From Asanoa hainanensis (GTDB lineage: Bacteria > Actinomycetota > Actinomycetes > Mycobacteriales > Micromonosporaceae): a DNA stretch of 64,000 nucleotides. A program made the translations under genes and the position numbers. The notes under the pieces are model-generated. The model saw nothing but the letters and a program-made list of their open reading frames with translations, did not search any database and was not told the DNA's origin. Below, piece by piece: positions 1 through 64,000 of the stretch. Numbering within the stretch: position 1 is the stretch's first letter; each line of letters begins with the position of its first letter. The DNA lies in the NCBI RefSeq assembly GCF_900188485.1, contig NZ_FZPH01000003.1:372001-436000 (forward strand). Direction: 5' to 3'.

Positions 1-188
1 CCGCCACGGTCGACGACTCGGGCCGGCTGACCCAGCTGACCCTCGACCTCAGCTCGATCGACGCCCAGCTCGGCAAGATGACCACCACGTACTCGGACTT
101 CGGCGCGTCGGTCCAGGTCGCCGAGCCGCCGGCCGCTGACGTGGTCGAGGCCCCGGAGTCACTGCTCCAGGTCCTCGGCGCCAAGTAG
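1..188 (+). CDS. C-terminal part of a probable LppX/LprAFG-like lipoprotein
   Basis: The reading frame enters from the left edge (first full codon at 3) and ends at TAG 186-188, leaving 61 residues. The visible tail alternates polar and hydrophobic residues (TQLTLDLSS, TTTYSDFG, VQVAEPP) and ends LLQVLGAK. This resembles the last strands of the LolA-like fold of actinobacterial LppX_LprAFG lipoproteins, which carry lipids at the outer face of the membrane. The signal peptide and lipobox lie outside the window, so the family is an inference from the tail alone. It converges on the desaturase and shares a hairpin terminator with it. Confidence 0.5.
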   Translation, partial: ATVDDSGRLTQLTLDLSSIDAQLGKMTTTYSDFGASVQVAEPPAADVVEAPESLLQVLGAK

Positions 189-204
189 GCCTTTCTCTCC
201 CCCT

Positions 205-246
205 CCCGGACCCCCGCCGGCGCCCCCGCTCCGGTGGGGGTCCGGG
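205..246. terminator. Bidirectional hairpin terminator
   Basis: There is a perfect 11-bp inverted repeat (arms 205-215 and 236-246, cccggaccccc / gggggtccggg) with a 20-nt loop. It sits between the stop codons of two convergent genes, the lipoprotein at 188 and the desaturase at 251, and would serve both. No T-tract follows, as is common in GC-rich actinobacteria. Confidence 0.7.
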
Positions 247-250
247 CCGT

Positions 251-1270
251 TCAGCGGGCGACGTTGTGCATGTAGGTCAGCGCCTGCCGGTACGACTCGA
301 CCATCCCGGCCCAGTGGTAGGGGATGTTGCGCTCAGCGCAGTACGCTCGCACGATCGGCGCCGCCCGACGCAGGTTGGCCCGCGGCATGCTCGGGAACAG
401 GTGGTGCTCGACCTGGTAGTTGAGCCCACCGAGCACCACGTCGACCCACTTGCCGCCGAGCACGTTGCGCGAGGTCAGCACCTGCTTGCTCAGGAAGTCG
501 AGCTCGTCGGCCGCCGTCAGCACCGGCATGCCCTTGTGGTTGGGCGCGAACGACATGCCCATGTAGACACCCCAGAGCCCCTGGTGCACGGCCATGAAGG
601 CGAGCGCCTTGCCGGGCGGCAGCACGGCGAAGACCAGCGCGAAATAGCCGACGGTGTGCATGATCAGCAACAGCGCCTCGGTGCGGCGGTGCCGCATCGG
701 CACGTCGAACAGCGCCTTGATGCTCGACACGTGCAGGTTGAGGCCCTCGAGGGTGAGCAGCGGGAAGAACAGCCGGGCCTGGTTGCGGGCCATCCACCGG
801 CCCCAGCCGGTGCGCTTCGCGGCCTGCTTCTCGGTCCAGACGATCACGCCCTCGCCGACGTCCGGGTCGTGGTCCTCGTGGTTCGGGTTCGCGTGGTGCC
901 GGTTGTGCTTGTCGATCCACCAGCCGAAGCTGAGCCCGGTCGCCAGGTTGCCGACGGTCAGCCCGGCGATCTCGGCGGCCCGCCGGCTGCGGAACATCTG
1001 CTTGTGCCCGGCGTCGTGACCGAGGAAGGCCACCTGGGTGGTGGCGATCGCGCAGAGCGCCGCGACGGCCAGCGTCCACCACGAGTCGCCGACGAAGATG
1101 AAGGTCACCCACGAGCCGGCGAACAGCAGGCCGGTCAGCCCGATCGTTACGGCGTAGCGGCCGGGCCGCCGCCGCATCAGGCCGGCCGCGGCGATCTCGC
1201 GGGAGAGGCGGGCGTAGTCACTTCCGCGTTGTTCGTTGGCCCCGCGGCGTTCCTGGGCGATCACTGTCAT
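251..1270 (-). CDS. Membrane fatty acid desaturase
   Basis: This 339-residue protein carries the three histidine boxes of membrane di-iron acyl desaturases: HDAGH (about 85-89), HNRHH (about 122-126) and QVEHH (about 286-290). Hydrophobic spans lie between them. It should introduce a double bond into acyl-CoA or acyl-lipid chains at the cytoplasmic membrane; the QxxHH third box is typical of acyl-lipid and DesA3-like enzymes. The ATG at 1270 is chosen because GGGAGG lies 9 nt upstream. A longer in-frame start at 1348 would run through a palindrome and lacks such a site. No ferredoxin reductase partner is adjacent. Positional specificity cannot be read from the sequence. Confidence 0.85.
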   Translation of the reverse strand: MTVIAQERRGANEQRGSDYARLSREIAAAGLMRRRPGRYAVTIGLTGLLFAGSWVTFIFVGDSWWTLAVAALCAIATTQVAFLGHDAGHKQMFRSRRAAEIAGLTVGNLATGLSFGWWIDKHNRHHANPNHEDHDPDVGEGVIVWTEKQAAKRTGWGRWMARNQARLFFPLLTLEGLNLHVSSIKALFDVPMRHRRTEALLLIMHTVGYFALVFAVLPPGKALAFMAVHQGLWGVYMGMSFAPNHKGMPVLTAADELDFLSKQVLTSRNVLGGKWVDVVLGGLNYQVEHHLFPSMPRANLRRAAPIVRAYCAERNIPYHWAGMVESYRQALTYMHNVAR

Positions 1271-1324
1271 GGGGACCAGCCTCCCGGCCGGCGGGCTCCG
1301 GAACGAGCCCGTGATCCCCCGAAC

Positions 1325-1350
1325 CCATGGTGGTGCCAACCCCACCATGG
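1325..1350. promoter_or_regulatory. Palindrome upstream of the desaturase, possible operator
   Basis: Perfect 9-bp arms (ccatggtgg 1325-1333 and ccaccatgg 1342-1350) are separated by 8 nt, in the 91-bp gap between the upstream polytopic gene (stop 1362) and the desaturase start (1270). The site lies about 55-80 nt before the desaturase ATG. That position suits an operator, but it could also be a weak terminator hairpin for the gene ending at 1362. Confidence 0.4.
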
Positions 1351-1361
1351 CCCCGTCACGC

Positions 1362-4300
1362 TCAGGTCATCCGACCCAGGGCCGTGCGCACTTTGCGCAG
1401 GTCACGGAGCCGGCGCTCGTAGGTCATCGCCACCGCGATCAATATCAACCCACCTCCGGCGAGGTACGCCCAGCGGGGCAGCAGGTCCCACACCGCCAGC
1501 TCGTGGAGGGTCAGCACGACCAGGGTGAGCCCGCCCGCGACGACCGGCGCCTGCCAGCGGCGGTGTGCGCCGAGAAGCACGATCGCGACCGCACCGGCGC
1601 CGAGCAACAGCCGCCGCTCGACCTGGCCGCCGGCCACCAGCACCGCCGCCAGGCTGGGCAGCAGGGCGGCGGCCAGACCCGGACCGAGGGCGAGCCAACT
1701 GCCCAGCTCGCGGTTGCGGCGCAGGCGCAGGTAGCCGGCACCGAGCGCCAGGGCCGCCGCCGGCAGCGTGTACGCCTCGCGCACCGCGACCTCCCACGTG
1801 ACCAGCAGGAACCACCAGGCGATCAGCTCGCTGCCACCGGCGGCGAAGGCCAGCGCCAGCCTGAACCGCTCACCGGGCAGCACCGCCCGCACGGCGAGCA
1901 CCGCGCCCCAGGCCGTCGCGACGCCGGCGGCCATCGCGACGTCACCCCAGGCGAGCAGCAGCGCCGGCAGCACCGCGACGTGGCCTACCGCGTCGACGGC
2001 CGGCCCCTCGATGCCCGGCCGGCGCCGGCGCAGCAGGTAGCCGAGGCCGAGCGCGACCGCCCCGACCACGAGGACGGGGAAGGACGCCTGCCGCAGCGGG
2101 AGGTCCGCGGCGAGGACGGCGGCGACCGCGAACCCGGCGCCCGCCGCGATCGCGGTCAGCCAGCCGACGACCCGCGCGGCGGCGGCACGGCCGGCGACGC
2201 CCGCGAATGCTCCGGCGGCGATCACCGCACCCAGGCCGGCCAGGGTCGCGGCTTCCATCGGCAGCAGGCCGGAGAGGCCCGATCCGACCAGCAGCAGGGC
2301 CGGAAGGGCCGCTGCTGCGGCAACCGGCCGGACCGCGGCCGCGATGCCGAACGCCAGGCCGGCGGCGAGCGCGACGGCCGGTACGACCGGCCACGACGCA
2401 CCGGACACCACCAGGACGGCGAGCACACCCGTTGCCGCGAGGAACGCCGCCAGCACCGCGACCGCCCCACCCGCGACGCTGGGCCGCCAGTTCCAACCGC
2501 GCGCGGTGGGCGACGCGGTCGGTTCGGTCGGGTCGGCCGCCGGCTCCGCAGGTGCGGTCGGGTCGGTCTGGTCCGGCGCCGTTTCGGTGCGTGGTGACGC
2601 CCCGTCGGCCGCGCCCGGTAGGGCGGTGGGGGCCGGGCGCGGCGCGCGCACCAGCGTGGCCAGGCAGACGGCCGCGAGGGTCAGCACGGTCGCGGCCGGG
2701 CCGGCCGAGAGGTCGGCGGTGCCCGACGGGGTGAGGCCGACTCCCGTCGGCGCGCCCGCCCAGGCGTCCTCCCACCACGCGTAGGGCGCGAACAGCGGCA
2801 CGACCACGGCCACCGCAGCCAGCACGCTCGCGAGCAGCACCAGCGGCACGGCCGCCAGGCCGACCGCGAAGCGGACGGTCCCCCGCAGACCGACCGCGGC
2901 GACGGCGAGCGCCAGCAGGGCCACCGCCGGGTAGACGCCCGCCGGCTCCGTCAGCTCGGACAGCGGCGGCCAGATGCCCGCCACGAGGGCGTCGACGGCC
3001 AGCGCGCCGGCCGCCGCCGGGGCGTAGCGGACCGATCGCGCCCGCCGGGCGAACAGCAGCGTCGCGGCCAGCGGCACCGCGAGAGCGGCCAGGCCCGCGC
3101 GGGCCGACCAGGCGCCGCTCGCGCCGGCGGCGTACACGGTCGCGGCGACCGCCGCCGGCACCGCCGCCAAGCCGGCGGCGGACCACCACACCGCGGCCCG
3201 CCGGTCGCGGAGCCCGGCGGCCGCGCCCAGCAGCGCCAGCGCGCCGAACGCCGCCGCCGTCGACCACGGCTGGGCCAGGGCGACCACCAGGGCGTGGACG
3301 GTCAACAGCGCCGCCGCCACGCTCGGTTCCCAGCCCGGGCGGTCCACCAGCAGCAGTGCCGCCCCAACGGCGAGGCCGAGAGCCGACACGGCCCACCAGG
3401 GCATGGCCAGCCAGGTCGGCAGCGCCAGCACGACGAGCACGCCGCCGCCGGTCAGGGCCGCGCGACACCAGTCCGCCGGCACCAGCAGCGCCAGGGCGAC
3501 GGTGCCGAGCACCAGCGCCACCGGCAGTTGCCAGTCGGGCAGCCAGTCCCGGTTGAGGACGCCGTCCGAGCCCAGCGGCGGCATCGAGGCGTCCATTGTG
3601 GACACCGCGACGAAACCCGCCATCGCTGCGGTCAGCAGCAGGAAGGCGCCGGTGGTGAGCAGGGAGCCGGCGCGGGCGGCCGGCAGCCGGACCGCGACGA
3701 CCGCGATCACCAGCACGGTCGCGCCCGCCACGAACAGCGAGACGTAGCCGCTGAGCTCCACCACCGGCCGCAACACCGCGAGCGCCACCGCTGGCGGCAC
3801 GGCGACCGCGCCGACGACCGTGAGCCAGCGGACCCGGCCGACGACCCCGGCCGCCACGAGCAGCACCGCGACCAGCAGCACCGGCAGGCCGGTGACCACC
3901 ACCGGCGTGTCACCGCTGAGGAAGAACACCCCGAGCGCGCACACCCCCGTTGCCACTTGCGCGCACCCGTAGCCGACCCAGCCCAACACCCGGGTCGCCA
4001 GTCGGTCGGCCCGGACCAGCAGCAGGTTGACCGCCGCCGTGCCGCCGAAGGCGAGCGCCCAGCCGCCCAGCGGCGCGTCGAGCCACTGCGCGAGCAGCGG
4101 CAACAGCGGTTGGACGGCCACCAACGACGCGAGCCGAGGCGCCCGCAGGCCGGTCAGCCGCCCGTAGCCGACCCCGGCCGCGGCCGTCACCACACAGACC
4201 AGAGCCGCGTACAGCGTGCCGTTGAGGTCACCGACGCCGAGCAGATTCGAGTACCAGGCGGCGTAGCCGTCGAGCACGATCATCAGCATCCCGAGCGCCG

Positions 4301-4796
4301 CGAAGGTCTCCGCCGTCGAGCGCAGGCCGCGCCACGTGGCTAACGGCGGCACCGCGAGCACGAGCGCGGTGACCACGGCGAGGCTCACGGCCCGGCCCGT
4401 CTCGCCATAGGTCCACGCGACGCCGGTGAAGATGATGGCGGCCGCGCCGAACAGCAGGGCGCCGAGGGTGAAGAGGACGTTCTGCGCCGTACGCGGACTC
4501 GTCTCCGGCCGTGGAACCGACGCTGGCACCGCGACAGGGGCCGGGGCCACGAACGCCGCCGCCCGGACCCGCGCGGCCGCCTCGTCGCGCTGCCGGTGTG
4601 CGGCCGCGAGCCGGGCCGTGAGGTCGGCGAAGGTCTGGCGGGCGTGCTCGACCGCCACGGTCAGCGTCGCGATCTCGTGGTTGAGGCGCACCACCTCCGC
4701 CGCGTCGGGATCGGGACCGCGGCCGCAGCCGGGGCATCCGGTCGCCAACGAAGCGGGCGCCTGGCAGAACGGGCAGGGATAGCTCACGCAGAGCAT
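1362..4796 (-). CDS. Large polytopic membrane protein with N-terminal zinc ribbon
   Basis: The 1144-residue protein begins with a four-cysteine ribbon (CPFC near residue 8, CPGC near 21). A short alpha-helical, coiled-coil-like stretch (about 35-75) follows, then a Pro/Ala linker. The rest is an almost unbroken series of Ala/Leu/Val-rich transmembrane segments, probably more than 25. One Pro/Thr/Ala-rich hydrophilic loop lies near residues 715-765. Proteins of this shape occur in actinobacteria as uncharacterised integral membrane proteins, and no catalytic motif is visible. It is transcribed toward the desaturase, 91 bp away. The start could also be the GTG a few codons downstream. Function is unknown. 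Confidence 0.75.
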   Translation of the reverse strand: MLCVSYPCPFCQAPASLATGCPGCGRGPDPDAAEVVRLNHEIATLTVAVEHARQTFADLTARLAAAHRQRDEAAARVRAAAFVAPAPVAVPASVPRPETSPRTAQNVLFTLGALLFGAAAIIFTGVAWTYGETGRAVSLAVVTALVLAVPPLATWRGLRSTAETFAALGMLMIVLDGYAAWYSNLLGVGDLNGTLYAALVCVVTAAAGVGYGRLTGLRAPRLASLVAVQPLLPLLAQWLDAPLGGWALAFGGTAAVNLLLVRADRLATRVLGWVGYGCAQVATGVCALGVFFLSGDTPVVVTGLPVLLVAVLLVAAGVVGRVRWLTVVGAVAVPPAVALAVLRPVVELSGYVSLFVAGATVLVIAVVAVRLPAARAGSLLTTGAFLLLTAAMAGFVAVSTMDASMPPLGSDGVLNRDWLPDWQLPVALVLGTVALALLVPADWCRAALTGGGVLVVLALPTWLAMPWWAVSALGLAVGAALLLVDRPGWEPSVAAALLTVHALVVALAQPWSTAAAFGALALLGAAAGLRDRRAAVWWSAAGLAAVPAAVAATVYAAGASGAWSARAGLAALAVPLAATLLFARRARSVRYAPAAAGALAVDALVAGIWPPLSELTEPAGVYPAVALLALAVAAVGLRGTVRFAVGLAAVPLVLLASVLAAVAVVVPLFAPYAWWEDAWAGAPTGVGLTPSGTADLSAGPAATVLTLAAVCLATLVRAPRPAPTALPGAADGASPRTETAPDQTDPTAPAEPAADPTEPTASPTARGWNWRPSVAGGAVAVLAAFLAATGVLAVLVVSGASWPVVPAVALAAGLAFGIAAAVRPVAAAAALPALLLVGSGLSGLLPMEAATLAGLGAVIAAGAFAGVAGRAAAARVVGWLTAIAAGAGFAVAAVLAADLPLRQASFPVLVVGAVALGLGYLLRRRRPGIEGPAVDAVGHVAVLPALLLAWGDVAMAAGVATAWGAVLAVRAVLPGERFRLALAFAAGGSELIAWWFLLVTWEVAVREAYTLPAAALALGAGYLRLRRNRELGSWLALGPGLAAALLPSLAAVLVAGGQVERRLLLGAGAVAIVLLGAHRRWQAPVVAGGLTLVVLTLHELAVWDLLPRWAYLAGGGLILIAVAMTYERRLRDLRKVRTALGRMT

Positions 4797-4835
4797 CCTG
4801 TCGGGTACGAAGCCCGGGCAGGAGAGTGCGCGTAC

Positions 4836-5879
4836 TCAGGTAGTCGTCAGGTGATGCTCAGGCGGCGCCGCGACGACCGGGCGGTTCTCCTCGATCCAGG
4901 CGTCGATCTTCGCCCACCAGTCGTACAACCATTCGATCCGCTGCTCGCGCCCGTGCGGCACCTCTTCCGGCGGGACCGACCAGAACCGCATGGTGATCTG
5001 CTTGTCCATCGGCAGCTCACGCCAGACGTCGCCGACGGTGAGCAGCCGGTCGAGGCCCGTGTGCGCCACGAAGATCACGCCGGCGTCGGGCGCCGCGTCC
5101 ATCGCGGCGAGCAGCCCGCCGGGCCGCGGCGCGAGCACGTTGCGCATCTTCTCGGCCTTGGCCGCCATCCGGTGGAGCCCTTTGGAACGCAGCAGCTCGA
5201 TCGCCCGGATCCGGCGGCGCGGCGTGAAGTTGCCGCCCTCCGGGAAGATCACGAACGCGTCGTTCTCGTCGAGCCCGACCGCGAGGTTGCCGACCAGCTT
5301 CTCCAGCCCGTCGGGGTCGCGCTGCGGTGCGATGAACCGGTTGGGCAGGCGGTTGAGCATCACGTCCACCGCCGGGTCCCACTGCAGGCTGTCCTTGAGG
5401 ACGATCCGCGGCTCCCGGTCGAACCAGTTGACCAGCGCGTGCACCAGCACGAACGAGTCGCCGGGACCGGCGTGCCGGCAGACGACGAGCTCGGGCCGGC
5501 CGGGCTGCGCGGTGTCCGGGTCACTGCCGGCGATGTCGAGGCGCAGCTTGAGCGTCCACTGGGCCTGAGCGAAGAGGAAACGCAGGAACCAACCGGTGAG
5601 TACGTAGTGCGCGCGCTGGAAACCCGGCGAGCGCACCTTCCACCCGAAGCCGGACCCGACCCACAGCGCGAACATGGTGACCAGGGCGACCGCGTCCCAG
5701 ACCACGTAGACGGTGCCGAGCCAGATCACCCGCAGCGGACGCAACCGGCCGGGCACGAGCGGCGACGCCGCGGAGGCCAGCAACAGCCAGGCCGGCAGCG
5801 TCGCGAGCAGCACCGTCGCGAACAGGATGACCAGCGGCGCCAGCACGATCCGGCGCAGCCAGCGGGGCGGGGGCGGCAT
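4836..5879 (-). CDS. Glycerolipid acyltransferase (PlsC/LPLAT superfamily)
   Basis: This is a 347-residue protein with two or three hydrophobic segments in its first 75 residues, followed by an LPLAT domain. The usual HX4D motif appears as HAGPGD (CRHAGPGDSF), and the FPEGG acceptor-binding motif is intact (VIFPEGGNFTPRRR). The likely reaction is acyl transfer to a lysophospholipid or similar acceptor at the inner membrane. The ATG at 5879 overlaps the patatin stop codon by one base (TGATG), so the two genes are translationally coupled. A phospholipase-like protein paired with a reacylating enzyme suggests acyl-chain remodelling. Confidence 0.8.
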   Translation of the reverse strand: MPPPPRWLRRIVLAPLVILFATVLLATLPAWLLLASAASPLVPGRLRPLRVIWLGTVYVVWDAVALVTMFALWVGSGFGWKVRSPGFQRAHYVLTGWFLRFLFAQAQWTLKLRLDIAGSDPDTAQPGRPELVVCRHAGPGDSFVLVHALVNWFDREPRIVLKDSLQWDPAVDVMLNRLPNRFIAPQRDPDGLEKLVGNLAVGLDENDAFVIFPEGGNFTPRRRIRAIELLRSKGLHRMAAKAEKMRNVLAPRPGGLLAAMDAAPDAGVIFVAHTGLDRLLTVGDVWRELPMDKQITMRFWSVPPEEVPHGREQRIEWLYDWWAKIDAWIEENRPVVAAPPEHHLTTT

Positions 5880-6727
5880 CAGCCGTCGTCCCGCCCGGCC
5901 AGCGGATGCTCGGCCAGATAGCGGCGGGACGCCGTGTAGGCGCGGCTGATCCGCCGGCCGACCGCGGCCATGTCGCGGTAGGCCCAGGGCGTGTCGTCTC
6001 GGGGCTCGAGGCCCCCTGTCGGAAGCACGTGCACCTCTACATGGTCGGGCAACGCCGCCACCTCGCGGGCGAAACGGTGCCGACGGGCGATCTCGAATGC
6101 CACCTGCGCCACCTCCCACGGGCGTCGCGGAGGTGTCAGCGGGCGCTCGATGCGCCCGACCTGGAGCACGAAGATGTGCCGTGCCCCACTGCTGACCGCC
6201 TCGCCGATCGGGATCGAGTTCACAATGCCACCGTCGACGTAGTGCTCCTCGCCGATCCGGGCCGGCGGCAGCAGACCGGGCACGGACGCGCTGGCGAGCA
6301 CCGCGTCGACCAGCGGGCCGCTGGAGAACCAGTGCTCGGCGGCGCGCTCGATGCTCGCCGCGCAGCACCGGAACGGCACCTTGAGCTCCTCGAACGTGGC
6401 GTTGTCGCCGAGCTCGCGCTCCAGCAGCCGGCGCAGCGGCCGGGGCGAGTGCAGGTGGGTACGCGCGGCGAAGCGCCGCAACTGCCGGGCCACGGAGTCG
6501 CCGTACACCTCGCTGGCCTCCGGACTCGCCCAGAGCCGCACCAGCCGGTCGGTGACCGCCTCCGTCGGGTCGGCGGCCACCAGCGCGCCGTTGACCGCGC
6601 CGATCGAGGTGCCGATCACGAGGTCGGGTTTGATGTCGGCGCGGAACAGCGCCCGCAGCATGCCGACCTCGACGGCACCCAGCACTCCGCCGCCACCCAG
6701 CACGAACGCCACCCGACCCCCACCCAC
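5879..6727 (-). CDS. Patatin-like phospholipase
   Basis: This 282-residue patatin domain contains the oxyanion loop GGGGVLG near the N terminus, the nucleophile elbow GTSIG (GTSIGAVNG) and the dyad aspartate in DGG (YVDGGIVNS). It has the Ser-Asp dyad of bacterial patatin acyl hydrolases, which act on phospholipids or neutral lipids. The GTG at 6727 is preferred because AGGA lies 7 nt upstream and the conserved domain begins immediately. The much longer open frame that reaches into the kinase gene is antisense read-through. It forms an operon with the acyltransferase and is divergent from the Ser/Thr kinase gene. Confidence 0.88.
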   Translation of the reverse strand: MGGGRVAFVLGGGGVLGAVEVGMLRALFRADIKPDLVIGTSIGAVNGALVAADPTEAVTDRLVRLWASPEASEVYGDSVARQLRRFAARTHLHSPRPLRRLLERELGDNATFEELKVPFRCCAASIERAAEHWFSSGPLVDAVLASASVPGLLPPARIGEEHYVDGGIVNSIPIGEAVSSGARHIFVLQVGRIERPLTPPRRPWEVAQVAFEIARRHRFAREVAALPDHVEVHVLPTGGLEPRDDTPWAYRDMAAVGRRISRAYTASRRYLAEHPLAGRDDG

Positions 6728-6763
6728 GGGTCCATCCTGGCACGCGGGCGGCGACCCTTCTGG

Positions 6764-6792
6764 TTGACAAGCCACCGGGCATCGCCGAGATT
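6764..6792 (+). promoter_or_regulatory. Housekeeping-type promoter for the kinase gene
   Basis: A perfect -35 TTGACA at 6764-6769 is followed after 17 nt by GAGATT at 6787-6792. It lies in the 105-bp divergent spacer, about 40 nt before the kinase ATG. Confidence 0.5.
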
Positions 6793-6832
6793 GAATCCAT
6801 TCCCCTCTTCCTCGCCGGTAGGTGTCGACCGT

Positions 6833-8170
6833 ATGTCCACGCTCACCCCGGGTGCCCTCCTCGCCCGTCGCTATCGGCTGATCGACCGGGTCGGCGCGGG
6901 CGGCATGTCGGTGATCTGGCGGGCCCGCGACGAGGTGCTCGACCGGACCGTCGCGGTCAAGGTGCTCTCCTCCGCCCTCGCGGCGGACGCCCGGTTCCGC
7001 GACCTGGTCCGCGACGAGGCCCGCGCCGCCGCGCAACTGGTGCATCCGCACGTCGCGACCGTGCACGACTATGCCGAGACCGTCGCACCGGACGGCACGG
7101 TTACCGCGTTCGTGGTGTTCGAGCTGCTCACCGGCGAGGAGCTGGAGGCCCGGCTCACCGAGGGACCGTTGCCCTGGCCGGACGCGGTGCGGGTGTGCGC
7201 CGAGGTGGCCGAGGCGCTCGCCGCCGCGCACCGGCTCGGGATCGTCCATCGTGACGTGACGCCGGCCAACGTGATGCTGACCCCGACCGGCGCGAAGGTG
7301 CTCGACTTCGGGATCGCCACCCGGGTCGGCGCGCCCGACGACGACGCCGAGGGCGAGACCTTCGGCACGCCCGCGTACGTCGCACCCGAACGCCTGGACG
7401 GCACACCGGCGCAGCCCGCGACCGACAGCTACGCGCTCGGCGTGCTGCTCCACGAGACGCTGACCGGGCACGTGCCGGTGCCCGCCGACACCTGGGAGGA
7501 CCTGACCCGGGCCTGGTCCGCCGGGCACTCCCCGGCGCCACCCGAGGTGGCCGGGCTGCCACCCGCGGTGGCCGAGCTGTGCGTGCGGTGCCTGGCCCGC
7601 GACCCGCTGTCCCGGCCGACGGCGCACGCCGCGGCGGCAGAGCTCCGGGCGGCGATCGCCGCACCACCGCCGCCGCCGTTGCCGCCGTTGCCGCCATTGC
7701 CGCCGCCGGCGCCGACCCCGGCTCCGCCGCCGGTCGAGGCACCACCGCGCCAGAGCCGGCTGCTGGTCGCGGCCGCGATCGCCGCCGTGCTGCTGCTCGC
7801 GACCGCCGTCCTGGTGCCGGTGCTGCACGAGGACGGGCCGCCACCGGGCGGCAGTGTCACGGCCCAACCGACCGCCCCGCCACCGCCCGCGACCGGGCCG
7901 GCATCCACGCCGGCCGGGCCGGTCTCGATCGGTGAGGCGCTGAGCCGGGTCGACGGGCTGATCACCGAGGGCCAGGCGGTCGGCGGCATCCGCCACGACG
8001 CCGCGACCGACCTGCGCAACCTGTTGCGCGAGCTGAACGCGGCCGAGACCCGCACCGACCGGGTCAACCAGCTCCGCGCGAAGGTCGCCGTGCGGGCCGG
8101 CGAGGGCGCGATCAGCCGGCCGTACGCCGAGCGCCTAGACCTTGCGCTGGCGGGCTTCCCCGGCGCCTAA
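6833..8170 (+). CDS. Transmembrane Ser/Thr protein kinase (PknB-like)
   Basis: The 445-residue protein has an N-terminal Hanks-type kinase domain (about 1-270): glycine loop GAGGMS, the VAVKV lysine at K43, the HRD catalytic loop near residue 139, DFG near 156, and GTPAYVAPE in the activation segment. A proline-rich juxtamembrane stretch follows, then a single transmembrane helix near 307-329 and a Thr/Pro-rich extracellular tail without PASTA repeats. The catalytic loop reads HRDVTPAN, so the usual lysine of HRDxKPxN is threonine, which may alter activity. The gene is divergent from the patatin operon. Its last 36 bp overlap the 3' end of the opposing ABC ATPase gene. Confidence 0.88.
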   Translation: MSTLTPGALLARRYRLIDRVGAGGMSVIWRARDEVLDRTVAVKVLSSALAADARFRDLVRDEARAAAQLVHPHVATVHDYAETVAPDGTVTAFVVFELLTGEELEARLTEGPLPWPDAVRVCAEVAEALAAAHRLGIVHRDVTPANVMLTPTGAKVLDFGIATRVGAPDDDAEGETFGTPAYVAPERLDGTPAQPATDSYALGVLLHETLTGHVPVPADTWEDLTRAWSAGHSPAPPEVAGLPPAVAELCVRCLARDPLSRPTAHAAAAELRAAIAAPPPPPLPPLPPLPPPAPTPAPPPVEAPPRQSRLLVAAAIAAVLLLATAVLVPVLHEDGPPPGGSVTAQPTAPPPPATGPASTPAGPVSIGEALSRVDGLITEGQAVGGIRHDAATDLRNLLRELNAAETRTDRVNQLRAKVAVRAGEGAISRPYAERLDLALAGFPGA

Positions 8171-9406
8171 CCGAATGCGCGCACCCGCCCGGTCGAACAG
8201 CAGCAGCCGGTCGAGGTCGATCGCGATCCGGAGGGTCTCGGCGCGGCGCGGCACACCGGCGGCGGGCACCCGGAGCACCACCTCGCCCACCGGCGGCGGC
8301 TCCCCGGGCAGCTCCGGGTCGTACGCCGGGTAGAAGCCGTATTCCGTGCGCGCCGCCACCGGCCGGGGCGCCTCTCGCATCAGGGCGGTGGCCTGCGGGC
8401 CGGGCAGCTCCAGCCGGGACCGCTCGGTCGAGGTCGGCAGCGCACCGGTGTCGACGTGCACCAGCGCCTCGTGCCCGAGGTGCTCGACCTGGCGGACGGT
8501 GCCGGACAGCACCGGGCCGGTGTGCCCCGCGGGTGCCGGTGTGAGCGCGTCGGCGCGCAGCGCGACCGTGACGCGGTCGGTGTGCCGGGCCCGCACTGGG
8601 TGGCCCGCCGGCAGCTCGACCACCTGCGAGCCGAGGTCGATCACCACCCGGTCGCCGTCGGCGTAGACCGCGCCTTCGAGCAGGCTGGTGCGGGGTGTGC
8701 CGAGGAACGCGGCGACGAACAGCGTCGCGGGGTCGTTGTAGACCTCCTCCGGCGGCCCGACCTGTTGCAGCACCCCGCGCCGCAGCACCGCCACCCGGTC
8801 GGCCATGGTCATCGCCTCGGCCTGGTCGTGCGTGACGTAGAGCGTGGTCACCCCGAGCCGGCGGGCCAGCGCGGCCACGTCCGAGCGCAGCTCGGCGCGC
8901 AACCCGGCGTCCAGGTTGGACAGTGGCTCGTCGAGGAGGAAACCCCGCGGCCGGCGTACGATCGCCCGGGCCATCGCCACCCGCTGGCGCTCACCACCGG
9001 AGAGCGCGCCGGGCAGCTTGCGCAGCAGCGCGGTGATGGCGAGCTGGTCGGCGACCTCGTTGACCCGGGCCGCGACGTCGGTCGCCGACTCGTGCCGGAC
9101 CCGCAGGGGGAAGCCGATGTTCTGGGCGACGGTCAGGTGCGGATAGAGCGCGTAGTCCTGGAAGACCATCGCCAGCCGCCGCTCCCGCGACGGCAGGTGG
9201 TCGACCACCTGCCCGTCGATCAGCACCCGCCCGGAGGTGGGCGTCTCCAGCCCGGCGACCAGCCGGAGGATCGTCGACTTGCCGCAGCCGGTCGGCCCGA
9301 GCAGCACCAGGAACTCGCCGGGCGCGGCGAGCAGGCTGACCTGGTCGACCGCGACCGTGCCGTCCTCGAAGACCTTGGTCAACTGATCCGTGGCGATGGC
9401 CACCAC
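8135..9406 (-). CDS. Sugar-type ABC transporter ATPase (MsmK/UgpC family)
   Basis: The 423-residue ATPase has Walker A GPTGCGKST, Q-loop FQDYALYP, signature LSGGERQRVAMA, Walker B GFLLDEPLSNLD and switch histidine YVTHDQAEAM. A roughly 150-residue C-terminal region resembles the MalK/TOBE regulatory domain. Such proteins energise carbohydrate (CUT1) importers, and one ATPase often serves several systems. No permease or binding protein is adjacent, so it is an orphan here. The GTG at 9406 is chosen for AGGAGG 8 nt upstream; a GTG directly after it is the alternative. The gene converges on and overlaps the kinase gene by 36 bp. Confidence 0.85.
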   Translation of the reverse strand: MVAIATDQLTKVFEDGTVAVDQVSLLAAPGEFLVLLGPTGCGKSTILRLVAGLETPTSGRVLIDGQVVDHLPSRERRLAMVFQDYALYPHLTVAQNIGFPLRVRHESATDVAARVNEVADQLAITALLRKLPGALSGGERQRVAMARAIVRRPRGFLLDEPLSNLDAGLRAELRSDVAALARRLGVTTLYVTHDQAEAMTMADRVAVLRRGVLQQVGPPEEVYNDPATLFVAAFLGTPRTSLLEGAVYADGDRVVIDLGSQVVELPAGHPVRARHTDRVTVALRADALTPAPAGHTGPVLSGTVRQVEHLGHEALVHVDTGALPTSTERSRLELPGPQATALMREAPRPVAARTEYGFYPAYDPELPGEPPPVGEVVLRVPAAGVPRRAETLRIAIDLDRLLLFDRAGARIRLGAGEARQRKV

Positions 9407-9554
9407 CGCGAACACCTCCTGTCCGCAATGGTGGTCTTCGATGACCTGTAACACCAGAGCAATCTCGGTCGCGTATGCCGTATGGCTAGCACTACCTGAG
9501 GTCTAGCGGCAGGCGTAGGGCGTACGCGGTGCGTCCGTCGTTAGCGTGCTTGGC

Positions 9555-10856
9555 ATGACCGCGTTGCGTGCGCTAGCCAAACCGACCTTCCTGCGGACCG
9601 CCTGGCCCTGGCGTTCGCTCGGCTACCTGATCAGCACGGCCCCGATCGGGTTCGTGGCGATGCTGGTGTTCGGCACCGTCGCGCTGCCCTGGGTGGTTGC
9701 CGCGGACCGGCTGATCCGCGGCGAGACCAACCTGTCCGGTCCGCAGCTCGTCCTGCTGGTCTGCGTCGGCACCGTGCTGCTGGGCACGGTCGCGCCGGCC
9801 AGCGCCGTCGTCCTGGCCGCCGTCGAACGGTTCCGGCTCCGCCTGGTCGACGACCGACCGCTGCCCGGCCTGCCGCCACCGACGTCCGGGCAGTGGTTCC
9901 GCTGGCTGGCCGACCGCTACGTCGACGGCGCCACCTGGCGGGCCGTGGTCTACGGCTTCGCGCTGAGCTCGGTGGTGCCGCTGGTCTACTTCGTCGCGGG
10001 CATCGCCTTGCTGATGGTCCTCGCCCTGATCTCCAGCCCGTTCGTGGTCAGCGCCGGCGAGCCGGTCACGCTGGGCACGGCCGCGGTCGACACGCCTTCG
10101 GAGGCGCTGCCGTACGCGCTGCTCGGGCTGGTCCTGCTGCCCGCCGTCCCGTACCTGTTCGCGGTGGTGGCGGGAGCGCACGGCGCGCTGGCGCGGGTGC
10201 TGCTGGGCGGAGCCGACGAACAGGCCCGCCGGCGGCTGGCCGAGGTGGTCAGCTCCCGCGCCCGGCTGGTCGACGGCTTCAGCGCGGAGCGCCGCCGGAT
10301 CGAACGCGACCTGCACGACGGCGCCCAGCAGCGGCTGGTCAGCCTGACCCTGCAACTCGGGGTGGCCCAGCTCGACCTGCCGCCGGACAGCCCGGCCGCC
10401 CGCAGCGTCGGCGTCGCGCACGACCAGGCCAAGCAGCTCATGGCCGAGCTGCGCGAGCTGATCCGCGGCGTCCACCCACAGGTGCTCACCGACAGCGGCC
10501 TGGACGCGGCGGTACGCGAGCTCGCCGATCGCTCGACGGTCCCGGTGACCGTGGCGGTCGACCTGCCGGAACGGCCGCCGGAGCACGTCGAGTCGACCGC
10601 GTACTTCGTCGTCGCCGAAGCCCTCGCCAACGTGGCCAAGCACAGCGGGGCCACGCAGGTCCAGGTCTCCGCGGTGCGGGCCGGCCGGACGCTGGTCGTC
10701 GAGGTCGGCGACAACGGCCACGGCGGTGCCGCACCGGGCGAGGGCAGCGGGCTGACCGGGCTCGCCGACCGGGTGGCCGCGGTCGGCGGCACGACCCGGC
10801 TGTCCAGCCCGGCCGGCGGACCGACGCTACTGCGGGCGGAACTGCCGTGGCGGTGA
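9555..10856 (+). CDS. NarL-type sensor histidine kinase
   Basis: This 433-residue kinase has four or five hydrophobic segments in its first 220 residues and no recognisable extracellular domain. The HisKA_3 phosphoacceptor helix follows (ERDLHDGAQQRL, His near 250), then a HATPase_c domain with N-box ALANVAKHS and G-motif GSGLTGLADR. It belongs to the DesK/NarX group of actinobacterial two-component kinases. The ATG at 9555 is preferred over a GTG 9 nt upstream: TAGCGT (9542-9547) lies 7 nt before it and no Shine-Dalgarno is present, suggesting a leaderless transcript. It is coupled by GTGA overlap to the response regulator. Confidence 0.85.
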   Translation: MTALRALAKPTFLRTAWPWRSLGYLISTAPIGFVAMLVFGTVALPWVVAADRLIRGETNLSGPQLVLLVCVGTVLLGTVAPASAVVLAAVERFRLRLVDDRPLPGLPPPTSGQWFRWLADRYVDGATWRAVVYGFALSSVVPLVYFVAGIALLMVLALISSPFVVSAGEPVTLGTAAVDTPSEALPYALLGLVLLPAVPYLFAVVAGAHGALARVLLGGADEQARRRLAEVVSSRARLVDGFSAERRRIERDLHDGAQQRLVSLTLQLGVAQLDLPPDSPAARSVGVAHDQAKQLMAELRELIRGVHPQVLTDSGLDAAVRELADRSTVPVTVAVDLPERPPEHVESTAYFVVAEALANVAKHSGATQVQVSAVRAGRTLVVEVGDNGHGGAAPGEGSGLTGLADRVAAVGGTTRLSSPAGGPTLLRAELPWR

Positions 10857-11500
10857 TCCGGACCGTGCTGGCCGAGGACGGCACGCTGCTGCGCGAAGGG
10901 CTGACCGGCATCCTCGACCGCTTCGGGTTCACCGTCACCGCCGTCGGTGACGCGGCCGCCCTGGTCGCCGCCGTCGACGCGGACGTGCCGGACCTGGTGG
11001 TCACCGACATCCGGATGCCGCCGGGCTTCACCGACGAGGGCCTGCGGGCCGCGGTCGAGCTGCGCCGTCGCCATCCCGGGCTGCCGATGGTCGCGCTCAG
11101 CCAGTACGTGCAGGAGAGCTACGCCGCCGACCTGCTCGACTCGGGTGCCGGCCGGGGCGTCGGCTACCTGCTCAAGGACCGGGTCGTCGACATCGCCGAG
11201 TTCATCGCCGCGCTGCGCCAGGTCGCCGCCGGCGGCACGGTGGTCGACCCGCAGGTCGTCTCCCAACTCGTACGCCGCCGGCGCGACCCGCTGGCCCAAC
11301 TGTCCAACCGGGAGCGGGAGGTGCTCCAGCACGTCGCCGAGGGACACTCCAACGCGGCCATCGCCCGGCTGCTGGTGGTCTCCGAGGCGGCGGTGGGCAA
11401 GCACGTCGGCAACATCCTGGCCAAGCTCGACCTGCCGCCCGACGACGACCGCAACCGGCGCGTGGTCGCGGTGCTGACCTATCTGCGCGCGGGTCAGTGA
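10853..11500 (+). CDS. NarL/LuxR-family response regulator
   Basis: The 215-residue protein has a receiver domain (acidic AED near residue 10, phosphoacceptor Asp in VTDIRMPPG, conserved Lys in YLLKDRV) and a C-terminal LuxR helix-turn-helix (LSNREREVLQHVAEGHSN). The start GTG at 10853 overlaps the kinase stop (GTGA); a GTG six nucleotides upstream is possible. It is the cognate partner of the kinase just before it. Its last 7 bp overlap the end of the opposing acidic-repeat gene. Targets are unknown, but the convergent protease cluster next door is a candidate. Confidence 0.88.
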   Translation: MIRTVLAEDGTLLREGLTGILDRFGFTVTAVGDAAALVAAVDADVPDLVVTDIRMPPGFTDEGLRAAVELRRRHPGLPMVALSQYVQESYAADLLDSGAGRGVGYLLKDRVVDIAEFIAALRQVAAGGTVVDPQVVSQLVRRRRDPLAQLSNREREVLQHVAEGHSNAAIARLLVVSEAAVGKHVGNILAKLDLPPDDDRNRRVVAVLTYLRAGQ

Positions 11501-12291
11501 TGGACGGTGCGGTCCATCCAGCCGTCGCCGTTGTCGTCGTACATCGTCTTCTCGAAGACGCCGTCGCCGTCCTTGTCGTAGTCGGCCGAGTTGACCAGAC
11601 CGTCGCCGTCGGTGTCGTGGCCCACGAAGTCGACCCGGCCGTCGCGGTCGTTGTCGACCATGATGTCGACGCCGCCACCGCTGCGGCCCAGCAGGACGTG
11701 CTTGTCCCAGTCGCCGTCACCGTCGACGTCGACCCGGGTGTGGTAGCCCTCCGGCACCACGGAGCTCGGCGTCTCCGGCACGGGCGCCGGGCCGAGGCCG
11801 GTGGTGGCGACGGTGGCGTCCGGTGCCGGACCCATCGCGTCGGCGCCCGCCGGTGCGGTCGCCTGGAGCCCCTCACCGATCTCGTCGCCGAAGCCCGAGA
11901 GCCCACCCATGCCGCCGTGGGTGCCTTCGGCCTGCGCGTACGGGCCGAAGCTCGCCCCGTCGTAGCCCGCCGGACCCAGGCCGGCGCTGCCGGCGGGCGT
12001 GCCGAGGCCGCTCGTCGCCGCGTGCCCGAGCCCGGACGTGCCGCCGAGCGAGACGCCGTCGGCCAGCAGGCCGCCCAGCGAGCCGAGCAGGCCGAACGTG
12101 CTCGACTGGTTGGCCCGGGTCTCCACCGCGTGCTCGGTCGGCGACTCGCCACCGACCTGGGTGTGCAGCAGCGCGATCTCGTCGTCGCTCAGCGAGTAGC
12201 TGGCCAACGCCAGGCCCGGGTCGGACGCCAGCGCGCTGGCGAAAGCCGGGTCGACCACCAAACGCTCCAGCACCTCGTCGAAGTCACTCAT
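11494..12291 (-). CDS. Acidic Asp/Gly-repeat protein with RiPP-leader-like N terminus
   Basis: The 265-residue protein has three parts. Residues 1-45 form a short helical region (FDEVLERL, DPAF, SDPGLALASY, LSDDEIALL). This resembles the leader segment of NHLP/Os1348-type peptide precursors and, less closely, IniB N termini. Residues 50-160 are Gly/Ala/Ser-rich and low complexity. Residues 180-265 carry at least five calcium-loop-like DxDxDG repeats (DVDGDGDWD, DNDRDGRVD, DTDGDGLVN, DKDGDGVFE, DDNGDGWMD). There is no signal peptide. GGAGGG precedes the ATG by 7 nt. It is the last gene of a three-gene cluster with a cysteine-rich mini-protein and a large membrane metalloprotease, so it may be that protease's substrate. 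That role is inference. Confidence 0.7.
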   Translation of the reverse strand: MSDFDEVLERLVVDPAFASALASDPGLALASYSLSDDEIALLHTQVGGESPTEHAVETRANQSSTFGLLGSLGGLLADGVSLGGTSGLGHAATSGLGTPAGSAGLGPAGYDGASFGPYAQAEGTHGGMGGLSGFGDEIGEGLQATAPAGADAMGPAPDATVATTGLGPAPVPETPSSVVPEGYHTRVDVDGDGDWDKHVLLGRSGGGVDIMVDNDRDGRVDFVGHDTDGDGLVNSADYDKDGDGVFEKTMYDDNGDGWMDRTVHH

Positions 12292-12309
12292 CGCTGGCCC
12301 CTCCCCATC

Positions 12310-12335
12310 GACGGCGCTCCTACGGTAGCGCCGTC
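12310..12335 (-). terminator. Intercistronic hairpin
   Basis: Perfect 9-bp arms (gacggcgct 12310-12318 and agcgccgtc 12327-12335) with an 8-nt loop overlap the stop codon of the mini-protein and end just before the Shine-Dalgarno of the acidic-repeat gene. It could be a partial terminator or an mRNA processing or stability element that uncouples expression of the last gene. Confidence 0.45.
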
Positions 12336-12549
12336 AGTCGAGCTCCGGCATCGGCACCGGTTGGGGACGCGGCCGGCACGTGCCACATTGCACGGCGTCC
12401 TCGACGACCAGCCCCTCGGCGCGGTTGCGGGTCTCCGACCGGTGCACCTCCAGCAGGAACGGGCCGAACCGGGCGTGGTCCTCGCACACCCCACGCCCAC
12501 AGAACCGGCACGACCCCCGCGCCGACTTAGGACAAAACCAACAGAGCAC
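12334..12549 (-). CDS. Cysteine-rich zinc-ribbon mini-protein
   Basis: This is a 71-residue protein with paired cysteines (CWFC near residue 3, CRFC near 14, CEDH near 22, CGTC near 55), suggesting one or two zinc-binding knuckles. It starts with GTG, and AAGGAG lies about 5 nt upstream, overlapping the TAA stop of the preceding metalloprotease gene (9-bp gap). The two genes are therefore almost certainly co-transcribed. No family is recognised. Its position between the protease and the repeat protein suggests a role in the same system, for example as an adaptor. Confidence 0.7.
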   Translation of the reverse strand: MLCWFCPKSARGSCRFCGRGVCEDHARFGPFLLEVHRSETRNRAEGLVVEDAVQCGTCRPRPQPVPMPELD

Positions 12550-12558
12550 GAACTCTCC

Positions 12559-15500
12559 TTATGAGGGCGTTGGAGGATTGCACGGCGCCACGGCAATGTT
12601 GCTGCCGTCGATCGAGGACGACTCACCTTCGGTGTCGGTGGCGGTCACCGTGATCGACAACGTGCCGCCTTCGTTCGGCTTGCCCGGATAGGGCACAGGA
12701 CCGATCTGGCCGTAGAAGTTGCCGTCCCAGGACATCGAATTGCTCCCGGAGTCGAAGCCCGACCAAGAGACGGTGACCTTGATGCTCTGATCCGAGTCCT
12801 TGTCGTCGGTTACCGACACCACGGGGAAGGCCGCCGTGCCGTTCCTGCCACACGACGATTCACCACCGATCTGCTGGTCGATCGTGCCGCCCGGGTCGGT
12901 CACCCAGGTGATCGTCGGCGGCTTGTTGGTGTCGACCGGCGGCTGCGTCGTGGTCGGCGGTCTGGTCGTCGGCTGGGTAACCGGAGGCACGGGGTCGTCG
13001 CCCGGCTGGGCCGGCGGCGGGTTGTTGTTGTCGTCGTCATCGTCGTCGTCCGTGCCGGCCGGCGGGGTCGGCGTCACGCTCGGCGTGGCCGTCGGCGACG
13101 GCAGGTCGGTCGGTGACGGCTCTTCGCTGGGCGACGGCTCGTCGGTCGGACCGGCCGGGCGTGGCACCTCGCGACCGTCACCGCAGTCGAGCGCCGCGTC
13201 CGTAGCCGACTGAAGCTCCCCGTCGACCCGCACGGACCCCTTGGAGACGACGGTGCCGGCGGCGCTGACCCGGTACCAGGCGGCGCCGTCGTTGGTCAGC
13301 CGCGAGCCCGCCGCGTCCAGCGACAGGTCCAGCGGCCGGAACGTGCCGCGCGTGCTCGCCGTGTCGACCAGCACCCGGCCGTCGGCCAACCGCAGCGAGC
13401 CGTGCGGCACGGTGCGCCGGTCACCCGAGCTCCACAGCTCACCGACCGCGACCCCGCTGCCCGCGCAGAGCACGGTCACGGACCCGCCGCGGAAGGTCAG
13501 GGTCGCCGAGGACCGGTCGCGCAGCTTCACCTGGTCGCCTTCGGTCACGTACACCTTGGCGCCCGAAGAGAGTTTGAGCCGCTTGCCGTTGACCTGGACG
13601 TCGGCGGTGCCCCGGGTGGTCGACAGCAACGCCCGGTCGGCCGGCATCTCGGCCCACGCGGGCCCGGGCAGGAAGTTGGTGCCGGTCAGGAACAGCGCGA
13701 GCAGCAGGAGGAGCGCGGTCAGCCACCACAGCCGGCGCTCGAAGCGACCGTCGACCGTCTCGTCGATCACCGGTGGCGGCCCGGGCGGGGCGGCCAGCGG
13801 CGGGTAGCCACCCGACGGGTGCACGCCGACCTGCGGACCGGCGCCGGCGACCGAGGCGACCACGGAGGGATCGGCGCCGAGCAGCAGCGGCACACCCGGG
13901 AGGGCCGGCACCGACCAGAGCCGGGTGGGCGTGCGCGCGGTCGCCACTACCCCGCCCGGCCCGTCGCCGATCGGGCCGATCAGGGTGCCCCGGCGCAGGT
14001 CGGTGCCGTCGGGCAGGACGACCGTGCCGGACTCGACGACCACCGCGTCGGTGGCGCCGTCGAGCGAGACCGGGTCGCCGGGCGCGAGCAGGATCGGCCG
14101 GGCGGCGGAGACCAGGCCCATCCGGTCCTCGGCGCTGAGCGACTGCAGCGCGGGTGCCTCGGCGAACAGCCGGTCGGCCTGGTCCCACTCGGCGGGCGGC
14201 GGCCCGGGCACCGGGCCGATCGCGCGGGAAACCGCGGACGGCGGGATGGACAGCAGCGTGGTGCCGGCGGTGTGCCAGGCCAGCGCGGCGGGCGCCCCGC
14301 TGAGCGCACTGGCCAGCCCGACCACGCCGCCGGCGCCGAGCCGTTGCCGGACCAGGCCGGAGGGGTCGTCGGGGCGGCGGGCCTCCACGGCGCCGTCGAC
14401 CACGACGTAGACGGCCCGCTGTGCGGAGCCGGCGAAGACGAGCTGCTGACCGGTGCGCGGGCGCACCCAGGTCGCGGCGGCGGCCAGGTCGGCGAGCGCA
14501 CCGCCGGAGAGCCGGCCGAGCGCGGACGCCCGCAGCGCGTCGAGCCTGCGCGGTGCGTCGAGGTCGCGGCTGCGTTGTTCGAGCCGGCGGCGCAGGGCGC
14601 TGACCCGGCGGGAGATCCAGCCGGCGGCGAGATAGACCAGCGGCGCCGCCAGGCCGCAGATCACCGCGGCGAGCAGAATCCGGGCGGGCCAGCCGGAGCG
14701 CCACAACCCGATGGTCAACCCGGCGACGCGGTCGGTCCAGATGCGCCAGAAGAGGTTGACGGCGATGGCCACCCAGAGCACGGCGACCGTGCCGTAGAGC
14801 GCGACCAGCCGGCCCTCGCGGTCGAGCTCCGACCAGCGCGGCGGGCGGCGGCGGAGCCGGCTGACCACGAAGGTCAGGCCCCGGGCGCGCAGGTTGGGGA
14901 TCTCCAGCCAGTCCATCAGCAGGTAGTAGCCGTCGAGCGCCAGGAACGGGTTGAGGTTGAACAGGGCGTTGAGGTACCAGGCGAAGGCCAGCTTGAAGGT
15001 CCACGGAGCGGCTTCGGGCACGAAGACACCGACGAGCCCCGCGATGCCGGCCAGCACCAGCCCGGCGGCCGGTCCGGCGGCGGTGGTGGTCATCCGCGCC
15101 CGGCGGCCGGCCATCCACACGTCGGTGGTGTCGACGAAGACGGACGGGATGCCGAAGTAGACGAGGAAGCCCGCGGCCGGCACCCGCCGGCCGGCGTGCT
15201 TGGTGGCCAGCGCGTGGCCGAGCTCGTGGCAGGCCAGGGCGAGCACGTTGAGCCCGAGCAGCACGGCCGCGCCGACCGCGTACGAGCCGCCGGTCAGGAA
15301 GACCGACTCCTCGCCGTGCCACCACGTCCAGCCGAACGCGAGCAGGCCGGCCAGCGCGATGACGCCGAGCAGCGCGGCGACGGCCTTGTGGAAGAGGAAC
15401 CGGCCGCCGGCGCGATAGAGGAAGCCGACCAGCGGGTCGATGTCGGCGATCACGGTGCGCCGGCCCTGCGCGAAGGCCAGCAGCGAGCGGCCCAGCCGGA

Positions 15501-15951
15501 TCGGCCAGGGGCGGCGGTGCACGCGGGCCAGCGGGCGGAACGCGTCGACGGGCAGCTCGGCCAGCATGCGGTTGGCGGCGAGGTCCGCGACCACCCGGGT
15601 GACCTGGTCCGGGGCGAGGCGGCCACCGATCCGGGCGAACTCGGCGACGAGGCGGGCGACCGTACGCGTGCCGTCCATCAGGGTCGCGAGCTGCCACTCC
15701 TCGGGCGTGAGCCGCAGGTAGCAGGCGGCGCCCCGGTCGTCGGGCGAGCGGAGCATCACGTACGGGACGTCGCGCACCGACACGAGGTCGACCTGCTCGA
15801 TCCCGGCGCGCAGCACGGGCTTGGCGCGGGCCGGATTGAGCCGTTCGACGACGGCCGCCCACATGCCGGGGTCGTGCGGACCTATCGGCTGCCCCGGCGC
15901 CCGCCCGGCCAGCGCCTCCCACACACTCACCCGGGTCTCGACGACCGTCAC
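12559..15951 (-). CDS. Membrane metalloprotease fusion: PqqD-like, M50, cNMP-like, FecR-like
   Basis: The protein is 1130 residues. Residues about 60-140 resemble a PqqD/RRE peptide-binding fold (YLRLTPEEWQLATLMDG). Residues about 150-450 form a multi-spanning M50 (site-2 protease-like) domain with the zinc motif HELGH near 243 and the second motif NPFLALDGY near 335. Residues about 480-590 look like a cyclic-nucleotide-binding (CAP_ED) fold, followed by a second, more degenerate copy. A transmembrane helix near 730 leads to a FecR-like beta domain (about 765-890), a Pro/Thr/Asp linker with a seven-Asp run, and a C-terminal Ig-like domain. The GTG at 15951 is chosen because GGAGG sits 9 nt upstream; the next upstream GTG has no spacing. 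First gene of the cluster. Confidence 0.82.
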   Translation of the reverse strand: MTVVETRVSVWEALAGRAPGQPIGPHDPGMWAAVVERLNPARAKPVLRAGIEQVDLVSVRDVPYVMLRSPDDRGAACYLRLTPEEWQLATLMDGTRTVARLVAEFARIGGRLAPDQVTRVVADLAANRMLAELPVDAFRPLARVHRRPWPIRLGRSLLAFAQGRRTVIADIDPLVGFLYRAGGRFLFHKAVAALLGVIALAGLLAFGWTWWHGEESVFLTGGSYAVGAAVLLGLNVLALACHELGHALATKHAGRRVPAAGFLVYFGIPSVFVDTTDVWMAGRRARMTTTAAGPAAGLVLAGIAGLVGVFVPEAAPWTFKLAFAWYLNALFNLNPFLALDGYYLLMDWLEIPNLRARGLTFVVSRLRRRPPRWSELDREGRLVALYGTVAVLWVAIAVNLFWRIWTDRVAGLTIGLWRSGWPARILLAAVICGLAAPLVYLAAGWISRRVSALRRRLEQRSRDLDAPRRLDALRASALGRLSGGALADLAAAATWVRPRTGQQLVFAGSAQRAVYVVVDGAVEARRPDDPSGLVRQRLGAGGVVGLASALSGAPAALAWHTAGTTLLSIPPSAVSRAIGPVPGPPPAEWDQADRLFAEAPALQSLSAEDRMGLVSAARPILLAPGDPVSLDGATDAVVVESGTVVLPDGTDLRRGTLIGPIGDGPGGVVATARTPTRLWSVPALPGVPLLLGADPSVVASVAGAGPQVGVHPSGGYPPLAAPPGPPPVIDETVDGRFERRLWWLTALLLLLALFLTGTNFLPGPAWAEMPADRALLSTTRGTADVQVNGKRLKLSSGAKVYVTEGDQVKLRDRSSATLTFRGGSVTVLCAGSGVAVGELWSSGDRRTVPHGSLRLADGRVLVDTASTRGTFRPLDLSLDAAGSRLTNDGAAWYRVSAAGTVVSKGSVRVDGELQSATDAALDCGDGREVPRPAGPTDEPSPSEEPSPTDLPSPTATPSVTPTPPAGTDDDDDDDNNNPPPAQPGDDPVPPVTQPTTRPPTTTQPPVDTNKPPTITWVTDPGGTIDQQIGGESSCGRNGTAAFPVVSVTDDKDSDQSIKVTVSWSGFDSGSNSMSWDGNFYGQIGPVPYPGKPNEGGTLSITVTATDTEGESSSIDGSNIAVAPCNPPTPS

Positions 15952-16098
15952 GGTGCCCACCCTCCGTCACCCCACCGGGGATGGAGAGTAGGCCGCTCAT
16001 AGATCGGAATCGACCTCGCGTCCGCAACCCGACAGCGCCGCACAGCTATCGTCGGCCGGCCGTCACCAGGCGCTCACGGTCTGCTGAAGACAGGCGGA

Positions 16099-16140
16099 GG
16101 CGGGTGACACAACCAACCCCCGAGGGCCGTGTCACCCGCC
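16099..16140 (-). terminator. Hairpin terminator downstream of the HtrA-like gene
   Basis: Perfect 12-bp arms (ggcgggtgacac 16099-16110 and gtgtcacccgcc 16129-16140) with an 18-nt loop start about 70 nt past the protease stop at 16211. It also lies in the upstream region of the metalloprotease cluster (start 15951), so an operator role is possible. The rest of the 259-bp gap shows nothing clear. Confidence 0.6.
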
Positions 16141-16210
16141 ACCTTTGGGAGGAGGACCGTCACCGCGGGTCACGCGGCCTTCGGGTCCCAGGTGTGCGCG
16201 TATCTAGCTC

Positions 16211-17791
16211 TTATGACGCTTCGGTGAGCGTCACGGTTGCGGTGTTCGACGAACCGTTTCGGGTGTAGGTCAGCTGCACCTGGTCACCGACCTTGTGCGA
16301 CTGCACCGCGGCCACGAGCTCGTCCGAGGTGTTGATCGCCTCGCCACCGAAGTTGGTCACGATGTCGCCCTGCTGGAGCCCGGCCTTGGCGGCCGCGCTG
16401 TTCTCGCTGACGGCGCTGATCAGCGCGCCGGTGCCCTGCTCGGTCTCGGTGACCGAGACGCCGAGCGCGGCGTGCGAGACCTTCTCACCGTTGCGCAGCG
16501 CGTTGGCGACCTGCTCGGCCTTGGCGCTCGGGATCGCGAAGCCCACGCCGATGCTGCCGTTGCCCTGGCCCGAGGTGGCGATCGCGGTGTTGATGCCGAT
16601 CACCTCGCCGTTGGTGTTGACCAGCGCGCCGCCCGAGTTGCCGGGGTTGATCGGCGCGTCGGTCTGCAGCAGGCCGGACAGCGACGTCGCGGTCGGCTGC
16701 TGGTTGGCGCCACCACCGAACGGGCTCTGCTGCTGGTCCTGCTCGGACTGGGTCCGGATGGTGCGGTCCTTGGCGCTGATGATGCCGGCGGTGACCGAGC
16801 CCTGCAGGCCCAGCGGGCTGCCCAGGGCCAGCACGGTGTCGCCGACCTGCACGCCCGCGCTGTCGCCGAACTTGGCCGGGCTCAGCCCCGACACGTTGTC
16901 GGCCTTGACGACCGCGAGGTCGCTCTTCGGGTCGGTGCCGACGACCTTGGCCGTGGCGCGCTTGCCGTTGTCGAAGACCACCGTGACCGAGCCGCCGCTG
17001 GCGCTGGCCACGACGTGGTTGTTGCTCAGCACGTAGCCGTCTTCGGTGAGCACCACGCCGGAGCCCTCGCCGCTGCCGGTGGTGATCGAGACGATGCTCG
17101 GCTCCACCTTCTGCGCGATCTCGGCGAGCGACGACCGGTTGACCACGGGCGCGGCGGCCGCACGGGCCCGCGCGTTGTCGGCGTCGTTGCCGTTGAGGGC
17201 GGCGCCGATCACGCCGCCGACCAGGCCGGCGCCGAGCAGCAGCACGAGCGCCACCGCCGCCGCGGCGATCCACCGGCCGACCTTGTTGGGCCGGCGCGGG
17301 CCGGGCGCGTGCTGCGGCCAGGGCTGACCGGGCGGCGGGCCGCCGGGGCCACCGGGGCCAACCCACGGGATCGGGGTGCCGTGCGGCTGGTGTGCCTGGT
17401 GGCCGGCCTGGGTGGGGTCGGCCGGAGCGCCGGGGTAACCGGCCTGGCCGTAGCCGCCGGTCGCCGGGTAGCTGTACTGCGGGTAGCCCGAACCGGCCTG
17501 CGGGTAGCCGGGCTGCGGGTAGTGCGCGGCGGGCTGCTGCCACGGGCTGCGGGCCGGCTCCACGGTGCCGCTGACCGGCTGGGGGTGGGCGGGGGTGCTC
17601 GGCTCGGCGTCGGCTGGACGCGCGTACTGGTCCGGGTCCGCCGGGGGCGAGTACTGCCCGGCCTCCGCGGGACGGGCGTACTGCTCGGTCGGCTGCTCGG
17701 CGCCGAACGGACGCGGCTCCGGCGTGGACGCGGACTCCGGTTCGGTGCCCCGCTCGCGATCGTGCCGGGGGTCGCTTTCGTGCTCGGTCAT
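16211..17791 (-). CDS. pepD: HtrA/DegP-like membrane-anchored serine protease
   Basis: The protein is 526 residues. A long cytoplasmic N terminus rich in Pro, Gln and Tyr (about 1-170) is followed by one transmembrane helix (about 175-198) and a trypsin-like domain. The triad is visible as NNHVV (His), SDLAVVK (Asp) and NPGNSGGAL (Ser). The C-terminal PDZ domain contains GLQQGDIVTNFGG. It should degrade or chaperone misfolded envelope proteins outside the membrane. The ATG has AAAGG 8 nt upstream, within the 3' end of the kinase gene 5 bp away. Order and content match M. tuberculosis mprA-mprB-pepD, the basis for the symbol. Confidence 0.85.
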   Translation of the reverse strand: MTEHESDPRHDRERGTEPESASTPEPRPFGAEQPTEQYARPAEAGQYSPPADPDQYARPADAEPSTPAHPQPVSGTVEPARSPWQQPAAHYPQPGYPQAGSGYPQYSYPATGGYGQAGYPGAPADPTQAGHQAHQPHGTPIPWVGPGGPGGPPPGQPWPQHAPGPRRPNKVGRWIAAAAVALVLLLGAGLVGGVIGAALNGNDADNARARAAAAPVVNRSSLAEIAQKVEPSIVSITTGSGEGSGVVLTEDGYVLSNNHVVASASGGSVTVVFDNGKRATAKVVGTDPKSDLAVVKADNVSGLSPAKFGDSAGVQVGDTVLALGSPLGLQGSVTAGIISAKDRTIRTQSEQDQQQSPFGGGANQQPTATSLSGLLQTDAPINPGNSGGALVNTNGEVIGINTAIATSGQGNGSIGVGFAIPSAKAEQVANALRNGEKVSHAALGVSVTETEQGTGALISAVSENSAAAKAGLQQGDIVTNFGGEAINTSDELVAAVQSHKVGDQVQLTYTRNGSSNTATVTLTEAS

Positions 17792-17796
17792 GACAT

Positions 17797-19413
17797 TTAC
17801 CTTTCCCCACCGCTCTGCGACGGGCCTGGGGCCGGGCTGAGCGTTGTCTGAGAGTGCCCGTTGGCGGCCGGGTCGGGGCCTGGGCCGTCCGCGTCGTCGT
17901 GGTCGTCCTCGCCGGTGGCCAGCGGCAACCGGACCCGGAACGTCGAGCCCTTGCCGGGCACGCTGTCGACCTCCACGCTGCCGCCATGCGCGCGGACCAG
18001 GGCGGCGACGATCGCCAGGCCCAGACCCGTGCTGTTGGCCTCGCGGTCGCGGCGGCGGGCGGCGTCGGCCCGGTAGAACCGCTCGAAGACGCGCTCGGCC
18101 TGCTCCGGTGGCAGACCCTGGCCGGTGTCGACCACCTCGACGATCGCCGAGCCGCCGTCGGAGCGCAGCCGCACAGTGATCTTGGCCGGCTGCGGCGTGT
18201 GGATGATCGCGTTGGTCAGCAGGTTGCCGAGCACCTGGCGCAGCCGGGCGTCGTCGGCCTGGACCACCAGCAGCCCGGCCCGCGGCGCGACCTCGATCGA
18301 GATGTCGCGGTCGGGCGCCATCGCCTGCGCGGCCTGCACCGCCTCGCTGGCCAGCACGCGCAGCTCGACCGGCGACAGCGAGAGCGGTCGTTCCCGGTCG
18401 AGGCGGGCGAGCAGCAACAGGTCCTCCACGAGAAGACCCATCCTGGCGGCCTCGTCCTCGATGCGGCGGACCAGCCGTGCGGTGTCCTCCAGCGAACCCG
18501 CGGCCGCACCCTGCCGGTAGAGCTCGGCGAAGCCGCGGATCGTGGTCAACGGCGTACGCAACTCGTGTGAGGCGTCCGCGACGAACTGCCGCATCCGTTC
18601 CTCGGACCGCAGGGCCCGCGCCTCCGACGCCTGTGCGGCGAACGCCGCGTCACGGGCGGCGGCCTCGGAGTCGGCCCGGGCCGCGAACGCGGTCTCGATC
18701 TGGGTCAGCATCGAGTTGAGGGCCCGGGACAGCCGGCCGAGCTCGGTCTTGGGTTCCTCGACGCCGGGTTCCGGGTCGGGAACCCGCTGGCTCAGGTCGC
18801 CGGCCGCGATCGCCACCGTGGTGCGCTCGATCTGCCGCAGTGGTTTGAGGTTGCTGCGGACTATCGCGGCGCCGACGGTCGCGAGCACGATCAGCACCGT
18901 GCCCCCGGCCAGGCCGTCGATCCAGAGCAACTGTTTGACGGTGTGGTCGACGTCGGAGAGGTTGAACCCGACCGCGACGATCGCGCTGCTGTCCTGCGGC
19001 TGCACCATCAGGACGCGCCATCGGGCCTGGCTGCCGATCGCCTTGACCGTGAACGGGTCGTTGTGGTGCTGGCGCAGCGACTGCTGCAGCCCCTGGTAGT
19101 TCTGCGGCAGGTCCGGCCCGTCCGGGGTGAACAGCTGGCTGGGCTTGCTGCTCAGGTCGTTGAGGGTCGGCTGCGCCGGGGTGGAGGCCACGGCGAACGC
19201 ATTGTCGCCGACCGCGAACTGGATGTTGTCGCGGAGCAGCGCCTGCACGTTGTTGTTGAGGCTGCGCAGGTTGCCGTCGACCTGGTCGAGCAGGTAGTTG
19301 CGCAGGAAGAAGGTGCTGGCCGCACCGATCACCAACAGGGCGGCCGTGACCAGCGCCAGCACGGCGGCGACGAGTTTGACGCGCAGCGGGGTGCCACGCA
19401 GGGGAGCCAGCAT
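17797..19413 (-). CDS. mprB: Envelope-stress sensor histidine kinase (MprB-like)
   Basis: This 538-residue kinase has a transmembrane helix near the N terminus (about 10-35), an extracellular sensor of about 130 residues, and a second helix near 165-190. HAMP (about 190-245), HisKA with HELRTPLTTIRG, and a HATPase domain (N-box NLLTNAIIHTP, G1 VVDTGQGLP, G2 STGLGLAIV) follow. It ends with a disordered Asp/Pro/Ser tail. It is the middle gene of a response regulator-kinase-protease operon, with gaps of 11 bp and 5 bp. By analogy with MprB it would sense envelope stress and be linked to the protease; the symbol rests on gene order as well as domain layout. Confidence 0.82.
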   Translation of the reverse strand: MLAPLRGTPLRVKLVAAVLALVTAALLVIGAASTFFLRNYLLDQVDGNLRSLNNNVQALLRDNIQFAVGDNAFAVASTPAQPTLNDLSSKPSQLFTPDGPDLPQNYQGLQQSLRQHHNDPFTVKAIGSQARWRVLMVQPQDSSAIVAVGFNLSDVDHTVKQLLWIDGLAGGTVLIVLATVGAAIVRSNLKPLRQIERTTVAIAAGDLSQRVPDPEPGVEEPKTELGRLSRALNSMLTQIETAFAARADSEAAARDAAFAAQASEARALRSEERMRQFVADASHELRTPLTTIRGFAELYRQGAAAGSLEDTARLVRRIEDEAARMGLLVEDLLLLARLDRERPLSLSPVELRVLASEAVQAAQAMAPDRDISIEVAPRAGLLVVQADDARLRQVLGNLLTNAIIHTPQPAKITVRLRSDGGSAIVEVVDTGQGLPPEQAERVFERFYRADAARRRDREANSTGLGLAIVAALVRAHGGSVEVDSVPGKGSTFRVRLPLATGEDDHDDADGPGPDPAANGHSQTTLSPAPGPSQSGGER

Positions 19414-19424
19414 CGGCGCCCCGG

Positions 19425-20138
19425 TCAGGCCGTCGGTTTGCGCAGGACGTATCCGACGCCACGCAGGGTGTGGATCAGCCGCGGCTGGCCGTTGTCGATC
19501 TTGCGACGCAGGTAGGAGATGTAGCTCTCCACGATGTTGTCGTCGCCGCGGAAGTCGTAGTTCCAGACGTGATCGAGGATCTGCGCCTTGGAGAGCACCC
19601 GGTTGGCGTTGAGCATCAGATAGCGGAGCAGTTTGAACTCGGTGGGGGAAAGCTGGACCCGCGCGCCGGCGCGGTAGACCTCGTGGGTCTCCTCGTCGAG
19701 CTCGAGGTCGGCGAACGTGAGCCGGGAGGTGCTCTGGTCACCGGAGGTGGTGCGGCGCAGCACCGCCCGGATGCGGGCGGTCAGCTCCTCGAGGCTGAAC
19801 GGCTTGGTGACGTAGTCGTCGCCGCCCAGGGTCAGGCCGCGGATCTTGTCGTCGGTGGCGTCGCGGGCGGTCAGGAACACCACGGGGGTACGGGTGCCGC
19901 CTTCGCGCATCAGCCTTATCACCTCGAAGCCGTCGAGGTCCGGGAGCATCACGTCGAGGACGACCAGGTCGGGCCGGCGATCCTTGGCGGCGCTGACGGC
20001 GGAGCTGCCGCTCGTCGCGGTGCTCACCTCGAAGCCGGCGAACTTCAAGCTGGCGGAGAGCAGCTCGAGGATGTTCGGGTCGTCTTCGACGACAAGCAGT
20101 CTCGCCTCGGTCTGTGGAGCGGCCATGACACCCATCAT
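19425..20138 (-). CDS. mprA: OmpR-family response regulator (MprA-like)
   Basis: The 237-residue regulator has a receiver domain (VVEDDPNILE, phosphoacceptor in VVLDVMLPDLDG, Lys in YVTKPFS) and a C-terminal winged helix (LSPTEFKLLRYL, DNIVESYISYLRRK, TLRGVGYVLR). It is the first gene of the operon with the kinase and HtrA protease. Three ATG codons at 20138, 20135 and 20126 compete. None has a strong Shine-Dalgarno, and the shortest form gives 233 residues. The 64-bp gap to the PadR gene must contain the operon promoter. The symbol is based on mprA-mprB-pepD order; other OmpR regulators with similar domains exist. Confidence 0.85.
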   Translation of the reverse strand: MMGVMAAPQTEARLLVVEDDPNILELLSASLKFAGFEVSTATSGSSAVSAAKDRRPDLVVLDVMLPDLDGFEVIRLMREGGTRTPVVFLTARDATDDKIRGLTLGGDDYVTKPFSLEELTARIRAVLRRTTSGDQSTSRLTFADLELDEETHEVYRAGARVQLSPTEFKLLRYLMLNANRVLSKAQILDHVWNYDFRGDDNIVESYISYLRRKIDNGQPRLIHTLRGVGYVLRKPTA

Positions 20139-20202
20139 TAACCCGTACGCTGTGTCGCCGCTGGATTGAACCTGAAAGTCCGCTGTGCGCGCTGAGCGGT
20201 TT

Positions 20203-20802
20203 CTACCGTTGCATCCGGCGCAGTCCGTCGAGTACTCCGTCGAGCAGTCTGGACGCCGTGCGCAGCTGGTCGTCGCTGAACCGCCCACGGCGGACCAGCG
20301 CACGCACCTCGTCCGAGAACGCCACCAACCGCCGGTCGAAGTCGGCCTGCGGGTCGGTGCCCGGCGGGGACGGGCGCCCCCCGAGCTGGACGTCGACCAC
20401 CCACGAGGTGCCCCGCCGGGTCTGCCGGGCCGCCTCGCGCAGCTCGCGCTTGAGGTCGCGGGCCGAGCCGTGCACCTCGGCCTGGATCTCCGCGGCCAGG
20501 TCGGCGACGGACGCGTTGATGTCCTTCTCCAGCGTCTCCAGCTCGCCGGCCCGTTGGCGCAGCTCCGAGCGGCCGTCGTCGGTGATCGAGTACGTCTTGC
20601 GCCCGCCCGCCGCGGTGTGGGTGACCAGGCCCTCGCTCTCCATCCGGGCCAACCGCGGATAGATGGTGCCGGCGCTGGGCGCGTACGTGCCGTGGAACCG
20701 GTCGGCCAGCAGCCGGATCAGCTCGTAGCCGTGCTTCGGGCCGTCGTCGAGCAGCTTGAGCAGGTAGAGACGCAACCGCCCATGGCTGAACACGGCCGTC
20801 AT
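20203..20802 (-). CDS. PadR-family transcriptional regulator
   Basis: This 199-residue protein has the PadR winged helix at residues 5-85 (LRLYLLKLLDDGPKHGYEL, SAGTIYPRLARMESEGLV, RKTYSITDDGR) and a long helical C terminus that would form the dimerisation arms. Its ATG overlaps the stop of the upstream DUF4097 gene (ATGA, 20799-20802). The pair is co-transcribed, as is usual for PadR regulators and the envelope proteins they control. A direct-repeat motif upstream of the pair is a possible binding site. Confidence 0.88.
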   Translation of the reverse strand: MTAVFSHGRLRLYLLKLLDDGPKHGYELIRLLADRFHGTYAPSAGTIYPRLARMESEGLVTHTAAGGRKTYSITDDGRSELRQRAGELETLEKDINASVADLAAEIQAEVHGSARDLKRELREAARQTRRGTSWVVDVQLGGRPSPPGTDPQADFDRRLVAFSDEVRALVRRGRFSDDQLRTASRLLDGVLDGLRRMQR

Positions 20803-21632
20803 TCCGGCGTCTCCCCTCCGTCGTCGACCGGGCGCGCCAGCAACGCGATGCTGCCGGAAACGGTCGTGGCCCAGAGTTTGCCGGTTCCGCCGCCGAGATG
20901 GCCGCGCCGATGCTGCGACGAGCCGTGTCGTTCGACGGCCAACCGCGGGAACGCGCTGGTGATCTGGCCGGACTGGGTGTGCAGGTCGACGGCCAGGTCG
21001 GCGTCTTCGCGGACCCGGACGGTGACGCTGCCGGAGGTGGCGTGCAGCCGGAGCTCGCGGTGGTGCGGGTTGTCGAGATCACAGGTGACCGAGCCGGAGA
21101 CCGTCGACATCTCGACCCGGTCCGCCGCACTGTCGGCGAGCACGAGCTCACCGGAGACCGTCTTGAGTGTCAGGTCACCGTCGACGCCCAGGGCCTCGAC
21201 CGGGCCCGAGACGAGCTTGGCGCGGGTCCGGCCACCCAAACCCATCAGCGTGACCCGGCCCGAGGTGACGTCGACGTCGGTGTCGGTGCGCAAGCCGGCG
21301 ACGACCACGGCGCCGTCGACCAACCGCACGTAGGCGCCGGTGGCGCGGGGCACGCTGATCGAGACCTCGACCCGGAAGCGGCGGCGGAGCTGCCCGATCC
21401 ACCACAACACGCCGGGAAAGCGGGGCATCTTGTGGTGCCGGATCACGAGGGTACGGTCGACCACCTCGACGATCACCGGGGTGCGGCCGGCCCGGGTGAT
21501 GTCGACCCGCGCCGGACCGTCGTCGGCGCCGACCAGGTTGACCCGGCCGGAGACCAGGTTGACGTCGACCCGGTCGACGGACGCGTCGATGTCGAGCCGC
21601 CGCGGCTCTTCCACGGTCCAGGCATTGGACAC
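20799..21632 (-). CDS. DUF4097 beta-strand repeat protein
   Basis: The 277-residue protein is made of repeating short beta strands (VNLVSGRVNLVG, DVDVTSGRVTLMG, LKTVSGELVLAD, MSTVSGSVTCD, HATSGSVTVRV, TVSGSIALLA). This is the right-handed beta-helix pattern of DUF4097 proteins. There is no signal peptide or transmembrane segment. It starts with GTG at 21632, with GGGAGGTG 5 nt upstream; an ATG 10 codons earlier lacks spacing. DUF4097 genes are commonly paired with PadR regulators, as here. The molecular role of the family is not established. Confidence 0.82.
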   Translation of the reverse strand: MSNAWTVEEPRRLDIDASVDRVDVNLVSGRVNLVGADDGPARVDITRAGRTPVIVEVVDRTLVIRHHKMPRFPGVLWWIGQLRRRFRVEVSISVPRATGAYVRLVDGAVVVAGLRTDTDVDVTSGRVTLMGLGGRTRAKLVSGPVEALGVDGDLTLKTVSGELVLADSAADRVEMSTVSGSVTCDLDNPHHRELRLHATSGSVTVRVREDADLAVDLHTQSGQITSAFPRLAVERHGSSQHRRGHLGGGTGKLWATTVSGSIALLARPVDDGGETPE

Positions 21633-21658
21633 GGGCTCACCTCCCGAAAGCCGCTTGA

Positions 21659-21684
21659 GCATATCGCGATGTATCGCGTCATGC
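21659..21684 (-). promoter_or_regulatory. Possible PadR operator
   Basis: TATCGCG occurs twice as a direct repeat (21662-21668 and 21672-21678), exactly one helical turn apart. It is flanked by GCAT (21659-21662) and ATGC (21681-21684) as an outer inverted repeat. It lies about 30-50 nt upstream of the DUF4097-padR start, in the 73-bp gap to the next gene. Confidence 0.4.
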
Positions 21685-21705
21685 CAGCGGCTCTGGAGGC
21701 GGGGT

Positions 21706-22545
21706 TTACGCGGCTAGCGCCACCGGGATCGGGAGCGGGGTCTCCTCGACGGGGACGACCGGGACGGGGACGAAGACCGGCGTGCCGACGGCGGCCTGGG
21801 CCACCCGGGCCAGTGCCCGGCGGGACGCCGCGGGCTCCGGGTGCAGGGCCGGCGCGACGGAGACCGACGCGACCGGGGCGCGCAGCGCGAGCACTCGGCG
21901 GACCGACGACCAGAGTGTCTCGTCGCCGATGAACGATGCGGCCGGGCCGCCGTACCGCAGGGTCACCGGAACGATCGGCACTCCGGCGTCGATGGCGGCC
22001 TGGAACATCGCCGGGCGGAACGGCCCGACCCCCTCGCCGCAACCGGTCGTGCCTTCCGGGAAGACCGTGACCACGGCACCCGCGCGCAGCGCCGCGGCCA
22101 CGTCGGCGACCGTGTCCGGCAGCGTCTTCGGCCGGGCCCGGTCGATGAAGATCGTGCCGCCGGACGCCGCCAGCGCGCCGAACAGCGGCCACTGCCGGAC
22201 CTCGACCTTGGCCAACATCCGGCCGGGCGCGACCGCGAGCAGCGCGACGATGTCCAGCCAGGACACATGGTTGGCGACCACCAGGGATCCGCCGCGGGGC
22301 AGGCGACCACGTAGCCGCAGCCGCACCCCGAGCGCCGCCAGCGTCGCCCGACCCCAGGCCTTGGCGGCCCGGTCCCGGCCCCGCTCGGTGAGCAGCGGAA
22401 GCACCGGCACCAGCAGGGCGCCGAAGACCAGCGCGCCCATCAGCCGGACGAACCGCAGCACCTGGATCGCCGCTGGCGCCTCGGCCGGCCCGTCGGTGTC
22501 GAGGCAGTCGGTGCCGCAGTCGTTCTGCGGCCGCCACAGGCTCAC
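21706..22545 (-). CDS. 1-acyl-sn-glycerol-3-phosphate / lyso-lipid acyltransferase (OlsA-like)
   Basis: This 279-residue LPLAT protein has an N-terminal hydrophobic segment (about 30-55), the catalytic NHVSWLD (HX4D) motif near 93, an FPEGTT acceptor motif near 165 and VPVTLRYGG near 195. Its GTG at 22545 overlaps the stop of the upstream GNAT-like gene (GTGA, 22542-22545), and GGGAG lies 7 nt upstream. Pairing with an OlsB-like N-acyltransferase suggests it adds the second acyl chain to lyso-ornithine lipid. Conventional phosphatidic acid synthesis is the alternative. Confidence 0.8.
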   Translation of the reverse strand: MSLWRPQNDCGTDCLDTDGPAEAPAAIQVLRFVRLMGALVFGALLVPVLPLLTERGRDRAAKAWGRATLAALGVRLRLRGRLPRGGSLVVANHVSWLDIVALLAVAPGRMLAKVEVRQWPLFGALAASGGTIFIDRARPKTLPDTVADVAAALRAGAVVTVFPEGTTGCGEGVGPFRPAMFQAAIDAGVPIVPVTLRYGGPAASFIGDETLWSSVRRVLALRAPVASVSVAPALHPEPAASRRALARVAQAAVGTPVFVPVPVVPVEETPLPIPVALAA

Positions 22546-23273
22546 TGGTCGACTCCCAAGAAGTGCCGCAGGTAGCGGGGGTCGATCCGGTCGAGGGAGA
22601 GCAGCACGTAGAGGTCGGCGCAGTCGAAGTCCGGGTCGTACGCCGGCTCGCCGCAGACCCACGCACCCAGCCGCAGGTAGCCGCGCAGCAGCGGCGGCAT
22701 GGCCGCGTTCGAGATCGCCTCGGCCGCCGGGACCTCCCACGGGTGCCGCGGGACGACGCGCATCCGGGGCGGGGAGATGTGCTTGGTGCGCACCCGCTCC
22801 CAGACGCCGGCGGCCTGGCCGCCACCGTCGTCGAGCGGGATGGAGGCGCAGCCGCCCAGCCACCGCTTGTTGTGCAGGTGGAGGTAGCGGGCGATGCCGG
22901 CCCACATCAGGTTGATCACCGCGCCGGAGCGGTGCTCCGGAGCGACGCACGAGCGACCCGTCTCCACGAGGGCGTCGCGCAGCGGGTCGAGAGCGGACAG
23001 GTCGAACTCGGTGTCGCCGTAGCGGCTGGTCGTCCGCCCGGGCAACAGCATCCGGTAGGTGCCGACGATCGCGCCGGACTTGTCGTCGCGGACGATCAGG
23101 TGGTCACAGGCCTCGTCGAACTCGTCGACGTCGTGGCCGGGGACCGTGGTGTGCAGGGTCGCGCCCAGCTCCTCGGCGAACACCTGGTAGCGCAGCCGTT
23201 GGGCGGCGGCCACCTGCTGCGCGTCGTCCGCGATCAGCAGGGTGTAGCCGCCGGTCCTGGTCAGGAGGTCCAT
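22542..23273 (-). CDS. Amino-acid N-acyltransferase of the OlsB / acyl-homoserine-lactone-synthase-like fold
   Basis: The 243-residue protein has the GNAT-related signature of OlsB proteins: RLRYQVFAEELG near residue 28, CDHLIVRDD near 77, VGTYRMLLP near 90, SCVAPEHRSGAVINLMW near 130 and GCASIPLDD near 165. OlsB transfers a 3-hydroxyacyl chain from acyl carrier protein to ornithine, the first step of ornithine-lipid synthesis. Coupling to an OlsA-like acyltransferase supports this, but substrate identity is inferred. The ATG has no clear Shine-Dalgarno. The gene is divergent from the hotdog-like gene across 105 bp. Confidence 0.75.
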   Translation of the reverse strand: MDLLTRTGGYTLLIADDAQQVAAAQRLRYQVFAEELGATLHTTVPGHDVDEFDEACDHLIVRDDKSGAIVGTYRMLLPGRTTSRYGDTEFDLSALDPLRDALVETGRSCVAPEHRSGAVINLMWAGIARYLHLHNKRWLGGCASIPLDDGGGQAAGVWERVRTKHISPPRMRVVPRHPWEVPAAEAISNAAMPPLLRGYLRLGAWVCGEPAYDPDFDCADLYVLLSLDRIDPRYLRHFLGVDQ

Positions 23274-23378
23274 GCGTTCTGTGTAAGTGTGCCGGCTACC
23301 ACACGCGTGTCGGAGAACAGGTGCGGGGATGTCGATTACGTGAACGCCGGACCTCGGCGCCTGTGGGAAGGTGTGCAG

Positions 23379-24038
23379 GTGAACAGCCGTTCGATGGTCA
23401 TCGCCAGCCGGTTCAACGGTCCGCCGGGCACCGGCAACGGCGGCTACTCCGCGGGCACCTTCGCCGCCCTGGTGCACGGCGCCGGCGTCCCCGAGGTCAC
23501 GCTGCTCAAGCCGCCCCCGCTGAACGTGCGGCTGGCCGCCGACGGCAGCGACGTGGTCGACCCCGACGGCCAGGTGATCGCGACGGCGCGCGCGGTGCCG
23601 GCGTTCGAGCCCGTCGCGCCGCGCGTCACGATCGAGGCCGCGACCGACGCCGCCACCCGCTACGCCGGTTTCACCGAACACCCGTTCCCGACCTGCTACG
23701 TCTGCGGGCCGGAACGCGCCGACGGGCTGCGGATCTTTCCCGGGCCGGTCGACGGCGTGGTCGCGGCGCCGTTCACGGCGCCCGCCGAGGTGACCACCGA
23801 GACGGTCTGGTCGGCTTTGGACTGCCCCGGCGGCTGGTCGGTGCTCAGCCCCGGCCGGGCGTACGTGCTGGGCCGGATGGCCACGGTGATCACCGAGCCG
23901 CCCGCGCCCGGCAGCGAGTCCGTCGTGGTCGGCATGCTGTCCGGCACCGAGGGCCGCAAGGCCGCGGTGCACTCCGCGCTGTACGACCGCGACGGCCGGC
24001 TGCTGGCCCACGCCAGAGCCACCTGGCTGGCGATTTGA
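23379..24038 (+). CDS. Hotdog-fold thioesterase-like protein
   Basis: This 219-residue protein has an N-terminal GPPGTGNGGYSAG segment typical of double-hotdog proteins. A central TCYVCGPERADGLRIF motif resembles the CFVCG-x-GL element of PaaI/THEM4-like thioesterases. The C-terminal half contains WSALDCPGGW and ends with strands compatible with a second hotdog. It probably hydrolyses or binds an acyl-CoA; the substrate is unknown. The GTG at 23379 is chosen for GAAGG 7 nt upstream; an ATG five codons later is the alternative. It is divergent from the OlsB-like gene. Confidence 0.7.
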   Translation: MNSRSMVIASRFNGPPGTGNGGYSAGTFAALVHGAGVPEVTLLKPPPLNVRLAADGSDVVDPDGQVIATARAVPAFEPVAPRVTIEAATDAATRYAGFTEHPFPTCYVCGPERADGLRIFPGPVDGVVAAPFTAPAEVTTETVWSALDCPGGWSVLSPGRAYVLGRMATVITEPPAPGSESVVVGMLSGTEGRKAAVHSALYDRDGRLLAHARATWLAI

Positions 24039-24102
24039 GGGCAACATTCGTCCTACCCCGCCGGTAGGGTGTGCGGCGACGTCACCCGGGGAAAGGAGCG
24101 AG

Positions 24103-25017
24103 ATGTCCGACGGCGAGATAGTTGTCTCCGGTCTCACCAAGCGCTACAAGACACTGCTGGCCGTCGACGGGCTCTCGTTCAGCGTCCGACCGGGCCGGGT
24201 GACCGGCTTCCTCGGTCCCAACGGCGCGGGCAAGACGACCACGCTGCGCATGCTGCTCAACCTCGTGACGCCGACGTCCGGCTCGGCCACGATCGGCGGC
24301 AGCCGCTACGCCGACCTGCGCGACCCGCTGCGCACGGTGGGCGCCGTGCTCGAGGCGTCCAGCGCGCACAAGGGCCGCACGGGCATCAACCACCTGCGGG
24401 TCATCTGCGCGGCGGCGGGCCTGCCGAAGAAGCGGGCCGACGAGGTGCTCGAGCTGGTCGGCCTCACCCCGGCCGCCAAGCGCAAGTTCAAGGGCTACTC
24501 GCTCGGCATGCGCCAGCGGCTCGGCATCGCGGCCGCGATGCTCGGCGACCCGCGGGTGCTGATCCTCGACGAGCCGGCCAACGGCCTCGACCCCGAGGGC
24601 ATCCGCTGGATGCGCGGCCTGCTCCAGGGCCTCGCCCGCGAGGGTCGCACCGTGCTGGTCTCCAGCCACCTGCTCTCCGAGATGGAGCTGCTGGCCGACG
24701 ACGTCGTGATCATCGCCAACGGCAAGCTGCTCCGGCAGGGCCCGATGGGTGAGGTCGTCACCTCGATGACCACCACCGCCCACGTCCGGGTCCGCACCCC
24801 GCAGGCCGACGGGCTGACCGCGGCACTCAGCGGTCTGCCCGGCGCCACCATCACCCCCCGCGGCGACAACACGCTGCTGGTCACGGGCGTCGAGGCGCCC
24901 GCGATCGGCAAGGCGGCACTGGCCGCCGGGGTCGAGCTGCACGAGCTGACCCCCGAACGCCCCGACCTCGAGGGCGTCTTCCTGGAGCTCACGGCCGGAA
25001 AGGCGGGCATCCGATGA
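24103..25017 (+). CDS. ABC-2 type exporter ATPase
   Basis: The 304-residue ATPase has Walker A GPNGAGKTTT, Q-loop EASSAHKG, signature YSLGMRQRLGIAAAML, Walker B VLILDEPANGLDPEG and switch SSHLLSEME. A C-terminal accessory region (about 220-304) is typical of antibiotic/lantibiotic or bacitracin-type exporters. GGAAAGGAG lies 4 nt before the ATG. The stop overlaps the permease start (ATGA, 25014-25017), so the two form one transporter. The substrate is unknown. Confidence 0.88.
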   Translation: MSDGEIVVSGLTKRYKTLLAVDGLSFSVRPGRVTGFLGPNGAGKTTTLRMLLNLVTPTSGSATIGGSRYADLRDPLRTVGAVLEASSAHKGRTGINHLRVICAAAGLPKKRADEVLELVGLTPAAKRKFKGYSLGMRQRLGIAAAMLGDPRVLILDEPANGLDPEGIRWMRGLLQGLAREGRTVLVSSHLLSEMELLADDVVIIANGKLLRQGPMGEVVTSMTTTAHVRVRTPQADGLTAALSGLPGATITPRGDNTLLVTGVEAPAIGKAALAAGVELHELTPERPDLEGVFLELTAGKAGIR

Positions 25018-25832
25018 GGCTGGTGCGCAGCGAGCTGCTCAAGGTCCGCACGGTCAGCACGTGGTGGGTGTTCGGCATCATCGCGCTGGTGCTGTGGGCG
25101 CTCGCGACCGGCGTCAATTGGATCTCGACCGCGGTGCTGGTCAACCCTCCGGAGGGCACGCCGAACGACGACGCGCAGTTCAACGCCGTGCGGGAAGCCG
25201 CCAACGTCGCCGCCAACCTCTACACCAGCGGCCAGTTCTTCGGCCTGATGATCGTGATGCTGATCGGCGTCATCGTGGTCACCAACGAGTTCGCGCACCA
25301 GACCGCGACCACGACGTTCCTGACCACCCCGCGCCGCACCGCGGTCATCCTGGCCAAGCTGGCTGCCGCCGGCATCGTCGGCCTGCTGTTCTGGCTCGGC
25401 ACCACACTGCTCAACTTCCTCGTGGCGCCGCTGATCCTCGGCCTCTACGACGTCCCGTCGCAGCTCGGCACGAGCGCCCTCTGGCAGGCCATCCTGCTCA
25501 ACGGCCTGGCCTACCTGATCTGGGCGGTGATCGGCGTCGGCTTCGGGGTGCTGATCCCGAGCCAGCTGGCCGGCACGATCACCACCAGCGCGCTCTACAT
25601 CGGCGGCTTCTTCGCCGGGGCGATCGTGCTGAACCTGCTCGCCGACAAGTTCGGCGACTGGTGGAACAACCTCCAGCTGATCGTCCCACCGCTGGCCTCG
25701 GGCCTGCTGGTCACCGGCACCGACCTGCCGGGCAGCCCACCACGCTGGTCCGGCGCGGCCGTCCTGATCGCCTACGCGCTGGTCGCGGGCGTCATCGGCA
25801 CCCTCATCACACGCAAGCGCGACATCTCCTAA
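25014..25832 (+). CDS. ABC-2 type exporter permease
   Basis: This 272-residue membrane protein has six predicted transmembrane helices: one near residue 20, one at 78-95 (FFGLMIVMLIGVIVVTN), three between 120 and 215, and one near 250. The short N-terminal cytoplasmic helix (RSELLKVRTVSTWW) is typical of ABC-2 permeases. It is the membrane partner of the preceding ATPase and overlaps it by 4 nt. The following 133-bp gap to the KGD gene shows no convincing terminator. Confidence 0.85.
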   Translation: MRLVRSELLKVRTVSTWWVFGIIALVLWALATGVNWISTAVLVNPPEGTPNDDAQFNAVREAANVAANLYTSGQFFGLMIVMLIGVIVVTNEFAHQTATTTFLTTPRRTAVILAKLAAAGIVGLLFWLGTTLLNFLVAPLILGLYDVPSQLGTSALWQAILLNGLAYLIWAVIGVGFGVLIPSQLAGTITTSALYIGGFFAGAIVLNLLADKFGDWWNNLQLIVPPLASGLLVTGTDLPGSPPRWSGAAVLIAYALVAGVIGTLITRKRDIS

Positions 25833-25965
25833 CACCTCTTTGCGTTTTAACCTGTGAGACGTGACACGGACGGACGTCGCCGATGGCCGTCCATGTCGCG
25901 CGGCGTAGCCTTGAGGCCGACTTCTCACACATACACACAGCGCGCGGAAGAGGCGATTACCGGCC

Positions 25966-29742
<3,777 letters not shown>

Positions 29743-29744
29743 GC

Positions 29745-29921
29745 ATGTACTTCACCGACCGCGGCATCGAAGAGCTCGTCGAGCGCCGGGGCGAGGAGAC
29801 GGTGTCGCTGGAGTGGGTCGCCGACCGACTTCGCGACTTCGTCGACGACAACCCGGACTTCGAGACGCCGATGGAGCGCTTCGCCACGTACCTGGCGCGG
29901 CTGGACGACGACGAGGACTAG
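29745..29921 (+). CDS. Small acidic protein downstream of KGD (DUF6104-like)
   Basis: This 58-residue acidic protein begins MYFTDRGIEELVERRG and ends LARLDDDED. It starts 2 bp after the KGD stop, so it is co-transcribed and probably translationally coupled. Similar 55-60-residue proteins (DUF6104) recur beside this gene in actinobacteria. No function is known; a role with the 2-oxoglutarate enzyme is suggested only by position. Confidence 0.8.
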   Translation: MYFTDRGIEELVERRGEETVSLEWVADRLRDFVDDNPDFETPMERFATYLARLDDDED

Positions 29922-29929
29922 TTCCCGAT

Positions 29930-29980
29930 CACTGCGCCCCACCGATCAACCTGGGTAGGTTGGTTCGGTGGGGCGCAGTG
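29930..29980. promoter_or_regulatory. Long hairpin covering the pta start, with -10 element in the inner loop
   Basis: Perfect 16-bp arms (29930-29945 and 29965-29980) enclose an inner 5-bp stem (caacc 29947-29951, ggttg 29958-29962). The right arm contains the pta start codon (GTG 29968-29970). TAGGTT at 29956-29961 lies 6 nt before that GTG and fits a -10 box for a leaderless transcript. Read-through RNA from kgd would fold into a stable hairpin, acting as terminator or start-site block. Confidence 0.6.
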
Positions 29981-32006
29981 TCTATATCGCGAGTTTTGGC
30001 GAGGGTGGCGGCAAGTCGACGGTGGCGCTCGGCCTGGCCGAGTTGCTGTCGCGGCAGGTGGGGCGGATCGGTGCCTTCCGGCCGCTGGTCACGGTGCCCG
30101 GGCAGGACCCGATCCTCGACCTGCTGAGGCGCCGTTACGGGATCTCCCTGCCCGCCGACGACCTGCACGGCGCCACGTACGCCGAGGCGACCGCCCTGGT
30201 GGCGGCCGGGCGCCGGGAAGAGTTGATCTCGCAGATCGTCGAGCGCTACCGGGCGGTCGAGCGGCAGGTGCCGGCCATGGTGGTGATCGGCAGCGACCTC
30301 GAGGACAACGACGACCCCCGCCAGCTCGGCTTCAACGCCCGGCTCGCGACGGAGCTCGGCAGCGTGGCGGTCGCGGTGGTCGACGGGCAGACCGACGACC
30401 CGGCATCCGCGATGAGCGCGGCGTACCACAGCCTGACCGACCTCGGCGCCACCGTGCTGGCGGTGATCGCCAACCGGGCGCCGGTCGGCCTCGTGGCCCC
30501 GGACCTGCCGGTCCCCGCGTACGTCATCCCCGAGATCCCGACCGTCTCCGCCCCGACGGTGGGCGAGGTCGCGACGGCCCTGGGCGCGACGGTCCGGACC
30601 GGCGACGCCGGCGCGCTCGACCGCGACGTGCTCGACCTGGTCGTCGGCGGCGCGCACGTGCCGGCCTTCCTCGACCACCTGACCGACGGCTGCCTGGTGA
30701 TCACCCCGGGAGACCGGGCCGACCTGCTGGTCGCCGCGTCCAGCGCCCACGCCAGCGGCCTGGTCGCGGTGGCCGGGCTGATGCTCACCCTCGGCGAGCG
30801 CCCCGACGAGCGGGTGATGCGGCTGATCGACCGGCTCGACAGCGGGCTCGCGGTGCTCTCGGTCGACTCCGACAGCTACCACACGGTCGCGGCGGCCTCT
30901 CGGGTCGAGGGCCGGCCCAGCGCGACCAGCCCGCGCAAGGTGGAGGCCGCCCTCGGGGCGTTCGAGTCGCATGTCGACACCGCCGCCCTCGCCGACCGGC
31001 TGCAGGTCGCGCGGTCGTCGCGGGTCACCCCGTTGATGTTCGAGTACGACCTGATCGACCGCGCCCGCTCCGCCCGCCGCCGGCTCGTGCTCCCCGAGGG
31101 CACCGAGGAGCGGATCCTGCGGGCGGCCGAGATCCTGCTGCGCCGCGGCGTCGCCGACCTCACCCTGCTCGGTGCCGAGGACGAGATCGCCCGCCGGGTA
31201 CGCGAGCTCGGCGTCGACATCTCCGGCGCCACCGTGGTCGACCCGGCCACCAGCGCGTGGCGCGACGAGTTCGCGGTCACGTACGCCGGCCTCCGCTCGC
31301 ACAAGGGCGTGACCCTGGACCTCGCGCACGACGTGGTCGCCGACCCCAACTACTTCGGCACCCTGATGGTGCTGGCCGGCCAGGCCGACGGCATGGTCTC
31401 GGGCGCGACCCACACGACGGCGGCGACCATCCGGCCCGCGTTCGAGGTGATCAAAACGGTGCCCGGGGTGTCGGTCGCGTCGAGCGTCTTCTTCATGCTG
31501 CTGGCCGACCGGGTGCTCGTCTACGGCGACTGCGCGGTCAACCCCGACCCGGACGCCGCGCAACTGGCCGACATCGCGCTGTCCAGCGCCGAGACCGCCG
31601 CCGCGTTCGGCATCGAGCCGCGGGTCGCGATGCTGTCCTATTCGACCGGAACCTCGGGCGCGGGCGCCGACGTCGACAAGGTGGCGACGGCGACCGCGCT
31701 GGTCCGCGAACGCCGGCCCGACCTGCCGGTGGAGGGGCCGATCCAGTACGACGCGGCGATCGACGCCGACGTGGCGGCCACGAAGCTGCCGGGCAGCCTG
31801 GTGGCCGGCCGGGCGACGGTCTTCATCTTCCCGGACCTCAACACGGGCAACAACACCTACAAGGCCGTGCAGCGGTCGGCGGGCGCGGTCGCGGTCGGCC
31901 CGGTCATGCAGGGCCTGCGCCGGCCGGTCAACGACCTGTCCCGCGGCGCGACGGTGAAGGACATCGTCAACACGGTCGCCATCACCGCCATCCAGGCGGC
32001 CGCCCG

Positions 32007-32010
<4 letters not shown>
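29968..32010 (+). CDS. pta: Phosphate acetyltransferase
   Basis: This is the long 680-residue form of phosphate acetyltransferase. It has an N-terminal DTBS/BioD-like P-loop domain (SFGEGGGKSTVALG), a central DRTGG-like domain (about 215-330) and a C-terminal PTA_PTB catalytic domain (LVLPEGTEERILRAAE, VSGATHTTAATIRPAF, FPDLNTGNNTYKAVQR). It interconverts acetyl-CoA and acetyl phosphate in the cytoplasm. The stop overlaps the acetate kinase start (ATGA), giving the classic pta-ackA operon. The GTG start lies in the right arm of a hairpin and appears leaderless. Confidence 0.95.
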
Positions 32011-33158
<1,148 letters not shown>

Positions 33159-33178
33159 GCCGTGGCCCAGATGGTGGC

Positions 33179-33361
33179 TCAGGTCAGCGCGAACACCAGC
33201 ACGATGATCACCACGGCGGCCAGCACGGCGCCGCCGATGATCAGCGGCGTGCGGTTGGCGGCGGCGGGGGCGGTGGTGCTGGGGGCAGCGGCTTCCTCGC
33301 GGGCCTGGAAGGCGCGGAACGCCTCCGTGTTGCCACTCGGGTCCCGGTAGTCGTCAGACAT
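33179..33361 (-). CDS. Small C-tail-anchored membrane protein
   Basis: The 60-residue protein has a hydrophilic N terminus (MSDDYRDPSGNTEAFRAF), an Ala/Pro/Thr linker and one C-terminal transmembrane helix (IIGGAVLAAVVIIVLVF) ending three residues later. The ATG at 33361 has AAGG 8 nt upstream and is preferred to a GTG-initiated form 12 codons longer. It converges on ackA with a 20-bp gap. No family is recognised. Confidence 0.65.
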   Translation of the reverse strand: MSDDYRDPSGNTEAFRAFQAREEAAAPSTTAPAAANRTPLIIGGAVLAAVVIIVLVFALT

Positions 33362-33447
33362 GCGAACGACCTTAGCGAACCGCTTCGACCACCCCAAACA
33401 CCGAAAAGGCTGACGTCTGTCCGGTTCCTAGCACTTACCGTGTGGTC

Positions 33448-34359
33448 ATGGGGGGAAGGCGGTCGGTGCTCGCACTGCTCGCTTTGCTGCTCATATTCGC
33501 AATATCGGCATTCGTCCCTGTGGTGTCCTCCCCCGGCGGCGCGGCCGTGCAGGCTTCCGGCAGCTACCCGGTGGGCGTGCGCGTGCTGGCCTTCTCCCGG
33601 GGCGCGGACCGCCCGCTGCCCACCATGGTCTGGTATCCCGCCGCCGGCCGCCCCGGCTCTGTCGTCGCCGGCCGGGACGCCGAGGTAGCCGACGGCCGGT
33701 TCCCGCTCGTGATCTTCAGCCACGGGCTGCAGAGCCGCCCGGAAGACCACGTGCAGATGACGACCCGCTGGGCCGCGGCCGGCTTCGTCGTGATCGCGCC
33801 GGCGTATCCGCACACGAAGAAGAACGCGCCCGGCTACACCCGCGACGACCTGGTCAACCAGCCCGCCGACGCGTGGGCCGTGGTGCAAGGCGTGAGCCGG
33901 CTCGACCGCGCGCCCGGCGACCCGTTCGCCGGCCACCTCGACACCGCCGACGTGGTCGCGGCCGGTCACTCCGGCGGCGCGTACACGGCCGCCGCGATGC
34001 TGCAGCGTGGCCACTCCGCACGCCTGAAGGGCGCGATCGTCATCGCCGGCGCCCGACCCAGGTTCGAGTTCGGCGGCCCACCGGCCACCATGCTGTTCAT
34101 CCACGGCGACGCCGACCCGACGGTGCCTTACTCGACCGGCCGCGCCGTCTACGCCCGCGTTCCGTGGGACAAGGGCTTCCTCACGCTCCACGGCCTCAAC
34201 CACGGTTCCTACCTGAGTCCGGGCCAACGCGGGTTCAATGAGGTCATGACGTCGACCACGGACTTCCTACGCTGGCGCCTAGACGGCGACAAGCAAGCCA
34301 GGTGCTCCCCCGGCCCGCTGCGCACCGCCTTCGGCCCCGACCAGCAGCTCTGCGGATGA
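33448..34359 (+). CDS. Secreted alpha/beta hydrolase (chlorophyllase/PAF-acetylhydrolase-like)
   Basis: This 303-residue protein has an N-terminal signal sequence (RRSVLALLALLLIFAISAFV). The alpha/beta-hydrolase core shows an oxyanion HG in VIFSHGLQSRPED, the nucleophile elbow GHSGG near residue 174, the acid region HGDADPTVPY and the histidine LNHGSY. It is likely an exported esterase or lipase. TACCGT (33436-33441) lies 6 nt before the ATG with no Shine-Dalgarno, consistent with a leaderless message. The following gene is a paralogue overlapping by 4 nt. Confidence 0.8.
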   Translation: MGGRRSVLALLALLLIFAISAFVPVVSSPGGAAVQASGSYPVGVRVLAFSRGADRPLPTMVWYPAAGRPGSVVAGRDAEVADGRFPLVIFSHGLQSRPEDHVQMTTRWAAAGFVVIAPAYPHTKKNAPGYTRDDLVNQPADAWAVVQGVSRLDRAPGDPFAGHLDTADVVAAGHSGGAYTAAAMLQRGHSARLKGAIVIAGARPRFEFGGPPATMLFIHGDADPTVPYSTGRAVYARVPWDKGFLTLHGLNHGSYLSPGQRGFNEVMTSTTDFLRWRLDGDKQARCSPGPLRTAFGPDQQLCG

Positions 34360-35279
34360 CGACTGCGCTTGCTCGGGTTGCCGTAGTCGCGCTCGGTAGG
34401 GCATTGCTGGCCGGGTGCAGCGTCGCCGCGCCGTCATTTCGCACGCCAGCGTCGACCACCTCGCCGAGTGCGGTGTCGGCTGCTCCGACGCCGGTGCGGG
34501 GGAAGGCGCCCGCGCGGTCGTTCGAGGTTGGCGAGCGGGAGCTGGCGTTGGCGCGGGGTGGGCGGAAGTTGGCTACCACCGTGTTCTATCCCGAGGGGGC
34601 CGGGCGGTTTCCGCTCGTGTTGTTCAGTCACGGGCTTGGTGGGCGGCCCGAGGACTACGCACCGTTGTTGCGCCAGTGGGCGGCGGCCGGGTTTGTCGTG
34701 GCCGCGCCCGCGTTTCCGCACACCAGTGGCGGGGCGGCGGACTACGACGTGTTGGACGTGATCAACCAGCCGGCTGACGCCTCGTACGTGATCGGGAAGG
34801 TGCTCGCCCTCGACGGCAAGCGCGGTGACGGGTTGTTCCATCGGCTGGCCACGGACCGGGTGGCGGCGGCCGGGCACTCCGCGGGCGGCATCACCACCGT
34901 CGGGCTCTTCACGCTGGCCCGCGACGCGCGGCTGGACGCCGGGATCGTGATGTCCGGCAGCTCGCTCGGCACGGGCACCGGGTTCCGCGGCGCGGCCGCG
35001 CCGATGCTGTTCGTGCACGGGCAGCGGGACGAGACCGTGTCGTACGCGTCCGGCAAGGCCGCCTACGACGCCGTACCCTGGCCGAAAGCGATGTTGACCT
35101 TTCCCAAGGGTGACCACGGCGCGACCCTGCTGCGCGACGGCGGCGCGTCGTTCGAGGTGCTGGCCGACACGACGACGGAGTTCCTGCGCTTCGCCCTCTA
35201 CGGCGACCCGGCGGCCAAGCCCCGCATCGACCGCTCGGCGGCGCGGAACGACGTCGCCACGTTGGACGACCGCCTCTGA
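34356..35279 (+). CDS. Lipoprotein alpha/beta hydrolase, tandem paralogue
   Basis: The 307-residue protein has a lipobox (LLAGC, cysteine near residue 21) and then a Ser/Thr/Pro-rich spacer. Its hydrolase domain parallels the upstream protein: LFSHGLGGRPEDY, GHSAGG nucleophile elbow, HGQRDETVSY acid region and GDHGAT histidine. Its ATG overlaps the upstream stop (ATGA). One copy is secreted and the other lipid-anchored. The first 400 bp use noticeably more G/T-ending codons than the second half or the neighbours, hinting at a mosaic origin. Confidence 0.78.
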   Translation: MTTALARVAVVALGRALLAGCSVAAPSFRTPASTTSPSAVSAAPTPVRGKAPARSFEVGERELALARGGRKLATTVFYPEGAGRFPLVLFSHGLGGRPEDYAPLLRQWAAAGFVVAAPAFPHTSGGAADYDVLDVINQPADASYVIGKVLALDGKRGDGLFHRLATDRVAAAGHSAGGITTVGLFTLARDARLDAGIVMSGSSLGTGTGFRGAAAPMLFVHGQRDETVSYASGKAAYDAVPWPKAMLTFPKGDHGATLLRDGGASFEVLADTTTEFLRFALYGDPAAKPRIDRSAARNDVATLDDRL

Positions 35280-35288
35280 GGCTCCGGT

Positions 35289-35687
35289 CTATCGCCCCGT
35301 GCGCTGGGTGACGAGGCGGATGGTCGCCCGGCCGTCTTCGGCCTCCGCGGTCGCCGAGCTGGTCAACGCGGTCAGCACCTTCCACGCGAACGAGCTCTCC
35401 GCGGGCAGCCGCGCACCGCGCGCCGTCGGCACCGTCACCTCGACCTGCAGTGCGTCGTCGGTCACCGCGAACCGGCACTCCAACTCGGCGTCGGGCGTGG
35501 CCACGACCAGGAGCATCGCGCAGGCCTCGTCGACGGCGATCCGGAGATCCTCGATCTCGTCCAGCGCGAACTGCAACCGGGCGGCGAGAGTGGCCGTGGC
35601 CGTGCGGAGCACGCCCAGGTATCCACCGTCGGCCGGCACCGTGAGGAGCACGACGTCGTCGTCGAGGGCATCTGGCTGCATCGTCAT
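35289..35687 (-). CDS. RsbW-type anti-sigma/regulatory HATPase
   Basis: This 132-residue HATPase_c_2 protein has an N-box-like segment (LRIAVDEACAMLLV) but only a weak glycine box (ARGARLPAESSFAW). It resembles anti-sigma factor kinases of SigB/F partner switches, with degenerate ATP-lid motifs. The start is ambiguous: ATG at 35687 is listed, and an upstream GTG (35696) and a downstream ATG (35681) are possible. No sigma factor is adjacent; the SigB/F-type sigma at the right end of the window is a possible distant partner. Confidence 0.65.
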   Translation of the reverse strand: MTMQPDALDDDVVLLTVPADGGYLGVLRTATATLAARLQFALDEIEDLRIAVDEACAMLLVVATPDAELECRFAVTDDALQVEVTVPTARGARLPAESSFAWKVLTALTSSATAEAEDGRATIRLVTQRTGR

Positions 35688-35783
35688 CAGGTTCACCGGT
35701 TGCGGACTCTACCGGCTCGCGGCGAGTCGTGCGGACGACGCCGGCCGGCACCCCGCGCGGGGCACCGGCCGGAACATCGAAAC

Positions 35784-36188
35784 TCAGGCCTTCTTGGTCT
35801 CCCAGAAGATCTTGGAGATCTCCTCGATCTTCGCCAGCAGCTTGTCGCCGGTGGCCGGGTCGACCGACTCCTTGGTGCCAGCACCGCCGGCGAGCTTGGT
35901 CGCCTCGTTGAAGAGCTGGTGGAGCTGCGGGTACTTCTCGAAGTGCGGCGGCTTGAAGTAGTCGGTCCAGAGCACCCACAGGTGGTGCTTGACGAGCTCC
36001 GACCGCTGCTCCTTGATGATCAAGGCGCGGGTGCGGTAGACCGGGTCCTCGTTCGCCTGGTACTTCTCCATGATCGCCTTGATCGACTCGGCCTCGATCC
36101 GGGCCTGCGCCGGGTCGTAGACGCCGCAAGGCAGATCGCAGTGAGCGCTGACGACAGTGCGCGGCGCAAGGAAACTAGGAAGTCGCAT
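35784..36188 (-). CDS. sodN: Nickel-containing superoxide dismutase
   Basis: The 134-residue NiSOD precursor has a 15-residue propeptide (MRLPSFLAPRTVVSA) followed by the nickel hook HCDLPCGVYDPAQARIEAES. After cleavage His1, Cys2 and Cys6 ligate nickel. The four-helix-bundle remainder (YFKPPHFEKYP, LLAKIEEISKIFWETK) is typical. It dismutates superoxide. GGAGGAG precedes the ATG. It is divergent from the gene for its maturation protease, the standard sodN-sodX arrangement. Expression is usually nickel-dependent through Nur, but no Nur box is evident here. Confidence 0.95.
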   Translation of the reverse strand: MRLPSFLAPRTVVSAHCDLPCGVYDPAQARIEAESIKAIMEKYQANEDPVYRTRALIIKEQRSELVKHHLWVLWTDYFKPPHFEKYPQLHQLFNEATKLAGGAGTKESVDPATGDKLLAKIEEISKIFWETKKA

Positions 36189-36275
36189 CAGGACTCCTCC
36201 AAGGGAAGACTTACGATGATCCTCGCTGAGGACATTACCCCCGGTGCTGTGTCGAAACGTCGCGGAGGTGCGTTC

Positions 36276-36599
36276 GTGGCGTCACTTTTCGCCGCTCTGG
36301 TGCGAGGTCCGTCGATGGCACCCACCTTGCGTGACGGTGACGCGCTGTTGGTGTTGCGCGGTGGCCGCCCGGTCCGTCCCGGTGATGTCGTCGTCGCCAC
36401 ATTCCGCTCGCGGCCTGATCTGCTCGTCGTGAAGCGCGCCACCCACGAGCAGGACGGCGGCTGGTGGCTGCGCGGCGACAACGAGTTCGTCACCGACGAC
36501 TCACGGGCGTACGGCGTCGCGGACGTACAAGGGCGCGTGCTGTTGCGGTATTGGCCCAAGCCCTCCCGACTGCGGTCAAGGATTATGCTCGACACTTAG
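36276..36599 (+). CDS. sodX: Nickel SOD maturation protease
   Basis: This 107-residue S26 signal-peptidase-like protein has catalytic Ser13 in RGPSMAPTLRDGD and catalytic Lys near residue 51 in LLVVKRATH. It removes the SodN propeptide so the nickel hook can form. The GTG at 36276 is preferred because GGAGGT lies 6 nt upstream and the domain starts at once. An ATG at 36216 would leave only 27 bp between the two divergent genes. A strong terminator follows at 36646-36676. Confidence 0.88.
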   Translation: MASLFAALVRGPSMAPTLRDGDALLVLRGGRPVRPGDVVVATFRSRPDLLVVKRATHEQDGGWWLRGDNEFVTDDSRAYGVADVQGRVLLRYWPKPSRLRSRIMLDT

Positions 36600-36645
36600 C
36601 GGGCAACCCCCGCGTGCTTCGCCGGTCACCGCTGACCTCGCGTCC

Positions 36646-36676
36646 AGCCGGCACCTCTCTGCCGGCTGTCCTTTTT
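36646..36676 (+). terminator. Intrinsic terminator after sodX
   Basis: An 8-bp perfect stem (agccggca 36646-36653, tgccggct 36660-36667) with a 6-nt loop is followed by GTCC and five Ts (36672-36676). This is the most textbook intrinsic terminator in the window. Confidence 0.85.
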
Positions 36677-36698
36677 CGACGCGATTAGGAGCACTCCA

Positions 36699-37883
36699 AT
36701 GGACGCAGAGTCCACAGCCGATCCCGTCTTCCAACTGCACCGTGGCGGCAAGATGGCGGTCACCTCGACCGTCCCGCTGACCAGCCGGGAAGACCTGTCG
36801 CTCGCGTACACGCCCGGCGTCGCCCGGGTTTGCGAGGCGATAGCGGCCGACCCCGCGCTGGTCGACGACTACACCTGGGTTTCGCACACGGTCGCCGTGG
36901 TGACCGACGGCTCGGCCGTGCTCGGCCTCGGCAACATCGGCCCACGCGCCGCGATGCCCGTGATGGAGGGCAAAGCGGTGCTCTTCAAGCAGTTCGGCGG
37001 CGTCGACGCGGTGCCGATCTGCCTCGACGCCCAGGACGTCGAGGCCATCATCGAGACGGTGCGGGCGCTCGCACCGTCGTTCGGCGGCATCAACCTGGAA
37101 GACATCAGCGCACCGCGTTGCTTCGAGATCGAACGCCGCCTCGACGAGGCCCTGTCGATCCCGGTCTTCCACGACGACCAGCACGGCACCGCGATCGTCG
37201 TGCTGGCGGCGTTGCGCAACGCGGCAACGCTGCTCGAACGCAAACTCACCGACCTACGCGTGGTGGTCAGCGGCGCGGGCGCGGCGGGCGTCGCGGTGAC
37301 CAAGATGCTGATCGCGGGCGGCGTCAACCCGGCCGAGGTCCTGGTGGTCGACTCGAAGGGCATCCTGCACTCGGACCGCCCGGACCTGACCGCACCGGCC
37401 GCGGTGGCCAAGGCCGAACTGGCCGCCCAGACCAACCCACACCGCCGCTCGGGCGGCATAGCCGACGCGCTAGCCGGCGCGGACGTCCTCATCGGCGTCT
37501 CGGGCGGCGAGATCCCGGAGTCCGCGGTGGCGACGATGGCCTCGGGCGCGATCGTGTTCGCCCTGGCCAACCCAACCCCCGAGGTGCACCCGGAGATCGC
37601 CTCCCGACACGCGGCCCTGGTCGCCACGGGCCGAAGCGACTTCCCCAACCAGATCAACAACGTGCTGGCCTTCCCGGGCATCTTCCGCGGCGCGCTGGAG
37701 GCCCGCGCCACCCGCATCACCGAGGGCATGAAGGTGGCCGCGGCGGACGCCATCGCCAACGTGGTCGCCGACAACCTGCACCCGGACGCGTTCGTCCCGT
37801 CGCCGCTCGATCCGCGGGTCGCGCCGGCCGTCGCCACCGCGGTCGCCGAAGCTGCCCGCAGAGACGGTGTTGCCCGTATTTAG
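36699..37883 (+). CDS. NAD(P)-dependent malic enzyme
   Basis: This 394-residue short-form malic enzyme contains the N-terminal YTPGVARVCEAI and LGLGNIGPRAAMPVMEGK motifs, FHDDQHGTAIVVLAA in the metal/malate site, a Rossmann SGAGAAGVAVTKML and the late FALANPTPEVHPE motif. It decarboxylates malate to pyruvate, linking the TCA cycle to pyruvate. GGAG lies 7 nt before the ATG. A hairpin terminator follows within 15 nt of the stop. The cofactor cannot be settled by eye. Confidence 0.93.
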   Translation: MDAESTADPVFQLHRGGKMAVTSTVPLTSREDLSLAYTPGVARVCEAIAADPALVDDYTWVSHTVAVVTDGSAVLGLGNIGPRAAMPVMEGKAVLFKQFGGVDAVPICLDAQDVEAIIETVRALAPSFGGINLEDISAPRCFEIERRLDEALSIPVFHDDQHGTAIVVLAALRNAATLLERKLTDLRVVVSGAGAAGVAVTKMLIAGGVNPAEVLVVDSKGILHSDRPDLTAPAAVAKAELAAQTNPHRRSGGIADALAGADVLIGVSGGEIPESAVATMASGAIVFALANPTPEVHPEIASRHAALVATGRSDFPNQINNVLAFPGIFRGALEARATRITEGMKVAAADAIANVVADNLHPDAFVPSPLDPRVAPAVATAVAEAARRDGVARI

Positions 37884-37897
37884 ACCCGACGCATTTC

Positions 37898-37927
37898 CCG
37901 GGGCCCGTTGTTCGCGACGGGCCCCGG
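37898..37927 (+). terminator. Hairpin terminator after malic enzyme
   Basis: An 11-bp perfect stem (ccggggcccgt 37898-37908, acgggccccgg 37917-37927) with an 8-nt loop begins 15 nt after the malic enzyme stop. There is no clear T-run. It marks the left edge of the repeat-rich gap 37884-38394. Confidence 0.7.
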
Positions 37928-37938
37928 TCGCATCTATA

Positions 37939-38040
37939 GGCAGCGTTCCCGGGTCCGTCGGAGGCATTCAACGGCAGCGTTCCCGGGTCCGTCGGAGGCG
38001 TTCAAGGGCAGCGTTCCCGGGTCCGTCGGGGGCACGACCG
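37939..38040. repeat. Three 34-bp tandem repeats
   Basis: A 34-bp unit starting ggcagcgttcccgggtccgt begins at 37939, 37973 and 38007, so the period is exact. Copies 1 and 2 are nearly identical; copy 3 decays after about 25 bp. There are no unique spacers, so it is a minisatellite and not a CRISPR array. No gene is seen in the 511-bp gap that holds it. Confidence 0.85.
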
Positions 38041-38091
38041 TCGCTCCCGCCGGGGACCGCTCCGCTTCGCTCCGCTGCCAGGCCCGCGGTG
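38036..38091. repeat. Dispersed 56-bp repeat, copy 1
   Basis: This 56-bp sequence starting gaccgtcgctcccgccgggg recurs at 41794-41849 with only two mismatches. A weaker similarity extends to the left in both copies (tcccgggtccg). It overlaps the left part of the 68-bp tandem repeat. Confidence 0.8.
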
Positions 38092-38196
38092 CCAAGACCA
38101 ACCGTGAACCACGCCGGTTTTCACGGCGTCCGCTTCGCTCCGCGGCCTGGCCCGCGCTGCCAAGACCAACCGCGAACCACGCCAGTTGTCACGGCG
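38061..38196. repeat. Two 68-bp direct tandem repeats
   Basis: Unit A (38061-38128) and unit B (38129-38196) both begin tccgcttcgctccg and end tcacggcg. They abut exactly and differ at only a handful of positions. Together with the 34-bp repeats and a long inverted repeat they fill the intergenic gap 37884-38394, which holds no convincing gene. Confidence 0.8.
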
Positions 38197-38275
38197 ATAG
38201 CCGCGCCACCAGCCGCCGTCCACCGCTCCCGCCGCGTTGCCGCAACTCCCGCCGATCGGGCCCGTGTTCGGCGCG

Positions 38276-38341
38276 TTTGCTCTGCACCCATATACGCAAC
38301 ACCCCCTCTGACCTGCGGTGCGTATATGGGTGCAGAGCAAA
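38276..38341. repeat. Perfect 23-bp inverted repeat
   Basis: Arms 38276-38298 and 38319-38341 are perfect reverse complements (left arm starts tttgctctgcacccatatac) with a 20-nt loop. They are more AT-rich than the surroundings. The element ends about 40 nt before the promoter of the quinone oxidoreductase gene. It is longer and more regular than any terminator in the window and may be a REP-like or mobile palindromic element. Confidence 0.8.
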
Positions 38342-38394
38342 GCCTCCGCAGACACCACCCCTGCTGGGCGGGTTCAGCGTCTAGATTCCTTGGC

Positions 38395-39345
38395 ATGCGT
38401 GCTGCCTTTGCCACTCGGTTCGATGACGCCAACCCGCTGTCCGCGCTCGCTGTCGGTGAGATGCCCGAGCCTGAGCGGCGGGAGGGGTGGACCACTGTCG
38501 AGGTGCGGAGCAGTTCGCTCAACCATCACGATCTCTGGTCGTTGCGTGGGGTCGGGCTGCGCGAGCAGCAGCTGCCGATGATCCTTGGCTGCGACGCCGC
38601 CGGCGTCGCGCCCGGTGGTGAGGAGGTCGTCGTCTACCCGGTGGTGACGACGCCCGGCGATCCGCGTGGCTACTCGCTCCTGTCCGAGCACTTCCCGGGC
38701 ACCCTGGCGGAGCGGGTCTCCGTGCCCGTCGAGAACCTGGTTCCCAAGCCCGCCGACCTGTCCTGGGAGGACGCGGCCTGCCTGCCGACCGCGTGGCTTA
38801 CCGCCTGGCGGATGCTGACCACCAAGGGGCGGGTCGACGAGACCGACGCCGTGCTGATCCAGGGCGCCGGCGGTGGGGTGGCGACGGCCGCGGCGCTGAT
38901 CGCGGTCGCGATGGACAAGCGGGTCTACGTCACCAGCCGCGATCCCAAGAAGCGCGAACGGATCAGCGCCCTCGGGGCCACCGCCCTCGAGCCCGGCGCG
39001 CGCCTGCCCGAACGCGTCGGTGTGATCATCGAGACCGTCGGCGAGGCGACCTTCGAGCACTCGATGAAGGCCAGCGCACCCGGCGCCCGCATCGTGGTGT
39101 CCGGCGCCACCTCGGGTCACCTGCCGAAGTTCGACCTACGCCGCGTGTACGCGATGCAGCTCGAGATCCTCGGCAGCTCCATGGGAACGCCGGGCGAGCT
39201 CGCCGCCCTGCTGGCCTTCTGCGCCGACAAGGCGATCCGCCCGGTGGTCGACGAGGTGATCGGCTTCTCAGAGGTCGAGCGCGCCTTCGAGCGCCTGCAC
39301 GAGGGCGGCGTCTTCGGCAAGCTCGTCCTGGATCACACGCGCTAG
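38395..39345 (+). CDS. Zinc-independent quinone oxidoreductase-like dehydrogenase (MDR family)
   Basis: This 316-residue medium-chain dehydrogenase/reductase has the GroES-like N-terminal half (SLNHHDLWSLRG, LGCDAAGVAPGGEEVVVYP), a central LPTAWLTAWRML segment and a Rossmann domain (IQGAGGGVATAAALIAVAM). It likely reduces quinones or enones with NADPH; the structural-zinc cysteines of alcohol dehydrogenases are absent. TAGATT (38382-38387) lies 7 nt before the ATG and there is no Shine-Dalgarno, so it is probably leaderless. It is flanked on both sides by repeat arrays. Confidence 0.85.
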   Translation: MRAAFATRFDDANPLSALAVGEMPEPERREGWTTVEVRSSSLNHHDLWSLRGVGLREQQLPMILGCDAAGVAPGGEEVVVYPVVTTPGDPRGYSLLSEHFPGTLAERVSVPVENLVPKPADLSWEDAACLPTAWLTAWRMLTTKGRVDETDAVLIQGAGGGVATAAALIAVAMDKRVYVTSRDPKKRERISALGATALEPGARLPERVGVIIETVGEATFEHSMKASAPGARIVVSGATSGHLPKFDLRRVYAMQLEILGSSMGTPGELAALLAFCADKAIRPVVDEVIGFSEVERAFERLHEGGVFGKLVLDHTR

Positions 39346-39365
39346 GCCCCGAAGGTGCCATGCGG

Positions 39366-39541
39366 CACGCGGCGCCTGGGCCCGCCGCAGCCCGGCCTGA
39401 GACCCGAACCAGGGCCTAAGGGCCGACGCTGCGCCTGGGCCGTCGCACCGCGGCCTCAGATACGAGACACGGCCTACCGACCGACGCTGCGCCCGGGCCC
39501 ACCGCAGCGCGGCCTCAGACACGAGACACGGCCTACCGACC
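39366..39541. repeat. Imperfect 58-59-bp tandem repeats
   Basis: About three copies of a 58-59-bp unit occur, with gacgctgcgcc at 39425 and 39483, a diverged copy starting near 39366, and the beginning of another at 39542. The two right-hand copies share cggcctcagaNacgagacac and cggcctaccgacc. The last copy contains the stop codon and final codons of the small membrane-protein gene at 39533, so the array may have arisen by duplication of that gene's 3' end. Confidence 0.75.
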
Positions 39542-39928
39542 GACGCCGAGCCCGCGGGTGCTGGCCGGTGCCAGCATCAGGCCGCACACACCCAGGCCGA
39601 GGGCGATCGCCACGACGCCGAGCCAGGCCGTGCCGCCTTGGATCATGTAGTAGCCGACCGCGCAGAGCATGAGTTGCAACACGATCGCGGGGCCGCGCGC
39701 GCCCGCCCGGCCCTGCGTGAGGGCGCGCCCGAGGAGGAACAGCGCCAGGGCGCCGAACGCGGCGAACAGCGTGAGCAGCAGCGCCGAGGTGATGTCGACC
39801 GCGTCGGCGGTCAGCAGCTCGTACGCCAGATAAACAGTGAGCGCGACCATGCCGGCCGCCTCCGCGAACAGCAGCCACACGGCGGCGCGCAGGGTCGCCG
39901 GCGCGGGCTCGGCGGGGGTCTCGGACAC
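39533..39928 (-). CDS. Small four-helix membrane protein
   Basis: The 131-residue protein has four hydrophobic segments (about 15-38, 45-65, 80-98 and 100-122) joined by short loops and a charged N terminus (MSETPAEPAP, GTG start at 39928). No family is recognised and it is probably an integral membrane protein. It is divergent from the diacylglycerol-kinase-like gene across 90 bp. Its 3' end is duplicated in the adjacent tandem repeats. Confidence 0.7.
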   Translation of the reverse strand: MSETPAEPAPATLRAAVWLLFAEAAGMVALTVYLAYELLTADAVDITSALLLTLFAAFGALALFLLGRALTQGRAGARGPAIVLQLMLCAVGYYMIQGGTAWLGVVAIALGLGVCGLMLAPASTRGLGVGR

Positions 39929-40018
39929 GCGGCCACGATACCGCCGTGCCGAGCGACACAGCCTGTGGGCATCTGGAAGGCGCACGGAGGGTGACCACAC
40001 GCGGGTACAGTCCGCCAC

Positions 40019-40969
40019 ATGCGGGCCTTGCTGGTGGTCAACCCGAAGGCCACCACAACATCCGAACGCAGCCGCGATGTCCTGATCCGCGCCCTGCGTA
40101 GCGCTGTCGACCTGCGGGTCGAGTTCACCCGGCGGCGAGGCCACGCGGTCGCGCTCGTCCGTGACGCCGCTCAGCACGGTGTCGACGTCGTCGTCACCCT
40201 CGGTGGGGACGGAACGGTCAACGAGGCCGTCAACGGTCTGATGGGCGCGCTTCCCTACCTGCCCCCGATGGACCGGACCACGCCCGCCGAGCGGCTCCCG
40301 GCGCTCGCGGTGGTGCCCGGTGGGTCGACCAACGTGTTCGCGCGCGCCGTCGGCCTTCCGAAAGACTGGATAGAGGGCACGGGCGTGATCCTGGAGGGTC
40401 TGCGCGCCGGCCGCTTCCGCACCATCGGGCTCGGCCGCGCGGACGACCGCTACTTCACTTTCTGTGCAGGGTTCGGTCTCGACGCGGGTGTCATCCGGCG
40501 GGTCGAACGGGCCCGATCGCGGGGTCGGGTGTCGACGACGGCGCTTTATCTGCGATCGACGTTCGGTGAATATCTCGCGACTGACCGACGCCATCCGGCA
40601 ATATCGCTCGAGCGTCCGGCGGAGACGGCGGTCGATGAACTCGCGACAGTGATCATCCAGAACACGACGCCGTGGACCTATCTCGGCGATCGGCCCGTAA
40701 GTCCTAATCCGGACGCGTCGTTCGACCTCGGACTTGACGTGCTGGGTGTCCGTCAGCTAGCGGTGGCCAGCACGACACGCACAGTCACCCAAATCCTGTC
40801 GCCGCGAACGAATCCACATGGCCGCCAAGTCGTTCAACTCCATGACGTTCACGAATTCACCCTGCTCGCGCGCCGTCCGGAACCGTTCCAACTGGACGGT
40901 GACTATCTCGGCGAGCGGGAAAAAGTCAGATTTACCTCCGTGGCGCAAGCGCTGAGAGTAATCTGTTGA
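40019..40969 (+). CDS. Diacylglycerol kinase / lipid kinase (DagK-YegS family)
   Basis: This 316-residue lipid kinase contains VVNPKATT, the nucleotide motif TLGGDGTVNEAVNGL near residue 60, VPGGSTNVFARAVGLP near 100 and FCAGFGLDAGVI near 155. It should phosphorylate diacylglycerol or a related lipid. TACAGT (40006-40011) lies 7 nt before the ATG without a Shine-Dalgarno, so it is probably leaderless. The 3' half, from about 40500, uses clearly more A/T-ending codons than neighbouring genes. Confidence 0.88.
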   Translation: MRALLVVNPKATTTSERSRDVLIRALRSAVDLRVEFTRRRGHAVALVRDAAQHGVDVVVTLGGDGTVNEAVNGLMGALPYLPPMDRTTPAERLPALAVVPGGSTNVFARAVGLPKDWIEGTGVILEGLRAGRFRTIGLGRADDRYFTFCAGFGLDAGVIRRVERARSRGRVSTTALYLRSTFGEYLATDRRHPAISLERPAETAVDELATVIIQNTTPWTYLGDRPVSPNPDASFDLGLDVLGVRQLAVASTTRTVTQILSPRTNPHGRQVVQLHDVHEFTLLARRPEPFQLDGDYLGEREKVRFTSVAQALRVIC

Positions 40970-41385
40970 GGAGTGGGTACGGGGTGTCCAGGCGCGGATT
41001 TTCGCAGCCGCAGGGGTGACACGTGCCGGAAATGCCAGTAATGTGGCCCGGACCGTACTACATTGATTGCGGCTGGCGAAATCCGGGTCAAGGGCACATG
41101 CTCGAAAACCGGACAAAGGGGTCGTGAGCTTGCTCACCCGCTCAGACTTTTTCGCGGCGTCCCCCTTGACATCGCGACAGTTCGTGAAAGTATTCACAAG
41201 CGAAAACGAGTTACGGGAACGTTGCCTGCGAGCACATTGCGAGCACCCTCGGCACCGTTCCTAGAGGCTAGTCGCCTGCCCACGTGCTGCCGACGTGTCG
41301 GATGCTCACCGTCACGGAGTGCAACGCGCGCGCATATAGGAAAACCCGCATTGTTTGCCATCGCAGAACGAGGAGTGTTGCCGCC
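40970..41385 (+). promoter_or_regulatory. 416-bp non-coding region upstream of whiB1
   Basis: No supported gene lies here. It is more AT-rich than the flanks. A sigma70-like -35 TTGACA is at 41166-41171, with candidate -10 sequences 16-19 nt downstream (AAGTAT 41188-41193, TATTCA 41191-41196). This would give a roughly 180-nt untranslated leader before whiB1. A GGAG ribosome site lies about 11 nt before the whiB1 ATG. The long leader suggests post-transcriptional control. Confidence 0.45.
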
Positions 41386-41643
41386 ATGGACTGGCGCCAC
41401 GTAGCTGCCTGCCGCGACGAAGACCCGGAGCTGTTCTTCCCCATCGGGACGTCCGGGCCGGCTCTGTTGCAGGTCGAGCAGGCCAAGGCCGTCTGCCGGC
41501 GGTGCTCCGCGACCGACCAGTGCCTGCAGTGGGCGCTGGAGTCCGGTCAGGACGCCGGCGTATGGGGTGGGATGAGCGAGGAAGAGCGGCGCGCGGTCAA
41601 ACGCCGCGGCGGCCTGCGGGTCCTGCGCGCTCACTCCGCCTGA
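41386..41643 (+). CDS. whiB1: WhiB1-type iron-sulfur regulator
   Basis: The 85-residue protein has four cluster-binding cysteines (C9, C37, C40, C46), the GVWGG turn and a basic C-terminal tail (RRAVKRRGG) that contacts DNA. The start MDWRHVAACRDEDPELFFP closely resembles mycobacterial WhiB1, an essential nitric-oxide-responsive [4Fe-4S] protein that partners the primary sigma factor. As in M. tuberculosis, the gene is near pdtaS, here separated by the sulfate operon. A strong hairpin terminator follows. Confidence 0.92.
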   Translation: MDWRHVAACRDEDPELFFPIGTSGPALLQVEQAKAVCRRCSATDQCLQWALESGQDAGVWGGMSEEERRAVKRRGGLRVLRAHSA

Positions 41644-41660
41644 TTCACAGCACCACCGCA

Positions 41661-41688
41661 AGGACGCCCCGGGCAACCGGGGCGTCCT
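41661..41688 (+). terminator. Tetraloop hairpin terminator after whiB1
   Basis: A 12-bp perfect stem (41661-41672 and 41677-41688, aggacgccccgg / ccggggcgtcct) is closed by a GCAA tetraloop, 18 nt after the whiB1 stop. Confidence 0.85.
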
Positions 41689-41793
41689 GCGTATACGGCG
41701 AAAAAATCCGTGCGTTCAATGCGGGTTCATCTCGCGTTCATCTCAACCAAGATCAAGACCGAGGACCCGCTTTCCCGGGTCCGCGGTGGTCTG

Positions 41794-41849
41794 GACCGTC
41801 GCTCCCGCCGGGGACCGCTGCGCTTCGCTCCGCTGCCAGGCTCGCGGTG
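41794..41849. repeat. Dispersed 56-bp repeat, copy 2
   Basis: This matches 38036-38091 in the same orientation with two mismatches. It lies in the gap between whiB1 and the convergent small membrane-anchored protein, 12 bp from that gene's stop. Confidence 0.8.
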
Positions 41850-41860
41850 GGGCGGCTCAC

Positions 41861-42247
41861 CTACCTGACGGCGGTTACCTCGCACGTGCCCGTCGATGAC
41901 GGGATGTCCAGCGGTGCGGTCGCCTCATGGCGGACGGACTGGCCGGGCGAGAGGTGCGCCACAGTCGTCGGGTCGGCCTCGACCCGGTTGCCCGCGAGGT
42001 CCTGGTAGGCCCACTCGATCTGGGCCGGACCCGCCTCGCGGCCGACGTTGCGCACCAACAGCTCGACCTTCACCACTGCACCCTGGAACTGGCACGCGGT
42101 CACCGTCGCGGTCATCTTGTGTGCGCCCCGCTCGCGGATCAGGACGAACACGCTGACGAGTGCCAGCGCCGCGATGATGGTCAGGGCGCCGGGCAGCGAG
42201 TCCCAGAAGCCCGGCGGCGCATGCCGTCGGGGTGTATCGCGCGTCAC
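41861..42247 (-). CDS. Membrane-anchored small protein
   Basis: The 128-residue protein has one transmembrane helix (about 18-38, LPGALTIIAALALVSVFVLI) and an extracellular beta-rich domain (VTACQFQGAVVKVELLVRNVG, CEVTAVR) that resembles FxLYD/immunoglobulin-like modules. Two cysteines could form a disulfide. It starts with GTG. It lies 60 bp downstream of the sirohydrochlorin chelatase gene on the same strand, so it may be the distal gene of the sulfate operon. No function is assigned. Confidence 0.65.
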   Translation of the reverse strand: MTRDTPRRHAPPGFWDSLPGALTIIAALALVSVFVLIRERGAHKMTATVTACQFQGAVVKVELLVRNVGREAGPAQIEWAYQDLAGNRVEADPTTVAHLSPGQSVRHEATAPLDIPSSTGTCEVTAVR

Positions 42248-42307
42248 GCGCGCAAGCTATCCACCCCCGAGCCACAACCCGGTGCATTCACTCCGAAGTG
42301 GGCGGTA

Positions 42308-43117
42308 TCAGGCGGCCTTGGCGAGGTCGCAGACCGGCTCGCGGGCCGTCGCGGAACGGGCCAGCACCAGCCGGGCCAGTTCCGGAGCGCCACCCAGCGG
42401 CTCGGCCACCACCACCGCACCCGCCGACCGGGCCTCCGTCACCACGGCCTCGTGCAGCAGGCCCGGTGCCAGGAAGTAGGACGCGACACCGATGTGCCGC
42501 GCGCCGCACGCCCGCAGGTCGGCGACCGCCTCGGCGCCGGTGGGCGCGGCCGCGGACGCGTACGCGACCTGGCACGGCACCCCGCCCAGCACGGTCGACA
42601 GGCTGGCCGCCACCGCGGACACCGTCTCGCGGGCCGTCGCGTCCCGGGTGCCGGCAGCGGCCAGCACCACCCCGTCCAGCGGAGCGGCCGACGACCAGAC
42701 CCCCGCCGCCGCCGAGGCCGCGGCGAGCCGGCGGCGCAGCGCGGCCAGCAGCAGCGGCGAGGTCATCCCGCCGACCGGCCCGAGCACGTCGGAGATCGAG
42801 ACGGGCATCCGCAGCCCGGCCGCCCGGGCGTCCATCAGCGCGGCGGGGATGTCGACCCGGCCGTGGTACGCCGAGGTCAGCAGCAGCGGCACCAGCGTGG
42901 CCCGCCGCTCGCCCGACGCCTCCAGGTCCAGCAGCGTCTCCGCCGGCCGTGGGCCGGTGTGGTCGAGGAACGACAGCCGCACCTGCCCACGCGGGTGGAG
43001 CCGGCGCACCGCGGCGGCCAGTGCCTCGTTGGCGCGGGCCGCCCGCGGGTCACGGCTGCCGTGCGCCACCAGCACCAGCGGGCCGGCGGCGGACGGGAAC
43101 CAGAGCCGAGGTGTCAT
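42308..43117 (-). CDS. Sirohydrochlorin chelatase (CbiX/SirB-like)
   Basis: This 269-residue protein has two tandem CbiX-like halves: LVLVAHGSRDPRA near residue 15 with VPLLLTSAYHGRVDIP near 76, and a second, more degenerate half with VASYFLAPGLLHEA near 218. Members insert iron or cobalt into sirohydrochlorin, and here iron for siroheme is the likely product. Its ATG overlaps the cysH stop (ATGA, 43114-43117). Co-transcription with sulfite reductase, which needs siroheme, parallels the M. tuberculosis nirA-cysH-che1 cluster. Confidence 0.85.
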   Translation of the reverse strand: MTPRLWFPSAAGPLVLVAHGSRDPRAARANEALAAAVRRLHPRGQVRLSFLDHTGPRPAETLLDLEASGERRATLVPLLLTSAYHGRVDIPAALMDARAAGLRMPVSISDVLGPVGGMTSPLLLAALRRRLAAASAAAGVWSSAAPLDGVVLAAAGTRDATARETVSAVAASLSTVLGGVPCQVAYASAAAPTGAEAVADLRACGARHIGVASYFLAPGLLHEAVVTEARSAGAVVVAEPLGGAPELARLVLARSATAREPVCDLAKAA

Positions 43118-43875
43118 ACGTGCAGGCCGCACTCGGTCTTGTCGAACATCGCCCAGCGGCCGGCGCGCGGGTCCTCGCCGGCCTTCGTGCGCCGGGTGCA
43201 CGGCCAGCAGCCGATCGAGCCGTACCCCTGCTTGAACAGCTCGTTGACCGGCACGTTCCAGCGGGAGATGTAGCTGTCGACGTCGTTCTGGTTCCACGCG
43301 GCGATCGGGTTGACCTTCACCTTGCCGCGCTTGGGGTCGAACGCCACGACCGGCGTGTTGGCCCGCGTCGGCGACTCGTCGCGGCGCAGCCCGGTGGCCC
43401 AGGAGTCGTAGTCGCCGAGCGCGCGCTCCAGCGGCTCGACCTTGCGGAGGAAGCAGCACTCGTCGGGGGCCCGGTTGAACAGCCGCGGCCCGTACTCGCC
43501 GTCCTGCTGGCCCACCGTCATCCGCGGCCGGATCGACCGCACGTTGACCGGCATGGTGCGGGCGACCGTGTCGCGGACCCGCAGGGTCTCCGGGAAGTGC
43601 AGGCCGGTGTCGAGGAACACCACGTCGACGCCGGGCGCAACGCGGGAGACCAGGTGGGCGACCACGGCGTCGGCCATCGAGCTGGTCACGCAGAACCGCG
43701 AACCGAACGTCTCGGAGGCCCAGCGGGCGATCTCCAGCGCCGGTGCGCCTTCCAGGTCACGGCCGGCCGCCTCGGCCAGGCCGCGCAGTTCGTCGGCCGA
43801 ACGCCGATCCGCTGCCGGGCGCGGGGCGCCACCCAGCGACACCAGTCCCAAGCCGACCGCGTTCACGGCTGCCAT
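43114..43875 (-). CDS. cysH: Adenylyl-sulfate (APS) reductase
   Basis: The 253-residue PAPS/APS-reductase-family protein has the substrate motif TSSMADAV, FLDTGLHFPET, and both iron-sulfur cysteine pairs (ECCFLRKVEPL near 139 and GCWPCTRR near 222). The cysteine pairs indicate a [4Fe-4S] APS reductase, not a PAPS reductase. The C-terminal nucleophile cysteine is in ECGLHV. It reduces APS to sulfite in assimilatory sulfate reduction. It overlaps the chelatase gene and follows the small zinc-ribbon gene by 3 bp. Confidence 0.93.
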   Translation of the reverse strand: MAAVNAVGLGLVSLGGAPRPAADRRSADELRGLAEAAGRDLEGAPALEIARWASETFGSRFCVTSSMADAVVAHLVSRVAPGVDVVFLDTGLHFPETLRVRDTVARTMPVNVRSIRPRMTVGQQDGEYGPRLFNRAPDECCFLRKVEPLERALGDYDSWATGLRRDESPTRANTPVVAFDPKRGKVKVNPIAAWNQNDVDSYISRWNVPVNELFKQGYGSIGCWPCTRRTKAGEDPRAGRWAMFDKTECGLHV

Positions 43876-43878
43876 GGG

Positions 43879-44058
43879 CTACCTCACCTCTTCCGTCCGG
43901 GGGTTGGAAGAAACTCCTTCGGCCCGCAGGCCGACGAACTTGACCGAGAACACGCGCTGGCACCCGCGGCACTCCCAGGCGCCGTGCGGCTCCTCGCGGG
44001 GACGCAGATCCTCCTCGGCGCAGTACGGGCAGTAGTTGGGCGCCGCGCGGTCGCTCAT
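43879..44058 (-). CDS. Small zinc-ribbon protein of the sulfate operon
   Basis: This 59-residue protein has two CxxC knuckles (CPYC near residue 10 and CRGC near 31) forming a zinc ribbon. Its ATG overlaps the sulfite reductase stop (ATGA, 44055-44058) and its stop is 3 bp before cysH, so translation of the three genes is coupled. Small ribbons of this kind recur between sulfite reductase and APS reductase genes in actinobacteria; a sensing or electron-transfer role is possible but unproven. Confidence 0.82.
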   Translation of the reverse strand: MSDRAAPNYCPYCAEEDLRPREEPHGAWECRGCQRVFSVKFVGLRAEGVSSNPRTEEVR

Positions 44059-45740
44059 CGCAGTGCCTCCTCGTCCGCGCGAACCACCCACTGGGCGAAG
44101 GCCTCGTCCGGGCCGGTGCGGCCGTCGAGGTACCGGCGGGCCAGTCGCTCGACGTACCCGGGAAGGTCCTCGGCCGTGGTCTTGAGACCGCGCAGCTTGC
44201 GCCCGAAGCCGCTCTCCTGGCCCTGCGCCATGCCGAGGCCGCCGCCGAGGTGCACCTGGAAGCCTTCGACCTGGCGACCGTCCGGGCCGATCACCAACTG
44301 TCCCTTGAGGCCGATGTCGGCGGTCTGCGTGCGCGCGCAGGCGTTCGGGCAGCCGTTGATGTTGATGGTGATGTCGGCGTCGATGTCGCCGAGCCGCTCT
44401 TCGAGGCGGGCCACCAACTCCTGGCCGCGCGCCTTGGTCTCGACGATCGCGAGCTTGCAGTATTCGATGCCGGTGCAGGCCATCGTCGACCGCCGCCAGG
44501 TGGACGGGCGGGCCTCCAGGCCGATCCCGCGCAGCGCGGCCACCAGGTCTTCGGTGCGCTCCTCGGGGACGTCGAGAACCAGCAGCTTCTGGTACGGCGT
44601 AAGGGAGACGCGCCCGCTGCCGTGCGCCTCGACGACGTCGGCGAGCTGGGCGAGCTGCGAGCCGGAGACCCGGCCGACGACCGGCGCGGCCCCGACGTAG
44701 TAACGCCCGTCGCGCTGCCGGTGCACGCCGATGTGATCGATCGGCTTCTCCGGCAACACCGGCGCGGGACCGTCCACAAGCGACCGGCCCAGGTATTCCT
44801 TCTCCAGCACCTCGCGGAACTTCTCGACACCCCAGTCGGCGACGAGGAACTTGAGCCGGGCGCGGTGCCGCAGCCGCCGGTAGCCGTAGTCGCGGAAGAC
44901 GGAGACCACACCGACCCAGACGTCGGGCACCTCGTCGAGCGGCACCCACACGCCGAGGCGCTTGGCCAGCATCGGGTTGGTCGACAGGCCGCCGCCGACC
45001 CAGAGGTCGAAGCCGGGGCCGTAGTCGGGGTGGTCGACGCCGATGAACGAGATGTCGTTGATCTCGTACGGCATGTCGGCGAGCCAGGACACCGACGACT
45101 TGAACTTGCGGGGCAGGTTGGAGAACTCCCGGTCACCGACGAACCGGTCGACGATCGCGTCGACGGCCGGGGTCGCGTCGAGCACCTCGTCGGCGGAGAC
45201 GCCCGCGACCGGACTGCCGAGCACCACCCGGGGGCAGTCGCCGCACGCCTCCGTGGTCTGCAGGCCGACCGCTTCGAGCCGCCGCCAGATCTCCGGCACG
45301 TCCTCGACCCGGATCCAGTGGAGCTGGATGTTCTGCCGGTCGGTGATGTCGGCGCTGTCGCGCGCGAACTCCTGCGAGATCCCGGCGATCACCCGGAGCT
45401 GTTCGAGGCTGAGCTGGCCGCCGTCGACCCGTACCCGGAGCATGAAGTATTCGTCTTCGAGCTCGTGCGGCTCGAGCACCGCGGTGCGACCACCGTCGAT
45501 GCCGGCCTTGCGCTGGGTGTAGAGGCCCCACCAGCGGAACCGTCCGCGCAGGTCGGCCGGGTCGATCGAGGCGAAGCCGCCGTGGGCGTAGATGTTCTCG
45601 ATCCGCGCCCGCACGTTCAGCGGGTTGTCGTCCTTCTTGGTGCGCTCGTTGGCGTTGAGCGGCTCGCGGTGCCCGAGAGCCCATTGGCCTTCGCCTCGGG
45701 CGCGGCGAGGCGAACGAGCCGGGGTGCTGCTGACCGCCAT
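44055..45740 (-). CDS. nirA: Ferredoxin-dependent assimilatory sulfite reductase
   Basis: This 561-residue siroheme/[4Fe-4S] reductase has two ferredoxin-like half domains. The siroheme-binding region holds TEACGDCPRVVLG, and the cluster cysteines are TGIEYCKLA and NGCPNACAR. The tyrosine in RWWGLYTQRK and the cysteine in EACGDCP match the pair cross-linked in mycobacterial NirA. It reduces sulfite to sulfide. GGAGG lies 9 nt before the ATG at 45740; the longer in-frame extension overlaps the leader. It heads the operon nirA, zinc ribbon, cysH, chelatase. Confidence 0.92.
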   Translation of the reverse strand: MAVSSTPARSPRRARGEGQWALGHREPLNANERTKKDDNPLNVRARIENIYAHGGFASIDPADLRGRFRWWGLYTQRKAGIDGGRTAVLEPHELEDEYFMLRVRVDGGQLSLEQLRVIAGISQEFARDSADITDRQNIQLHWIRVEDVPEIWRRLEAVGLQTTEACGDCPRVVLGSPVAGVSADEVLDATPAVDAIVDRFVGDREFSNLPRKFKSSVSWLADMPYEINDISFIGVDHPDYGPGFDLWVGGGLSTNPMLAKRLGVWVPLDEVPDVWVGVVSVFRDYGYRRLRHRARLKFLVADWGVEKFREVLEKEYLGRSLVDGPAPVLPEKPIDHIGVHRQRDGRYYVGAAPVVGRVSGSQLAQLADVVEAHGSGRVSLTPYQKLLVLDVPEERTEDLVAALRGIGLEARPSTWRRSTMACTGIEYCKLAIVETKARGQELVARLEERLGDIDADITININGCPNACARTQTADIGLKGQLVIGPDGRQVEGFQVHLGGGLGMAQGQESGFGRKLRGLKTTAEDLPGYVERLARRYLDGRTGPDEAFAQWVVRADEEALR

Positions 45741-45812
45741 CGCGGCGTTCCTCCGAGGGTCTGAGCTGCGGCGCGTCGCGCGAGCCGCCTTCGGAAGGAA
45801 GACACAGGAAAG

Positions 45813-45832
45813 CCCGGCGCGGACGCGCCCGG
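45813..45832 (-). promoter_or_regulatory. Candidate attenuator hairpin in the sulfate-operon leader
   Basis: Read on the minus strand, a stem (ggcgc/gcgcc with a four-base loop, plus outer pairs across one mismatch) lies between the leader peptide stop and the sulfite reductase start. It is followed by a pyrimidine-rich, T-containing stretch (45790-45812). It could act as a leaky terminator whose formation depends on leader peptide translation. Confidence 0.45.
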
Positions 45833-45849
45833 ACGTGGGTCGGGCGTCG

Positions 45850-45960
45850 TCAGTGAGCCGGACACATGGCGCTGCGAACCCGGCCGTAGTCGACATGGCG
45901 ACGGACCGTGAGGCCCAGGATCACCATGCGCTGGTCGGCGGTTGCAGTCACGCTCATCAT
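45850..45960 (-). CDS. Cysteine-type regulatory leader peptide
   Basis: This 36-residue upstream open reading frame lies 109 nt before the sulfite reductase gene. Its C-terminal part (LTVRRHVDYGRVRSAMCPAH) matches the recurrent actinobacterial leader-peptide pattern xRxHVDLxRVxSAxC, with a single cysteine near the end. Such peptides precede sulfur and cysteine genes and are thought to couple ribosome stalling at Cys codons to downstream expression. Starts at 45960 or 45957 (adjacent ATGs) and an internal ATG 11-12 codons later are possible. The remainder of the 342-bp gap 45741-46082 holds the attenuator hairpin and the divergent promoters. Confidence 0.75.
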   Translation of the reverse strand: MMSVTATADQRMVILGLTVRRHVDYGRVRSAMCPAH

Positions 45961-46082
45961 GCTGCCACAGCACGCTCCGAATACCTCAGGCAGTCCCAGA
46001 TGCCGGGCCCCGGTGTGGCCTGGTTCACGTTAGGCTGATCGGGCGAATAGGGGCATTTGCGGCGCATCGGGGGAGCCGGCAA

Positions 46083-47537
46083 ATGACACAGCAGCTCGAC
46101 CACGCTCGATCGACGGTGGCCGCGGGTCCGCGCCGGTTCCTGACGGGACCCTGGGCGCCGGCCGCCCTCACGATGATCATCGTCGGCGTCCAGTTGGGCC
46201 GCGCCCCGCTCTGGCGCGACGAGCTGGCGACCTGGAGCGCGACGGGCCGCTCCCCCGGCGAGCTGTGGCGCATGCTCGCCACGATCGACGCGGTCACCGG
46301 CCCCTACTACTTCTTCATGCAGGGCTGGACCCGGCTCTTCGGCGACTCCGCGGTGGCCCTGCGACTGCCCTCGCTGCTGGCCATGGCCGGGGCCGCCGCA
46401 CTCACCACCGTGCTCGGCACGCGCCTGTTCGGCCCCCGCGCGGGCCTGCTCGCCGGCCTGCTCTTCGCGGTCGTCCCGAGCACGTCGCGCTACGGGCAGG
46501 AGGCACGCGGGTACGCGTTCGCGGCGCTGTTCGCCGTCCTGGCCACGCTGCTGCTGGTCGACGCGGTGCGCCGGCCGACGGGTTGGCGTTTCGTGGCGTA
46601 CGCGGCGGCCCTGCTGGGCCTGGGCCTCTGCAACCTGGTCGCGTTGTCGCTGGTCGCCGGCCACGCGGCGGCGGTGATCGGTGCCCGGCGAGCGGCGATC
46701 GGCTTCGCGGCCGCCGTCGGCGGGGTCGGCCTGCTGCTGCTCCCACTGGTCTGGCTCGGCCGGGGCCAGCAGGGCCTGCAGCTCGGCTGGGTGCCCACCC
46801 CGGGACCCGGCGACCTGATCGGCCTGCCCGGCAGCGTCCTACAGGCCCAGGCGGTCGGCGGCGCGCTGGTCGTGCTGGCCGGCCTCGGCTGGGCGGTAAC
46901 CGGCGGGCGGTGGCCGACGGTGCTGGCTCTGTCGGTGGCACTGCCGGCGCTGCTCCTGTTCACCGCGGCCCAGCTCGCCCCGTTCTGGGTGCCGCGCTAT
47001 CTGCTCTTCACGGTGTCGCTGCTCTGCGTGCTGGCCGCCGGTGCGCTGCGCCGGATCGCGCCGGCCTACGCGCTCGCGCTCGTCGTGGTGATCGCCGCGC
47101 TGGGCGCACCCGCCCAACTGGGGTTGCGCCGCACCCACGAGTGGCCGCGCTCAGCACCGGTCGACTACCCGGCGGCCGTGGCGGTGATCCGGGCGAACGC
47201 CGAGCCCGGCGACGGCATCATCTACGAGCCGCGAGCGGGCTGGCGGATGCTCGACGTGGCGGTGGCCCGCGGGATGGGCGGTTCGGCACCGCGGGACGTG
47301 CTGGTCGCACGGACGGCGGTGGAACGGGGAGAGTTGCGCGCGACGGAGTGCGCCGACCCGGCCGCCTGCCTGGCCCAGGCCGGCGCCGACCGGCTGTGGC
47401 TGCTGTCCGACGGCAAAGAGCGCGACCCGCTGGCGGCGGTGCCGGGCGAGAGGGGCGCGGCTCTGCGGGCGGCCTACACGACCCGCCAGGTCTGGCCCGA
47501 GCCCGGCCTGACGGTCGCCCTACTCACCCGCCGCTGA
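46083..47537 (+). CDS. GT39-like membrane glycosyltransferase
   Basis: The 484-residue protein has about ten transmembrane helices. After the first helix comes a luminal-type acidic loop (PLWRDELATWSATG), matching the catalytic Asp-Glu loop of PMT/GT39 and related polyprenol-sugar transferases. A QEARGYAF motif follows later. The C-terminal 110 residues form a soluble extracytoplasmic domain. It probably transfers mannose or another sugar from a polyprenyl carrier to envelope proteins or glycans. GGGGAG lies 7 nt before the ATG. The gene converges on pdtaS with 18 bp between stops. Confidence 0.78.
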   Translation: MTQQLDHARSTVAAGPRRFLTGPWAPAALTMIIVGVQLGRAPLWRDELATWSATGRSPGELWRMLATIDAVTGPYYFFMQGWTRLFGDSAVALRLPSLLAMAGAAALTTVLGTRLFGPRAGLLAGLLFAVVPSTSRYGQEARGYAFAALFAVLATLLLVDAVRRPTGWRFVAYAAALLGLGLCNLVALSLVAGHAAAVIGARRAAIGFAAAVGGVGLLLLPLVWLGRGQQGLQLGWVPTPGPGDLIGLPGSVLQAQAVGGALVVLAGLGWAVTGGRWPTVLALSVALPALLLFTAAQLAPFWVPRYLLFTVSLLCVLAAGALRRIAPAYALALVVVIAALGAPAQLGLRRTHEWPRSAPVDYPAAVAVIRANAEPGDGIIYEPRAGWRMLDVAVARGMGGSAPRDVLVARTAVERGELRATECADPAACLAQAGADRLWLLSDGKERDPLAAVPGERGAALRAAYTTRQVWPEPGLTVALLTRR

Positions 47538-47555
47538 CGACCTACGACCTATGGC

Positions 47556-49076
47556 TTACGCGTCGCCCGCCCGGGCCTTGCCGAGCGGGACGACCAGGAC
47601 CGCCTCGGTGCCGCCCTCGGCCCGGTTGCGCAGCTCGATCGAGCCGCGCAGCTCGCCGGTCGCCAGCGCCTTGACGATCTGCAGGCCGAGCCGGCCGCCC
47701 TTGTCAGGGTCGAAGTCCGCCGGCAGCCCGCGCCCGTTGTCGGCGACCGTGACGTGCAGCTGCTTGCGGAACCGGTGCACCGCGACCACTACCTCGGGCT
47801 CGGCCGCCCGCTCCCCCTCGCCGTCGAAGCCGTGCTCGGCCGCGTTCAGCAGGAGCTCGTTGAGCACCATCACGAGCGACGTGGCGAGCTCCGCGGGCAG
47901 CACCCCGAACGCGCCCTCGCGCCGCATCCGGATCGAAACCTCCGTGCTGGCCACCTCGGTGGCGGCGCCGGCCACCTTGTCGACGATGCCGTCGAACTCG
48001 ACGGCCTCGTCGCTCGACATCGACAGCGTCTCGTGCACCAGCGCGATCGACGCGACCCGGCGCACGGACTCCTCCAGCGCCGCCCGGGCCGCCGGAATGC
48101 CGACCCGACGCGCCTGCAGGCGCAGCAGGGCCGCGACCGTCTGGAGGTTGTTCTTGACCCGGTGGTGAATCTCCCGGATGGTCGCGTCCTTGGTGATCAG
48201 GGCACGGTCCCGCCGGCGTACCTCGGTGATGTCCCGAACCAGCACCAACGACCCGATCGGCACCCCGGCGGGCATCAGCGGCAACGCCCGGTGCAGCACG
48301 GTCGCGCCGCGGGCGTCGACCTCCTTGCGGGCCGGCGCCTCACCGCGCAGCGAGGCCAGCACCCGGTTGGCCGCGTCGGTGCCCTCCAGCGGGTCGTCGG
48401 CCAGGCGCTTGATCAGGACGGACAGGTCCTCGCCGACGAGATGGGCGGCGAAACCCAGCCGGCGGTACGCGGACTGCGCGTTCGGGCTCGCGAAAGTCAC
48501 CTTGCCGCCGGCATCGAGCCGGACCAGCCCGTCACCGACCCGCGGCGCCGAGGTGGTCTCACCCGGGTGCCGGCGCGGCGGGAACGTGCCGTCGGACGTC
48601 ATCTGGGCCAGGTCGTCGGCGGTGGTCAGGTAGTTGAGCTCGAGCTGGCTCGGGGTGCGCGCGGTGGACAGGTTGGTGTCCCGGCCGACGACCGCGATCA
48701 CCTCGCCGCTCTCCCCGTCGGCCGAGCGCAGCCGCACCGGGATCGCCTCGTGCCGGGCCGGGGTGTCGCCGTACCAGACCGGATCGCCCTCCCGCCAGAT
48801 CCGGCCCTCGCGATAGGCGATGTCGAGGTGGGCGACCTCGGGACCGCCGACGATCCGGCCGACCTGGTCGTCCTGGTAGGCCGTGGGCGCCGTGGTCGGC
48901 CGCACCTGGGCCACGCAGAGGAACCCACCCTCGTCGTCGACCGGCACCCACAGCAGCAGGTCGGCGAAGGACAGATCGGAGAGCAACTGCCACTCACCGG
49001 CGATCCGGTGCAGATGATCGATATCACCCCGCCGCAGGGCGGTGTGCTCTTCGACTAGATCACGCAGGGTGGACAC
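47556..49076 (-). CDS. pdtaS: PdtaS-like cytosolic sensor histidine kinase
   Basis: This 506-residue soluble kinase has an N-terminal GAF-like domain (about 1-150), a PAS domain (about 180-290), a HisKA_2 domain with EIHHRVKNNLQTVAALLRLQ near 310, and a HATPase domain (LNELLLNAAEHGF, VADNGRGLP, GGRLGLQIVKAL). This is the PdtaS layout; its partner PdtaR is an ANTAR RNA-binding antiterminator, not encoded in this window. It starts with GTG, with a weak ribosome site. In M. tuberculosis pdtaS is also next to whiB1 and the biotinyl protein gene. Confidence 0.88.
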   Translation of the reverse strand: MSTLRDLVEEHTALRRGDIDHLHRIAGEWQLLSDLSFADLLLWVPVDDEGGFLCVAQVRPTTAPTAYQDDQVGRIVGGPEVAHLDIAYREGRIWREGDPVWYGDTPARHEAIPVRLRSADGESGEVIAVVGRDTNLSTARTPSQLELNYLTTADDLAQMTSDGTFPPRRHPGETTSAPRVGDGLVRLDAGGKVTFASPNAQSAYRRLGFAAHLVGEDLSVLIKRLADDPLEGTDAANRVLASLRGEAPARKEVDARGATVLHRALPLMPAGVPIGSLVLVRDITEVRRRDRALITKDATIREIHHRVKNNLQTVAALLRLQARRVGIPAARAALEESVRRVASIALVHETLSMSSDEAVEFDGIVDKVAGAATEVASTEVSIRMRREGAFGVLPAELATSLVMVLNELLLNAAEHGFDGEGERAAEPEVVVAVHRFRKQLHVTVADNGRGLPADFDPDKGGRLGLQIVKALATGELRGSIELRNRAEGGTEAVLVVPLGKARAGDA

Positions 49077-49096
49077 GCCTGCAAGGGTGCCACGGG

Positions 49097-50152
49097 TCAG
49101 AGCGTCGACGTCACTTTGGCCAGGCCGCGCGGTGCGTCGGGGTTCTCGCCGCGGGCCAGGGCCAGGGCCAGGGCCAGGCGTTGCAGCGGGAGGATGTCGA
49201 GCAGCGGGGCGAGGCGCTCGTCGACCTCGGGGACCGCGAGCCGGGCGGTGGCGCCGGGCACGTCGGCCGGGCCCACGGTCACGACGTCGGCGCGGCGCTC
49301 GTCGAGGCGGGTGAGCACCTCTCGCATCGCGGCGCCCCCGGGGCCGGCGCCGACGACCGCGAGCACCGGGACGTCGGGGTCGGCCAGGGCGAGCGGGCCG
49401 TGCAGCAGGTCGGCGCCCGAGAACGACAGGGCCGGCAGGTAGGAGGTCTCCATCAGCTTGAGCGCGGCCTCGCGGGCGGTCGGGTAGGCGTAGCCGCGGC
49501 CGGTGGTGACCAGCCGGGCCGCGAACCGGTAGCGCGGCGCCAGGTCGGCCGCCGTCGGGTCGGCCAGCGCCGTCTCGGCCAGGCCCGGGAGCGAGGCGAG
49601 GGTACGCATTTCGTCGGCCGGCACGGAACCCGAGCCGCCGCGGATGCCCTCGACCAGCAGCAGCAGGGCGAGCAGCTCGGCGGTGTAGGTCTTGGTGGCC
49701 GCGACCGCCCGCTCGTGCCCGGCGGCCACGTCGATGTGCAGCTCCGCGGCGCCGGCCAGGGCCGAGTCGGGGTTGTTGGTGATCGCGAGGGTGAGCGCGC
49801 CGGACTCCCGGGCCACCCGGACCACCTCGGTCAGGTCGGGCGAGCCGCCGCTCTGGCTCACCCCGACGACCAGCGCGTCGGACAGGTCGGGACGCGCGCC
49901 GAAGACCGTGACCGCGCTCGGCGAGGCCAACCCGGCGGGCAGCCCGAGCCGGATCTCGGTGAGGTAGGCGCCGTAGAGGGCCGCGTGGTCGGACGTGCCG
50001 CGCGCGGTGAACACGACGTGCCTCGGCCGCCGCTCCACGATCGCGGCCGCGACAGCGGCGATCGGGTCGGCGTGCGCCGGCTCCAGCAGCCCGGCGTAGA
50101 CCCCCGGCTGCTCGGCGATGTCCGCGGCCATCCCTGCGCCCGGCGTACCCAT
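49097..50152 (-). CDS. Double-SIS sugar isomerase/deaminase (GlmS isomerase-like)
   Basis: The 351-residue protein has two SIS domains: ARGTSDHAALYGAYLTE near residue 50 with VGVSQSGGSPDLTEVV near 97, and TTGRGYAYPTAREAALKLMETSY near 215. The C terminus resembles the GlmS isomerase tail (LPLQRLALALALARGENPDAPRGLAKVT). The glutaminase domain of GlmS is absent, placing it with AgaS, NagB-II or FrlB-type aminosugar deaminase/isomerases. The substrate is undetermined. GGGAGG lies 5 nt before the ATG. It lies 20 bp upstream of pdtaS on the same strand. Confidence 0.82.
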   Translation of the reverse strand: MGTPGAGMAADIAEQPGVYAGLLEPAHADPIAAVAAAIVERRPRHVVFTARGTSDHAALYGAYLTEIRLGLPAGLASPSAVTVFGARPDLSDALVVGVSQSGGSPDLTEVVRVARESGALTLAITNNPDSALAGAAELHIDVAAGHERAVAATKTYTAELLALLLLVEGIRGGSGSVPADEMRTLASLPGLAETALADPTAADLAPRYRFAARLVTTGRGYAYPTAREAALKLMETSYLPALSFSGADLLHGPLALADPDVPVLAVVGAGPGGAAMREVLTRLDERRADVVTVGPADVPGATARLAVPEVDERLAPLLDILPLQRLALALALARGENPDAPRGLAKVTSTL

Positions 50153-50241
50153 GTGTGCCTCCCCTGCGCGATCCCTGCTCGATTCTGCACGAAACTCCGG
50201 TTTATCGCAACGTTCCGATCAGCAGCCGACAGGCGGACGCA

Positions 50242-50273
50242 CGAACGCCCCCGGATCGCTCCGGGGGCGTTCG
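50242..50273. terminator. Perfect 14-bp hairpin terminator
   Basis: Arms 50242-50255 and 50260-50273 (cgaacgcccccgga / tccgggggcgttcg) enclose a 4-nt loop. The hairpin starts 16 nt beyond the MFS stop codon (50289) on the minus strand and insulates the downstream SIS gene. Confidence 0.85.
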
Positions 50274-50288
50274 GGTGAGGCAGCAGGG

Positions 50289-51881
50289 TCAATCGGCGAT
50301 GGCTTCGGCCTTGGCCAGCGCCACCTCGGCGTCGTCCGCCGGGGTTTCCTTCTTGTCGTCAGGACCGGAGCCGCGCAGCGGGATCTCCTTGACGAACCAG
50401 GCCAGGATCGGCACCAGGATCACGATCACCGCCGCCCAGACGAACACGTACGCGATCGAGTCGGCCAGGCCGCCCATCACGCCGTCGCGGATCTGCGCGG
50501 GGAGGTTCTGGAGGGCGGTCGGGTTGACGCCCGCGCCCCCGCCGTCGCCCGCCAGGGCCGCGCCGGCCGGCGACTTCGCCAGGTGGTGCACGAAGAGCGC
50601 GCCGAAGAGGGCGATGCCGATCGAGCCGCCGATGGAGCGAAAGAACGTCGCGGCGCCACTGCCGGCGCCGAGGTCCTTCTGCTCGACGCTGTTCTGGGCG
50701 ATCAGCATCGAGGTCTGCATCAGGAAGCCCATGCCGACGCCGAGCACGACCATGTAAAGCGCGAGCACCGTCTTCGTGGTCTCGGCGTTGATCGTGGCCA
50801 GCAGGCCCATCCCGCCGAGCAGCGCCACGCCGCCGAGGATCGGGAAGATCCGGTAACGGCCGGTCTTGGTGATGACCCGGCCGGTGATCACGGAGACGAC
50901 CAGCATGCCGAACATCAGTGGCAACAGCAGCAGGCCGCTGTTGGTCGCCGAGGCACCCTGGACGGTCTGCTGGAACAGCGGCAGGAAGTTCATCGCGCCG
51001 AACATCGCGAAGCCGAGCAGGAAGCCGACCGCGGAGATCAGGGCGAAGTTGCGGTTGGCGAACAGGTGCAGCGGCAGGATCGGCTCCGGTGCGCGGCGCT
51101 CGACGAACCCGAACGCCACCAGCGCCACCACGGTCAGCGCGCCGAGGCCGAGGATCTGCGGCGACATCCAGTCGTACTCGTTGCCGCCCCAGGTGGTGAT
51201 CAGCACGAGCGCGGTGATGCCGACGGAGAGCAACGCGGCGCCGAGGTAGTCGATCCGGTGCTCGGTGCGGTAGCGCGGCAGGTGCATCCGGGTGGCCAGG
51301 ACCAGCAGGGCCAGGCCACCGAGCGGCAGGTTGACGTAGAACGCCCAGCGCCACGACAGGTTGTCGGTGATGAAGCCGCCGACCAGCGGGCCCGCGACCA
51401 TCGCGATCGCCATGATGCCGGCGATCATGCCCTGGTAGCGGCCACGCTCACGGGGCGGCACCAGGTCACCGATGATCGCCATGACGCCGACCATCAGGCC
51501 ACCGGCACCGAGGCCCTGCACGGCCCGGAACGCGATGAGCTCGATCATGCCGTCGCCGGGGCCGCCGAACATCGCGGAGCCGGCCATTCCGCACAGTGCC
51601 GAGCCGATCAGGAAGATAATGATCGACGTCAGGAAAATCGATTTGCGTCCGTAGAGGTCGCCGAGCTTGCCCCAGATCGGCGTCGAGACGGTCGTGCCGA
51701 GCACGTAGGCGGTGACGACCCAGGTGAAATGGTCGATGCCGCCGAACTCGCTGACGATGCGCGGCAACGCCGTGCTGACGATCATGTTGTCGAGCATCGC
51801 GAGCATCATCGCGATCATCAGACCGGCGAGGATGCCGCGGATCTTCTGTGGCGCGATGGTTTGTGGCGCGACGGTGGTCAT
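50289..51881 (-). CDS. DHA2-family MFS drug exporter (14 TM)
   Basis: The 530-residue transporter has 14 hydrophobic segments. It shows the MFS signature between helices 2 and 3 (GKLGDLYGRKSIFL), the N-terminal LDNMIVSTALPRI motif of DHA2 drug/H+ antiporters, and motif C-like glycines in helix 5. It likely exports toxic compounds by proton exchange. It is divergent from a TetR-family gene across 113 bp that contain a palindrome, the standard repressor-pump arrangement. A strong terminator follows the stop. Confidence 0.9.
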   Translation of the reverse strand: MTTVAPQTIAPQKIRGILAGLMIAMMLAMLDNMIVSTALPRIVSEFGGIDHFTWVVTAYVLGTTVSTPIWGKLGDLYGRKSIFLTSIIIFLIGSALCGMAGSAMFGGPGDGMIELIAFRAVQGLGAGGLMVGVMAIIGDLVPPRERGRYQGMIAGIMAIAMVAGPLVGGFITDNLSWRWAFYVNLPLGGLALLVLATRMHLPRYRTEHRIDYLGAALLSVGITALVLITTWGGNEYDWMSPQILGLGALTVVALVAFGFVERRAPEPILPLHLFANRNFALISAVGFLLGFAMFGAMNFLPLFQQTVQGASATNSGLLLLPLMFGMLVVSVITGRVITKTGRYRIFPILGGVALLGGMGLLATINAETTKTVLALYMVVLGVGMGFLMQTSMLIAQNSVEQKDLGAGSGAATFFRSIGGSIGIALFGALFVHHLAKSPAGAALAGDGGGAGVNPTALQNLPAQIRDGVMGGLADSIAYVFVWAAVIVILVPILAWFVKEIPLRGSGPDDKKETPADDAEVALAKAEAIAD

Positions 51882-51920
51882 TGGGTACGCCCCCCAGCGT
51901 GATGGGACTTACTTGCCGCC

Positions 51921-51974
51921 CGGCTAGTCTTCCTTACTAGCCGCACGGTAAGCTGCCAACTAACCGGTCGTCAA
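51921..51974 (-). promoter_or_regulatory. MFS promoter and TetR operator candidate
   Basis: On the minus strand, TTGACG (51969-51974) and TACCGT (51945-51950) are spaced by 18 nt as -35 and -10. Immediately downstream is an inverted repeat with 8-bp arms (cggctagt 51921-51928 and actagccg 51936-51943) and a 7-nt spacer. It overlaps the likely transcription start, where a TetR repressor would block the pump gene. Confidence 0.6.
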
Positions 51975-51994
51975 GTCAATTGAAGGAGCCAAGG

Positions 51995-52549
51995 GTGGTC
52001 GAGAGCACGCGAGGCCGGATCCAGGCCGTCGCGCTCGAGCTCTTCACGGAGAACGGGTACGAGAAGACCTCGCTCCGGGAGATCGCCGAGCGGCTCGGCG
52101 TGACCAAAGCCGCCCTCTACTACCACTTCAAGAGCAAGGACGAGATCGTCTCGAGCTTCTCGGAGGACCGGCTGGCCCGGCTCGACGAGATCATCGAATG
52201 GGCCGAGTCGCAGCCGCCGGGGCTGGAGCGGCGGCAGGAGCTGCTCGCCCGTTACGCCGACGAGTTCTTCGCCAGCAATCACCCGTCCGTGATGCGGTTC
52301 TTCGAGCAGAACCAGACGGTCGTCAAGACCATGTCGGCGGGCATGGGGATGCGCGACCGGATGCTGCGGGTGGCGTCCCTGATGGCCGACGATGTCGACG
52401 ACCCGACCGAGCAGCTACGCGCGGCGCTGGCCCTGTTCGCGGTGCACGGGAGCTGGTTCGCGATACGGCAGGAGCTCCCGATCGAGGAGCGCAAGCGGGT
52501 GGCCCTCGACGTCGCCGAAGACCTGTGGCGGCCGCGGATCAGCCCGTGA
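51995..52549 (+). CDS. TetR-family repressor
   Basis: The 184-residue regulator has an N-terminal helix-turn-helix (ALELFTENGYEKTSLREIAERLGVTKAALYYHFKSKDEI condensed over residues 10-50) and a helical ligand-binding domain. The GTG at 51995 is chosen for AAGGAG 6 nt upstream. It is divergent from the MFS exporter gene and presumably controls it through the palindrome between them. Its 3' end overlaps the convergent GNAT gene by 11 bp. Confidence 0.9.
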   Translation: MVESTRGRIQAVALELFTENGYEKTSLREIAERLGVTKAALYYHFKSKDEIVSSFSEDRLARLDEIIEWAESQPPGLERRQELLARYADEFFASNHPSVMRFFEQNQTVVKTMSAGMGMRDRMLRVASLMADDVDDPTEQLRAALALFAVHGSWFAIRQELPIEERKRVALDVAEDLWRPRISP

Positions 52550-53033
52550 GCGGCAGCCGGAGCGCTTCGAGCTCGACGCCCGGGAAGGGCGACCAGTCGC
52601 GCTCGGGCACGCGGGCGAAGCCGAGCCGGGCGTAGAGCCGCTTGGCCGGCTCGGAGAAGCTGCGCACGCAGATCACGACCGCCGCGCAGCCGAGCTCGCC
52701 GGCCCGCTCCAGGCAGGCCCGCACGAGCGCCTCGCCGGCGCCGCGGCCCTGGGCGGCGGGGTCGACGGCGAGCATCCGGAACTCCGCCTCGCCGGGGCCG
52801 GAGATCTCCGCGTACGCGGTGCCGGGCAGCACGAAGGTGACCGAGCCGAGCACCTGGTCGTCCTCGACGGCGACCAGCAGCACCCCGGCCTCGGCGCGGG
52901 TCTCCACGTCGGCCAGCTTCTTGTCGTAACCGTGGTCGCCGGCGAGCTGGCCGTCTTCGCGGTAGGCGTCGACGGTGAACCGGGCGATCGCCGGGAAGTC
53001 GGCCGGCGTCGCGGGTCGGATCCGTACCGTCAT
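52539..53033 (-). CDS. GNAT-family N-acetyltransferase
   Basis: This 164-residue acetyltransferase has the GNAT core: an N-terminal strand (IRPATPADFPAIARFT), motif A with the acetyl-CoA loop (MLAVDPAAQGRGAGEALV, QGRGAG near residue 98) and motif B (VRSFSEPAKRLYARLGF). The substrate is unknown. Its ATG overlaps the stop of the biotinyl protein gene (ATGA, 53030-53033), so the two are co-translated. It overlaps tetR convergently by 11 bp. Confidence 0.85.
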   Translation of the reverse strand: MTVRIRPATPADFPAIARFTVDAYREDGQLAGDHGYDKKLADVETRAEAGVLLVAVEDDQVLGSVTFVLPGTAYAEISGPGEAEFRMLAVDPAAQGRGAGEALVRACLERAGELGCAAVVICVRSFSEPAKRLYARLGFARVPERDWSPFPGVELEALRLPLTG

Positions 53034-53245
53034 TCGATGACGGCGATCAGGTCGCCCTCCTGGACGACGTCGCCCTCGTTGACGGCGAGCTGCGCCAGGG
53101 TCCCGCCGGACTCGGCGATCACCGGGATCTCCATCTTCATCGACTCGAGGATGACCAGCGTGTCGCCCTCGGCGACCGTGTCGCCCGCGGCCGCGACGAC
53201 CTTCCACACATTGGCCACCATCTCGGCACGGATCTCGTCAGACAT
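53030..53245 (-). CDS. Single-domain biotinyl/lipoyl carrier protein (TB7.3-like)
   Basis: The 71-residue protein is only a biotinyl domain, with the attachment lysine in ESMKMEIP near residue 37. It matches the size and position of M. tuberculosis TB7.3 (Rv3221c), a biotinylated protein encoded between pdtaS and the sigH region. It could serve as a biotin carboxyl carrier subunit for an acyl-CoA carboxylase encoded elsewhere. It is coupled to the downstream GNAT gene. Confidence 0.88.
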   Translation of the reverse strand: MSDEIRAEMVANVWKVVAAAGDTVAEGDTLVILESMKMEIPVIAESGGTLAQLAVNEGDVVQEGDLIAVIE

Positions 53246-53377
53246 CGCGTGGTCCTCCCTACCCGGCATCCGCGACACCTCGCCGTGCCGCGTCAGCATC
53301 CAACCATGCGCCGGGCGTCGGTGGCTGCCTGGCGGGCCGACTACGATCGTCGGGTCACTTGAGGGACGGAGGTCGAC

Positions 53378-53452
53378 ATGGCGAAGAAGAGCCGCAAGAA
53401 GAAGGCACGTAAGAAGAGCGCCGCCAACCACGGCAAGCGCCCAAACAGCTGA
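53378..53452 (+). CDS. 50S ribosomal protein bL37 (24 residues)
   Basis: This tiny open reading frame encodes MAKKSRKKKARKKSAANHGK plus four more residues, RPNS, with GGAGG 5 nt before the ATG. Almost half the residues are Lys or Arg, and the ANHGKRPN ending matches mycobacterial bL37, a recently recognised 24-residue large-subunit protein. It is too short for ordinary gene callers. It is convergent with rsrA, and the shared hairpin 53461-53487 separates them. Confidence 0.87.
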   Translation: MAKKSRKKKARKKSAANHGKRPNS

Positions 53453-53460
53453 AAGACAAC

Positions 53461-53487
53461 GTCGCCGGCCCAAGCAGGGCCGGCGAC
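53461..53487. terminator. Bidirectional terminator between bL37 and rsrA
   Basis: An 11-bp perfect stem (gtcgccggccc 53461-53471, gggccggcgac 53477-53487) with a 5-nt loop is followed by gagcttttag on the plus strand. It begins 8 nt after the bL37 stop and ends 6 nt before the rsrA stop codon. Confidence 0.85.
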
Positions 53488-53493
53488 GAGCTT

Positions 53494-53754
53494 TTAGACG
53501 TCGGTACGAAGCTCCGAGAGCTTGCCGCGCAGGCGGGCCAGGAGCTCGGTCGGTGCGGTCTCGTTGCCGCAGCAGCGGGCGACCAGCGCCTTGACCTCCT
53601 GCTCGATGCCGTATTCGGCCAGGCAGGGCGAGCACTCGTCGAGGTGCTCGCGGATCAGTTCGCGGCGCGAGTCGGCGCACTCGAGGTCGAGATAGAGGTA
53701 GACCTCTTCGAGCACTTCGCTGCAGTCGGTCTCGTGGGGGTTACCGCAACTCAC
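53494..53754 (-). CDS. rsrA: Zinc-binding anti-sigma factor RsrA
   Basis: This 86-residue ZAS-family anti-sigma factor has the HxxxCxxC zinc motif (His37, Cys41, Cys44) and an additional N-terminal cysteine (Cys11) corresponding to the redox switch of RsrA/RshA. Oxidation forms a disulfide and releases the sigma factor. It starts with GTG; GAGG 8-9 nt upstream overlaps the sigR stop, and the intergenic gap is 6 bp. The pair is therefore made together. Confidence 0.93.
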   Translation of the reverse strand: MSCGNPHETDCSEVLEEVYLYLDLECADSRRELIREHLDECSPCLAEYGIEQEVKALVARCCGNETAPTELLARLRGKLSELRTDV

Positions 53755-53760
53755 GGTTCC

Positions 53761-54399
53761 TCACACCTCCTGGCGGGCAGCGGCGGCATCACCCGAAGGA
53801 GTGCGGGTGAAACCTCGATCCGCAGCGTAGCGCTCCAGCAGGTTGCGCAGGTTCCGCCGACCGCGGTGAAGTCGCGACATGACCGTACCGATGGGCGTGT
53901 TCATGATGTCGGCGATCTCCTTGTACGAGAAACCTTCGACATCAGCCAGGTAGACGGCCAGCCGGAACTCCTCCGGCAGCTGCTGCAGGGCGTTCTTCAC
54001 GTCGCTGTCGGGCAGCCGGTCGAGCGCCTCGGTCTCCGCCGAGCGCAGGCCGCTCGAGGTGTGCGACTCCGCGCTGGCGAGCTGCCAGTCGGTGATCTCC
54101 TCGGTCGGTGCCTGGACGGGCTGGCGCTGCCGCCGGCGGTACGAGTTGATGTAGGTGTTGGTGAGGATCCGGTAGAGCCACGCCTTGAGGTTGGTGCCTT
54201 CCTCGAACTGGTGGAAGGCGGCGTAGGCCTTGAGGAACGTCTCCTGGACCAGGTCCTCGGCGTCGGCGGGGTTGCGGGTCATCCGCAGCGCCGCGGCGTA
54301 GAGCTGGTCGACGAAAGGCAGCGCGTCCCGCTCGAACCGGGCCCGCCGCTCGTCGGTCGGCTCCTCGGTTCGGGTCTTCTCCGGCTGCGTCAAGCGCAC
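53761..54399 (-). CDS. sigR: ECF sigma factor SigR/SigH
   Basis: The 212-residue ECF sigma factor has region 2 ([31 protein letters not shown] over residues 30-60) and region 4 ([41 protein letters not shown]). It directs the thiol-oxidative stress response and is held by RsrA. The GTG at 54399 has GAGGAGGGAC directly upstream. The frame stays open to an ATG at 54651, which could in principle give an extended sigR' isoform as described in Streptomyces, but the sigR-dependent promoter at 54616-54641 would start transcription inside that extension. Confidence 0.93.
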
Positions 54400-54615
54400 G
54401 TCCCTCCTCAACTGTTCCGCCGAGGATACGCGTCGCGCGCTCCCGCCAGACTCAGTTGCAGGTTGGTTGCCCCGGATCAGGCCGTGAGTAACGTCGCTCG
54501 CCGGCCATTCGGGTGCGGACAAAAGCGCCCGGAACCGGCCAGTCTCGCGGTTGTCCCGCGTAGCTGCTCGCACTGGGTGAAGCCCCCTTGCCGTCTGATC
54601 ACGTACGACGGCTGT

Positions 54616-54641
54616 AACAAGGGCGGGCACCTGCGAATTCC
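54616..54641 (-). promoter_or_regulatory. SigR-dependent auto-regulatory promoter
   Basis: On the minus strand GGAAT (54637-54641) and GTT (54616-54618) are separated by exactly 18 nt, which is the consensus of SigR/SigH promoters. It lies about 215 nt upstream of the sigR start. The remainder of the 399-bp gap 54400-54798 contains the hairpins at 54713-54749 and no convincing gene. Confidence 0.8.
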
Positions 54642-54712
54642 CCGGATTCAACCCACTCGCCCCGGAGACACTTTGCCGCGTCCCCGAGGCGAGGTGGGCC
54701 TGGGAGGTTGAT

Positions 54713-54749
54713 GCGGACCGGGGGGTCCGCGGACTCGTGGAGGGAGTCC
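54713..54749 (-). terminator. Two adjacent small hairpins after the hydrolase gene
   Basis: A 7-bp stem (gcggacc 54713-54719, ggtccgc 54724-54730) is directly followed by a 5-bp stem (ggact 54731-54735, agtcc 54745-54749). They lie between the hydrolase stop (54799) and the sigR promoter and probably insulate sigR. Confidence 0.5.
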
Positions 54750-54798
54750 CCAGGGCATGCCTGGCTCACTAAGCGCAACGAGTCACTCACGCGACGGG

Positions 54799-55413
54799 TT
54801 ACGGATTGGCCCAACCCTTGCCCCGCAGCCACTCCACCACCAGCTGCCCCAGGCCGCGCGGATCGCCCCGCAGGTCATGGCGCTGGCCGGGGCGGACCGC
54901 CACCTCGACACCGGGCGTCGGCTCGGGCACCCCGAACGGGTCACGGTCGCCGTTGACGACCAGGGTCGGCACGCCGGTGAGCAGCTCGCCGGCCCGGGAC
55001 TTCTCGGGTCGGCCCGGCGGATGCAGCGGGAACGCCAGGCACACGATGCCGGCCGCGCCGAGCGCGACCGACGTGCGGCAGGCCACCCGGGCGCCACTGG
55101 ACCGACCCCCGACCACCAGCGGCGGCGGATCGGGGTAGCCCTTGACGATCTCGTGCACCACCGCCGACCAGGCGGCGTCGAGCTGCGCCGCCGGAGCCGG
55201 CGCCCGCCGCCCGGCGACCCGGTAGGGCTGGGTCACCCGGACCACGGTGACGCCGGCGGCCAGCGCGGCGCGGCGGACCGCCATCAGGTCAGGCGCATCG
55301 ACGCCCCCACCGGCGCCGTGCCCGAGCACGAGCAGTGCCGCCGGCCGCCCGGTGGCCTCGTCGGTCTCGGTGACGGCCGGACCGTGTGGTGTCGCGATCT
55401 GTGTGACCCCCAT
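54799..55413 (-). CDS. Cytosolic alpha/beta hydrolase (Tex30/KANL3-like)
   Basis: This 204-residue protein has the small alpha/beta-hydrolase pattern of the KANL3/Tex30 family: GHGAGGGVDAP oxyanion loop near 31, the nucleophile GGRSSGARVA near 102, VVNGDRDPFG acid region near 150 and PGQRHDL histidine near 178. The substrate is unknown. It lies 30 bp downstream of the second WhiB gene on the same strand, so the two are likely co-transcribed. Confidence 0.8.
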   Translation of the reverse strand: MGVTQIATPHGPAVTETDEATGRPAALLVLGHGAGGGVDAPDLMAVRRAALAAGVTVVRVTQPYRVAGRRAPAPAAQLDAAWSAVVHEIVKGYPDPPPLVVGGRSSGARVACRTSVALGAAGIVCLAFPLHPPGRPEKSRAGELLTGVPTLVVNGDRDPFGVPEPTPGVEVAVRPGQRHDLRGDPRGLGQLVVEWLRGKGWANP

Positions 55414-55443
55414 GGCCCCATTGTGCTGGCCAGGAGGCTCAGG

Positions 55444-55833
55444 TCAGCTGACCGGCACCAGTTCGAGCGAAAGGTCGCGCATCGGTGGCCCCGAGTCGAT
55501 CGTCTCGGTGCCCCGAGTCAGCTGACCTCGCCAGGCGACCAGCATCGCCCGCCGCTCGCGCGGTGTCGTGCCGCCCCAGACGCCGTGGCAGTCGCCGACC
55601 TCGAGCGCCCACGCCAGGCACGCGCCCTGCACGTCGCAGGTGCGGCACAACGCGATCGCGGTGTCGGCCGGCTCGCTCGGCGCGGGAAAGAACGTCTCCG
55701 GATCGACGGTCTGGCACAAACCACGCGTGCGCCAGGCCTCGTCGAGCTGTCGTTCGGCCGAGGCGCGCAGCAGTCGCGGATCACGACGTGCGGCAGCGAC
55801 CTCATGCGGGCGTGGCATTCGCGCCCGTGTCAT
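55444..55833 (-). CDS. WhiB-family iron-sulfur regulator (second copy)
   Basis: The 129-residue Wbl protein has the four cluster cysteines at C40, C63, C66 and C72, an extra cysteine at 82 just before the GVWGG turn (GDCHGVWGG), and a longer N-terminal arm than WhiB1. The C terminus lacks the strongly basic tail of WhiB1. The subclass cannot be settled by eye. GGGAGGT lies 9-10 nt before the ATG. The 228-bp upstream region to 56061 is strikingly AT-rich for this genome and holds its promoter, but no gene. Confidence 0.85.
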   Translation of the reverse strand: MTRARMPRPHEVAAARRDPRLLRASAERQLDEAWRTRGLCQTVDPETFFPAPSEPADTAIALCRTCDVQGACLAWALEVGDCHGVWGGTTPRERRAMLVAWRGQLTRGTETIDSGPPMRDLSLELVPVS

Positions 55834-56061
55834 CAACAACCCACCTCCCCCGTGGGGCCGGCTTCGGCTGCGCAGCAGCGGAAGATCAAGGACCAATGGG
55901 TGTCGTCGCCCGGTGCGAGAAGGCACCCATTGCCGGCGCTGTGTTCTATCGCACTCGTGACGGCGGATACAAGAGTTTGCAACGAACCTGCGGAAAGTCG
56001 GCTGCAAGAAATCAACACAAGGTTGAGATAAACGGAAAAATCAACCGGAGTAAATCGATGA

Positions 56062-56775
56062 TCAAAAGAGCGTGAGTTCGACCGGTTCATCGCGCGGTGC
56101 GGCCAATGCCGGAGCCGCCACGCGGGCGACCAGACCGGGGCCGTCGTTGCGGACATCGCCGACGCCGGCACCGACCGGGCGGACCTCGATGCCGGCCAGC
56201 GTCGCGTCGCTCGGCGGGGCCAGCAGGTCGGCCGCGTCGCCGCCACCGGCCAGCCACGCCTCCCACCGGTCGGGTGCGAGCACGAGCGGCATCCGGTTGT
56301 GCACGAGCGCCAGGTCGCCCAGCGCCGGCATGGTCACGATGCTGGACGTGAGCAGCTTCTGGTCGCCCCAGGCGGCCCAGAGGCCGCCGAACACCACGGG
56401 CTCCGGGGCCGTCATGAAATAGGCCTGCTTGCCGCCGCCCGGTTGGCGCACCCACTCGTACCAGCCGTCGGCCGGGACCAGGCAGCGGCGGCCGGCGAAC
56501 GCACGCGCGTACGCCGGGGTGGTGGCGACCGTCTCCGCCCGCGCGTTGATCATGCGGGCGGCGCCCTTGGTGTCGCCCGCCCAGCTCGGCACCAACCCCC
56601 AGCGGGCCACCGAGAGGGTCCGGCCGCCCAGCCGGGCGGACATCCGGACGATGGGCACCGGGTCGGTCGGCGCGACGTTGTAGTCGGTCACCAGACCGTC
56701 GCGGGTGTCGTCGAACGCCTCGAAGAGCGCGCTGAGGTCAGGCGCGTCCTTCGTGGTCGCGTACCGCCCGCACAT
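56062..56775 (-). CDS. SRAP/HMCES-type abasic-site-binding protein
   Basis: This 237-residue SOS-response-associated peptidase-fold protein begins MCGRYA, so Cys2 is exposed as the catalytic residue after removal of the initiator methionine. Other conserved elements are YNVAPTDPVPIV, WGLVPSWAGD, MINARAETV, RRCLVPADGWYEW and HNRMPLVLAPDRWEAWL. Members cross-link to abasic sites in single-stranded DNA. The ATG at 56775 is required by the Cys2 mechanism; an in-frame start three codons upstream would be wrong. The homologue Rv3226c is also beside aroA. Confidence 0.93.
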   Translation of the reverse strand: MCGRYATTKDAPDLSALFEAFDDTRDGLVTDYNVAPTDPVPIVRMSARLGGRTLSVARWGLVPSWAGDTKGAARMINARAETVATTPAYARAFAGRRCLVPADGWYEWVRQPGGGKQAYFMTAPEPVVFGGLWAAWGDQKLLTSSIVTMPALGDLALVHNRMPLVLAPDRWEAWLAGGGDAADLLAPPSDATLAGIEVRPVGAGVGDVRNDGPGLVARVAAPALAAPRDEPVELTLF

Positions 56776-56864
56776 GACCGTCACGCTAGCGCAAACCGTC
56801 CCGGCACGCGGGAGCGCCGAATGTCGATCGCGATTCGGGCCCGGGGCAGGTCAGACTGGAGTAC

Positions 56865-58151
56865 GTGGCCAACCCCGCGCACGTGCCGTGGACCCCGCCG
56901 ACCGCCGCCGAGCCGGTCGCCGCGACCGTCCAGCTGCCCGGCTCCAAGTCGATGACCGCCCGGGCGCTGGTGCTCAGTGCGATCGGGGTCGGCCCGTCGA
57001 CGTTGGCCCGCCCGCTGCGGGCCCGCGACACCGAGATGATGGCCGGCGGCCTGCGCGCGATGGGCGTCAGCGTCTCGACGGTCGACGACGAGCGGTGGGT
57101 GGTCCGGCCCGGCACGCTGCAGGGTCCCGCCCACGTCGACGTCGGCCAGGCCGGCACGGTGCTGCGGTTCATGCCGGCGATCGCCGGGCTGGCGCAGGGT
57201 CCGGTCACCTTCGACGGCGACCCGTCGGTCCGGCAACGCCCGCTGCGCCCGCTGCTCGACGCCCTGCGCTCCCTCGGCGTCAGCATCGACACCGCGCCCA
57301 GCGGTGGCCTGCCGCTGACCGTCCGGGGCACCGGCCGGGTCACCGGCGGCGAGGTGGTGCTCGACGCGTCGGCCTCCAGCCAGCTCGTCTCCGGCCTGCT
57401 GCTGGCCGCGCCCGACTTCGACCGGGGTGTCGTGGTGCGGCACGTCGGCCCGGCGATGCCGTCGGCGCCGCACGTCCGGATGACCGTGCAGATGCTGCGC
57501 GCCGCGGGCGCCGGCATCGACGACTCGGTCCGGGACGTCTGGTCGGTCGAGCCCGGCAAGCTGTCCGGGCGCGGCTGGACGATCGAGCCCGACCTGTCCG
57601 GCGCCATGCCGTTCTTCGCCGCCGCCCTGGTCACCGGCGGCTCCGTGACCCTGCTCGGCTGGCCGCGCAGCAGCGCCCAGCCGGTCGAGCGGCTGCGCGC
57701 GCTGCTGGGCCAGATGGGCGGCGAGGTCACCCTCGGCACCGACGGGCTGACCGTGCGGGGCACCGGTGTGGTGCACGGCCTCGACGCCGACCTGTCCGAG
57801 GTGGGCGAGATGACCCCGGTGCTGGCCGCGCTGGGCGCGCTGGCCGACTCGCCGTCGCGGCTGCGCGGCATCGGCCACATCCGCGGCCACGAGACCGACC
57901 GGCTGACCGCGCTGGCTCGCGAGCTGAGCGCGCTCGGCGCCTCCGTCACCGACACCGCCGACGACCTGGAGATCACGCCCCGGCCGTTGCGGGGCGGGGT
58001 GTTCCACACCTACGACGACCACCGGATGGCGCACGCCGGTGCCGTGGTCGGTCTCGTGGTGCCGGGCGTCGAGCTCGACGACGTGGCGTGTACCTCGAAG
58101 ACCATGCCCGACTTCCCGGCACTATGGTCAGCGATGGTCACCGGCAAGTAG
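56865..58151 (+). CDS. aroA: 3-phosphoshikimate 1-carboxyvinyltransferase (EPSP synthase)
   Basis: This 428-residue EPSP synthase has LPGSKSMTARALVL near residue 26, GQAGTVLRFMPAIA near 97, the RQRPLRPLLDAL segment, and C-terminal IRGHETDRLTAL and YDDHRMAH. It condenses shikimate 3-phosphate with PEP in the chorismate pathway. The usual GSKSxTNR motif reads TAR here, with alanine in place of asparagine. The GTG is preceded by GGAG at short spacing and by CAGACT 7 nt upstream, so it may be leaderless. RsgA follows after 10 nt. Confidence 0.92.
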   Translation: MANPAHVPWTPPTAAEPVAATVQLPGSKSMTARALVLSAIGVGPSTLARPLRARDTEMMAGGLRAMGVSVSTVDDERWVVRPGTLQGPAHVDVGQAGTVLRFMPAIAGLAQGPVTFDGDPSVRQRPLRPLLDALRSLGVSIDTAPSGGLPLTVRGTGRVTGGEVVLDASASSQLVSGLLLAAPDFDRGVVVRHVGPAMPSAPHVRMTVQMLRAAGAGIDDSVRDVWSVEPGKLSGRGWTIEPDLSGAMPFFAAALVTGGSVTLLGWPRSSAQPVERLRALLGQMGGEVTLGTDGLTVRGTGVVHGLDADLSEVGEMTPVLAALGALADSPSRLRGIGHIRGHETDRLTALARELSALGASVTDTADDLEITPRPLRGGVFHTYDDHRMAHAGAVVGLVVPGVELDDVACTSKTMPDFPALWSAMVTGK

Positions 58152-58161
58152 GGAGAAGGCA

Positions 58162-59175
58162 CTGGCGGGCAAGCGACGGGAGTACGACGAGGACGACGTG
58201 CGGGTGCGCCCCGGGCGCTCCTCGCGCCCGCGTACCCGGACCCGGCCGAAGCACGACGACGCGGTCGAGGGTTTCGTCTTCGCCGTCGACCGGGGCCGCT
58301 ACGGCATCCAGCTAGGCACCGCGGCCGTCACCGCGATGCGCGCCCGCGAGCTCGGCCGCAAGTCCGTGGTCGTCGGCGACCGGGTCTCGCTGGTCGGCGA
58401 CACGTCGGGCGCCGACGGAGCCCTGGCTCGCATCGTCCGGATCGCGGAGCGCACCTCGGTGCTGCGCCGCACCGCGGACGACGACGACAGCACGCCGGAA
58501 GGGCGCCTGGAACGGGTCGTCGTGGCCAACGCCGACCAGCTCGTCATCGTCAGCTCGCTGTCCGACCCGCCGCCGCGCACCGGCTTCATCGACCGCTGCC
58601 TGGTCGCCGCGTACGACGCCGACATCGAGCCGCTGCTCTGCCTCACCAAGGCCGACCTGGCCGGCCCGGCGGAGGTGCTCGACTACTACGCGGAGCTGGA
58701 CCTGCCGCACGTGCTGGTGCGCCCCGACTCCGACCTGGCCGAGGTGCACGAGCGGCTGGCCGGGCAGGTGTCGGTCATGGTCGGCCACTCGGGCGTGGGC
58801 AAGTCGACGCTCGTCAACCGGCTCGTGCCGGACGCCGACCGGGCGGTGGGCGTGGTCAGCGCGATCGGCCGCGGCCGGCACACCTCGACCAGCGCGGTGG
58901 CGCTGCGGCTGCCCGGCGACGACGCCTGGATCATCGACACGCCTGGCGTACGCAGCTTCGGTCTGGCCCATGTCTCCGCGGACAGCCTGCTGCACGGCTT
59001 CCCGGACCTGGTCGAGGGCACGGTCGAATGCCCGCCGAACTGCGAGCACACTCCCAACGACATCGACTGCGCGCTCGACGCCTGGGTCACGGCCGGCAAC
59101 GCCGACCCGCGCCGGCTCGCCTCGTACCGCCGCCTGCTCGCCTCCCGCGCCGGAGAAGACACCGAAAACCAGTAG
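58162..59175 (+). CDS. rsgA: Ribosome-associated GTPase RsgA, probable CTG start
   Basis: The 337-residue circularly permuted GTPase has an N-terminal OB domain, G4 LTKADL, G1 GHSGVGKSTLVNRL, the GRGRHTS switch and G3 DTPGVRSFG. A C-terminal zinc knuckle holds ECPPNCEHTPNDIDC. It acts in 30S subunit maturation. Conserved N-terminal residues (YDEDDVRVRPGRSSRPRT) are present upstream of the first in-frame GTG (58198), and no ATG, GTG or TTG is available before it. A CTG at 58162, with GGAG 7 nt upstream, is the best start. Confidence 0.88.
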   Translation: MAGKRREYDEDDVRVRPGRSSRPRTRTRPKHDDAVEGFVFAVDRGRYGIQLGTAAVTAMRARELGRKSVVVGDRVSLVGDTSGADGALARIVRIAERTSVLRRTADDDDSTPEGRLERVVVANADQLVIVSSLSDPPPRTGFIDRCLVAAYDADIEPLLCLTKADLAGPAEVLDYYAELDLPHVLVRPDSDLAEVHERLAGQVSVMVGHSGVGKSTLVNRLVPDADRAVGVVSAIGRGRHTSTSAVALRLPGDDAWIIDTPGVRSFGLAHVSADSLLHGFPDLVEGTVECPPNCEHTPNDIDCALDAWVTAGNADPRRLASYRRLLASRAGEDTENQ

Positions 59176-59186
59176 CGTGTCCGTTC

Positions 59187-59981
59187 ATGGCCCCCCGGTA
59201 TGCCGATGACCTTTCGCTCGCCCACGTTCTCGCCGACACCGCGGACAAGATCTCGATGGACCGGTTCCGGGCGCTCGATCTGAAGGTCGAGTCCAAGCCC
59301 GACCTGACGCCGGTCTCGGACGCCGACCAGGCCGTGGAACGCGCGCTGCGGGCCACCCTCGGCCGCACCCGGCCGCGGGACGGGGTGCTCGGCGAGGAGT
59401 ACGGCGCGACCCAGGCGCCCGCCGGGCCCGGCCAGCGGCAGTGGGTGATCGACCCGATCGACGGCACCAAGAACTACATCCGTGGCGTGCCGATCTGGGC
59501 GACGCTGATCGCGCTGATGGAGGGCGACCAGCCCGTGGTCGGCCTGGTCTCCGCTCCGGCGCTGGGCCGCCGGTGGTGGGCCGCCCTCGGCCACGGCGCG
59601 TTCGCCGGCCGGCACACCGCCGCCGCGACCCCCATCCGGGTTTCCGGTGTACGCCGGATCAGTGACGCGAGCTTCTGCTACTCGAGCCTGCCGGGGTGGG
59701 AGGAGACCGGCCGGCTGGAGCCGATGCTGGACCTGATCCGGCAGAGTTGGCGCAGCCGGGCGTACGGCGACTTCTACGGCTACATGCTCCTGGCGGAGGG
59801 TGCCGTCGACGTGATGGTCGAGCCGGAGCTCTCGCTCTGGGACGTGGCCGCCCTGATCCCGATCGTCACCGAGGCCGGTGGCAGCTTCACCGACCTGAGC
59901 GGGCAGCCGGGTCCGTCAGGTGGGAGCGCCGTGGCCACGAACGGAAAAATTCACGAAGAGGTGCTTACCCGCTTGAGCTGA
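59187..59981 (+). CDS. hisN: Inositol-monophosphatase-family histidinol-phosphatase
   Basis: The 264-residue protein carries the metal-binding motifs GEEYG, DPIDGTKNY and LSLWDVAAL of the inositol monophosphatase fold. Its length and sequence style (KPDLTPVSDADQAVE) resemble actinobacterial HisN, which dephosphorylates histidinol phosphate. Inositol phosphatase activity is the alternative. TAGCGT (59173-59178) lies 8 nt before the ATG without a Shine-Dalgarno, so it is probably leaderless. It starts 11 bp after rsgA. Confidence 0.85.
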   Translation: MAPRYADDLSLAHVLADTADKISMDRFRALDLKVESKPDLTPVSDADQAVERALRATLGRTRPRDGVLGEEYGATQAPAGPGQRQWVIDPIDGTKNYIRGVPIWATLIALMEGDQPVVGLVSAPALGRRWWAALGHGAFAGRHTAAATPIRVSGVRRISDASFCYSSLPGWEETGRLEPMLDLIRQSWRSRAYGDFYGYMLLAEGAVDVMVEPELSLWDVAALIPIVTEAGGSFTDLSGQPGPSGGSAVATNGKIHEEVLTRLS

Positions 59982-60109
59982 CGGTGTGTCGCATTTCATA
60001 AGCCGATATCTGACCTGTGGTTTTGATCGCAACACACGGTGTAGTCGCAGGTTAGCGAGTTCGGCCGGTCGCCCAGCGGATCCGCAGAAACCTCCGTTAC
60101 TGTGCGCGG

Positions 60110-61105
60110 GTGCTGTCCACCAGTTGGGGCTTCCTCGCGGCGATGATCATCGCCTATGGAGTCGCCAACCTCCTCCAATCGGTCGCGGCAACACGGACCA
60201 AGCTGCACACGTCGTGCAACCCCAAGCTCCTGGTCCGGCTGGCGAGCCACCGCATCTACCTGTACGGCCTCACCTTCCAGATCTTCGGCTTCCTGCTGGC
60301 CTTCGTCGCCCGGCGCGACCTGCCGCTGTTCCTGGTGCAGGCAGCCGCGTCCGCGGGCCTCGGCGTCACCGCCCTGTGCGGCGTGCTGATCCTGCGGTGG
60401 AAGCTGCCGAAGGCCGAGGTGGGCCTGCTCGCCCTGCTCTTCGGCGGCCTCTTCGCCCTGGTCATCTCGGCCAAGCCGGCCCCAGCACACTCGATCGGCT
60501 CCGGCGGCCTGGTCGCGCTGCTGATCTGGCTCGCCCTCATCGCGGTGATCGGTGTCTTCGCGGCCAAGATGCACGGCGCACCCGGCTCGGTCGCCCTCGG
60601 CTCGCTGGCGGGCATGGCGTTCTCCGCCGCCGCCGTCGCCGGCCGCCCGTTGGCCTCCAGCCACACCATCGGTGAGTTCGTCTCCAGCCCGCTGCTGTAC
60701 GTGCTGATCGGCGCCTCCCTGCTCGGCCAGCTGCTGCTCGGCCTGGCCATGCAGCGTGGCTCGACGACCGCGGCGGTCGCCTCGATGGACGCCGCCGGCG
60801 CGGTCCCCGCCGCCGCGATCGGCCTGCTGTTCCTCGGCGACAAGATCCACCCCGGCCGCGAGTGGGTGGCCGCCCTCGGCTTCTTCATCACCCTGGCCGC
60901 GGTGATCGGGCTGACCCGGTACGCCGAGCCGCAGCACCACCACGCGACCGCCGAGCCTGGCCCGCGCGCCCTGACCGCCGGCCCCCGCGCCCTCAAGGCC
61001 CGGGCCCTGGCCGCCCGGCACGTGGCGGCCGACGCCGCGCGCACGGTGGTGGCCCGGCCGATGCCGGCGGGTCCGCCACCCGGTACCGGACCCCGCGGGC
61101 GATAG
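60110..61105 (+). CDS. Ten-helix membrane protein (DMT-like transporter)
   Basis: This 331-residue membrane protein has nine or ten hydrophobic segments over residues 5-270 and an Ala/Pro/Arg-rich cytoplasmic tail. Two roughly similar halves and the AVPAAAIGLLFLGDKIHPGREWVA segment are typical of DMT/EamA-like carriers. No substrate can be assigned. The GTG at 60110 has TACTGT (60098-60103) 6 nt upstream, suggesting a leaderless transcript. The 128-bp gap before it shows only short dyads. Confidence 0.7.
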   Translation: MLSTSWGFLAAMIIAYGVANLLQSVAATRTKLHTSCNPKLLVRLASHRIYLYGLTFQIFGFLLAFVARRDLPLFLVQAAASAGLGVTALCGVLILRWKLPKAEVGLLALLFGGLFALVISAKPAPAHSIGSGGLVALLIWLALIAVIGVFAAKMHGAPGSVALGSLAGMAFSAAAVAGRPLASSHTIGEFVSSPLLYVLIGASLLGQLLLGLAMQRGSTTAAVASMDAAGAVPAAAIGLLFLGDKIHPGREWVAALGFFITLAAVIGLTRYAEPQHHHATAEPGPRALTAGPRALKARALAARHVAADAARTVVARPMPAGPPPGTGPRGR

Positions 61106-61176
61106 CCACCGCGGCGGTGCGAACCGGACGGCAACCAGTTCGCATGATGCCGCCCACTATGGGGTAACGGACGTGT

Positions 61177-62055
61177 ATGGCGCTGTCCCGCCCGCTCGCC
61201 CAAGCGGTGGTCGTGATCACCGGTGCATCAAGCGGCACCGGCGCGGCGACGGCGCTGGAGGTGGCGCGCAACGGCGGCACGGTGGTGCTGGCCGCCCGGG
61301 GTGAGGCCGCGCTGGACGCGGTCGCCGAACGCTGCCGGGCGTTCGGCGGCCGAACGGCCGTGCTGCCCACCGACGTGACCGACCCGACCGCCGTGACCCA
61401 CCTGGCGGAGTCCGCCGTCGCGATCTTCGGGCGGCTCGACGCCTGGGTCAACAACGCGACCACCGGGGCGGTCGGACTCTTCGAGGAGATCCCGCTCGCG
61501 CAACTCCGCCGGGTCATCGAGGTCAACCTGCTCGGCGCCGCGTACGGGATGCGCGCCGCACTGCCGCACCTGCGCGCGTCCGGCGGCGGGGTCCTGGTCA
61601 ACAACGCGTCAGCGCTGGCCGCCATCGCGATGCCGTACCAGTCGATCTACAACGCCGCGAAGCAGGGCGTCCGCGGGCTCGCCGACACCGTCCGCCAGGA
61701 ACTGCGGGTGACCGGCGAGCGCGGGATCGCCATCTGCACGGTCCTGCCGGCCGGCACCGCCGCACCGGTCCGCCGGTACGCCGCCGGCCGGCGCATCGCG
61801 CCGCCACCACCGGTCCAGCCGCCGGAGGTGGCGGCCCACACCATCGTGCGGCTGCTGAACCGGCCACGCCGCGAGGCGTACGCCGGTGGCGCCGCCGCAC
61901 TGCTGCGCTTCACCTGGCGGCCGTCCCCGTTGGCGGCCGAGGCCCGGCGCGGCACGACGTTTCGCGTGTCCGCCATGCTCGGCCTAGCCGCCGGCACCGC
62001 CGCGGGCACGATCGCCGCCGTCACCCGCCGCAACGCCCGGGCCCGACGATGGTGA
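61177..62055 (+). CDS. Short-chain dehydrogenase/reductase
   Basis: The 292-residue SDR has the nucleotide motif TGASSGTG near residue 15, NNA near 92, the catalytic serine (NNASALA near 143) and YNAAK near 157. A C-terminal extension of about 80 residues includes a hydrophobic, Ala/Gly-rich segment, so it may associate with the membrane. The final glycine of the TGxxxGxG motif is kept. Its substrate is unknown. The next gene starts 55 bp downstream. Confidence 0.88.
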   Translation: MALSRPLAQAVVVITGASSGTGAATALEVARNGGTVVLAARGEAALDAVAERCRAFGGRTAVLPTDVTDPTAVTHLAESAVAIFGRLDAWVNNATTGAVGLFEEIPLAQLRRVIEVNLLGAAYGMRAALPHLRASGGGVLVNNASALAAIAMPYQSIYNAAKQGVRGLADTVRQELRVTGERGIAICTVLPAGTAAPVRRYAAGRRIAPPPPVQPPEVAAHTIVRLLNRPRREAYAGGAAALLRFTWRPSPLAAEARRGTTFRVSAMLGLAAGTAAGTIAAVTRRNARARRW

Positions 62056-62110
62056 CAAGGCGCGCGGGCGGGCACGAACGGACGTCCCCGACATGCACAA
62101 TGGAGCGATC

Positions 62111-62830
62111 ATGCCGACCGACGTGCATTTTCTGGTGGCCGACGACGATCCGTATGCGGTCGTCCAGCTCCAGGGCGTGCTCGACCAGCGGTCGGCCGAG
62201 GCGTTGCGGGGTGCCCTGCTGTCCGTCGTCGCCGACCGCACGCCGGCGGTGATCGAGGTGACCGGCCTGCGGATCGACGACCCGACCGTGCTGTCGACCT
62301 TCGGCGAAGTGGCCCGGGAGACGGCCGACTGGCCCGCCGGCCAACCGGTGATCAGCGTGCCGCCGGCGGTCGCCGACCCGTGGCGGGGCGTGGGCTTCCG
62401 GCTGGCCGACGGCGACCGGCGCGCGGCCGGCTTCTCCACGGAGACCTTGCTCCGCGCCGGCCTCGACCCGGTGCCGGGCGCCGCCCGACGCGCCCGCGAG
62501 CTGGTCACGGAGGCGTGCGCCCGCTGGGAGCTACCGGAGGTCGCCGGGCCGGCCTGCATCGTCGTCACGGAGCTCGTCAACAACGTGGTCGCACATGCCC
62601 AGACCGCGATGACGGTCCTGGTCGGCCGCGGCACGGACGGCGACACCCTGCACCTGTCGGTCCGCGACTGGTCGCCGGCCCTACCGGTCTACGGCGGCCC
62701 GGTCCCGACCACCGCCTACGGCGGCCGAGGCCTCCTGCTGATCGAAGCGGTAGCCCTACGCTGGGGCGTCAGCGACCTACCCGACGGCAAGGTCGTCTGG
62801 TCAGTCGTCGCCCCCGACGACGACGAATGA
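62111..62830 (+). CDS. STAS-like/HATPase regulator of a sigma partner switch
   Basis: The 239-residue protein has an N-terminal STAS-like region of about 110 residues (VVQLQGVLDQRSAEAL, PAVIEVTGLRIDDPTVLSTF). An RsbW-type HATPase domain follows (about 125-239), with N-box VVTELVNNVVAHA and glycine box GGRGLLLIEAV. The ATG at 62111 has TGGAG 5 nt upstream; an ATG six codons earlier lacks one. It faces the sigma-STAS fusion gene with 6 bp between stops. It is most simply the anti-sigma factor or a kinase of that sigma factor, but pairing is inferred. Confidence 0.78.
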   Translation: MPTDVHFLVADDDPYAVVQLQGVLDQRSAEALRGALLSVVADRTPAVIEVTGLRIDDPTVLSTFGEVARETADWPAGQPVISVPPAVADPWRGVGFRLADGDRRAAGFSTETLLRAGLDPVPGAARRARELVTEACARWELPEVAGPACIVVTELVNNVVAHAQTAMTVLVGRGTDGDTLHLSVRDWSPALPVYGGPVPTTAYGGRGLLLIEAVALRWGVSDLPDGKVVWSVVAPDDDE

Positions 62831-62836
62831 AGCGCC

Positions 62837-63985
62837 TCAGTCGTGCGGGGCGGCCATGATCGGGGTTAGGCCGGCTACGCGTAGCGTGCGGCGCACGTAG
62901 ACCTGCATGTCGCCGATGCGCAGCCGGACGCCGGCCGCGCGGGCCGCTTCCAGACCCGCCAGCAGGGCCGAGACCCCGGCCGCGTCGATGATCGGCACGC
63001 CGGCCAGGCTGACCGCGACCTCGCGTGGCCGCGGGCGGTCCGCCACCAGGTCGACGGCTTCCAGCAACGCCGCGCGCAGTGGGTCGGCGGTGTCTCGGTC
63101 GACCTCGCCGGTCACGTCCAGGCGGACCAGGCCGCCCTTGTCGCGCCGGGTGACCGTGATCTCGTGGTGGTCGCCCGGGCCCATGCCGGCCTGCCACTGC
63201 TTGGGTGCGTCGCTGAGCATCGCCTCGCGCAGCCAGGTGAGAGCGCGCGACAGCAGGCGCGACACGTGCATCTGGGAGATGCCGAGCTCGGTCGCGATCT
63301 CCGTCTGCGTCTTGTTGCCGTAGAAGCGCAGCGCCAGGATCCGCCGCTCGCGTTCCGGTAGCCGGCACAGCAGGCTCGCGACCGTCAGCCGGTCGTCGAC
63401 CGCCTCCAGGCCCACGTCGGCGCCGCCGATCAGGTCGCCCAGCTCCGCCTCGCTCTCGGCTCTGGCCGGCATGTTCAACGACAGCGGCGTGTACGCGGCC
63501 GCCGTCTCCAGCGCCGCCAGCACATCTTCCTCGTCGACCCGCAGGCGCTCGGCCAGTTCGGGGACCGTCGGCGAGCGGCGCAGCTTGGCGGTCATCTCGG
63601 TGGACGCCCGGTTGACCTCGATGCTGAGCTCCTGCATCCGCCGCGGGACGTGGACGCCCCAGGTGCGGTCGCGGAAATGCCGGCGAAGCTCGCCGATGAT
63701 GGTCGCCGCGGCGAAACCCGTGAATGCCCCACGTTCAGGGTCGAAGCGGTCGACTGCCTTCAGCAGCCCCAACCGCGCCACCTGTTCCAGGTCGTCCATC
63801 GGTTCACCGCGGCCCCGGTAGCGCCGCGCCAGGCGGCCGGCGAACGGCATCGCGGAACGGACCAGCCGTTCCCGTGCCTCCCGCCGCGCATCATCTCCCG
63901 AACGGTGGGCATAAGACATTGCGACCGCGTCGAGAGCCGGCAGGTCCAGTTCACCAGAAGCGGGCATGCCGCTTTGGAGGGTCAT
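62837..63985 (-). CDS. SigB/F-family sigma factor fused to a C-terminal STAS domain
   Basis: The 382-residue protein starts with a complete SigB/F/G-type sigma factor (about 1-265): region 2 with MDDLEQVARLGLLKAVDRFDP, region 3, and region 4 with LPERERRILALRFYGNKTQTEIA and GISQMHVSRLLSRAL. A STAS domain (about 285-382) follows: VRLDVTGEVDRDTADPL, then VSLAGVPIIDAAGVSALL with the DxxGxxxL pattern but no phosphorylatable serine beside the aspartate (IDAAG). GGAGG lies 7 nt before the ATG. The fusion joins a sigma factor to an anti-anti-sigma-like domain in one chain. Confidence 0.88.
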   Translation of the reverse strand: MTLQSGMPASGELDLPALDAVAMSYAHRSGDDARREARERLVRSAMPFAGRLARRYRGRGEPMDDLEQVARLGLLKAVDRFDPERGAFTGFAAATIIGELRRHFRDRTWGVHVPRRMQELSIEVNRASTEMTAKLRRSPTVPELAERLRVDEEDVLAALETAAAYTPLSLNMPARAESEAELGDLIGGADVGLEAVDDRLTVASLLCRLPERERRILALRFYGNKTQTEIATELGISQMHVSRLLSRALTWLREAMLSDAPKQWQAGMGPGDHHEITVTRRDKGGLVRLDVTGEVDRDTADPLRAALLEAVDLVADRPRPREVAVSLAGVPIIDAAGVSALLAGLEAARAAGVRLRIGDMQVYVRRTLRVAGLTPIMAAPHD

Positions 63986-64000
63986 CGCGCAGCCTCCTCG

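Follow-up and report, generated by a model that had tools for sequence, protein, structure and literature searches.

A three-gene cluster that is conserved in soil actinobacteria lies in the window, the 64,000-nt stretch of DNA from Asanoa hainanensis analysed here. As the preliminary description had it, the unit encodes a membrane protease of 1130-1133 aa, a 71-aa Cys-rich protein and a 265-aa protein with a leader-like N-terminus, and the three ORFs are closely spaced on one strand. We think it reasonably probable that these genes form a leader-processing module of RiPP origin, composed of leader, RRE and M50 protease, in which a large protein would be bound by its leader and cleaved. The features are as follows.

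12559..15951 (-), RRE-M50 fusion protease of 1130 aa with the GTG start at 15951, or of 1133 aa with a start at 15960
15556..15813 (-), PqqD/RRE-like domain, about residues 50-135 (PDB profile match, ApyI model, structure model)
14698..15405 (-), M50 membrane core, residues 186-421 (helices in the model; catalytic positions invariant or nearly so)
15214..15228 (-), HELGH zinc motif (sequence and alignment)
14926..14952 (-), NPFLALDGY, second zinc motif (sequence and alignment)
13891..14508 (-), two cNMP-like folds, residues 485-585 and 605-690 (model; phosphate-cassette motif degenerate)
13678..13761 (-), single predicted membrane helix, residues 734-761 (model)
13186..13632 (-), beta domain (residues 777-925) that follows the membrane helix (model; previously described as FecR-like)
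12586..12918 (-), Ig-like C-terminal domain, residues 1015-1125 (model; weak Big_9 match, 0.1)
12334..12549 (-), Cys-rich protein, 71 aa
11494..12291 (-), leader-bearing DxDxDG repeat protein, 265 aa
12157..12291 (-), leader (residues 1-45) with homology to the Os1348/NHLP clan
12106..12117 (-), R-x-[SNT]-[KQ] motif 3' of the leader, here RANQ (aligned leaders)
11521..11739 (-), five loops of the form D-x-[DN]-x-D-G, their spacing conserved, which presumably bind calcium

The longest protease ORF runs from 15960 to 12559 (1133 aa), and the GTG start at 15951 fits the homologues, whose mechanically chosen starts read MTVV or MTIV. AAGGAG stands immediately 5' of the Cys-rich protein start, and GGAGGGG 5' of the repeat protein gene. 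All three genes look real because dN/dS is low against five same-genus homologues: 0-0.061 in the Cys-rich protein, 0-0.052 in residues 1-45 of the leader and 0.015-0.117 over the RRE part of the protease. Promoter and terminator scans gave no result, and none of the matches of the three proteins in the Pfam and NCBIfam scans reached a curated cut-off.

A PqqD/RRE-like segment had been proposed at the N-terminus of the protease, and a profile and structure check had been set beforehand as a test that could refute it; the similarity was found. In the PDB profile search, the profile of the domain matches PqqD 3g2b over positions 5-91 (E 6e-5), and the best Foldseek match of the structure model is PqqD 5sxy (prob 1.00, E 4.9e-3), with no match at E <= 0.001. 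The secondary structure of the model is EEE-HHH, three strands followed by three helices. The ApyI model matches the domain at 4.2e-6, below the ApyI cut-off, and Pfam PqqD matches 24 of 62 family members, the window row not among them. Designed beta-trefoils (best 4.6e-9) were discounted, though they rank above PqqD in the PDB profile search; they cover only a short hairpin of about 20-36 positions. By profile and model, the protease carries a PqqD/RRE domain, with a putative role in leader binding.

The two zinc motifs noted earlier are both present, HELGH at residues 245-249 and NPFLALDGY at residues 337-345 of the 1133-aa form. H245, E246, D343 and G344 are invariant in a 35-row protease alignment, and H249 is nearly so. 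In the model, the HExxH and DG motifs lie within membrane helices, as in an M50 membrane metalloprotease; the Pfam M50 match (E 0.11) is below cut-off. The AlphaFold2 model of the whole protease (mean pLDDT 81.9, pTM 0.65) comprises an RRE-like unit, a multi-helix membrane core, two cNMP-like folds, a helix, a beta domain and an Ig-like C-terminal domain, the last in agreement with the preliminary description. The FecR-like part of that description was not confirmed, as Pfam gave no FecR match up to E 1 with either the whole protease or the beta-domain segment. The label "cyclic-nucleotide-like" holds for the folds, for which Foldseek gives mainly PKA regulatory subunits and related kinases as the best matches, but not for the phosphate-binding motif. 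The phosphate-binding cassette of cNMP domains reads FGE..ALL..R.A.V; it is present in five relatives (L037, L038, L162, L165 and L180) and replaced in rows of the window lineage, such that the pair looks degenerate.

The leader-like N-terminus of the repeat protein proved to be homologous to a recognised family of RiPP-type leaders, the Os1348/NHLP clan, and this homology strengthens the idea of leader recognition. NF038399 matches the whole repeat protein with 32.1 bits (8.9e-8) and the leader part alone with 35.3 bits, below the curated cut-off of 40 bits, which is passed by the relatives L173 (63.9), L178 (58.5) and L183 (60.6). It matches 18 of 18 aligned leaders at E <= 0.01, in rows that were chosen by similarity to the window leader. 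The best PDB match of the leader profile is 6lk7 (1.1e-7), which we infer from its 85 residues and four chains to be Os1348. This repeat protein gene is the sole Os1348-family match in the window genome. The Arg of the R-x-[SNT]-[KQ] motif is invariant in the 18 aligned leaders, and the motif reads R-K-S in five Anaerolineae rows. The stretch is a possible processing or recognition site, or the motif may be part of the leader and not the mark of a cut site. Five Asp/Gly loops had been described as DxDxDG; five are present, but only four are strictly DxDxDG, and all fit D-x-[DN]-x-D-G. Chance was rejected as their origin, since none of 20,000 shuffles of the protein reached five. The repeat protein has no hydrophobic stretch resembling a membrane span (maximum 19-residue Kyte-Doolittle value 1.25).

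The Cys-rich protein, with the pattern CxxC...CxFCGRxxCxxH...CxxC, is probably a zinc protein and a conserved partner of the protease. Its PDB similarity is weak (best 0.026), and the family had no database name in the scans made.

In the mechanism that we propose, the repeat protein would be made with an N-terminal leader of the Os1348/NHLP type, assigned by homology, which would dock on the protease RRE at the cytoplasmic side. The M50 site in the membrane would then cut near the conserved Arg-x-Ser/Asn-Lys/Gln stretch after the leader. The Asp/Gly-loop protein would be released, and perhaps helped on its way, by this cut; its folding on calcium would take place at the membrane or outside it. 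Judging from its co-inheritance, the Cys-rich protein probably assists the protease as a zinc-binding accessory. Not all RRE-M50 relatives have the degenerate cNMP pair, the beta domain and the Ig-like domain, which are add-ons.

Co-occurrence was counted in 121 genomes of the host family, uncorrected for shared ancestry. In lineage A, the protease was found in 55 genomes, the leader in 52 and both in 51; a strong leader match was absent in four of the 55, and one genome had the leader only. The Cys protein accompanied protease-A in 53 of 55 genomes, and the one genome counted as Cys-only (G010) has, on the contig of its Cys gene, a fragment of a protease. In lineage B, protease and leader were each found in 17 genomes, the same 17. 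The two leader types are homologous (hhalign 97.7%, E 1.5e-12). Left out of these counts were 11 of 86 protease rows weaker than 1e-25, and 33 of 87 and 38 of 72 leader rows weaker than 1e-14; the leader profiles were built from copies adjoining a protease. Many of the leader rows left out are cross-matches between the two leader types, and others are short proteins elsewhere. Strong A leader copies follow a protease-A downstream on the same strand, at a distance of no more than 8 kb, in 48 of 54 cases. Half of the strong B copies (17 of 34) lie upstream of protease-B, and the remaining half are not beside it, some being at contig ends.

A neighbourhood survey had also been set beforehand as a refuting test, and the repeat-protein gene was found to be kept beside the protease in related genomes. 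Room was left on either side of the protease in 96 loci, of which 29 had neither partner, 22 had the Cys protein without the leader and nine had the leader without an adjacent Cys protein; for one of the loci scored without an adjacent Cys protein (L114), the locus does contain one. The leader count of 45 in this survey is one low: the Parafrankia soli locus was entered as L040 without its Os1348 precursor. Leader rows for L173/L175 made no difference to the count, as these loci are duplicates of L040/L039.

Much of this conservation lies within one family, and with co-occurrence uncorrected for shared ancestry, the genes might be neighbours by inheritance only, without a joint function. Such an explanation is very improbable. 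Lineage B has the reversed gene order and other fusions than lineage A, and some loci are on contigs whose labels name other orders, classes and phyla (L148, L155, L182 and L183). The trio is intact in six loci (L061/L117, L123, L128, L129, L148 and L155) in which no tested flanking gene of the window was found, and protease and leader co-occur even where they are unlinked (G028 and G036).

Another explanation is regulated-proteolysis signalling, where the protease would sense the outside via its beta and Ig-like domains and cut another protein, with the leader protein as a regulator. The cNMP folds and the extensive part that follows the last membrane helix would suit such a device, as would the 22 of 96 loci in which protease and Cys protein have no leader gene linked to them, and an HtrA gene and a two-component pair are syntenic upstream in many loci. 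However, these upstream regulators were not found in the six trio-bearing loci, and the pairing of RRE and RiPP leader recurs in lineage B with a protease of about 600 aa that lacks the cNMP, beta and Ig parts and has an FHA domain in all three scanned. We regard signalling as quite unlikely. Control by the convergent two-component pair at 9546-11500, suggested earlier, was not supported and was rejected as a general feature: both proteins adjoin the cluster in only three of 49 loci (L014, L016 and L017; tblastn 1e-30), all three from Asanoa, the genus of the window. Some of the 49 are one genome entered twice, and some, for example L015, end too early to tell.

The window combines a leader-bearing precursor with an RRE protein, as a RiPP cluster does, and the trio could be an ordinary one whose core is modified by enzymes encoded elsewhere before the protease removes the leader. 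Several relatives point this way. In Parafrankia L173, relatives of the protease, Cys protein and leader share a stretch with genes for an MNIO enzyme and a maturase-like ATP-grasp protein, and in the Acetothermia MAG L178 with a radical SAM/SPASM protein, the Cys gene being on the opposite strand; these two arrangements also speak for the module proposed above. The Frankiales MAG L148 encodes a protein with a methyltransferase domain (MTS 4.3e-14) between the leader gene and the protease, and short Os1348 peptides adjoin the trio in Anaerolineae MAGs. Beside the window trio, however, no modifying enzyme was recognised in translations read by eye, with Pfam scans of some flanks. The window protein also has no Cys, and its conserved, regular C-terminal DxDxDG repeat resembles a folded domain more than it does a modified core. 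An ordinary RiPP cluster seems unlikely, and we retain the leader-guided processing of a large protein.

The RRE-M50 protease and the zinc-type Cys protein are also paired in contigs labelled archaeal. We tentatively suggest, as a possibility that falls short of probable, that this is an ancient pair, once RiPP leader machinery, which in Micromonosporaceae has become a dedicated system for leader-guided maturation and delivery of large calcium-repeat proteins with no recognisable Sec signal. A RiPP leader would then give access to a pathway of protein export or processing. If the leader-guided reading is true, RiPP leader recognition would extend beyond small modified peptides to folded proteins of several hundred residues brought to a membrane protease. 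Surface proteins of actinobacteria that have no signal peptide would gain a testable route, the conserved family of Cys-rich proteins would gain a function, and a simple set of leader, RRE and protease would be at hand for engineering tag-directed processing. Among the flanking genes that were read, none was recognised as a dedicated exporter.

Among known systems, the daptides are close. The preliminary description knew of no system of this composition, and our literature searches found no description of the trio, but an RRE-dependent leader peptidase of the M50 type is known: the available part of one report (PMC10036551) describes MpaP/DapP as an intramembrane peptidase that removes the daptide leader, with an RRE fused to an M50 membrane peptidase as in the window protease. 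NF041824 (daptide_HExxH) matches protease residues 77-417 at 5e-34 (118 bits), below its cut-off of 300. By the same partial account, daptide substrates are short peptides ending in Thr, whereas the window protein has 265 aa and ends in His (VHH). The daptide enzymes (oxidative decarboxylase, aminotransferase, methyltransferase and DUF-RRE protein) were not recognised by eye in the ORFs around 7-20 kb, and daptide membership was rejected. The precursors of NF038399/PF14407, such as Os1348 of Pseudomonas sp. Os17 (PMC7726476, in the portion available), have a leader homologous to that of the window; Os1348 is an 85-aa protein, whereas the window leader heads a 200-residue repeat protein and scores below the curated cut-off. 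With the NHLP and Nif11 precursors, as far as the accessible text goes (PMC2887384), the window leader shares a relation to nitrile hydratase alpha, but the NHLP model TIGR03793 matches only three of the 18 aligned leaders. The epipeptide peptidases EpeP/YydH/LiaK are likewise M50 membrane proteases maturing a ribosomal precursor (PMC10885120, in part); NF058609 matches the window protease at 6.2e-10 (39.2 bits, cut-off 225), which differs from them in its RRE and extra domains. In this source, EpeP is thought to cleave and export, a view that the source itself then qualifies; for the window cluster, a role in export is put forward only as a possibility.

The trio is compactly arranged:

15960-11494, minus strand: three closely spaced genes, encoding in order the RRE-M50 fusion protease, the Cys-rich protein and the leader-bearing repeat protein

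The first product has 1133 aa, or 1130 aa if started at the GTG at 15951, which agrees with the starts of homologues; the other two have 71 and 265 aa. In the full-length model of the protease, an RRE-like unit is followed by a multi-helix membrane core bearing HELGH and NPFLALDGY, then by two cNMP-like folds and a further single membrane helix; a beta domain and an Ig-like one complete the chain. Its NCBIfam matches were daptide_HExxH (5e-34), LiaK (6.2e-10), ApyI RRE (3.7e-5) and FtrB (0.017), each below the respective cut-off.

Single-sequence match scores in this analysis are weak. The PqqD-like segment named in the preliminary description was recovered with a 62-row alignment of protease residues 41-160 and relatives, which matched PqqD 3g2b at 6e-5 over positions 5-91 and, more weakly, PaaA, TfuB1, PbtF, TbiB1 and PqqD 5sxy. 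Designed trefoils outscored PqqD (best 4.6e-9), but across a hairpin only. Among the 62 members, 24 match Pfam PqqD, the window row not being one of them, and 23, 18 and 10 match the ApyI, daptide and ScmD models, respectively. The AlphaFold2 model of the domain (pLDDT 84) consists of three strands plus three helices. With this model Foldseek gave no match at E <= 0.001; the top match was PqqD 5sxy (prob 1.00, E 4.9e-3), and TglHI, which contains an RRE, ranked third.

When the whole repeat protein was searched, its first 45 residues matched NF038399, the Os1348 family, at 8.9e-8. In an alignment of 18 cross-phylum leaders, picked for similarity to the window leader, all 18 matched NF038399, 14 TIGR04509 and three nitrile hydratase alpha; the best PDB matches of the leader were 6lk7 (1.1e-7), nitrile hydratases and an NHLP leader chimera. 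Arg59, C-terminal to the leader, is invariant in all 18, opening R-x-[SNT]-[KQ] in 13 and R-K-S in five Anaerolineae rows. Five same-genus comparisons show strong purifying selection on the leader (dN/dS 0-0.052) and fast evolution in the middle of the repeat protein (0.30-0.65). An Os1348 search found matches in 17/17 genomes, several of them with matches on contigs other than the protease's; the window genome has exactly one, the repeat-protein gene.

All three genes were present in the five same-genus relatives taken. Across 121 family genomes, the window-type protease (lineage A) occurs in 55 and a strong A leader in 52, with both in 51 (Fisher 3.8e-28, uncorrected for the ancestry that the counted genomes share); 48 of 54 A leaders lie within 8 kb downstream of the protease. 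The Cys protein is found in 53 of the 55 and in one other genome, where a fragment of a protease lies next to it. The second lineage, B, has protease and leader together in the same 17 genomes, with 17 of 34 B leaders upstream of the protease; its only genome with the Cys protein, G039, also holds lineage A. All three lineage-B proteases scanned carry an FHA domain (4.7e-15 in locus L070) and weak zinc-ribbon matches (0.021-0.094), and, judged by length, are without the cNMP, beta and Ig parts.

We collected 119 distinct protease loci including the window's, 96 of them with room on both sides. Among these 96, the Cys protein is present at 58, a leader gene at 45 and both at 36; 22 have the Cys protein only, nine the leader only and 29 neither. 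The protease is likely to have other substrates, because some genomes keep it with the Cys protein and without a nearby leader gene. Small actinobacterial genomes (L041-L046) have the Cys protein and no RRE-M50 gene within the fetched stretch.

Control by the convergent two-component pair had been suggested earlier; this NarL-type pair was located next to the cluster in only 3/49 loci (L014, L016, L017), all congeners. The upstream flank is more widely kept:

16211-20303, minus strand (same strand as the cluster): HtrA-like protease and two-component pair, upstream

This set is syntenic with the cluster in many, not all, Micromonosporaceae loci. The trio is intact at six loci (L061/L117, L123, L128, L129, L148, L155) at which the search turned up none of the flanking genes tested.

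The passengers vary. The window protein has five D-x-[DN]-x-D-G loops, spaced ~25-13-13-13, which may bind calcium. Of 23 listed lineage-A proteins, 18 have five loops, three have four (L062, L064, L065), L059 has three and the short L021 frame none. Lineage-B passengers are rich in Pro/Asp/Gly, with a Gly/Ala-rich hydrophobic end segment in 11 of 12 listed; in a scan of four linked ones, TSP_3 matched weakly in L074 (0.0062) and L078 (0.00054) and did not match in L070 and L072. Other family genomes encode Os1348-type leaders with R-L-S-K (L094 6935-7711; L097 6884-7429) on passengers of repeated Cys-Asp/Asn-Gly-His units, very unlike the window's. Small unlinked leader proteins (L092 7274-7687; L093 7171-7545; frames of 125-138 aa) occur in genomes that also have lineage B clusters.

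More distant relatives were named from the best 80 of 251 confirmed loci, among the matches listed. The trio occurs in MAGs whose labels may be wrong: Frankiales (L148, with a methyltransferase-domain protein between leader gene and protease, 5912-6880), Nitriliruptoraceae (L155, where there are three leader genes) and Anaerolineae (two short leader peptides in L182, four in L183). In L183, tandem short Os1348 peptides (6558-7609) lie directly ahead of the Cys protein and RRE-M50 genes, and two contain NHNE close to the C terminus. The protease also pairs with the Cys protein in contigs labelled, perhaps wrongly, Methanothrix/Methanosaeta (MAGs) or uncultured archaeon (L177, L179, L184), where the RRE-M50 protein is short (~460-485 aa). 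RiPP-type enzymes accompany some relatives. For example, Parafrankia soli (L173, 5584-10948) has in a row an MNIO enzyme (PF05114, 2e-54), an Os1348 precursor whose tail contains Cys, an ATP-grasp protein resembling a maturase (TIGR04187, 3.2e-49, below cut-off), an RRE-M50-cNMP protease and the Cys protein, and an Acetothermia MAG has a radical SAM/SPASM protein in one stretch with relatives of the set. In L175, the C-terminal end of the homologous protease from Parafrankia is a peroxiredoxin-like domain.

Beyond these domains, homologies, patterns of co-inheritance and RiPP contexts among relatives, which the data show, we propose that the leader would dock on the protease RRE, that the M50 site may cleave near the Arg motif and that the repeat protein would then be delivered, with the Cys protein possibly playing a part in the process. 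No described system of this composition was found in the open-licence literature searched. Os1348 itself is described as a precursor of 85 aa, with a predicted peptidase, Os1350, as its neighbour (PMC7726476). The nearest precedent is the daptide system, in which leaders are removed by an RRE-dependent intramembrane peptidase (PMC10036551).
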